Shown here one piece after another: positions 1 to 34,565 of a DNA stretch of 34,565 bases (positions within the stretch are counted from its first letter, which is position 1; the number at the start of each line of letters is the position of its first letter). Below the pieces are notes generated by a model. That model was given only the letters and a program-made list of their open reading frames with translations. It did no database searches and was not told where the DNA came from. Both the position numbers and the translations under genes were made by a program. The DNA is from an uncultured cyanobacterium (lineage in GTDB: Bacteria; Cyanobacteriota; Cyanobacteriia; Cyanobacteriales; Microcystaceae), in contig CAISPN010000004.1 in assembly GCA_903887375.1 (NCBI GenBank), positions 1-34,565 of the forward strand, in the 5' to 3' direction.

Positions 1-582
1 ATAAGGCCTTTAATTCTAAAAGAAATTAATCTAGAGAGCTGTGTGGTCTTAGATGGGCATTTAGAATACTACGCCGCTGTCAGAGCCAGAGAAAAAGATC
101 CACGCAAAGCTGAAATGGTCAATGCTTTTGTCATCAAACCCAAAGATGAAGAGGCTATCAAAAAACAGATTACACTTTTATCGGGCAATCAAATTGTACA
201 ATCAGCAGTTCAAACCAACAGTTCTGATGGTAATTGGATTAGCAGCTTTGAAACTAGGCTACAGCAAAATCTGCAAGAGCAATTTCAAAAAAATCTAGAT
301 TTTGAATCTCGCTTAGTTCAACTTGAGCAAAAATTGAGTACTAAGAAAAAAGATCTTTTAAACTTTATCAACAATGCCAAAAAACAAGAACTAATTGAAG
401 AATTATCTCTTCATCAGATACAATCTAACAAGATTGAAGCACTTTATCAGGCCCGGCAGCAGAAAGAATCCAAAAAATTTGTTAGTTTTCAAGAAATTGC
501 CAATCTCAAGATTGGCCTGGCAGATAAAACAATTGTTAAGCTGCTTGATTCTTGGTCGCGAATATATGGCAGTATTGATTGA
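1..582 (+). CDS. ParB-like N-terminal domain protein, 5' truncated
   Basis: The reading frame is already open at base 1, so the gene begins outside the window and only its last 193 codons are seen. The first part, including VLDGHLEYYAAVRA, resembles the ParB/Spo0J-type N-terminal domain, in which a D-G-H or D-G-N-R motif lies in the CTP/nucleotide-binding fold. The rest is rich in Gln, Lys and Glu and looks helical or coiled (about residues 65-150). Such proteins occur in cyanobacteria as stand-alone genes, and a role in chromosome partitioning is only an assumption. The GTG at 43 lies inside the conserved domain and is not a likely start. The stop at 580-582 is followed by the permease gene in another frame. 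Confidence 0.65.
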   Translation: MRPLILKEINLESCVVLDGHLEYYAAVRAREKDPRKAEMVNAFVIKPKDEEAIKKQITLLSGNQIVQSAVQTNSSDGNWISSFETRLQQNLQEQFQKNLDFESRLVQLEQKLSTKKKDLLNFINNAKKQELIEELSLHQIQSNKIEALYQARQQKESKKFVSFQEIANLKIGLADKTIVKLLDSWSRIYGSID

Positions 583-626
583 TCGATGCAAGATCAACAA
601 TTAAAAGAACTCGCCCTCTTTTAGAA

Positions 627-1697
627 ATGATAGAACAATTCAGAAGGCTTCCAACTTGGTTACGTTTGAGCTTATATTTCCCTCTGGCATTTATCAATGG
701 ATGGTTGTTATTTCTTTTAATTGGTTATTTGGAGCCTCTGATCAGTGTTCTGGTGACATCAGCTCTGCTAGCTTTTTTGTTAGATTTTCCTATTGGATTT
801 TTAGAAAAAAAAGGCCTAGGTAGGGCTTTGTCTATTTTTATTGTCTTGTTTTTGTCTCTGATTACGATTTTTATATTATCGACTACAGTATTTCCTTTAC
901 TTATCAATCAGTTAAATGATTTGATTAATACTATTCCTCATTGGTTGCATTCTGGCACTCAGCATGTCGAAGATCTCAAAAAATGGGCCATAACTCAAAA
1001 ATATTCTAACGAGATCAAAGAGCTTTTCTTGCAAATTGTTCAAAAACTATCCACTTTTGTACAAACCTTGAGTAGTCAGATCCTCAATCTGCTCCTTGGG
1101 GCTATTAACAGTTTGATTAATATATTTTTAGTTACTATCTTGACTGTGTTTTTAGTACTAAATGGTCAAAAGATCTGGGATGGCATCTTTAGTTGGGTAC
1201 CAAGGCCCTGGAATAGCAAAATGCAAGTATTGATCAAACAGACCTTTCGGACTTATTTTGCGACCCAATGTATACTAGCAGGTATTTTAAGTATTGCCCA
1301 AACTATAGCTCTAGTTGCCCTGGGAGTTCCCTATTCTCTGCTATTTGGAATTTGTATTGGTATATCCATGCTAATTCCTTTTGCTAGCTTCGTCACAATT
1401 ATCTTGATTAGCATCCTGGTTAGCCTCAATAGTTTAATTTTGGGTATAAAGGTTTTGCTTGTCACTCTTATAGTAGGTCAAATAAACGATCAAATTATCT
1501 CACCACGCTTGATGGGCAATATGACTGGATTAAATCCTGTTTGGCTGATTGTTGCTTTATTTCTAGGAGGAAAATTTGGAGGAGTTCTCGGTTTAATCAT
1601 TGCTGTTCCTCTAGCAAGTATTTTCAAAAATACTGTAGAAGAAATAAGAAATTCCAACAATAATAATTATCTATCTAATTCATTGGAGAAGGACTAG
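627..1697 (+). CDS. AI-2E family transporter (PerM/TqsA-like permease)
   Basis: A 356-residue polytopic membrane protein with about seven to eight hydrophobic segments. It has the family's long hydrophilic stretch after the third segment and the conserved C-terminal block with QINDQIISPRLMG followed by Gly-rich LGGKFGGVLGLI. The family exports small molecules (AI-2 in E. coli TqsA) or works in ion homeostasis; the substrate here is unknown. The frame opens upstream at a TTG (579) that overlaps the previous stop, but the ATG at 627 gives the usual N-terminus, so I place the start there. The 3' end overlaps the convergent Pro-rich gene by 23 nt. Confidence 0.85.
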   Translation: MIEQFRRLPTWLRLSLYFPLAFINGWLLFLLIGYLEPLISVLVTSALLAFLLDFPIGFLEKKGLGRALSIFIVLFLSLITIFILSTTVFPLLINQLNDLINTIPHWLHSGTQHVEDLKKWAITQKYSNEIKELFLQIVQKLSTFVQTLSSQILNLLLGAINSLINIFLVTILTVFLVLNGQKIWDGIFSWVPRPWNSKMQVLIKQTFRTYFATQCILAGILSIAQTIALVALGVPYSLLFGICIGISMLIPFASFVTIILISILVSLNSLILGIKVLLVTLIVGQINDQIISPRLMGNMTGLNPVWLIVALFLGGKFGGVLGLIIAVPLASIFKNTVEEIRNSNNNNYLSNSLEKD

Positions 1698-2061
1698 GGC
1701 TATTAGGTAAAGGTATCGGTGTAATACTAGGCTCTGGAGTAACTTGGGGTGATTCTGATGGTTTGACAGTGGGAGTAAATGAAGGGATAGGTTCAACTGG
1801 TTTTAATGCTGGTGTTAATGTAGGAGAAGCAATTGGCTCAGTAGCTGGATTTAATACTGGGGTAAATGTTGGTAGGGGCTTATTAACTGGAGTAGGTGAA
1901 GTCTCTATACGAATAACTGCAGGAGGATTGGTGGTGGTGGTGGGCCTTTTAATATTGTAATAGGCAACAAGAGCGCCACTAGCTGCGCTAATTAGCGCGG
2001 CCAATGAAGCGACTATACTTGTCCAATGTTGGGCTTGATTATCTTTCTTTGGTGGCTCCAT
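1675..2061 (-). CDS. Proline/threonine-rich single-pass membrane protein, unknown function
   Basis: 128 residues. A short polar N-terminus is followed by one hydrophobic helix (about residues 13-36, with SIVASLAALISAASGALVAY). The remaining ~90 residues are a low-complexity tail rich in Pro, Thr, Ser and Glu with loosely repeated TPxLxPxxEP units. This composition suggests an anchored, extended tail, probably periplasmic or in the cell wall, but no family is recognised. The start lies 5 nt after the DUF3082 stop on the same strand, so the two are probably co-transcribed downstream of ftsZ. The 3' end overlaps the AI-2E permease gene tail to tail. Confidence 0.6.
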   Translation of the reverse strand: MEPPKKDNQAQHWTSIVASLAALISAASGALVAYYNIKRPTTTTNPPAVIRIETSPTPVNKPLPTFTPVLNPATEPIASPTLTPALKPVEPIPSFTPTVKPSESPQVTPEPSITPIPLPNSPSPSPMN

Positions 2062-2066
2062 TGAAG

Positions 2067-2366
2067 CTAGTCTTGGGTAGTAGAAGATTTCTGTAAAATC
2101 AGTTGACCTGCCAAAAGTATTAGACCCACTGCAGAAACAGCAAAAAGGCCAGTAGCTAAACTACTCATCCCAACTACCAAGGTTCTAACAGCAGTAGCTA
2201 GTTGAATAGCCCACTGCTGAGTAACAGTGATTGGCTTTTGTGCAAAACTTTGAGCAATCGATTGGGTCAATTGATATAACAAAAAGGCAAGGAAGCCAGA
2301 AATTAAAGAACCAACCAGACAACGCAGAGGGGTTACTTTAGAGTTGGTTTCTGGTTGGTTTGTCAT
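2067..2366 (-). CDS. DUF3082 family membrane protein
   Basis: 99 residues with two hydrophobic stretches (about 19-40 and 62-90). The block TPLRCLVGSLISGFLAFLLY and the later VRTLVVGMSSLATGLF are what I know from DUF3082, a small family found in cyanobacteria and plastid-related lineages. Its function is not known. It lies 36 nt downstream of the ftsZ stop on the same strand and 5 nt upstream of the Pro-rich gene, so it may be read from ftsZ transcripts. Family assignment is from memory of the pattern. Confidence 0.75.
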   Translation of the reverse strand: MTNQPETNSKVTPLRCLVGSLISGFLAFLLYQLTQSIAQSFAQKPITVTQQWAIQLATAVRTLVVGMSSLATGLFAVSAVGLILLAGQLILQKSSTTQD

Positions 2367-2402
2367 GAGTCTTTCCTAAAATCAAGAAGATATCTAGCTT
2401 TA

Positions 2403-3593
2403 TTATCGCTGTTGAGCTCGCAGTTTCTTCAAGAATTCTGGAAGAACAACTCCATCATTGTCATTTTTTATTGGTGCTGATGGTTGTGTAACTTTTTTAC
2501 CCAAGGCTAAGGGTGAATTTGGCTTTTCTGGAGTGGGGGTAAAACCAGTAGCAATTACAGTTACCCTAATTTCACCCTGCATTTTTTCATCTATGACCGC
2601 ACCAAAAATTATATTAGCATCACGATCTACTATTTCATATATAGTATCAGCGGCAGTAGTGACTTCAGCAAGGCTGAGATCATGACCGCCTGTAATGTTG
2701 ATCACTACTCCTTTGGCACCTTCTATGCTCGATTCCAACAAAGGAGAGGATATAGCAGCAGTTGCAGCTTCTTTTGCTCTGGATTTGCCAGTAGCAACTC
2801 CTATACCCATCAAGGCAGAGCCGGCATCAGCCATTACTGTTCTAATATCGGCAAAGTCGACATTGACTAGACCTGGAATAGTAATAATGTCAGAAATACC
2901 TTGTACACCTTGGCGGAGAACCTCATCAGCCATCCTAAAAGATTCTTTAATAGGAGTATCTGGCAAAATAACTGAAAGCAGTTTATTGTTCGGAATGACA
3001 ATCAATGTATCTACAGAGGCTTTCAAGCTCTCTATGCCATCGTCAGACTGTTGCATTCTTCTACGTCCTTCAAAGGTGAAAGGACGGGTCACAACCCCAA
3101 CTGTCAAACATCCCTTTTCTTTGGCTATCTCTGCAACAATTGGTGCTGCGCCTGTTCCTGTTCCACCACCCATTCCAGAGGTGATGAAAACCAAATCTGT
3201 ATCTTCAATTGCCTTAGCGATTGCTTCACGTGATTCTTCAGCGGCTTTTTGTCCAATAGATGGATTACCACCGGCGCCTAGTCCTCTAGTTAATTTTTCA
3301 CCTATCTGTAGCCTGTTAGGAGCTTTGGAATGATTCAGAGTCTGGGCATCAGTATTGATAGTCCAAAACTCTACTCCTACTACTTCGCCTTCTACCATCC
3401 TATCAACTGCATTGCAGCCGCCGCCGCCAACGCCGATTACTTTGATTCTTGCAATATTACTAGGCACGATTCCCAATTTATCTACCTCTTCTGTTAAATG
3501 GGAGGCAATGACTGCCTCTGGATTAGACTGGCCGTAATCATCTAAATTTACCATTTCAGTATTTTTTATGCTGTAACCATCAAAATTTACCAT
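2403..3593 (-). CDS. ftsZ: Cell division GTPase FtsZ
   Basis: 396-residue tubulin homologue that polymerises into the division ring. Visible are the nucleotide-binding [12 protein letters not shown] (about residue 52), the tubulin signature GGGTGTG (142-148), and the T7-loop region with [11 protein letters not shown]. The variable linker ends in the tail [13 protein letters not shown]. There are two possible starts, ATG 3593 and ATG 3554, produced by a 39-bp tandem duplication; neither has a Shine-Dalgarno match. The conserved core begins near residue 45, so both starts give a complete enzyme. ftsQ lies 190 nt upstream on the same strand, the usual cyanobacterial order. Confidence 0.97.
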
Positions 3594-3608
3594 TTCAGTA
3601 CTTTTTAT
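3531..3608 (-). repeat. 39-bp tandem duplication over the ftsZ start codon
   Basis: Two adjacent 39-bp copies, 3531-3569 and 3570-3608, match at 35 of 39 positions. Each contains the run CTGAAATGGTAAATTT with the ATG. Because 39 is a multiple of three the frame stays open. Former leader sequence between the two ATGs is therefore read as codons ending in K-N-T-E, and FtsZ starts with two similar 13-residue blocks, [13 protein letters not shown] and [13 protein letters not shown]. Confidence 0.9.
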
Positions 3609-3783
3609 AATGTTTACTCTATTTTGCTCTCTAAACTATTTATCGGCGAACGTTATTGCTCAAAAATGTGCAAATAGAACAATCCCACAATAACAGTTTA
3701 TATATTATTACTTAATTATGTCTTTATTTGTCTGAAGTGACACAGATTCTTAGGTGATCATTTGTCCGTCATCCCAAATACCT

Positions 3784-4602
3784 CTATTGTTTTTTCTCTT
3801 GGGGCTTGTCTTGCTCTTTGGTCTCAGGTATTACCTGGACAGTTGGTTTTTGTGGGTTACTCAAATCTATATAGGAAATTCGCTCTACCGGTAGTCGACT
3901 AGCGAGATTCTTCATCTTATTGAGCAATAGAATCTTCTGGGGAAAATCTTTCTCGTTGTAGGTTCCACAATGAACAGATCCTAGTTCTGTATTCAGGATC
4001 AAGTTACTAGGACTGCTCCAATCTATAGAATGGATTTTGACCAAAGAATTAGGTAACTGCTTATAAAGCTTACTCCAGTCTGAACGATGATTGTCATTGA
4101 ATCCTACAACATTCAAGGTTAAACCCTGTCCAATATTGCTATCTTTGGGATAAAAATTCCGATTGATCCAAATTCCCTTGTCATCTAAGAAGCCTTGCCC
4201 TTTAGAGGTGTTGGCAATTGCTACGGGCTGTCTTTCTTTGACGTTTACTGTAAGTCTAGCTGGGAGAATCTCTCTGGTGATTTTTGCCATCTCTAATGGA
4301 GGCTCATCCTGTAGATGTTTTGAAAGTTGTCCAATAGGCAAGGCCCATATTTTCTGAGGATATTTTATTGGCAACCATGAGCGCACCTCTTCTTTGGAGA
4401 GCTTCTGGTTACCCTCTACCTCTATCTCTTCGGAATTGCGTAGCATCCAAGCAGGAGAGCTTACAAAGTAAGAAACGCCAACTGCTAAAGAAGAAAGAAA
4501 TAGAAAACGCCAAAAAAGTAACAAGAGCCTGCCATTTCTTTGATTTCTTTTCTCTTGTCTTTTGTTGTTTATTTCTGTGCGAGATAGAGAAGAATCAGTC
4601 AT
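3784..4602 (-). CDS. ftsQ: Cell division protein FtsQ (POTRA domain)
   Basis: 272 residues from the ATG at 4602; an in-frame TTG at 4620 would add six residues. The order is a basic cytoplasmic tail (NNKRQEKRNQRNGR), one membrane helix (about residues 26-47), a POTRA domain beginning at EEIEVEGNQKLSKEEV, and then the FtsQ beta domain (VNVKERQPVAIA and onward). The C-terminus is charged (Lys, Gln, Glu). FtsQ links early and late divisome proteins at the periplasmic face. Its position directly upstream of ftsZ supports the call. Sequence conservation in FtsQ is low, so the assignment rests on architecture plus context. Confidence 0.88.
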   Translation of the reverse strand: MTDSSLSRTEINNKRQEKRNQRNGRLLLLFWRFLFLSSLAVGVSYFVSSPAWMLRNSEEIEVEGNQKLSKEEVRSWLPIKYPQKIWALPIGQLSKHLQDEPPLEMAKITREILPARLTVNVKERQPVAIANTSKGQGFLDDKGIWINRNFYPKDSNIGQGLTLNVVGFNDNHRSDWSKLYKQLPNSLVKIHSIDWSSPSNLILNTELGSVHCGTYNEKDFPQKILLLNKMKNLASRLPVERISYIDLSNPQKPTVQVIPETKEQDKPQEKKQ

Positions 4603-4830
4603 TTTTTTCAGATAAAGCAAGATAGCAAGTTATTGTCCCACCTTCGACTATTCTATGTCAATTTTTTCAAAAGAGTGCAGCAATTCTCAATAAGAAGCTT
4701 GACCATTAGCATCAACTACAGACCAAGTCTATGAACTACTACTTTACTACTCAAAAAGTTAAAGTGCATATAAACTATATATTTGATCTCAAAAAGTGTG
4801 TGAGAATTCAGACAGTATTAAAATATTGCT

Positions 4831-4836
4831 TATAAT
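4831..4836 (+). promoter_or_regulatory. Possible -10 box of the DUF3782 gene
   Basis: A perfect TATAAT lies 9 nt before GTG 4845 and 27 nt before ATG 4863, with a weak TTCAGA 18 nt upstream. Transcription would start at about 4843. That favours the ATG at 4863 as the translation start unless the mRNA is leaderless. Confidence 0.4.
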
Positions 4837-4862
4837 CAAAGTATGTGAGCAAATCTAAATCA

Positions 4863-5537
4863 ATGAGTAAACCAGTAACCATTGAAGATATTTACGAACT
4901 CTTTAGAGCTTCTCAAGCAGAAGCAGATCGCAAATTTGCAGCGTCCAAAGAAGAAGATGAACGTCGCAAAGCTGAAGATGAACGACGCAAAGCTGAAGAT
5001 GAGCGACGTAAAGCTGAAGATGAGCGACGTAAACAAGAAGCAGATCGCACTATGGAAGAGCTCAAGCAGGGTATTGCCAAGCTTGAAAAAACAGTAGAAA
5101 GAACAAGCAAAGCAGTAGATAGTCTCACTACCAGATGGGGTCGTTTTGTTGAAGAATTAGTAGAACCGGCAGTTATCAAACTATTCCAAGCAAAAGGCAT
5201 TGATGTTAAAGAAGTTTACCCAAGAGCAAGATCCAAAAGATATGCTACACCAATGGAAATTGATATCCTGGCAGTCGATGAAACTGAATTAGTAATAGTT
5301 GAATGCAAATCCAGATTATCAAAAGATGATGTAGATGAATTTTTAGAAAAATTACCTCAATTTAAATTAGCATTTCCGCATTTTCAAAACTTTAAAGCCT
5401 ATGGGGCAGTTGCTGGTATTGAAATAAACGAAGGAATAGATCGCTACGCTTATAAAAAAGGATTATTTGTGATTAAACCAAGCGGAGATACTGTAGCTAT
5501 TATTAATGACGATAGCTTTAAAGCAGCGACTTGGTAA
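4863..5537 (+). CDS. DUF3782-type protein with coiled coil and PD-(D/E)XK nuclease-like domain
   Basis: 224 residues from ATG 4863 (230 from GTG 4845; neither has a clear ribosome site). The N-terminal third is a charged helix with four 7-residue units based on EDERRKA, followed by a heptad-like region up to about residue 90. The C-terminal domain has WGRFVEELVEPA, then EIDILAVDETELVIVECKS. The spaced D...E-x-K is the PD-(D/E)XK nuclease core. Such proteins are common in multiple copies in cyanobacteria and are annotated as DUF3782; a nuclease activity is unproven. It diverges from ftsQ and ends before a hairpin terminator. Confidence 0.75.
   Translation: MSKPVTIEDIYELFRASQAEADRKFAASKEEDERRKAEDERRKAEDERRKAEDERRKQEADRTMEELKQGIAKLEKTVERTSKAVDSLTTRWGRFVEELVEPAVIKLFQAKGIDVKEVYPRARSKRYATPMEIDILAVDETELVIVECKSRLSKDDVDEFLEKLPQFKLAFPHFQNFKAYGAVAGIEINEGIDRYAYKKGLFVIKPSGDTVAIINDDSFKAATW
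4953..5036 (+). repeat. Four tandem 21-bp units coding EDERRKA
   Basis: Units start at 4953, 4974, 4995 and 5016, each reading GAAGATGARCGNCGYAAA plus one more codon. They are in frame and extend the charged coiled coil of the DUF3782 protein. The last unit ends in CAA instead of GCT. Differences are at third positions (R, N, Y), which suggests selection on the protein. Confidence 0.9.
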
Positions 5538-5548
5538 AGATTGAAAGT

Positions 5549-5616
5549 CCCTCTCCCCTTGTGGGATACAAGATTTAGGGAGAGGGGTCAGAGGTATCTA
5601 AGCCCTCTTTTTTTTT
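5549..5616 (+). terminator. Hairpin terminator region after the DUF3782 gene
   Basis: Two mutually exclusive hairpins can form. The first pairs CCCTCTCCC (5549-5557) with GGGAGAGGG (5578-5586) and has an inner CTTGT/ACAAG stem. The second pairs AGAGGG (5581-5586) with CCCTCT (5603-5608) directly before a run of T, giving a rho-independent shape. The 3' end overlaps the stop region of the convergent PEP-CTERM pseudogene. CCCTCTCCCC-type palindromes are a common intergenic element in cyanobacteria. Confidence 0.6.
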
Positions 5617-6089
5617 AATTTTCTCAGTCCTATAAACAAGGGAACACCCAAAAGGAATCCCTGCTCAGGGGAGAATTCAAAAGGTACAACTCGAGTGTAG
5701 GTTGGAAGAGCATAAGTCCAAACATTCAATTTAGTATCATTAAAAGTTAACAAAGAAGCATAACTGAAATTAGCATAATTCAAAAAAAGTGCATTAGGAC
5801 TATTGGACGACGCGAAAGTAGAAGAACTAGCTACAATATTTCCATTAGAAACATCAAAACTGTTCTTGCTTAGAGGTCCCCAACCCAGCAGGATAAGTGA
5901 GCAACTGTATTTCTGTTGCTTGTTGACCATTAGCATTATCTTGCAGCCCTCTAATGATCCCAGTAACAGTACCATTTACATTGCTATACGTATTAGAAAA
6001 TTCAAAGTAAAAATCTAGGGCATGAGCTGGAACAGAGATAGCTAAACTGCCAAGTAAAGCTGCAAAAACGGACAGATTTTTTTGTACAT
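5598..6089 (-). pseudogene. PEP-CTERM secreted protein gene broken by two frameshifts
   Basis: No single frame covers this gene, but three segments join into one sensible protein. A start ATG at 6089 is followed by a run of seven A; one more A would give MYKKNLSVFAALLGSLAIS and a signal peptide ending in AHA. The second frame then reads LDFYFEFSNTYSNVNGTVTG and on to TYPAGLGTSK. Near 5860-5872 one extra base throws it into a third frame, SFDVSNGNIVASSS, which ends in a sorting tail. That tail has PFEFSPEQGFLLG, a hydrophobic helix and basic RKLKKKRA, the cyanobacterial PEP-CTERM pattern read by exosortase. An intact protein would be about 163 residues. Either a decaying gene or sequencing errors in homopolymers. 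Confidence 0.75.
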
Positions 6090-6161
6090 AAGTATTGCTT
6101 TTTTTGAATCATATCTGACATAAGTGCCAGAATTTTTACCAAGATAACACAGGTTACAATA

Positions 6162-8765
6162 TTAGACTAGATCTTTTTTTACTAGAACTATATCTTCATC
6201 TTTTGAAAGAGTAAAACCTAATTTTTGGCACAGTGTTTGCATCGCTAAATTATTCTGTAATATTTCACCATTTAGTGAGTTGAGTCCTTCTTGTTTGGCT
6301 ATTACAAGAAGATTAGAGAGCATTTTGTGGCCTATTCCTTTACCTTGATACTGATCACCAACTAAAAGAGCAAATTTTCCCTCTGGTTTGCTCAAATTGG
6401 CAATAGCCCAAATATCACCTTGATTGGATAGAGCTACTAAAGAAATCTCGCGATCATAGTCAATAAAACAAATGCGCGCTAATCTCTGATGAGATATCAT
6501 TTTTTGCCGTTTGATCAAGTGAAAATAGCGAAAATAAAAACTTTCACTAGAGATATTTTGGTAAAACTTGATCACAGATGGTTCATCTTCTGGTCTGATT
6601 GGCCTGAGGATAATCTCACTGCCATCAGCTAATTGCCAAGATTCTATGTATTGATCCAGATAAGCTCTGATAGATAATGGCGCTCTATTTTCACATAGAA
6701 CTATGCGCGCATCTAGAACCAAAAATTCACTATCTAAAGCCAATAGAGGATTGATATCAATTTCGGCTATAGCAGATTGTTCTACAACTAATTGACTAAA
6801 GCGCACTAGCAATAGTTCTAGTTGATTGAGATCTATTTTTTGCAGAGCTCTAGATATCTTTGTTTTTTCAATCATTCTTCTAGCAAGCGTGCTATTAAGT
6901 GGTGGTAATCCCAGAGCTGTATCTTGGAGAATTTCTACCATAGTTCCCCCACTACCAAAGAGCAAAACTGGGCCAAACTGACTATCAATGCTGCTACCTA
7001 AAATCAGTTCAAAGCCTCTTTGAAGTTGCATTGGCTCTATGCTCACTCCTTGAAAATCTGCACTATCTACTGCCTGTTCAATATCCCTATAGGCCTTAAT
7101 TACTTGTTCAGCATTGCTCAAATTAAGTTTTACTCCACCAACAGCGCTTTTGTGAGAAATAGTATAAGAGTTGAGCTTGAGAACTACTGGATAAACCATA
7201 GCTTGAGCAATCTCTACTGCCCGATTGGGACTATCAGCCAGCTCAGTTGAAATCACAGCAAAACCATAGGCTTTTAAAATCTCCTTAGATTCCCATTCAG
7301 TTAGTAAGCTTCTGCCAGCAGATTGGGCCGAGCTGATAATTTGCTGGATTGCTCTATGATCTATTTGCTTAAAATTCCCAGCATTGGGAGTCTCATAGAG
7401 AAGATTTAAATTGGCGCTATATTGCCACATCAGGTTAAACAAGCGCGCTGCGATATCAGGATAGGGCGCAGTATAGATATTAGCCCTATTAAGAATATCT
7501 TCACCACTAGCAATAGCCTTTCCACCCATCCAGCAGCACAACAATGGTTTTGCTGGGAAATTTTTAGTAAGTTGGACTATCTCTTGGGCGCAGCGGGTAG
7601 GATCGCTCATATCTTGGGGAGTGAGAATCACCAAAATCCCATCAGTATTAGGATCTTGGGCGATAATTTCTATGGCTTGACAGTAGCGCTCGGCCGTGGC
7701 GTCTCCCAAAATATCAATCGGATTAGCTTTACTCCAATATGCTGGCAGAACTTGATTTAATCTTTCTAAGGATTTGGAACTTAGCAAAGAGAGCTCACCG
7801 CCACCTGCAATCAGCGCGTCAGTAGCTAGCACACCAGGACCTCCAGCATTGGTGATGATGCTCAACCTGCGGCCAGAAGGTTTAGGTTGCTTAGCCAGCA
7901 GTTCAGCCATATTGAATAGCTCTTCGATAGAATCCACCCTCAAAACACCACAGCGAGCAAAGGCGGCATCTAAAACTTGATCACTACCACTGAGGCTACC
8001 TGTGTGAGAAGCAGCAGCTTTAGCAGCAGCCTGGGTGCGTCCCGCCTTGATCACTATGATGGGTTTAGTTAAAGCTACCTCTCTAGCAGCCGAAAGAAAA
8101 GAGCGCGCATCAACAATAGACTCCATATAGATGATAATGCTGCCAGTTTGAGGATCATCGCCTAAATAGTAAATTAAATCAGCCCAGCCTATATCGAGCA
8201 TTGAGCCTAAAGATACAAAAGCGCTAAATCCCCAATTTTGCGTAAAGCTCCAATCTAAAATCGCACTACAAAGAGCGCCGCTTTGACTCAAAAAAGCCAC
8301 CTTACCAGTCTTGGCCATACCGCTAGCAAAGGTTGCATTGAAATTTGTAGCTGGACTCATAATCCCCAGACAATTAGGGCCTATAATCCTCATTTGGGCT
8401 GTGCGGGCAACTTGCAATATTTGCTCTTCTAGAGCAAGGCCAGATTTTCCAGTTTCTTTAAAGCCAGCAGAGACAATTAAAACCCCTTTGACCCCGAAGT
8501 CTGCGCATTGTCTTACTATATCTAGAACAGTATGAGCCGGGGTAGCAATCACCGCTAGTTCAATTTTTTCTGCAATCTCTTGGATATTTTTATAGCTCTT
8601 AATTCCTAACACATTTTCATGTTTTGGATTGACTGGGTAGACAGTCCCACCAAAAGGATGAGAGATCAAGTTCCAAAGTAAAGTTCGCCCAAGCGAACCA
8701 GGACGATCACTAGCGCCAATAAGCGCTACGGTTTTGGGGGCAAAAAATACATCTAAAGAATTCAT
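6162..8765 (-). CDS. ADP-forming acetate/acyl-CoA synthetase fused to GNAT acetyltransferase
   Basis: 867 residues. Order: CoA-binding Rossmann domain (about 5-130; [24 protein letters not shown]); succinyl-CoA-ligase-like domain with [11 protein letters not shown], whose His254 is the expected phosphorylated catalytic residue; a second ligase-like domain; an ATP-grasp subdomain (from about 490, [12 protein letters not shown]); and a C-terminal GNAT domain (about 715-867; LRPIRPEDE and the acetyl-CoA loop [10 protein letters not shown]). The ligase part can convert acetyl-CoA + ADP + Pi to acetate + CoA + ATP. In relatives the GNAT part acetylates lysines of acyl-CoA synthetases. The gene starts 3 nt after the hypE stop, so it is almost certainly co-transcribed with it. 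Whether the ligase half is active is not shown. Confidence 0.9.
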
Positions 8766-8768
8766 AAA

Positions 8769-9773
8769 CTAACAGATTCTGGGCATTTGTTCACCACTAA
8801 GTAGAGCCAAGATGCGTGATTGCCCAAAGTTATTCTCTAAAGTTACCAAAGCTCTTGCTCTAGAGCTGACCTGGCCAATACAACTAGCATATCCTCCTAG
8901 AGAGCGCAAAATCTCTATAGTTTTGTCAACATCTTGCTCTTTAACAAAGGCTACAAATCTACCTTCATTGGCTACATAGAGTGGATCTAAACCAAGGAGT
9001 TCACAAGCGCCTCTAACTTCTTGGGAAACTGGAATCTGAGATTCTCTCAAATTTATTTGAATATTAGCAGATTGGGCAATTTCATTAAGAGCGCTAGCTA
9101 GTCCGCCGCGGGTGAGATCTCTCATAGCGTGAATCTCGATGCCATTTTGTAGCAAAGTTTGTACTATCTTATTCAAAGGAGCAAGATCGCTAGAAATTTG
9201 CGGCTCAAAATTGAGATCTTCTCTGGCAGAGAGTACAGCTAAGCCATGGCGACCTAGATCCCCATTGAGAATGATCCTATCGCCAACTTCTATCATAGAA
9301 GGGGCAATAATAGCCTGGCTTGATAGGCAACCAATACCAGTAGTATTGATGAAAATGCCATGGCCCCTGCCACGATCGACAACTTTTGTATCACCAGTGA
9401 CGATCTTCACTCCAGCTGTTAAAGCAGCTTGTTGCATAGAATGAACAATTCTTTGCAGTATATTGATCTCCAATCCTTCTTCTAAGATAAAAGCTGCGCT
9501 CAGATAAAGTGGTTGGGCCCCCATCATAGCTAGATCATTGACTGTGCCATAGACCGCTAGAGAACCAATATCTCCTCCGGCAAAAAAGAGAGGATCTACT
9601 ACATAACAATCGGTGGTAAAGGCTATATTCTCACTTCCTATTGTCAATAGGGCGGCATCTTGCTGAGCATTTTGACCCATAGCAAAACAGCTAGCAAATA
9701 AATTCTGGATCAAATGCTGCATGAGCCTACCACCGCCACCATGAGCTAGTAAGATCTTTTCATTACTGTTCAT
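8769..9773 (-). CDS. hypE: Hydrogenase maturation factor HypE
   Basis: 334 residues. HypE dehydrates the thiocarbamoyl group placed on its C-terminal Cys by HypF, giving the thiocyanate that donates CN to the NiFe active site. The protein has AHGGGGRLMQHLI at the N-terminus, then FTTDCYVVDPLFFAGGDIG and the AIRS/PurM-type VKIVTGDTKVVDRGRG, and ends in the required PRIC. Length and motifs are normal. It lies about 17 kb from the other hyp genes here. tRNA-Ala is 14 nt upstream on the same strand, so transcription may begin before the tRNA. Downstream is the acyl-CoA synthetase fusion. Confidence 0.97.
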   Translation of the reverse strand: MNSNEKILLAHGGGGRLMQHLIQNLFASCFAMGQNAQQDAALLTIGSENIAFTTDCYVVDPLFFAGGDIGSLAVYGTVNDLAMMGAQPLYLSAAFILEEGLEINILQRIVHSMQQAALTAGVKIVTGDTKVVDRGRGHGIFINTTGIGCLSSQAIIAPSMIEVGDRIILNGDLGRHGLAVLSAREDLNFEPQISSDLAPLNKIVQTLLQNGIEIHAMRDLTRGGLASALNEIAQSANIQINLRESQIPVSQEVRGACELLGLDPLYVANEGRFVAFVKEQDVDKTIEILRSLGGYASCIGQVSSRARALVTLENNFGQSRILALLSGEQMPRIC

Positions 9774-9787
9774 AGCTTATATTTTAA

Positions 9788-9860
9788 TGGAGGTTAGCGG
9801 ACTCGAACCGCTGACATCCTGCTTGCAAAGCAGGCGCTCTACCAACTGAGCTAAACCCCC
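9788..9860 (-). tRNA. tRNA-Ala (anticodon UGC)
   Basis: 73 nt, read on the minus strand. The acceptor stem GGGGGTT pairs with AACCTCC (one G-U), with discriminator A at 9788. The D arm is GCTC..GAGC, the anticodon arm CCTGC-TTTGCAA-GCAGG with TGC in the loop, and the T arm has GGTTCGAGTCC. CCA is not encoded. It lies between trhO (divergent) and hypE (same strand). Confidence 0.96.
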
Positions 9861-9924
9861 TCGATTGCCCTAGCTTTGGTATTATACACATATATAACTA
9901 AGATAATCAAGTTTTTTCTTTGGC

Positions 9925-10761
9925 ATGTCTGAAATTCTCATAGCAAGCTTTTATAAATTTGCACACCTTGATGATTTAGTAAAGTTACAGGAATCTCTGC
10001 TTGCTTGCTGTAAAAAAGAGGCTATCTTTGGCACCATATTGCTAGCACCAGAAGGAATTAATGGAACTATTGCTGGTTTATCTGGCAATATAGAGAGAGT
10101 TTTTGAGTTTTTACGAGCTGAATTTGGTTTAAGTGATCTGCAATATAAGAGCTCATGGAACTCCAAAATGCCTTTTAAAAGATTGAAAGTAAGGATCAAA
10201 CGCGAAATAGTTACTTTCGGACTAGAAAAAGCAGATCCTCTAGAGCAAGTTGGGACCTATGTCAGTGCCAAGGACTGGAATAATCTGATTAAAGATCCTC
10301 AAGTGGTGCTCATTGATACGCGCAATCACTATGAAGTAGAGATAGGTACTTTTCAAGGAGCCCTTGATCCTCATACAGAATCTTTTGGCGAATTTGCTGA
10401 ATATGTACGCCAAAACCTAGATCCGCAAAAACATAAGAAAATTGCCATGTTCTGCACTGGTGGGATTCGCTGTGAAAAAGCCACCTCATTCATGCTCAAA
10501 GAGGGATTTGAGCAGGTATATCATCTCCAAGGAGGAATATTGGAGTATTTGCGGCAAGTTAAAGCCCAAGAAAGCCTTTGGCAAGGAGAATGTTTCGTCT
10601 TTGATGATAGAGTTGCTCTGAAAATAGGCTTAGAACAAGGAACTACCAAGATGTGCTTTGGCTGCGGTCTTCCTATTGCCTCAATAGAGCAGGATTGTCC
10701 AAACTGCCGCTCAAAGCTTCAAAGCGATAGTCAGCCCATCGGAAATAGAGATGCTACTTAG
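9925..10761 (+). CDS. trhO: tRNA uridine(34) hydroxylase TrhO (rhodanese family)
   Basis: 278 residues. TrhO (YceA) hydroxylates the wobble uridine of certain tRNAs to ho5U independently of prephenate. The N-terminal domain (about 1-95) contains LLAPEGINGTIAG. The rhodanese domain follows, with VLIDTRNHYEVEIG and the active-site loop CTGGIRCEK (Cys177). A C-terminal zinc site is formed by CFGC and CPNC (244, 247, 258, 261). The last 51 nt overlap the end of the convergent O-methyltransferase gene. The start is the ATG at 9925; no strong ribosome site is seen. tRNA-Ala lies just upstream on the other strand. Confidence 0.93.
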   Translation: MSEILIASFYKFAHLDDLVKLQESLLACCKKEAIFGTILLAPEGINGTIAGLSGNIERVFEFLRAEFGLSDLQYKSSWNSKMPFKRLKVRIKREIVTFGLEKADPLEQVGTYVSAKDWNNLIKDPQVVLIDTRNHYEVEIGTFQGALDPHTESFGEFAEYVRQNLDPQKHKKIAMFCTGGIRCEKATSFMLKEGFEQVYHLQGGILEYLRQVKAQESLWQGECFVFDDRVALKIGLEQGTTKMCFGCGLPIASIEQDCPNCRSKLQSDSQPIGNRDAT

Positions 10762-11373
10762 AAACACTCGATTATCCTGATGTAGTTTTTCATTAAAAAG
10801 ACGAATAGCCTTGGTTCGGTTATCTTGAATATTTTGATCGATTACTTGGCCGCTCCAGAGAATATTATCAATTAAGATCAAACCACCAGTTCTTACTAAC
10901 TCAAGACATTTTTGATAGTAGTTATAGTAATTAGCCTTGTCAGCATCTATAAAAGCAAAATCAAAAGAGCCAGATTCTCCCTGGGCAATTAAATAATCTA
11001 AGCTCTCTAGGGCTGGAGCAATGCGCAGATCGATCTTATGATCTACCCCTGCTTGCTGCCAGTAACGCTTGGCAATTGCTGTAAATTCTGGGCTGACATC
11101 CAAGGCAATCAATTTCCCCTCATCTGGTAAAGCTAAAGCTGCCACTAAGCTGCTATAACCAGTAAAAACTCCAATTTCTAGGATTTTTTTTGCTCCGATA
11201 AGTTTCAATAACAATGCCATAAATTGACCCTGTTCTGGCGCTATCTGCATTTCAGCTAGCGGGTGAGCGGCCGTCTCTTGCCTCAATCTGGTGAGTAAAT
11301 TATTTTCTTTTAAGGAAATTGAAAGCAGATATTCGTAAAGCTCATCATCTAATTTGAGAAATTTATGGGACAT
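10711..11373 (-). CDS. Class I SAM-dependent O-methyltransferase (caffeoyl-CoA OMT-like)
   Basis: 220 residues from ATG 11373; upstream in-frame ATG 11385 and TTG 11388 are possible. It has the SAM-binding ILEIGVFTGYSSL, the metal/catalytic block FDFAFIDADKANYYNYY, and GGLILIDNILWSG. It resembles the Synechocystis cation-dependent O-methyltransferase that acts on catechol-type substrates, including EAPEQGQF-like IAPEQGQFMALLLKLIG. The natural substrate is unknown. It diverges from nadA over 137 nt and its 3' end overlaps trhO by 51 nt, an unusually long convergent overlap. Confidence 0.9.
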   Translation of the reverse strand: MSHKFLKLDDELYEYLLSISLKENNLLTRLRQETAAHPLAEMQIAPEQGQFMALLLKLIGAKKILEIGVFTGYSSLVAALALPDEGKLIALDVSPEFTAIAKRYWQQAGVDHKIDLRIAPALESLDYLIAQGESGSFDFAFIDADKANYYNYYQKCLELVRTGGLILIDNILWSGQVIDQNIQDNRTKAIRLFNEKLHQDNRVFLSSISISDGLTIALKL

Positions 11374-11510
11374 AATTTTCAGCATCAAGGTTATTTCAAT
11401 TTTAAAGCGGTGTTGGTAGAGTTCCCTTTTGCCAATACAAAAAACATGTTAAAATTTATTTAAATACTTTTGGTAAATTTAACCATAATTCACGGGAGTC
11501 GTACATCTAG

Positions 11511-12476
11511 GTGTTGAGAGCAATCTTAGAAAAAGAAGTACCCAATTATAGAACGCAAGATCTTGTTAAAGCCATTCAAGATCTCAAAAAAGAATTAAAT
11601 GCAGTGATTTTGGCACATTACTATCAAGATCCAGATATACAAGAAGTTGCAGATTATTTGGGTGATTCTTTGGGGCTATCGCAGCAAGCACAAGCCACTA
11701 CAGCAGATGTCATAGTCTTTGCGGGGGTTCATTTTATGGCAGAAACCGCTAAAATTCTCAATCCCAGCAAATTGGTTCTTCTGCCGGATTTAGAAGCTGG
11801 TTGCTCACTGGCTCAGGGCTGCCCTAGCGATGAATTTGCCAAATTCAAAGCTACCTACAGTGATCATCTAGTGATTTCCTATATCAACTGCAGCGCAGAA
11901 ATTAAAGCGATGAGCGATATAATCTGCACTAGCTCTAATGCCGTTAAAATAGTTCAGCAAATACCCAAAGAGCAGCCCATAATCTTTGCTCCAGATCGCA
12001 ATCTGGGGCGTTATGTTATGAAAATGACCGGCAGACAGTTAAGACTATGGGATGGCAGCTGCATAGTACATGAAACCTTTTCTGAGCGCAAGCTGATCGA
12101 ATTGAGATTAGAATATCCTCAAGCCGAGGTGATTGCTCATCCTGAATGTGAAGAAGTGATTTTAAAATATGCTAATTTTATAGGCTCAACAAGCGCACTT
12201 TTAAAATATACCCAACAGAGCACAAGTCAAGCTTTCATTGTTGCTACAGAATCAGGAATTCTCCACCAAATGCAGAAATTATCTCCAGATAAGCAGTTTA
12301 TTGCCTCACCGCCAATAGATGATAATTGTGCCTGCAATGAATGCCCCTATATGAGGTTAAACACTCTAGAGAAGATCTATTTAGCCATGAAAAACAAACA
12401 GCCCGAACTAAAGCTACCAGAAAATATTCGAGAATTGGCCTATAAACCAATAGAAAGAATGCTCTCTATGTCCTAA
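11511..12476 (+). CDS. nadA: Quinolinate synthase NadA
   Basis: 321 residues. NadA condenses iminoaspartate with dihydroxyacetone phosphate to quinolinate in NAD biosynthesis and holds a [4Fe-4S] cluster. The three expected cluster ligands are visible: Cys98 (PDLEAGCSL), Cys213 (HPEC) and Cys278 (NECPYM). Also present are ILAHYYQ, GDSLGLS and the CTSSNA loop. The start is GTG 11511, preceded by GGGAG about 12 nt upstream. Its last 4 nt overlap the convergent HNH gene. A TGGT-N7-ACCA near-palindrome at 11471-11485 lies 25 nt before the start. Confidence 0.96.
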
Positions 12477-12970
12477 ATGCCAATTACATACTTTCGCCAT
12501 TGGTGCTCCAAATCGCTTTTAGTATGTTTCACAAGTTCAAAATAAAGACTACTATGCGGCTTGCGTGGCTGACTGAGCATGGTCATTCCAGCTTCCCTAG
12601 GGGTGCGATTTCCCTTGTTAACATTACAGCGCACGCATGCTGCTATTAAATTTTCCCAAGAATCTGCCCCACCGCGCGATTTAGGCACAACATGATCTAG
12701 AGTCAGATCATCTCCTCTATGACTGCAATATTGACAGGTATGGCGATCTCTTTCTAGGACATTGCGCCGAGTCAAGGGAATTTCTTTATAGGGAACTTGA
12801 ACATAATGGCGCAGCCTGATTACAGTAGGTAAAGGAAAACCTGCATAGAGTAGTTGACCATTGTGCTCAAGTTGTTCAGCTTTACCCTTGAGCAGTAATA
12901 CTACCGCTCTGCGCCAACTTGTAATATTGAGAGGTTCGTAGGAGGCATTGAGAACTAGAACCTTAGCCAT
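12473..12970 (-). CDS. HNH endonuclease
   Basis: 165 residues of the cyanobacterial stand-alone HNH family that begins [13 protein letters not shown]. The nuclease core has CQYC (79, 82), the catalytic [11 protein letters not shown] (Asp92-His93), N107 in WENL, and CVRC (112, 115), giving a zinc-bound HNH fold. The family is conserved in cyanobacteria and other bacteria as a single chromosomal gene; its substrate is not known and nothing links it to an intron or restriction system here. It overlaps the nadA stop by 4 nt and diverges from cpcT over 115 nt. Confidence 0.92.
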
Positions 12971-13085
12971 AGAGATCGCTAATCTGGATCATTTTAATCA
13001 AGATGGTAACATATCTAAACCAACTTGAATTTAATCACCAATGGTATATTGATTAAATATTTTAGATTGGCAGTGATTTTTCATA

Positions 13086-13676
13086 ATGACTTCACCACAA
13101 ACCGATATCAAGACTTTAGCTCGTTGGATGGCAGCAGATTTCAGCAATCAAGCCCAAGCTTTTGAAAATCCCCCCTTTTTTGCTCATATCAGAGTCTGTA
13201 TGAGACCTTTATCAGACTCTATTTTTTCGGGAGTCAACCTCTTTCTAGAGCAAGCTTATGATTTTATGCTAACTGAGCCCTATCGCCTCAGAGTTTTGAA
13301 ACTTTTAGTGGTTGAAGATTCTATTGAGATCGAAAACTATAAAGTCAAAGATGAAAAAAGTTTCTACGGGGCTTCACGCAATCTGGATTTACTCAGAGCC
13401 CTAAGCCCAGATCATCTCGAAAAAATGAACGGCTGTGACATGGATGTTAAATGGACTGGCTATAGCTACCAAGGGTCCATTAAACCTGGCAGAAACTGTA
13501 TGGTAACACGAAAGGACAAGTTGACCTATCTAGATAGTACCTTTGAAGTTACTCCAGAACACTTTACCAGTCTAGATCGAGGTAGAGATCCCGAGACTGA
13601 TGAAATGGTCTGGGGTTCAGCAGCAGGAGCATTTTTCTTTTTACCTGGCACTAGATATGACCAGGAAGTTCAGTAA
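13086..13676 (+). CDS. cpcT: Chromophore lyase CpcT/CpeT
   Basis: 196 residues, the normal length for this family. CpcT attaches phycocyanobilin to Cys of the phycocyanin (and phycoerythrocyanin) beta subunit at the 153/155 site. Characteristic blocks are LARWMAADFSN, RVCMRPLSDSIFSGVNLFLEQAY, PYRLRVLKLL, then the Cys-containing NGCDMDVKW and GSIKPGRNC. The C-terminus has the conserved SLDRGRDPETDEMVWGSAAG. It implies a working phycobilisome. The start ATG 13086 directly precedes the conserved TLARWM region. There are no pigment genes nearby. It is an isolated gene. Confidence 0.94.
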   Translation: MTSPQTDIKTLARWMAADFSNQAQAFENPPFFAHIRVCMRPLSDSIFSGVNLFLEQAYDFMLTEPYRLRVLKLLVVEDSIEIENYKVKDEKSFYGASRNLDLLRALSPDHLEKMNGCDMDVKWTGYSYQGSIKPGRNCMVTRKDKLTYLDSTFEVTPEHFTSLDRGRDPETDEMVWGSAAGAFFFLPGTRYDQEVQ

Positions 13677-13787
13677 TTTGTAGGGTTCTTGCTGTAATTT
13701 TAGATCGGTAATCTAACAAGCTAAATTCTAGACATACTTAATTAAGAAAGTGATAATTAGAATATAGTTTGGAGAGAAAAAGAGATT

Positions 13788-14036
13788 ATGTTTAACATGT
13801 TCAGACCACTCAATGTTTTCTATAATTGGTATCGCAACGCGTTACGTCATCCTAAAAGCCGCTGGTGGGTTCTTGGTGCTACTGTTTTGTGGTTAGTAAA
13901 TCCTCTCAATGCTATTCCAATTGTTGGAGAAATTGATGATGCCATTGTCTTAGGAATAGTGGTTACTGAGGTATCTCAAATAGTTTTGGAAAATATCAAA
14001 AACAAAAAATCCATTCAAGAGAATTCCATCGTTTAG
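13788..14036 (+). CDS. DUF1232 (YkvA-like) small membrane protein
   Basis: 82 residues. The core RWWVLGATVLWLVNPLNAIPIVGEIDDAIVLG is the DUF1232 pattern, in which a hydrophobic helix is followed by a conserved P-x-x-x-I-P-x-x-G-x-x-D-D turn. The charged N-terminus (NWYRNALRHPKS) and the C-terminal helix (VTEVSQIVLENIK) are also typical of cyanobacterial members. Function is unknown. A good ribosome site, GGAGAG, lies about 9 nt before ATG 13788. A strong terminator follows 20 nt after the stop, so this is a single-gene unit. Confidence 0.85.
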   Translation: MFNMFRPLNVFYNWYRNALRHPKSRWWVLGATVLWLVNPLNAIPIVGEIDDAIVLGIVVTEVSQIVLENIKNKKSIQENSIV

Positions 14037-14055
14037 TTAGAATTTCAAAAAATCT

Positions 14056-14093
14056 AAAAAGCTTCTTAATTAATTTCGTTAAGAAGCTTTTTT
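14056..14093 (+). terminator. Strong rho-independent terminator, possibly bidirectional
   Basis: A perfect 14-bp stem pairs AAAAAGCTTCTTAA (14056-14069) with TTAAGAAGCTTTTT (14079-14092) across a 9-nt loop and ends in T. It stands between DUF1232 (+) and the convergent sugar transferase (-). The A-rich left arm gives a T tail on the minus strand too, so it can serve both genes. Confidence 0.92.
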
Positions 14094-14114
14094 ATATTTG
14101 ATATTTATTGGATT

Positions 14115-14849
14115 TTAGTAAGCGCCATTGTTATGGGGTAGAATGACAACAACAACCGTCTTTAAGATAATCCAAATATCTGTAAACCAGTTGTAAGAAT
14201 TGGCATAATACACATCTATCTTAACTCTTTTAGGATAGGGAATGTCGTTACGGCCTGATACCTGCCAAAGTCCGGTAATACCAGGTCTGACAGTCAGAAC
14301 CCTATCTATACTGGCACCATATCTTTCTAGCTCATCAGGTACTAGTGGTCTTGGACCCACTACACTCATATCGCCCATCAGAACATTCCAAAACTGGGGA
14401 AACTCATCTAAACTGGTTAGACGGAGAAACTTACCAACTTTAGTTATTCTAGGATCTTGGCGCAGTTTCGCATTACTCTCAAACTCTTGGCGAAGTTGAG
14501 GACTACTGGCCATCAAAGTATCCAAGATTTGATCTGCGTTGATCACCATAGTTCTAAACTTGATGCAGTTAAAGCGATTAAAATCCTTGCCTACCCTTTC
14601 TTGGACATAGAATACAGGTCCAGGCGAGGTTATGGCGACTGCAATGGTCAAAATCAAATAAACAGGCGAGCATAAAATCAAAACGACTAAGGAAAAGATA
14701 ATATCAAAAACACGCTTGATTAGCGCGCGATTGAGTATCCCCGCCGCCGAAAACTTCCTACGTCGCCTAGAAGAGGCAACTGGAGAAAAACCTCGTCGTA
14801 TCAAGGTATATATTACCTTGGCCGAGTTAAGTTGGCTATTGGCAGTCAT
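14115..14849 (-). CDS. Sugar transferase (polyprenyl-phosphate glycosyl-1-phosphate transferase)
   Basis: 244 residues of the bacterial sugar transferase family (WcaJ/RfbP C-terminal domain, here without the usual N-terminal multi-pass part). It has one membrane helix (about 46-72), then SPGPVFYVQERVGKD, FNCIKFRTM, the catalytic SLDEFPQFWNVLMGDMSVVG, PRPLVPDE and RPGITGLWQVSGR. Such enzymes move a sugar-1-phosphate from a nucleotide sugar to undecaprenyl phosphate and start a polysaccharide repeat unit. The N-terminus is basic (RRRRK). It is 94 nt downstream of the GT4 gene on the same strand. The sugar is not predictable. Confidence 0.93.
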   Translation of the reverse strand: MTANSQLNSAKVIYTLIRRGFSPVASSRRRRKFSAAGILNRALIKRVFDIIFSLVVLILCSPVYLILTIAVAITSPGPVFYVQERVGKDFNRFNCIKFRTMVINADQILDTLMASSPQLRQEFESNAKLRQDPRITKVGKFLRLTSLDEFPQFWNVLMGDMSVVGPRPLVPDELERYGASIDRVLTVRPGITGLWQVSGRNDIPYPKRVKIDVYYANSYNWFTDIWIILKTVVVVILPHNNGAY

Positions 14850-14943
14850 TTTACTCCTTCACATCCACACACCACACACACTTCTCGATCATAAAACTAG
14901 ATGAGCCTTATTAGGCAAACTTTAGACAAAAAAGGCCACTTTT

Positions 14944-16083
14944 TCAACTGGCTCGAGAGGACCAGTTAGCAAAAGAGCTTTCCAAAAAACTCAAAAAACG
15001 GGATCTAAAGACTTCTGGACTAAAACGAGTTGCCTGTAAATAACAACTCTCTGCATTAAAATGATGCTGCAATTCTAAAAAAGTTTCCACACTCTGGGCT
15101 AAGGATTTGGAGTTCTGTTCAAGAAAAAACAAACCAGTAGCATTTTTCTGGGATTTTTTAAAATCAATGACAGTCTCTCTAGCTCCTCCTTTGCCATAAG
15201 CTATAACTGGCGTACCACAAGCTTGAGCTTCTACTAAAGCTATACCAAAGTCTTCACAAGCTGCATAGACAAAAGCCTTAGCTTTTCTCATGTACTCCTC
15301 AACCACTTCATTAGATTGTGCTCCTTTGAAAGTGATATTGGCTTTGGCTTTTTGTTTTAGATCAGACAATTCAGGCCCGTCTCCAATAATAACTAATGGA
15401 TAACCCAATTGGTTAAAACTCTCCACAATTAGTCCAATTTGCTTATAGCTTACCAAACGAGAAACAGTGAGAAAAAAGTCTTCTTTTTCTTTTTGGCAGG
15501 TAAAACGCTCTATTGCAACCGGTGGATAGATTACTTCTGCCTCGCGCCTATAGCAACGCCAAATCCTGCTAGCTGTATGCCGAGAGTTGGCGATGAAATA
15601 GTCAACACGATTAGCTGAAATAACATCCCACTGCCTCAAGCTATGAAGCAGATAGCGGGTGTAGATGCCTGCTATTCCTCTTCCAGCTCTACTGCGCTGT
15701 AAATAGTCATAGGTCAAATCCCAGGCATAGCGCATTGGAGTATGACAATAGCTGATATGCATTTGACCAGGACTAGTGAGAATTCCTTTGGCTACTGCAT
15801 GAGAAGAAGAGATAATTACTTCATAGTCTCTAAGATCTAATTGTTCAATAGCCAAGGGAAAAAATGGCAGATATTTTTGGATATGGCTAGAGGCAAAAGG
15901 AAAATTCTGTAAAAAAGTAGTTCCTATTTGACGACCATAGAGATAACTATCAGGGTTGATTGATTCAAAATCAATCAAGGCATAAAGATCTGCTTCTATA
16001 TGCTTTAGTATTTCTCTAACTACTAACTCTGAACCACCAGTAGCTTTTGGTGTTAACCATTCATGAACTAGAGCACAATGCAT
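14944..16083 (-). CDS. Glycosyltransferase family 4 (GT-B)
   Basis: 379 residues. N-terminal half: VHEWLTPKATGGSELVVREI, then ISYCHTPMRYAWDLTYDYL and the linker VDYFIANSRHTASRI. C-terminal half: FFLTVSRLVSYKQI, LVIIGDGPELSDL, and the donor-binding EDFGIALVEAQACGTPVIAYGKGGARE, whose E...E pair binds the nucleotide sugar. It probably adds a hexose in the same surface polysaccharide pathway as the sugar transferase downstream. The start ATG lies 3 nt after the ssb stop, so the two are co-transcribed, an odd pairing of a replication protein with a glycosyltransferase. Confidence 0.93.
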   Translation of the reverse strand: MHCALVHEWLTPKATGGSELVVREILKHIEADLYALIDFESINPDSYLYGRQIGTTFLQNFPFASSHIQKYLPFFPLAIEQLDLRDYEVIISSSHAVAKGILTSPGQMHISYCHTPMRYAWDLTYDYLQRSRAGRGIAGIYTRYLLHSLRQWDVISANRVDYFIANSRHTASRIWRCYRREAEVIYPPVAIERFTCQKEKEDFFLTVSRLVSYKQIGLIVESFNQLGYPLVIIGDGPELSDLKQKAKANITFKGAQSNEVVEEYMRKAKAFVYAACEDFGIALVEAQACGTPVIAYGKGGARETVIDFKKSQKNATGLFFLEQNSKSLAQSVETFLELQHHFNAESCYLQATRFSPEVFRSRFLSFLESSFANWSSRAS

Positions 16084-16086
16084 GTG

Positions 16087-16440
16087 CTAACTAAGAGCAG
16101 AATCAGCAAAACCCATTTCACTGTCTTTTTTAGAACCCAAAAGCTCCAACCTATCTACATTGATTACGGGTGAAAAGCGCTTTGATCCTGTGGTTTTATC
16201 AGACCAGCTTTCGATATTCAAACTGCCGGTAATACCGATTTGGCTGCCTTTACGAACGTAGTTTTTAACTATTTCAGCAGTTTTATCCCAAAATTTTAAA
16301 TTAAACCAATCTGGCTCATCATCTTTAGAGCGACGATTAACCGCCAAAGTCAGGGTACAGAGAACTTTTCCAGATTCAAAGTATTTGATTTCAGGATCTC
16401 TGCCGGCTCTTCCAATTAAGTTAACAACATTAAGACTCAT
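16087..16440 (-). CDS. ssb: Single-stranded DNA-binding protein
   Basis: 117-residue OB-fold protein starting MSLNVVNLIGRAGRDPEIKY. It includes the conserved DWFNLKFWDKTAEIV and YVRKGSQIGITGSL. This is the short cyanobacterial form without a long acidic-tip linker; the tail FADSALS lacks the usual DDDIPF. It therefore probably serves as an auxiliary or basic housekeeping SSB. The ribosome site GGGGAG lies 6 nt before ATG 16440. A promoter is visible upstream. The downstream gene is a glycosyltransferase 3 nt away. Confidence 0.92.
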   Translation of the reverse strand: MSLNVVNLIGRAGRDPEIKYFESGKVLCTLTLAVNRRSKDDEPDWFNLKFWDKTAEIVKNYVRKGSQIGITGSLNIESWSDKTTGSKRFSPVINVDRLELLGSKKDSEMGFADSALS

Positions 16441-16472
16441 CGTTATCTCCCCATAAAGTACTAACGTGCTCT

Positions 16473-16502
16473 ATTATAGATGATTTTTTAGTCAATTGTA
16501 AA
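16473..16502 (-). promoter_or_regulatory. Probable sigma70-type promoter of ssb
   Basis: On the minus strand TTTACA (16502-16497) is followed after 18 nt by TATAAT (16478-16473). The expected transcript starts about 25 nt before the ssb ATG at 16440 and includes its GGGGAG ribosome site. It points away from mreB. Confidence 0.55.
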
Positions 16503-16597
16503 ATGATTAAATAAATAATAGATCACTAAACTAGACTTTCAGATAAAAAGATAGTAGGATCCACAGCAATTACAGTGGCGAAGGAGGAATAGTCGAA

Positions 16598-17629
16598 GTG
16601 GGTTTTTGGAGTCGTTTTTCACTCTCAAGGGACATGGGGATTGATTTGGGCACAGCCAATACTTTGGTCTGTGTTTTAGGTAGAGGTATTGTTCTGGAAG
16701 AGCCCTCTGTGGTTGCTATAGATCGCGAAAGAAAAGTACCTTTAGCTTTTGGGGAGGAAGCCAAAAAGATGATCGGCAGAACCTCTGGCAATATCATAGC
16801 CGTCAGACCCCTTAAAGATGGTGTGATCGCTGATTTTGAGAGCGCTCGACTCATGCTAGAAGAGTTCATCCGCCGCGCGCAAGATCGCCGTGGGGCTAGT
16901 CCTCGCATGGTCATTGGGGTACCTACTGGGATAACTGAGGTTGAACGTCGTGCTGTTAAAAATGCAGCAAGAGAAGCTGGGGCAAGAGAAATCGGCTTGA
17001 TTGACGAGCCGGTTGCGGCGGCTTTAGGCGCAGGATTACCCGTGATGGAAGCAACTGGCAATCTGGTGGTAGATATAGGTGGTGGTACCACAGAGGTAGC
17101 GGTTATGAGTCTTCAGGGCAATGTTTTGAGTGAATCAGTAAGGGTAGCTGGCGATGAACTCAATGAAGCAATCATCCAATATATAAAGAAAGTACATAAT
17201 TTGATAATTGGTGAGCGTACTGCTGAAAATATCAAGATTAACCTCGGTTCAGCCTATCCAACTAACCAAGAAGAACCAATGATGGATATTCGGGGTCTTC
17301 ATTTAATATCGGGGCTACCTCGTACTATCACTATCAAGGCTGGAGAAGTTAGAGAAAGCATGGCAGATCCTCTCTCTATCATTGTGGATGCTGTTAAGCG
17401 CACATTGGAAAAAACTCCACCTGAGCTAGCTGCCGATATCATCGATCGCGGAATTATGTTAGCTGGAGGCGGGGCTCTGCTGCGCCGCTTGGATACTTTA
17501 ATAGCTCACGAGACAGGGATTATCACCCATGTGGCAGACGATCCTTTGCGGTGCGTAGTTAGAGGGACTGAGGAAGTTCTCAAAAGCCCTAAAATGCTTG
17601 AACGTATTTTAGATAAAGACTTTAAATAA
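16598..17629 (+). CDS. mreB: Rod-shape determining actin homologue MreB
   Basis: 343 residues. MreB filaments at the inner membrane direct cell wall growth. ATP-binding motifs are MGIDLGTANTLV (phosphate 1, about 13-24), LVVDIGGGTTEVAV (phosphate 2, about 151-164) and MLAGGGALLRRLD (adenosine, about 286). GTG start at 16598, supported by AAGGAGG at 16581-16587 ten nt upstream. First gene of mreBCD, which is contiguous here (17 nt to mreC). A membrane-binding N-terminus, GFWSRFSLSRD, is present. Confidence 0.97.
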   Translation: MGFWSRFSLSRDMGIDLGTANTLVCVLGRGIVLEEPSVVAIDRERKVPLAFGEEAKKMIGRTSGNIIAVRPLKDGVIADFESARLMLEEFIRRAQDRRGASPRMVIGVPTGITEVERRAVKNAAREAGAREIGLIDEPVAAALGAGLPVMEATGNLVVDIGGGTTEVAVMSLQGNVLSESVRVAGDELNEAIIQYIKKVHNLIIGERTAENIKINLGSAYPTNQEEPMMDIRGLHLISGLPRTITIKAGEVRESMADPLSIIVDAVKRTLEKTPPELAADIIDRGIMLAGGGALLRRLDTLIAHETGIITHVADDPLRCVVRGTEEVLKSPKMLERILDKDFK

Positions 17630-17646
17630 TAAAGAATTACCGGACT

Positions 17647-18405
17647 ATGCTTTCGCCTACTCGCCGAAAATTAACAAATTTCACCACCAGAGTAATTTTT
17701 TCTCTCGGTGTAGTAGGGTTAGTTTGGTTGTTTGTCAATCTACAAAAAACGATCATCTTAGAGATCTTTGCTTTTTTAAAAACTCCACTTACTCAAACTT
17801 CACAAAGAGAAAATAGCCTCTTAACAAACATTAAAATACAACAATTAGAAGCAGAAATTGCTGAAGTTAATAAACAAAATCAACAATTAAAATCTCTTTT
17901 AAAGTATTCCCAAGAAAAACCACAACAACAAATTTTGGCTCCTGTAATTGCCCGTAGTCCAGATCAATGGTGGGATCAGATTATTTTAGGGCGCGGTCAA
18001 ACTTCAGGTATAAAAGTTGGAGATACTGTTAGCGGCCTTGGAGGTTTGGTCGGTAGAGTTATTGAGGTAACGCCAAATACAGCTAAGGTTCTGCTAATCA
18101 GCAATCCAACTAGTACCCTTGGTGCTATTATCACCCGCAATCGTTCTATGGGCATTGTCAAAGGCAAAGGCAATCAAGAGATGGTGATGCAGTTTTTTGA
18201 GAAAGTCCCTGGAGTCAAGGTAGGAGATGCTGTGATGAGCTCTTCAGTTTCTCAACTGTTTCCTACTGGTTATCTAGTTGGATATGTCCGCTCAATTCAA
18301 TCATCTCAAGGTCCAGCCCCAGAGGCAATTATTCAAATGAGTCCTGCTATAAAAACTTTAGAATGGGTTCTGGTTTACTCTTTTATACCTGCTAAATCAT
18401 CTTGA
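17647..18405 (+). CDS. mreC: Rod-shape determining protein MreC
   Basis: 252 residues. A short N-terminal tail, one membrane helix (about 16-34; VIFSLGVVGLVWLFVNL), a periplasmic coiled coil (about 52-92; IQQLEAEIAEVNKQNQQLKS), then the MreC double beta-barrel from PVIARSPDQWWDQIILGRG through VSGLGGLVGRVIEV to the end. It anchors MreB to the wall synthases. It sits between mreB and mreD; the stop overlaps the mreD start by 4 nt (TTGA). Confidence 0.95.
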   Translation: MLSPTRRKLTNFTTRVIFSLGVVGLVWLFVNLQKTIILEIFAFLKTPLTQTSQRENSLLTNIKIQQLEAEIAEVNKQNQQLKSLLKYSQEKPQQQILAPVIARSPDQWWDQIILGRGQTSGIKVGDTVSGLGGLVGRVIEVTPNTAKVLLISNPTSTLGAIITRNRSMGIVKGKGNQEMVMQFFEKVPGVKVGDAVMSSSVSQLFPTGYLVGYVRSIQSSQGPAPEAIIQMSPAIKTLEWVLVYSFIPAKSS

Positions 18406-18932
18406 GGTACCTTGTTTCCCAACAAGTGAGCAATATTTTGGTCAGCATTGGCTCGCTTTTGCTGTGTTTTCTTTTGACCCTAGCACGCTTACCGGGAATG
18501 GAGATATTGCTAGTGGCTCCGAATTGGTTGGTGATTTGGCTAGTTACTTGGAGCCTAAGCCATACAAGAGCTCAATCTTTAGTTGCCGCAGTTTCAATCT
18601 CTCTTGTATTAGATGCTCTAAGTTCTAGCTATCCTACTCATTTGCTTGGCATGGTGATCGTGGCTTATTTTAATAGTGATTCTAGAAGAAAAAATAATCT
18701 AGTCTCTTTTAATTCAATTATTTTAGTGGTTTTGAAGGTCTTTTTCTGGATTCTAGTAGTTGAAGCAATCATGGCTTTACAGTATCTACCTTTTAATATT
18801 GATTTTATTAATGAGCTTTGGCTACGCTATCAAAGAATTGGCTTATCTTCAGCTGTTTTAAGTAGCCTATGGACTCCTGTTATTTACTGGCCTTTAAGTA
18901 GATGGTGGCTCTATCAAAGTAGAAAGAAGTAG
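18402..18932 (+). CDS. mreD: Rod-shape determining protein MreD
   Basis: 176 residues with about five hydrophobic segments, including LVSIGSLLLCFLLTLARLPG, LVAPNWLVIWLVTWSL and a C-terminal WTPVIYWPLSRWWLY. MreD proteins are poorly conserved, and the call rests on size, hydrophobicity and location after mreC. The start is TTG 18402, which overlaps the mreC stop; the sequence SHTRAQSLVAAVSISLVLDAL also matches the family's loop. It is the last gene of mreBCD. Confidence 0.87.
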   Translation: MRYLVSQQVSNILVSIGSLLLCFLLTLARLPGMEILLVAPNWLVIWLVTWSLSHTRAQSLVAAVSISLVLDALSSSYPTHLLGMVIVAYFNSDSRRKNNLVSFNSIILVVLKVFFWILVVEAIMALQYLPFNIDFINELWLRYQRIGLSSAVLSSLWTPVIYWPLSRWWLYQSRKK

Positions 18933-18992
18933 GACTATGATGCAAAAATGAAAAAAGAACTTACCATATAATATATTCTATTGTAATTTTAT

Positions 18993-19020
18993 TGGTTGTA
19001 ATTTGACAACCATGCTTTTT
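18993..19020 (+). terminator. Probable terminator of mreBCD
   Basis: A 7-bp stem TGGTTGT/ACAACCA (18993-18999 and 19006-19012) with a 6-nt loop is followed by TGC and five T. It lies 60 nt after the mreD stop, in a 237-nt non-coding stretch that shows no other feature. Confidence 0.6.
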
Positions 19021-19169
19021 ATCACTATTACCTAGAGCCTTATGACCACGGATTCAAATTGTCTCGTAATATGTTAAGTTTGTACATTAAATGAAAGGTT
19101 TTGGTTGAATGCATTGTAACTCTCTAATGAACCATTTTTTACCTTTTTTATACTTAGCCATTACAGTTT

Positions 19170-20795
19170 ATGAAACTTAAATCACTTATTGTAGTAATCA
19201 TCTTATGGTTAATTGTTATTAATACAGGTAGTATGGGCACCCCTGATACGGAGTTTAGATTAAGATCGGCTCATGCTCTTTGGACAGGGATAGAAGAAAC
19301 AAACTCTAAACTTCCGCCTTTATCTTCTGCAGAGGCAGTAAAAAACTATTTTCGTTTAGATGCAGGAGTGACAGGTATAGATGGAAGACGTTACTCCCCC
19401 TACGAACCAGGTCAATCTTTCTTAGTGTTGCCTGGGGATTTCTTGGCTACTAAACTTAATCAGGTGCTTCCTTTTATTCACCAAGATAAATTCAGTAGTT
19501 TAGTTGTAAGTTATTTGATTTTTATCCCTATAAATTTAGCAGTGGTTTTAGCGAGTTTCTGGTTAATTTGCCTTTTAGGTTTTGATCGAAAAGTGGCTAA
19601 ATTATCAGTACTAATTTGGTTTTTGGGAACAACAGTTTTATTTTACTCTCAAGTCCACCATGAAAATAACCAACTTTTGTTATTTACACTGCTTGGATAT
19701 GCTTGCGCCTTAGCCTATATTCAAAAAAGGCGGTTTGTTTTTGCAAGTTTAAGCGGCTTATTTTTAGGATTAGATGTTTTAATACGAACGACGAGCATTA
19801 TTCATGTTTTTACAGTATTTTTATTTTTCTCGATTTGTTGGCTTGGCCCAAATAAAAGTTTTTCAGGAGCGGTCAAAAGTTTTGGCTTCTGGATTTTGGG
19901 CTTTCTTCCACCAACTTTGTTTGGAAGATGGTGGGATTATCGCCGCTTTGGGAGCTACTTGCTAACTGCATCAACTGCTGGATCTCGTGAACTTCAAAAT
20001 AATCATTTTTTGATGGATAAATATCCTAATTTCCCATTTTCAAATCCGCCTTCGGTTGGGATTTGGGGTGTTTTATTTTCCCCTTGTAAAAGTATTTTTA
20101 TTTACGATCCTTTACTATTGCCAAGTTTTATTTTATTGTTTTGGAGTTGGAAACGACTTAACTTTTATACTCAAGTTTACATATTGACCAATCTGTTAAA
20201 TTTAGGAATTCATATTGTTTTTACTAGTCGTTTGATATTCTGGCACGGTGATATGAGTTGGGCAGCTAGATATCATGTAACTTCTGTTCATTTGCTGCTC
20301 ATTCCCCTAATCCCTTTATTTATCCAATATCTTCTGGCTTTAAAAGGATTAAAGGCATGGATCATTAAAGCAATTGTTGTTTTTGCAATTTTCGTTCAGC
20401 TTTGCAGTGTCGTCCTAATTAATGATTTAGAGGGAATGCAGGTTCTCATAAGTGAGCATCAAATTATTAGCTTTTGGAAAAGTGATAAATTATCTAATCA
20501 ATTTCGCCTTGGACAAAGAATGATCAATATTATCTGCTTAGTTGAACCCAATTTTTCAAATACCTGTATTAATTCCCCAAAAAATCTTGATATTCAAAAT
20601 CTTGGAATTGCAGGAAAAGATTTTACTAAGAATCACAATGGATTGGTATTTACCCCGTTTACCCTTATTAAAAGTATGAGTGATAGGCCTTTTATAAAAT
20701 TTTTATCTCCTTTTATAATCGGGTTATGGATATTTTTATTGCTGCTGGCTATCTTAAAAACTATTGAGTTTTACAAGTCTGTTTTGAGAGAATAA
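19170..20795 (+). CDS. GT-C-type multi-pass membrane glycosyltransferase-like protein
   Basis: 541 residues with about 10-11 hydrophobic segments. The first helix (about 4-22) is followed by a loop with PDTEFRLRSAHALWTG, a short acidic motif where GT-C enzymes keep their catalytic Asp/Glu (compare the ArnT/PMT/GT39 layout). A later loop has FSNPPSVGIWGVLFSPCKSIFIYDPL, and there is a final C-terminal helix. Such proteins move sugars from polyprenyl-phosphate carriers to periplasmic acceptors. The exact subfamily is not recognised. It is convergent with the epimerase gene and next to the polysaccharide genes, which supports a role in glycan modification. The GT2/DPM1-like gene could supply its lipid-linked donor. 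Confidence 0.65.
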   Translation: MKLKSLIVVIILWLIVINTGSMGTPDTEFRLRSAHALWTGIEETNSKLPPLSSAEAVKNYFRLDAGVTGIDGRRYSPYEPGQSFLVLPGDFLATKLNQVLPFIHQDKFSSLVVSYLIFIPINLAVVLASFWLICLLGFDRKVAKLSVLIWFLGTTVLFYSQVHHENNQLLLFTLLGYACALAYIQKRRFVFASLSGLFLGLDVLIRTTSIIHVFTVFLFFSICWLGPNKSFSGAVKSFGFWILGFLPPTLFGRWWDYRRFGSYLLTASTAGSRELQNNHFLMDKYPNFPFSNPPSVGIWGVLFSPCKSIFIYDPLLLPSFILLFWSWKRLNFYTQVYILTNLLNLGIHIVFTSRLIFWHGDMSWAARYHVTSVHLLLIPLIPLFIQYLLALKGLKAWIIKAIVVFAIFVQLCSVVLINDLEGMQVLISEHQIISFWKSDKLSNQFRLGQRMINIICLVEPNFSNTCINSPKNLDIQNLGIAGKDFTKNHNGLVFTPFTLIKSMSDRPFIKFLSPFIIGLWIFLLLLAILKTIEFYKSVLRE

Positions 20796-20807
20796 TATAA
20801 CTAGTTA

Positions 20808-20825
20808 ATCCGCAACTTAGCGGAT
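20808..20825. terminator. Weak hairpin between two convergent genes
   Basis: ATCCGC (20808-20813) pairs with GCGGAT (20820-20825) around the loop AACTTA, in the 56-nt gap between the GT-C gene stop and the epimerase stop. There is no clear T tail on either strand, so termination is only suggested by position. Confidence 0.35.
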
Positions 20826-20851
20826 GAGAATTAAATTATAGGTATATTATT

Positions 20852-21988
20852 TTATTTCATAAGCCCTAATTTCTTCATCTCTTCTAGAGAAGACTGATAA
20901 ACATTGGTGTTGATCTTTTGTTCCATGACCCAGTCGACAAACTTTTTAACACCTTCTTGAAAACTCCATAGAGGCTGGAAGCCAATTATTTTTTTTGCAG
21001 CATCTAGTGATGCAAAGTTGTGTCTAATATCGCCAAGCCTATAATTCCCAGTTATCTTAATGTCAATTGACTTATCATAAAACTTATAAAGCGCCTGAGC
21101 TACCTGAACAACTGTTACAGGTTTTCCTGTTCCGACATTCAAAACATTTTGGCTTACGGAATCACTTTCCAAGGACAAGACTATTGCTTCAATTGCATCG
21201 TTGATATAAACAAAATCTCGACTCTCAAGCCCATCTTCAAAAATATTGATACTTTCCCCATTAAGAATTGCAGTTGAGAAGATAGAAAGAATACCTGTAT
21301 AGGGATTTTTAAGGGACTGCCCTGGTCCGAAAACATTTTGGAAACGTAAGGCTACTGATTGAATAGCTAATTTACTACAGATACATAAAACCATTTGTTC
21401 TTGGTTTAATTTAGTAATTGCATAAATGGAACTAGGATTAAATGGCGAATCTTCTTCTGTTGCCAGAGGAACTACATTCGTGCTACATATCGGGCATTTT
21501 GCATGGAAATCCCCTTTGGATAAGTCCAAATCTAGTCGACTTTTAGGAAAAACTACGTTGTGAATTGGGCATTGATTTTTACCCTCTCCATAAATAGATC
21601 TAGATGAGGCAACTATTATTTTTTGTACTTTGTGTTTACTATTAACAAGATAATCAAGAAGAATAGCAGTTCCTCTAGAATTAATATCAACATATTTTTC
21701 TATTTGATACATTGATTGTCCAGTGCCAGTTTCTGCTGCCAAGTGAACTACTGCATCTTGGTTATTCAAAGCTTTTGCCATATCTAATTTATTACATACA
21801 TCGCCTTTAATAAATTTGACATTCTCACCAAGCTTTTGTTTGATTTCCGCATCCCCTAGATTGGTTCCATGGATTTGAGAGGAAAGATTATCTAAAACGG
21901 TTACATCCCAACCTAGATTACTAAGTTTTTTGTTCAAGTGGCTACCTATGAAACCAGCACCACCTGTTATAAGTATTCTTTTATTCAT
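20852..21988 (-). CDS. dTDP-L-rhamnose 4-epimerase-type NAD-dependent epimerase
   Basis: 378 residues. Rossmann motif ITGGAGFIGSHL at the N-terminus, VHLAAETGTG, catalytic ASS (128-130) and YAITK (Tyr189, Lys193). Between them is an insertion with a CPIH...CPIC pattern (Cys140, His143, Cys165, Cys168), like a zinc ribbon. That insertion marks the subgroup annotated as dTDP-L-rhamnose 4-epimerase, which gives dTDP-6-deoxy-L-talose. Product not proven. The start ATG 21988 is preceded by AGAGGA at 6 nt; an in-frame TTG at 22006 is less likely. Last gene of the putative 11-gene unit. Confidence 0.85.
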   Translation of the reverse strand: MNKRILITGGAGFIGSHLNKKLSNLGWDVTVLDNLSSQIHGTNLGDAEIKQKLGENVKFIKGDVCNKLDMAKALNNQDAVVHLAAETGTGQSMYQIEKYVDINSRGTAILLDYLVNSKHKVQKIIVASSRSIYGEGKNQCPIHNVVFPKSRLDLDLSKGDFHAKCPICSTNVVPLATEEDSPFNPSSIYAITKLNQEQMVLCICSKLAIQSVALRFQNVFGPGQSLKNPYTGILSIFSTAILNGESINIFEDGLESRDFVYINDAIEAIVLSLESDSVSQNVLNVGTGKPVTVVQVAQALYKFYDKSIDIKITGNYRLGDIRHNFASLDAAKKIIGFQPLWSFQEGVKKFVDWVMEQKINTNVYQSSLEEMKKLGLMK

Positions 21989-22015
21989 ATTTCCTCTTAT
22001 TAACAATTAAAATAA

Positions 22016-22966
22016 TCATCTTCCTAACCCCATTTTAAATCTTGCATAAAACCTTTCCCATATACGTGAATCACGTAAATATCGATGCCATCCGAAAGGT
22101 CCTAATGAAAAAAATGATAATATTAGTTTTAGATAATTTATTTTATTTTTGTGCAAAATCCCTGCCAAAGCTGTATTCACATCTATAGAAAAACGAGCAA
22201 TTTTTTTTGTTGAAGTTTTTGTTTTTTTATCTATATTCCACAAATTTAAATTTTTTTCTAGAACGCGATCTAATTGCTCTTGATAATCTTGACTTCGTTT
22301 AGTTCTGACAACAGTTTGGGATACTTGATGAAGTCTATATTCAGAAAGAGGTTTAGGATAATACATAATATTTCCAAAGGCTGAAATTTTTAACCATAAA
22401 TCCCAATCAGCTGGATATAAAAAGGTTGTATCTAACCCACCAACTTCTAAAACAATTTCCCTTTTAACCATGTGTCCAGGCATAGATATAAAGTTTTGTA
22501 TGAGTAATCTTTCCATCATATAATCAGCATCAATTAAAGCTGGATAGTCGGGCAAGGGACAACGCCATAATAATAATTGTTCCCCCTTGGAATCAATGAA
22601 CCAAGATGGATGTAGAAAAAAATTTGTATTAGGATGTTTTGTGCTTAAATCTTTAAGAATGTTTAATCTATCTGGTAACCAGATATCATCTTGATGCAAA
22701 ATACAAATATAATCGCCTTTTGCCTCATTTAGGGCTTGGTTGGTATTAGCTGGCCAATTGCCTAAATCTGAAGGTGGTAAGAGTTTTATAGAAAGTCGAT
22801 TGGTATAAGATTCTATAATTGATCTTGTTGAATCAGTAGATCGATCATCGACAATAATACATTCAATTTCAGGATCATTCTGGATTACAATAGAATCCAA
22901 AGTTAACCCCAGATAAGCTTCACCATTGTAAGTAGGAATAAGTACCGAAAGCCAGGGTTGTATCAT
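22016..22966 (-). CDS. Glycosyltransferase family 2 (GT-A)
   Basis: 316 residues. The fold begins PWLSVLIPTYNGEAYLG, with IIVDDRSTDSTRSI as the nucleotide-binding DD and LHQDDIWLPDR as the metal-binding DxD-like site. A later SEYRLHQVS contains the family's catalytic-region histidine. It has a C-terminal amphipathic tail but no clear membrane helix. Probably adds a sugar during extracellular polysaccharide or O-antigen-like synthesis. It lies 27 nt upstream of the epimerase gene and 15 nt downstream of the frameshifted methyltransferase gene, all on the minus strand. Acceptor and donor are not predictable. Confidence 0.9.
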   Translation of the reverse strand: MIQPWLSVLIPTYNGEAYLGLTLDSIVIQNDPEIECIIVDDRSTDSTRSIIESYTNRLSIKLLPPSDLGNWPANTNQALNEAKGDYICILHQDDIWLPDRLNILKDLSTKHPNTNFFLHPSWFIDSKGEQLLLWRCPLPDYPALIDADYMMERLLIQNFISMPGHMVKREIVLEVGGLDTTFLYPADWDLWLKISAFGNIMYYPKPLSEYRLHQVSQTVVRTKRSQDYQEQLDRVLEKNLNLWNIDKKTKTSTKKIARFSIDVNTALAGILHKNKINYLKLILSFFSLGPFGWHRYLRDSRIWERFYARFKMGLGR

Positions 22967-22981
22967 AATTTCAAAATTATT

Positions 22982-23610
22982 TTATGCCTGAACAAGAAAA
23001 GTAATATTGTTTGACCATGGAGCAATTCTAGTTTCTGCTTTAATTGAATTGTTGCCAAATACCATTTTCAATAATTCTCTAAATTCGTTATTTGTTCTAT
23101 GTTGAACCCGATCGCCAGTGATATATCTATCTGCCAAGTAATTTAATAAATGGATAGGTGTTTTAGTATATTCCCAGTCCTTGAGAACCAAATATCCCCC
23201 CGGTTTTATAGCTTTTTTTGCTTCACTCAAAAATTCAATATGATTGTTTCGAGGAATATGGTGAATTACATCGCAGAGGATTAATAGATCAACACTATTA
23301 GCACCGCCTTGAGATACATAATCTTGAAGTGTTTGCTGCTTAAAAATTACCCTAGTCGGATCTTCTGAATACATCCTTCCTATTTTGGGTGTGATATCAA
23401 TTGCCCGAATATTTGAATATGGATAAGCTAACACTAGAAGTTCTGTACAAGCACCCTCTCCACAACCGAGTTCTAGAATATTTTCTGCATTAACCCATTG
23501 TTTAGTCTGTTTAACAAAAGCTTTGATATCAACAAAAATACTCTATAAAATTCAGAAACATTTCGTTCATAAGGACCAAGCAAGCTTCTTATCCAGGGAC
23601 CGATAGCCAT
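22982..23610 (-). pseudogene. SAM-dependent methyltransferase gene with a single frameshift
   Basis: From ATG 23610 the frame reads MAIGPWIRSLLGPYERNVSE to about 23545, then is lost. One base further it continues as SIFVDIKAFVKQTKQW, the SAM-binding ILELGCGEGACTELL, and the rest (CDVIHHIPR, GGYLVLKDWEY) to 22982. Both parts together give a full class I methyltransferase of about 209 residues. The change is a one-base loss in TATAGAGTATT, for instance from TATAGAAGTATT. The 3' frame alone would start at an internal ATG without motif I. Either a real mutation or a sequencing error. The neighbouring gene spacings (15 nt each side) are tight, as in an active operon. Confidence 0.8.
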
Positions 23611-23625
23611 GTTGCCTCTTTAAAT

Positions 23626-24507
23626 TTAAGTTGTTTTTTTGGGGATAGCAAGTAGATTAATGAGCCCTGTTCCGGGTAAGACTGTTCGATATACAGCTGA
23701 AACAACTCTAGGCAATTTTTCTCCAGTATCGGTTTGTAAATCGTATCCTAAACCCCAAAGCATATTGAGAATTTCTTCAGGATTACCACCATTAGAAATG
23801 ATTCCACTAGGACTGAACTCAAAAAAAAGAATGGGACGAAACCGCTTAAGTGACTCTTGGGCCCCCGCAAATATTTTACCCTCAAATCCATCAACGTCGA
23901 TTTTCATAAAATCAATTTTAGTCAATCCCTGCTCTAAAACCAATGTATTAATAGTCATTATCCGGACAATCTCATTTCTGATTTCATCTTTTCCATCAAG
24001 ACGGTAACTTGATCTAAAGCAAACTTCAGTTTCTCCATAATCTTTATCTGATAGTCCAACCCGAAGTAATCGAACATTATGAAAATTATTTAAAGATAGA
24101 TTGCGTTCAAGCTTATTAAATGCATAGTTAGTTGGCTCTATAGCGACAACAAGACCTAATGAACCAACATGCTGAGCCATAGCAAGAGTATGATAGCCAA
24201 TATTTGCTCCAACGTCGATTGCGACCATTCCAGCACTGAGAGAATTAGCAATGATCTCTTCTGCCAGAGGTTCAAAGCTACCAGAAAAATACAATGAGGA
24301 ATCAATAACTTCTCGCAGATCCAACTCAAAAACAGCTCCTTTTAGTTCTATAGTTGCAAGAGAATTAGTAGTCGATTGAGGCATAAAGGCTGCCAATAAA
24401 TGCGCTAATGATTTTCCAGCCCAAGGATAGAGAGGAGATTTTCGATACCATCTCATCAAAAAGCCAATAAATTTACGAGACCAACTCGATTTTTCAATAA
24501 TAGCCAT
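23626..24507 (-). CDS. FkbM family methyltransferase
   Basis: 293 residues. SAM-binding motif I is VAIDVGANIGYHTLAMAQH; VVAIEPTNYAFNKLERNLSLN and the acidic IDFMKIDVDGFEGKIFAGAQ are FkbM hallmarks. FkbM enzymes O-methylate sugars or polyketides, and in polysaccharide clusters they often methylate glycans. It lies 22 nt after the TylF-like gene and 15 nt before the frameshifted methyltransferase, so three methyltransferases stand in a row. Start ATG 24507; the preceding region has no strong ribosome site. Confidence 0.9.
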   Translation of the reverse strand: MAIIEKSSWSRKFIGFLMRWYRKSPLYPWAGKSLAHLLAAFMPQSTTNSLATIELKGAVFELDLREVIDSSLYFSGSFEPLAEEIIANSLSAGMVAIDVGANIGYHTLAMAQHVGSLGLVVAIEPTNYAFNKLERNLSLNNFHNVRLLRVGLSDKDYGETEVCFRSSYRLDGKDEIRNEIVRIMTINTLVLEQGLTKIDFMKIDVDGFEGKIFAGAQESLKRFRPILFFEFSPSGIISNGGNPEEILNMLWGLGYDLQTDTGEKLPRVVSAVYRTVLPGTGLINLLAIPKKTT

Positions 24508-24529
24508 AATGCGTCGAAATTATCTTAGA

Positions 24530-25264
24530 TTATTTATTCTTAGACTTGAGAATTAAACCTTGACCAGTTGCTACACTTAATATGTCAACTCCTTGTTTAG
24601 AAGCCCATTGATCAATAGCTAATCTTTGTTCGAGATATTTTGGTGAATAGCCGTAGTCATCAAGAACTATCATTCCTCCTTCAACTATTTTGTCCCAAAA
24701 ATATTCTAGTGCCCCAATTTCAGCTACGACACTATTCATATCAATAGACATAAAGGCTATTTTTTCACTTTTAACCTCTCCTAAACAAGATGGTACCTTA
24801 CCTTTGATAATTCGAATATTATCTATTCCTTGAAAGGCTTGTTTAACACTAGAATAAGTTCCCTTATATCCTTTGGGGTTTAGATATTGTTTATTTATTT
24901 TCTTTTCTTTTTCTGTCACTAATTCAACTGGTATACCTTCAAATGTATCAATTAAATACATTGTTTTTCCCAGATTATCCCAGTCTAGAAATTCAACACA
25001 TGCTCTACATAAAAATCCTGTATTTACTCCACATTCTATAAAGTCACCATTTAATTTACTACATGTTTTGGCAGCCCACAAAAAAACATGTAAACGCCAA
25101 TCAATATCTTCACTAGCACCAGTTCTTTTCAAGGAAATTTGCTTTGCCTTTACGAACTTAGGATCTTTTCTGAAATTAGATAGATGGATAGAGATCATTC
25201 CATCTTCAAAATATTGAGGCTTTCTATAAAGAATCTGAAGTATTGTTTTTATTTTTGTAATCAT
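24530..25264 (-). CDS. TylF/MycF-like SAM-dependent O-methyltransferase
   Basis: 244 residues from ATG 25264 (an upstream in-frame TTG at 25282 would add 6). Motifs: GDFIECGVNTGFLCRA for SAM, MYLIDTFEGIP, and GGMIVLDDYG, the metal-binding DD pair of the macrocin O-methyltransferase family. Family members methylate hydroxyls of macrolide sugars, and many occur in capsule and O-antigen loci. Here it sits between a DPM1-like glycosyltransferase and FkbM, which suggests sugar methylation. Confidence 0.85.
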   Translation of the reverse strand: MITKIKTILQILYRKPQYFEDGMISIHLSNFRKDPKFVKAKQISLKRTGASEDIDWRLHVFLWAAKTCSKLNGDFIECGVNTGFLCRACVEFLDWDNLGKTMYLIDTFEGIPVELVTEKEKKINKQYLNPKGYKGTYSSVKQAFQGIDNIRIIKGKVPSCLGEVKSEKIAFMSIDMNSVVAEIGALEYFWDKIVEGGMIVLDDYGYSPKYLEQRLAIDQWASKQGVDILSVATGQGLILKSKNK

Positions 25265-25314
25265 TGCAATAAATTGTAACAAGAGTCGTTAAAGATGTGA
25301 GCCAGAGAGTTTTA

Positions 25315-26448
25315 TCATGACTTCAATTTCAGATTCAAAACACTTAAAAAGAAACTAGAAAAGAATAATTGAACACCAAGAGCAAGACATGTAACAGAAG
25401 GAATGACTACTTTCATAACATTGGCGGGGTCCAGATAACCAAATAAAGCCCCTTGCCAGATTTTAAATGCGTAAATTGAACCGATTACGCCCAAGAGCAA
25501 TAAGACTACTGCAAAAATCAAGCCAGTCTCTAGATTAAAAAACCTGAGAATTTTCTTTAGTTTGGGATCTTGAGGCATCAGTCCTTCGTCTATAGCATAA
25601 GTCTTGGTAAAAACAGCAAAAATTACTATCTGAAAGCCTATAACCACAGCAGTTGCCGAATATAACAAGCTATGAACTTTACTTCCATTTAATAGAATTA
25701 ATGTACTTATAAGCCCAGCCAGTATGAGCAATAATCCTGGATAAAGAAACAACCACCGGGGACTATACAATAAAAGAAACCTCAAATGTCTCCAGCCATC
25801 ACGCCAACTGCGTAGGTGTGGAGGTCTACTCCTTCCATCGGGAGATAGAATAGTTGGCACCTCGGTAATACACAAGTCGTATAATGTTGCTTTAACGACC
25901 ATCTCGCTGGCGAACTCCATTCCAGTAGTTCTCAGATTGAGTCTTTCTATAGCTCGTTTGTTGAAACCTCTTAGTCCACAGTGAAAATCTCCGCATGGAC
26001 TATTAAAAAATAGTTTGCCAATGAAGGTCAATACCTGATTACCGAGATAGCGATGAAGCTTGGGCATCGCACCAGGTCTAATCCCACCTTTAAAGCGATT
26101 TCCCATCACCAAATCGTAGCCGGATCGCAACCTTTCTACAAAAGGGTTAAGGTTAATAAAATCATAACTATCATCGGCATCGCCCATGATAATATACTCT
26201 CCATATGCTGCTTCAATTCCACCTAAAAGAGCGCTCCCGTAACCTTTAGAGGTAATATTAACTACTCTTGCGCCCATTTTTTGAGCAATTTCTATAGAGC
26301 CGTCTTTACTGCCATTGTCTGCAACGAGTACCTCTCCTACAATCTGGTTGTTCTTTAAATAAGATAGTGCCTTTTCAATACATACAGCAATTGTTTCAGC
26401 TTCATCTAGACAGGGCATGACTATAGAAAGCTCAAGTAGCTCATTCAT
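25315..26448 (-). CDS. DPM1/GtrB-like glycosyltransferase with C-terminal membrane helices
   Basis: 377 residues from ATG 26448. The GT-A domain has LSIVMPCLDEAETIAVCIEK, VLVADNGSKDGSIEIA, the metal-binding YIIMGDADDSYDF and FHCGLRGFNKRAIERL. Four hydrophobic segments follow (about 240-375). This is the polyprenyl-phosphate sugar synthase layout, which makes lipid-linked sugar donors for GT-C enzymes. The frame runs further upstream to 26616, but that 56-residue extension only overlaps hypD and has no family similarity. The ATG overlaps the hypD stop region by 8 nt (ATGAATGA), so translation is coupled. Confidence 0.9.
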   Translation of the reverse strand: MNELLELSIVMPCLDEAETIAVCIEKALSYLKNNQIVGEVLVADNGSKDGSIEIAQKMGARVVNITSKGYGSALLGGIEAAYGEYIIMGDADDSYDFINLNPFVERLRSGYDLVMGNRFKGGIRPGAMPKLHRYLGNQVLTFIGKLFFNSPCGDFHCGLRGFNKRAIERLNLRTTGMEFASEMVVKATLYDLCITEVPTILSPDGRSRPPHLRSWRDGWRHLRFLLLYSPRWLFLYPGLLLILAGLISTLILLNGSKVHSLLYSATAVVIGFQIVIFAVFTKTYAIDEGLMPQDPKLKKILRFFNLETGLIFAVVLLLLGVIGSIYAFKIWQGALFGYLDPANVMKVVIPSVTCLALGVQLFFSSFFLSVLNLKLKS

Positions 26449-27520
26449 ATAAATAATAAGCAGCGCAAGCTCCCTCAGAAGAAACCATAGGTGCCCCAAG
26501 GGGATGCTCTGGTTGACAATCAATGCCAAAATGGGGACATTGTTCTGGTTTGCGTAGACCTTGTAAAATTTCACCGCAGATAGTTGAGCTATCTTTTTGA
26601 GATAACGGTAAATCACTAAAGCGCTCTAGAGCATCAAAAAAGCGATATTTTTCCCTTAAAGCCCAACCACTATTGCTAATTTGTCCAATACCTCGCCATT
26701 GGCGATCTACAACTGTAAAAACCTCATCAATCATCTTTAAAGCTGGCAGGTTACCTGTCATTTTAACCGAGCGGCAATAGCAATTTTTTACAGTAAATTC
26801 ACCCATTTCCAATTGCTTAATACAGTGATAGATTCCTTGGAGGATATCTGTAGGTTCAAATCCCGTTACAACAATGGGTACTTGATATTGCTGGGCGATT
26901 GGTATATAAGCTTGATAACCGGTTACAGTGCAGACATGGCCCGCTGCTAAAAACCCTTGAATTTGGGATTGGGGAGAATCTAACAGTTTGATCATAGCTG
27001 GAGGAACTAATACATGAGCGCAGACTATTGAGAAATTTTTTAATTGCAAATCAGCAGCTCTTTTTACAGCTAAAGCCGTAGCTGGAGCAGTAGTTTCAAA
27101 GCCTATCGCCAAAAACACTATTTCTTTTTCTGGTAAATTTTGGGCAAGCAAGAGCGCATCAAGTGGAGAATAAACCATCTTTATATCTGCCCCATTTGCC
27201 TTAGCCAGGGCAAGATCTCCGTAAGTACCCGGCACATGCAACATATCCCCAAAGGTACAAAAAATCACCTCTTTTTGCTGGGTTGCTATAGCTATAGATT
27301 GATCAAGCGTGAGGGCTGGAGTGACGCAGACAGGGCAGCCTGGACCATGAACCAAGGAGATTGAATCTGGCAAGAGCCTATCAAGTCCATACTTGAGGAT
27401 AGAGTGAGTCTGACCACCACAGATTTCCATAATCTGCCAGTGATTTTTTGTAATCGAGGCAATCGCCGCCGTTAGCTGCTCGATCAATTTAGCTTGGCGG
27501 AATTCATCAACATATTTCAT
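26441..27520 (-). CDS. hypD: Hydrogenase maturation factor HypD
   Basis: 359 residues. HypD, with HypC, is the scaffold on which Fe(CN)2CO is assembled. Motifs: IMEICGGQTHSIL, LVHGPGCPVCVTP, FGDMLHVPGTYGDL, AIGFETTAPATAL, GFEPTDILQGIY. The C-terminal iron-sulfur region has CPHFGIDCQPEHPLGAPMVS and ends in GACAAYYLYE. Length is normal. It overlaps hypC by 14 nt on one side and a glycosyltransferase by 8 nt on the other. Confidence 0.97.
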   Translation of the reverse strand: MKYVDEFRQAKLIEQLTAAIASITKNHWQIMEICGGQTHSILKYGLDRLLPDSISLVHGPGCPVCVTPALTLDQSIAIATQQKEVIFCTFGDMLHVPGTYGDLALAKANGADIKMVYSPLDALLLAQNLPEKEIVFLAIGFETTAPATALAVKRAADLQLKNFSIVCAHVLVPPAMIKLLDSPQSQIQGFLAAGHVCTVTGYQAYIPIAQQYQVPIVVTGFEPTDILQGIYHCIKQLEMGEFTVKNCYCRSVKMTGNLPALKMIDEVFTVVDRQWRGIGQISNSGWALREKYRFFDALERFSDLPLSQKDSSTICGEILQGLRKPEQCPHFGIDCQPEHPLGAPMVSSEGACAAYYLYE

Positions 27521-27746
27521 CTATTTGACCTATTATCTGGAGATCTTTTAAAGTCTCTTTAGCTTCTATAGGATCTAGAAGGCTGATAGCTACCCCGGCA
27601 TGTACTACGATATAGTCACCTAGATTAGCTTCAGGTAAATAAGCTAGAGAAATATTTTTAGAAATTCCTGCAAAACGTACCTTAGCCATCTTTTCTAGTC
27701 CATCGCCAAAAACATAGAGAATCTCACCGGGAATTGCCAAACACAT
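27507..27746 (-). CDS. hypC: Hydrogenase maturation chaperone HypC
   Basis: 79 residues starting MCLAIPGEIL. Cys2 and His69-type chemistry of the family bind the Fe(CN)2CO unit; here the next conserved block is LGDYIVVHAGVAISLLDPIEA. It shuttles the iron unit with HypD to the HoxH precursor. AGAGGAAG lies about 5 nt upstream of ATG 27746. It is 15 nt after the hypF stop and overlaps hypD by 14 nt. Confidence 0.96.
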   Translation of the reverse strand: MCLAIPGEILYVFGDGLEKMAKVRFAGISKNISLAYLPEANLGDYIVVHAGVAISLLDPIEAKETLKDLQIIGQIDEIC

Positions 27747-27761
27747 CTATCTTCCTCTGTT

Positions 27762-29984
27762 TTATTTATATTTATAAGAACATGCCAAGATCTGACCGGC
27801 TGCAATACCCCCATCATTAGGAGGAATTTGCTGATTCCAAAAGGGCTGAAAACCAGCACAAGTTAGATTGTTAATAGCGTTTTCTATTAGATAGCGATTT
27901 TGGAAACAGCCACCAGTTAAAATTACATTGGTTATGCCTTGTTGTTGGGCAACTTGGAGAATAATTTCAACCAAACTATTGTGAAAAAGCTGGGCAATCT
28001 CATGCTTGGATCTATTATTGGCAATATCTTTTACGATATCTTTAATCATTGGTTGCCAATCAATTAGGCCAAGCGGTGAAATGGTAAAAGGATAAAACCG
28101 GGAAAAATTAGCCAAATTGCAGAGCGATTCAACAGCTAAAGCTGCCTGTCCAGAAAAACTGACCCTATCAACTAAGCCCAACAGATAGGCCAGCCCATCA
28201 AACAATCTACCTACACTGGAAGTATGTACTGTATTAATATTCTTGTTGAGCATTATTTTGAGAAATTCTTGCTCGATCTTTTCTTCTAATCCTGCTTGGT
28301 GGAGTAAACCTGCCGCAGAGCGCAGAGGATCTGTGCTATCTCCTCTGACTAAAGGAAATGGGCGCAGATGAGCTACCCTTTGCCAACCTAGCTTGGGAGC
28401 AATTTTTATAAACTCACCTCCCCAAATTGTTCCATCTAGTCCGTAACCGGTTCCATCCCAAGCCACTCCCAAAACCGGCAATTCTATCTGATGCTCAGCT
28501 AGACAAGAGAAAACATGCGCGCAGTGATGCTGCACTTGAACTAGGGGGACATGCAACTTCTTGGCCATTTCCGTTGCCAAAATAGTTGAATTGTAATCAG
28601 GATGAGCATCACAGGCGATAACTTCTGGTTTAAAACTATAGAGATTGCTCATATGGGTGCTCACATCTTGGCAATGCTGCCAACTTCTAAGGTTATCCAA
28701 ATCTCCAATATGAGCGCTCAGTGCCAATACATCACTTGAACCAAAGGCGATAGCGTTTCTCTCTTGGGCCCCATAAGATAATATATTTTTATTAATTTTG
28801 GGTATAGCTAAAGAAACTGGAGCATAGCCTCTACCTAGGCGCAGCAAGACAGGTTTATTTGCTACAATTTGTACTAAAGAATCATCTAGTGGTATTTTAA
28901 TATTTCGATTATGCAGCAAGAAAAGATCGCCAATATTAGCTAATCTTGAGAGAGCTTGCTCGTTATCAATGCAAATCGGCTCACCAGGAAGATTGCCACT
29001 GGTAGCTACCACAGGAAAATCGAGCTCATCCATCAGCAAATGGTGCAAGGGGGTATAGGGTAGCATTGCGCCTAAGCAGGGAGTATTAGGAGCAACTTCA
29101 GTATACTTATCAATAAAACATTTCAACAAAACTATTGGAGAAGCCGCCGATTGCAAAAGCTCGGCCTCTGTTGAAGAAACTTGCACATCGAGCCTCAAAG
29201 CTGACAAATTGGGATAAAGCAGAGCAAATGGTTTAGCAGGACGATTTTTAAGCTTGCGTAGCCTAGCGATAGCCTTTTGATTGCAACCATCTACTAAAAG
29301 TTGAAAGCCTCCTAAACCTTTAAGGGCAACAATCAAACCAGATTTGATTGCCTCGCAAGCTAATTGGAGAGCTTGATCTTTTTTAGCTTTGAGATGACCT
29401 TGGCTATCTACAAGCTCTAGTTCAGGTCCACAATTAGGGCAGGCAATCGGCTGGGCATGAAAACGTCTACTATGGGGATCTTCATATTCGGCTTTGCAAT
29501 TTGCGCACATTGCAAAGCTATTCATAGTAGTATTGACCCTGTCATAGGGGAGCGATTCAATAATCGAAAAACGCGGACCACAATCAGTGCAATTTATAAA
29601 GGGATAGCGATAGCGACGATTATCAGGATCCCACATCTCCTCCAAGCATTTAGTACAAGTAGCCAGATCTCTTAAAACATTAAAAGAACAATCAGTTGAA
29701 TTTTTGAGAGAATCTTTAAAAGTAAAATCACGATAATTTATAGGTTCAAGCCAATTTTTGTGTATATAGTATATTTGACTATGAATAGGCTTATCTTTGG
29801 ATAATAGCTCTACAAATTTATCTAGTTTATCTTTTGTTCCTTCTAACTCTATTGCTACTGCTTGGCCTTGGTTTTGCACATAGCCAGTTAAATTTAATCT
29901 TTGAGCTAAGTTATAAATAAAAGGACGAAAGCCAACACCTTGGACTATCCCTTCAATCTTTAGAGCTAGCCGTTTTTTGCTCAT
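27762..29984 (-). CDS. hypF: Carbamoyltransferase HypF
   Basis: 740 residues, normal length. Order: acylphosphatase domain (about 5-92; GIVQGVGFRPFIYN with Arg20); two zinc fingers (Cys110, 113, 132, 135 and 160, 163, 182, 185); YrdC-like domain (about 200-385; KNRPAKPFALL, PLHHLLMDEL, ATSGNLPGEP); and the Kae1-like carbamoyltransferase (about 400-740; QVQHHCAHVFSCLAEHQ, VAWDGTGYGLDGTIWGGEF, LTGGCFQNRYLIE). It makes carbamoyl-AMP and passes the group to HypE. The start ATG lies within the last codons of hypA (32-nt overlap). Confidence 0.97.
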   Translation of the reverse strand: MSKKRLALKIEGIVQGVGFRPFIYNLAQRLNLTGYVQNQGQAVAIELEGTKDKLDKFVELLSKDKPIHSQIYYIHKNWLEPINYRDFTFKDSLKNSTDCSFNVLRDLATCTKCLEEMWDPDNRRYRYPFINCTDCGPRFSIIESLPYDRVNTTMNSFAMCANCKAEYEDPHSRRFHAQPIACPNCGPELELVDSQGHLKAKKDQALQLACEAIKSGLIVALKGLGGFQLLVDGCNQKAIARLRKLKNRPAKPFALLYPNLSALRLDVQVSSTEAELLQSAASPIVLLKCFIDKYTEVAPNTPCLGAMLPYTPLHHLLMDELDFPVVATSGNLPGEPICIDNEQALSRLANIGDLFLLHNRNIKIPLDDSLVQIVANKPVLLRLGRGYAPVSLAIPKINKNILSYGAQERNAIAFGSSDVLALSAHIGDLDNLRSWQHCQDVSTHMSNLYSFKPEVIACDAHPDYNSTILATEMAKKLHVPLVQVQHHCAHVFSCLAEHQIELPVLGVAWDGTGYGLDGTIWGGEFIKIAPKLGWQRVAHLRPFPLVRGDSTDPLRSAAGLLHQAGLEEKIEQEFLKIMLNKNINTVHTSSVGRLFDGLAYLLGLVDRVSFSGQAALAVESLCNLANFSRFYPFTISPLGLIDWQPMIKDIVKDIANNRSKHEIAQLFHNSLVEIILQVAQQQGITNVILTGGCFQNRYLIENAINNLTCAGFQPFWNQQIPPNDGGIAAGQILACSYKYK

Positions 29985-30237
29985 AATTTAATTGTGCTAC
30001 CTCTATTGAGATTAAGGTTAATTCACTGTCATCACTTAGCCATTCGATATACAGTATGGACTCAGTGGCAATGGTTCCTTCTTTGGAGATAGCAAAGCCC
30101 AATTCAAGAGCTTCTGGCATTACCCCAGAGAGTTTGCCTGCCTGTAAACTAATTTTTTCAATCTTGTTAAATCCATTATTGATAGCTTGTTGACAGGCAA
30201 TATTGAGAATTTGCTCAATCAGGCTTAGTTCATGCAT
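29953..30237 (-). CDS. hypA: Hydrogenase nickel chaperone HypA, zinc domain missing
   Basis: 94 residues against the usual 113-118. The N-terminus is normal: MHELSLIEQIL (Met1-His2-Glu3 bind nickel) and the core KISLQAGKLSGVMPEALELGF. At residues 61-80 ILYIEWL runs straight into SDDSELTLISIEV. Family members have a zinc finger of four Cys (two C-x2-C pairs) between these two blocks; here none of these Cys remains, and the only Cys is Cys15. The frame is open throughout, so this is a clean in-frame loss, not a frameshift. It overlaps hoxW by 13 nt and hypF by 32 nt. Nickel donation to HypB/HoxH may be altered. Confidence 0.85.
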   Translation of the reverse strand: MHELSLIEQILNIACQQAINNGFNKIEKISLQAGKLSGVMPEALELGFAISKEGTIATESILYIEWLSDDSELTLISIEVAQLNYEQKTASSKD

Positions 30238-30665
30238 AGCTCTCTAAAAAAACATTTCAAAATATTTATAGCCTGGTACTTAGCCTGCATAGTAACAGGA
30301 CTCAGGGGAGCTCCTAGAGAAAAATCCAGAGCAGCTACTTTGATTAACCATACCTGCGGGGATCTGTCATAGAGACATTGTGCTAGAGAAATCAAACAAT
30401 TGATATTGCAATGATGAGTAAATCCTTCTACATAATCAGCTTTAGCTATTTGCTCAATAGTTGCCCCAGTTGATAACTCTAAAGAGGCATCAATAAATAT
30501 CACTCTTGCAAACTGGGCTAATTTTTCAGCTAGATCTAGAGTGAGCTGAGTGCATGTGAGCACCTCGACTTTTTCAATTTGCCAGTTGATAACCTCTTGA
30601 GCAATATCAATTCCGACAGCATCATCACCTCTTAGCGTATTACCATAGCCAATAATTAAATCCAT
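30225..30665 (-). CDS. hoxW: Hydrogenase maturation protease HoxW
   Basis: 146 residues of the M52 (HycI/HoxW) family, which cuts the C-terminal peptide off the large subunit after nickel is in. The nickel-sensing motif is GYGNTLRGDDAVGIDIA, with the first Asp/Glu ligand at the end of it, followed by RVIFIDAS and the later HHCNINCLISLAQ with the His ligand. The presence of hoxH diverging from it supports HoxW over HupW. It is first in the minus-strand unit and overlaps hypA by 13 nt. Confidence 0.92.
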   Translation of the reverse strand: MDLIIGYGNTLRGDDAVGIDIAQEVINWQIEKVEVLTCTQLTLDLAEKLAQFARVIFIDASLELSTGATIEQIAKADYVEGFTHHCNINCLISLAQCLYDRSPQVWLIKVAALDFSLGAPLSPVTMQAKYQAINILKCFFRELCMN

Positions 30666-30694
30666 CTTTCAAAATTATTTAGCCCATCCTAACA

Positions 30695-30720
30695 TAATAA
30701 AAATGCCAATATTTTTATTA
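30695..30720. promoter_or_regulatory. Perfect 10-bp inverted repeat between hoxW and hoxE
   Basis: TAATAAAAAT (30695-30704) and ATTTTTATTA (30711-30720) are exact complements across a 6-nt spacer (GCCAAT). It lies in the 120-nt divergent region, 30 nt from the hoxW start and 66 nt from the hoxE start. It may be an operator for both directions. A second, smaller palindrome (ATCTTTAAGAT) follows at 30724-30734. The LexA or NtcA motifs known from other hox promoters are not visible. Confidence 0.5.
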
Positions 30721-30785
30721 ATTATCTTTAAGATATGGGTATTTTAATTAGGCAGTCTATTAAATAGTTATATGGAGTAAAACTC

Positions 30786-31250
30786 TTGAATATTAGTCAA
30801 TATATTATGTCTGATTTTGAGTTAGTAGATATGACAATGAGAAAGCATCAATTCAGAGCTGATACTCTAATTGAGGTACTTCATAAAGCTCAACAATCAA
30901 GGGGTTTTCTCGATAGTGAGGTTTTATTGCATATTGCTCGAGGACTCAAGTTGCCTCCTAGTAGGGTCTATGGAGTGGCAACGTTTTATCATCTTTTTTC
31001 ACTAGAACCTAAGGCTTTACATAGCTGTGTAGTTTGTATAGGTAGTGCCTGTCATATCAGAGGAGCCAATCAAATCAAACAGGCCTTAGAAAATAAATTA
31101 ATCAACAATCAGCAGATATCTCTGACCTTTGTGCGTTGTCTGGGCGCTTGTGGTATTGCCCCGATTATAGTAATCGATGGAGAGATTAAGGGTAAACAGA
31201 CTATTGAATCTGCCCTATTAAATATTCAACAAAAATGCTATGGATGCTAG
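30786..31250 (+). CDS. hoxE: Bidirectional NiFe hydrogenase subunit HoxE
   Basis: 154 residues, NuoE/thioredoxin-like [2Fe-2S] subunit of the diaphorase. Ligands: Cys84, Cys89 (CIGSAC) and Cys118, Cys122 (CLGAC). Core: PPSRVYGVATFYHLFSLEPK. I chose TTG 30786 because GGAG at 30774-30777 sits 8 nt before it, whereas the in-frame ATG at 30807 has no such site. It overlaps hoxF by 11 nt. HoxE lets the diaphorase exchange electrons with ferredoxin or the photosynthetic chain. Confidence 0.93.
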   Translation: MNISQYIMSDFELVDMTMRKHQFRADTLIEVLHKAQQSRGFLDSEVLLHIARGLKLPPSRVYGVATFYHLFSLEPKALHSCVVCIGSACHIRGANQIKQALENKLINNQQISLTFVRCLGACGIAPIIVIDGEIKGKQTIESALLNIQQKCYGC

Positions 31251-32811
31251 AGAATTACTAGAAATTTGCCATAAGGAACACGCTAGAACTAAGCCTGTAG
31301 TAATACGTTGCTGCAGCGCGGCCGGTTGTCTAGCCTGTGGAGGAGTTGAGCTTAAAAGGGCATTAGAGCTTTTAAGTAGTAACAATCCTGAGATACAGAT
31401 AGAAACCGTAGGCTGTATGCGCCTCTGTGGCAAAGGTCCTCTATTAGAAGTCTCTGGAATTCTCTATCAAGAGGTAAATATAGAGCAAGCAGCAGCTATT
31501 GTCTCTGGTAAGCAAACAAATGAGCTAAATATCTGCGATCTCAACCATCCCTTTTTTAGTAAACAACTGCCAATTGTTCTAGAAAATTCAGGCAAAATCA
31601 ATCCTGAGCGTATTGAATCCTATATAGCAGTTGGCGGCTATAGAGAGCTACTGAATGTGCTTACTACCATGCATCCTCAGGAGGTTATAGAACAGATCAG
31701 TATCAGTGGACTAAGAGGGCGAGGTGGGGCAGGTTACCCAACAGGACTCAAATGGACGACAGTTGCCAAAATGCCCGGAGCGCAAAAGTACGTAATTTGT
31801 AATGCCGATGAAGGAGATCCAGGCGCTTTTATGGACCGCGCCGTGCTAGAGAGCGATCCCCACCGCGTGCTTGAAGGGATGACGATTGCTGGCTATGCGG
31901 TAGGTGCTAAAGACGGCTATATCTATATCAGGGCCGAATATTCCCTAGCTATTAAAAGATTAGAACAAGCAATCAACCAAAGCAGACAATATGAGCTCAG
32001 TGGTAGGGGAATCTTTGGTTCTAGTTTTGATTTTAAGATTGAAATTAGAATTGGAGCTGGGGCGTTTGTCTGCGGGGAGGAAACAGCTTTGATTCAATCG
32101 ATTCAAGGAGGAAGAGGTACACCCTCACCCCGGCCACCTTATCCTGCCGAATCGGGGCTGTGGGGACATCCCACTTTAATCAACAATGTTGAAACCCTGG
32201 CCAACATTGTACCTATAATGCGCCAAGGAGGGGATTGGTATGCCAAAATCGGCACATCCAAAAGTAAAGGAACTAAAGTATTTGCTCTCAGCGGCAACGT
32301 CAAAAATACTGGACTTGTGGAAGTAGCAATGGGAACGACAATTGCCCAGATTGTCCAAGAGATGGGGGATGGGCAGCTTGTTAAAGCCGTTCAAACCGGT
32401 GGACCTTCTGGTGGATGTGTACCAGCCCATTTACTTGATACCCCGATAGATTATGAATCAATGCAACAGCTCGGGACAATCATTGGCTCAGGTGGGATGA
32501 TTGTCATCGGCGAACAAGCTTCAATGGTTGAGATGGCCCATTTTTATATGCAGTTCTGCCGCGAAGAAAGCTGCGGCAAATGTATTCCCTGTAGAGCAGG
32601 TACTGTGCAATTAGAAATGCTGCTTCTTGATTTGCTCAATCATCGCTCTAGCTTTGCTCAACTTGAACAAATTAAAGAACTTGCCTATATGGTTAAGGAA
32701 ATGAGCCTCTGTGGCTTAGGTCAAGCTGCGCCCAATCCCCTTTTAAGCACAATAAAGTATTTTGAAAATGAGTATTTGGAATTACTCCCCAAACAAGGAG
32801 AAAGCATATGA
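31240..32811 (+). CDS. hoxF: Hydrogenase diaphorase subunit HoxF
   Basis: 523 residues, NuoF-like. A thioredoxin-like N-terminal [2Fe-2S] domain (Cys25, 30, 59, 63), then the NAD(H)-binding LRGRGGAGYPTGLKW (158-172), the FMN-binding NADEGDPGAFMDR (188-200), and the C-terminal [4Fe-4S] site Cys445, 448, 451 and 491 (ESCGKCIPCRAG and CGLGQ). It oxidises or reduces NAD(P)H. The start ATG lies inside hoxE, and the stop overlaps the hoxU start by 4 nt (ATGA). Confidence 0.97.
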   Translation: MDARELLEICHKEHARTKPVVIRCCSAAGCLACGGVELKRALELLSSNNPEIQIETVGCMRLCGKGPLLEVSGILYQEVNIEQAAAIVSGKQTNELNICDLNHPFFSKQLPIVLENSGKINPERIESYIAVGGYRELLNVLTTMHPQEVIEQISISGLRGRGGAGYPTGLKWTTVAKMPGAQKYVICNADEGDPGAFMDRAVLESDPHRVLEGMTIAGYAVGAKDGYIYIRAEYSLAIKRLEQAINQSRQYELSGRGIFGSSFDFKIEIRIGAGAFVCGEETALIQSIQGGRGTPSPRPPYPAESGLWGHPTLINNVETLANIVPIMRQGGDWYAKIGTSKSKGTKVFALSGNVKNTGLVEVAMGTTIAQIVQEMGDGQLVKAVQTGGPSGGCVPAHLLDTPIDYESMQQLGTIIGSGGMIVIGEQASMVEMAHFYMQFCREESCGKCIPCRAGTVQLEMLLLDLLNHRSSFAQLEQIKELAYMVKEMSLCGLGQAAPNPLLSTIKYFENEYLELLPKQGESI

Positions 32812-33524
32812 CAGTAGTCACCTTAGAAATCAACGGAATTGCTGTAGGGGTCAGCGATGGTACTACCATTTATCAAGCAGCTCTTGAGGCAAAAATTTAT
32901 ATTCCCACCCTTTGCCATTTGGAAGGATTGTCCCCAGTAGGAGCCTGCCGGCTTTGTTTAGTTGAGCAAATCGGCTCTAGTAAACTACTGGCTTCTTGTT
33001 GCACCAAGGTCTCTGAGGGTATGGAGATCTTGACTAATACTGCAAAATTACAACAATATCGGCGCATGGATGTGGAGTTGCTCTTTAGCGAAGGTAACCA
33101 CATCTGCGCAGTCTGCGTAGCTGATGGTGCATGTGAATTACAAGATGCAGCCTTAGCAGTAGGCATGGATCATAGTCGCTTTAACTATCGTTTTCCAGAT
33201 CGCCATGTGGATCTTTCTCATACCATGTTTGGCATAGATCATAACCGCTGCATTCTTTGCACCCGCTGTGTGAGAGTCTGTGATGAGATTGAAGGAGCCC
33301 ATGTCTGGGATGTAGCCCAAAGAGGAGCTCAATGCTATATAGTTTCCGGATTAAACCAGCCTTGGGGTGAAGTAGATGCCTGCACCAGTTGTGGTAAGTG
33401 TGTGGATGCCTGTCCTACTGGCGCTATTTTTATTAAGGGTACTACAGTTGGACTCAAAGAAGCTGGACATCAAAAACTAGATTTTTTAATCAAGGCAAGG
33501 GAATTCAAACAATGGACAAGATAA
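32808..33524 (+). CDS. hoxU: Hydrogenase diaphorase subunit HoxU
   Basis: 238 residues, NuoG N-terminal-like. Clusters in order: [2Fe-2S] with Cys36, 47, 50, 64; a His-Cys set (His98, Cys100, 103, 109) in NHICAVCVADGAC; two ferredoxin-type [4Fe-4S] clusters (148, 151, 154, 158 and 192, 195, 198, 202). It carries electrons between HoxF and the hydrogenase dimer. It overlaps hoxF by 4 nt and hoxY by 13 nt, and there are no intervening ORFs as in some Synechocystis-type loci. Confidence 0.96.
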   Translation: MTVVTLEINGIAVGVSDGTTIYQAALEAKIYIPTLCHLEGLSPVGACRLCLVEQIGSSKLLASCCTKVSEGMEILTNTAKLQQYRRMDVELLFSEGNHICAVCVADGACELQDAALAVGMDHSRFNYRFPDRHVDLSHTMFGIDHNRCILCTRCVRVCDEIEGAHVWDVAQRGAQCYIVSGLNQPWGEVDACTSCGKCVDACPTGAIFIKGTTVGLKEAGHQKLDFLIKAREFKQWTR

Positions 33525-34015
33525 GATTTGCCACAGTTTGGCTAACCGGTTGTTCAGGCTGCCATATGTCTTTTCTGGATTTAGATGAATGGCTCTTTGA
33601 ACTAATAGAAAAAGTTGATGTGGTCTATAGTCCAGTAGGCTCTGATATCAAGCAATATCCCCCCAATGTAGATTTGGTTTTAGTTGAAGGTGGTATCGGT
33701 AATCAAGACAACCTAAATCTGATTAAAAAAGTGCGTCAAAATACTAAGACACTAGTATCTTTTGGAGATTGTGCAATCACAGCCAATGTTCCCGGTATGC
33801 GCAATATGCTCACTGGCAGCCAATTAATCCTGGAGCGCTCCTATCTGGAGCTAGCTGATAAAAGTGGGCAAATCCCTCAAGAGCCAGGCATCATACCTCT
33901 ACTACTAGAGCAAGTTTTGCCCATTCACCAAGTGATAGAAGTTGATTTTTTCCTACCTGGCTGCCCTCCTTCTGGTGAAGAAATTAAAAATGCCCTGCTT
34001 GCTCTATTGGGCTGA
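33512..34015 (+). CDS. hoxY: NiFe hydrogenase small subunit HoxY
   Basis: 167 residues. Proximal [4Fe-4S] ligands are Cys14 and Cys17 ([17 protein letters not shown]), Cys87 (FGDCAIT) and Cys151 ([11 protein letters not shown]). No Tat signal is present, as expected for a cytoplasmic bidirectional enzyme. Only one cluster is held, unlike uptake HupS. It overlaps hoxU by 13 nt and lies 5 nt before hoxH. Confidence 0.96.
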
Positions 34016-34020
34016 TTATT

Positions 34021-34565
34021 ATGAACAAAGTTATCGTGATTGACCCACTTACACGCATTGAAGGACATGCCAAAATATCTATTTATCTAGATGAAATGGG
34101 CATGGTCAAAGATGCGAGATTTCATGTTACTGAATTTCGAGGCTTTGAGAGGTTTTGCCAAGGAAGGCCGCTAGCTGAAATGCCCGCAATCACCTCTAGA
34201 ATCTGTGGCATCTGTCCAGTTAGCCATCTGCTAGCTTCTTCCAAGGCGGCAGATAAGATTCTCTCAGTAGAGATTCCAGTATCTGCCGAAAAGCTGCGCC
34301 GTTTGATGAATCTAGCCCAAATCATTCAATCACATGCTCTTTCTTTTTTTCATCTGAGTAGTCCAGATTTTTTACTCGGTTGGGATAGCCAGATAGCCAA
34401 ACGTAATATCTTTGGTTTAATGGAAGCCAATCCCGAGTTTGCACGCTCTGGAATCAGATTGCGCCAATTTGGCCAAGGAATCATCGAAACTCTAGGAAAT
34501 AAAAAAATTCACTCTAGCTGCTGGTCTGTTCCTGGTGGGGTGAATAATGCCCTTTCTCTTGAGGG
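34021..34565 (+). CDS. hoxH: NiFe hydrogenase large subunit HoxH, 3' truncated by window edge
   Basis: The first 181 codons of about 470. The start is [20 protein letters not shown], the L1 signature of large subunits, followed by [20 protein letters not shown] with Cys62 and Cys65, two of the four Ni-Fe ligands. The other pair and the C-terminal peptide cut by HoxW lie beyond the right edge. It is the active-site subunit of the bidirectional hydrogenase. Confidence 0.96.

Follow-up and report, generated by a model that had tools for sequence, protein, structure and literature searches.

Why does HypA carry a zinc site distant from its nickel site? The reason is unsettled, and the zinc-site mutants, as published studies describe them, damage the arm of HypA yet retain it; single zinc-Cys mutants of H. 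pylori HypA are reported to keep 9-60% of hydrogenase activity, as against 12% without hypA (PMC5557546). Here we describe a cyanobacterial locus in which evolution has cleanly removed the arm and kept the rest. The locus lies in a stretch of 34,565 nucleotides (the window), which is the whole of contig C4 in the draft genome of an uncultured member of the Microcystaceae (G000; 2.93 Mb, 99.99% complete, 124 contigs). An earlier note, made from the letters alone, had described a HypA lacking its zinc-finger domain within an otherwise intact Hox/Hyp locus. Our analysis supports that description and confirms the gene's position, strand and sequence, and the same deletion is present in a second genome, a public MAG from the same genus (G001; 96% complete, 210 contigs). 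The relevant features of the window are listed below.

29953 to 30237, minus strand: hypA, zinc-less, 94 residues; matches PF01155 positions 1-66 of 112, CxxC absent, same form in G001
30040 to 30237, minus strand: residues 1-66 of HypA, kept, including the MHE nickel terminus (PF01155 match; modelled helix 2-20, strand 26-33, helix 41-51, strand 61-66)
30019 to 30039, minus strand: residues 67-73, a predicted turn in place of the zinc arm (alignment and model)
29998 to 30018, minus strand: residues 74-80, the last HypA strand, retained (alignment and model)
30225 to 30665, minus strand: hydrogenase maturation protease, hoxW by position (TIGR00072 67.2 bits, cut-off 47.45; 13-base overlap with the hypA start)
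27762 to 29984, minus strand: hypF (TIGR00143 781 bits; 32-base overlap with the hypA end)
27507 to 27746, minus strand: hypC (TIGR00074 66.0 bits, cut-off 48)
26441 to 27520, minus strand: hypD (TIGR00075 476 bits)
8769 to 9773, minus strand: hypE (TIGR02124 435.6 bits)
30786 to 31250, plus strand: hoxE (PF01257 over cut-off; HoxE model 191.9 bits, under its cut-off of 224)
31240 to 32811, plus strand: hoxF, named by position (PF01512 and PF10589 over cut-off)
32808 to 33524, plus strand: hoxU (NF005745 HoxU 383.4 bits, cut-off 333)
33512 to 34015, plus strand: hoxY, small subunit, named by position (PF01058 98.2 bits)
34021 to 34565, plus strand: hoxH, first part (PF00374; remainder on contig C27, with an exact 119-base shared end)

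Two further frames of the minus strand adjoin these genes. One, at 6162-8765 beside hypE, encodes an 867-residue fusion of an ADP-forming acyl-CoA ligase (CoA-binding, ligase and ATP-grasp) with a C-terminal GNAT acetyltransferase; the other, a glycosyltransferase-like frame at 25315-26616, shares 176 bases with the 3' end of hypD and probably has its true start downstream.

The short HypA begins with the ATG at 30237 (MHELSLIEQILNIACQ) and joins ILYIEWL directly to SDDSELTLISIEV. The strand LYIEW leads through a short acidic turn to ELTLISIEV, which aligns with the final strand of the full-length proteins, and the segment with the four-Cys CxxC...CxxC zinc arm is absent from between them. The protein scores 54.8 bits against the Pfam HypA profile PF01155 (cut-off 28.9), residues 1-66 covering profile positions 1-66 of 112 only, and CxxC is absent from both short proteins, which at 48.2 and 48.1 bits do not reach the NCBIfam equivalog cut-off of TIGR00100 (88.1 bits). 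A zinc ribbon encoded in another frame near hypA was considered and rejected; window positions 29601-30300 contain one CxxC, which belongs to HypF.

The HypA of G001 is 91 residues long, has the same gap and is 58% identical to that of the window. Because the proteins of eight neighbouring genes share 63-83% identity between the two genomes, these represent separate species, and a deletion common to both rules out a sequencing slip; the objection that resequencing might restore the missing segment is thus countered. A second, full-length HypA serving Hox, which the earlier note had named as a possible refutation, was not found, since G000 and G001 each gave a single HypA match at E <= 0.001. 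Purifying selection seems to act on the gene, with dN/dS of about 0.1-0.3 between the two copies: 0.20 (NG86) and 0.27 (YN00) over the whole gene and 0.11 and 0.22 over codons 2-79, values that are soft, as they come from two sequences with dS close to saturation. Values for the eight neighbours lie between 0.07 and 0.20 (YN00 gave no result in one case), and the dN of hypA is the highest among the nine genes compared. In a neutral simulation without indels, 32 of 5000 pairs kept both hypA copies without a stop.

How rare this form is was gauged at several depths. A profile search gave a HypA match in 48 of 50 genomes of the GTDB family, and 46 of these 48 have a copy that matches profile positions 1-111 or 1-112; only those of G000 and G001 end at 66. 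The 30 HypA proteins of loci L003-L032 are 109-127 residues long, each with both CxxC pairs by eye, and a script counted two CxxC motifs in all 28 from loci L074-L101. A narrow contig scan with two short peptides returned 12 loci, comprising the G001 record and 11 full-length HypA proteins of 113-131 residues. A profile built on the zinc-less pair, which as the product of two sequences may let other HypA types escape, matched 245 of 388 genomes in an order sample and 101 of 386 in a phylum sample whose draw did not include G001. Apart from the window's, every frame in the phylum sample, and every frame among the matches listed for the order sample, has at least 110 residues. Another zinc-less HypA was thus found neither in the peptide scan nor in the order sample (among the matches listed) nor in the phylum sample; a published example was not found either, a weak result given that the literature search covered few subscription papers.

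A tree of 58 rows groups the two zinc-less proteins at 100/100 and places them in a 31-row clade together with HypA of other families (92/87), beside L108 (96/84); their stem measures 1.6 changes per column, and long branches leave their exact place unsure. We conclude that the short protein is a variant of the known HypA family, real, conserved and apparently selected, whose function we infer from what it keeps and what surrounds it.

Structure prediction suggests how the arm could be removed without disturbing the remainder. An AlphaFold2 model, computed from an input alignment of the window and G001 proteins with eight full-length HypA (eight of the 11 from the contig scan), has a mean pLDDT of 86 and contains the helices and strands listed above, closing with the strand at residues 74-80; over the five models the value runs from 68 to 86, and residues 81-94 are poorly determined. 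Structural alignment places model residues 1-86 on residues 1-139 of T. kodakarensis HypA (TkHypA, 3a43_B; Z 14.4, rmsd 1.4 A over 86 residues), and the next matches are chains of the HypAB-Ni (5aun) and HyhL-HypA (5yxy) complexes, at Z 14.2. By this model the arm is thus inserted between two strands that are neighbours in the fold, and where it has been lost a short hairpin joins them; the predicted fold of the nickel domain is intact. The best non-HypA match has Z 7.2, and the RidA/YabJ folds at that value and below were dismissed as relatives and taken as a common arrangement. A phmmer search with the short HypA alone did not usefully retrieve any HypA structure, 6g81 appearing at an E-value of 0.99, below unrelated kinases; a profile including full-length relatives does find HypA structures.

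Both species have the same MHE nickel terminus, which argues against the short HypA being a repurposed docking or assembly factor that aids HoxH assembly and carries no nickel, the metal entering unaided. Such a role would draw on the reports, which also suit the reading favoured below, that E. coli HypA binds HycE without HypB (PMC7055735) and that nickel can rescue an E. coli hypB mutant (PMC12134894); with the nickel terminus kept, we regard it as improbable.

The earlier note had also held that all other maturation genes look intact. This stands for the window, where HypC, HypD, HypE, HypF and the maturation protease exceed their NCBIfam cut-offs, as HoxE, HoxF, HoxU, HoxY and the first part of HoxH exceed Pfam cut-offs, but a search of the whole of G000 found no HypB. 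Indeed, no protein passed the HypB cut-off (TIGR00073) in any of the three genus members, G000, G001 and G002, while 47 of the 50 family genomes exceed it, that is, all 47 outside the genus. (In the family member G032, HypB is split over two frames at C1:5226246-5226873, which may mean a sequencing error or a pseudogene.) The best HypB-profile match in G000, a G3E protein on contig C113, was rejected as HypB at 82.2 bits against the 121.2 needed; it is UreG (347.8 bits, cut-off 204.2). The HypB of locus L118, used as query at E 1e-3, matched nothing in L053, L054 or the window; its only match in L055 and in L056 was UreG, at 29% and 26% identity.

Elsewhere, HypA and HypB go together. HypB was found at 1e-30 in 305 of the 388 order-sample genomes and in 241 of the 245 matched by the zinc-less HypA profile, a pairing counted per genome, so that where there are several hyp copies, as in many genomes, HypB may serve another HypA. 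The four HypA-positive genomes without it are G000, G001, G097 (90% complete, 380 contigs) and G324 (1510 contigs). Within the family, hypB lies no more than 600 bases from hypA in 19 of 21 HypA places (17 of the 46 full-length family genomes), and the two that lie away from it are the Hox-type HypA of G047 and G044. In L118 (G638), which has a HypA grouping with the two short proteins, the gene order is protease, hypA, hypB (294 bits on the HypB profile), two frames, hypF and later hypC and hypD; in L119 (G210) it is protease, hypA, then hypB. We take the two frames between hypB and hypF in L118 (9160-10007) to be xisH/xisI-like. Since hypA overlaps hypF by 32 bases in G000 and by 4 in G001, hypB is absent from the place it occupies in L118 and L119. 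This changes what the short HypA means, in that the lineage which lost the arm is also without HypA's GTPase partner.

Both drafts are fragmented, and a full-length hypA or hypB might in principle exist and have been missed in each; the completeness of the two assemblies and the recurrence of the same two absences make such a gap the least credible of the explanations considered. Decay in progress deserves more weight. Nickel insertion would have been lost and Hox kept for a diaphorase-type role without the NiFe site, leaving the short HypA as a remnant. The missing HypB of the whole genus fits this idea, and the long stem of the zinc-less pair, the high dN of hypA and the third genus member, G002, in which NiFe hydrogenase and HypA were not found over cut-offs, are compatible with it. 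In Synechocystis, moreover, the importance of Hox in the dark is reported to be independent of its catalytic site (PMC4517062). Two reports count against a functional short HypA: Synechocystis loses its Hox activity when either hypA1 or hypB1 is deleted (PMC4517062), and H. pylori HypA suffers from single zinc-Cys mutations as described above (PMC5557546). Decay is nevertheless hard to square with a dN/dS well under 1 and open frames in both species, with a predicted fold that closes cleanly, and with the retention of hypC to hypF, the protease and the HoxH ligand motifs. The HoxH of G001 is a single frame with both motifs (one of ten residues, the other DPCLSCSTH), and that of G000 has its two motifs on the two contigs that share the exact 119-base end. 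On balance we think decay unlikely.

The best-supported reading is that nickel travels by a route independent of the zinc site. We lean, with modest confidence, toward a working, minimal, zinc-free and HypB-independent HypA that carries nickel at its MHE end to HoxH from UreE/UreG or a free pool, HypB having been lost as well. In T. kodakarensis HypAB, His98 of HypA is reported to shift to the MHE end and to complete a nanomolar nickel site, and in the archaeal complex with the immature large subunit (HyhL) the N-tail of the latter contacts the HypA nickel site (PMC7055735). TkHypA residue 98 aligns between the two CxxC pairs, in the segment missing from the short HypA, a detail to be read as archaeal, given that TkHypA is longer here than cyanobacterial HypA and works with another type of HypB. 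As the histidine that completes the site on HypB binding comes from the missing region, joint loss of the arm and HypB makes sense. By this analogy, the lost part would be the one that answers to HypB in the best-known complex, and the kept part the nickel carrier that meets the large subunit.

The sequence of events would then run as follows. The zinc arm would have served mainly the HypB-driven step, in which the histidine swings from the arm region to the MHE end to form a tight nickel site. Once HypB was gone, the arm would no longer have been needed, or the losses may have come in the reverse order. What is left, the MHE site and the alpha/beta domain to which the large-subunit tail reaches in the archaeal complex, would receive nickel either from UreE/UreG, the urease chaperones, or from the cytosolic pool and pass it to HoxH, which the protease would then cleave. 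Nickel binding, HoxH docking, the nickel source, the order of the losses and enzyme activity are what we infer from this comparison. More tentatively, the zinc arm of HypA in general may be the receiver of a HypB-driven switch that can be lost with HypB, leaving a single-domain nickel carrier supplied by UreE/UreG.

Candidate nickel donors are encoded in the genus. Urease alpha and UreE occur in all three members and UreG in two (G000 and G001); G002 carries urease alpha and UreE, and at 90% completeness its lack of UreG may be a gap. In G000, ureG (L055 7744-8355, contig C113) is separate from urease alpha (contig C44) and UreE (contig C100). H. pylori HypA and UreE are reported to share a nickel site (PMC7055735), and UreG has been suggested as a stand-in in hypB-less Nitrosococcus oceani (PMC7285500, section 3.4.1); in Synechocystis, a ureG mutation left hydrogenase unaffected (PMC5991728). 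Another NTPase, such as a COG0523-type G3E protein, might instead replace HypB and drive the short HypA: G000 and G001 each hold three strong non-UreG PF02492 matches, plus weaker ones, which we read as COG0523-type. Hydrogenase-less G002, however, also has PF02492 matches, two of them full and a third at the edge of a contig, so that no such protein seems peculiar to the Hox carriers, and we consider such a replacement very unlikely.

If the zinc-free carrier is real, delivery of nickel by HypA would be separable from its NTPase-coupled control. Two species that keep Hox, have a trimmed arm and have seemingly lost HypB form a natural test of the arm's purpose, and the 94-residue HypA is a tool for asking whether the arm contributes to folding, to nickel affinity or to the step that involves HypB. 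Work on NiFe hydrogenases might also gain simpler sets of maturation genes from it.

Among known systems, the closest is HypA/HybF itself (PF01155; TIGR00100; 3A43, 2KDX, 6G81), which shares with the short HypA the MHE terminus, the alpha/beta nickel domain, the last strand and a gene position beside hydrogenase maturation genes; its structures from T. kodakarensis (3A43) and H. pylori (2KDX, 6G81) match the fold of the model at Z 12.4-14.4. Unlike HypA/HybF, the short proteins, of 94 and 91 residues, have no zinc arm and no CxxC, and a HypB partner was not found in their genomes. Some cyanobacteria are reported to carry a hydrogenase without some hyp genes (PMC5186783), and the window's genus resembles them in its incomplete hyp set; that account, in the part concerned, leaves the missing genes unnamed and does not mention a short HypA. 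The Nitrosococcus oceani AFC132-type hydrogenase belongs to Group 3b, whereas the one here is Hox, and the comparison is by description, which as given omits the arm of their HypA (PMC7285500). The hypAFCDE clusters of AFC132 and others described there nonetheless pair a NiFe hydrogenase with hypA followed by hypF, hypC and hypD, without hypB, as in the locus described here.
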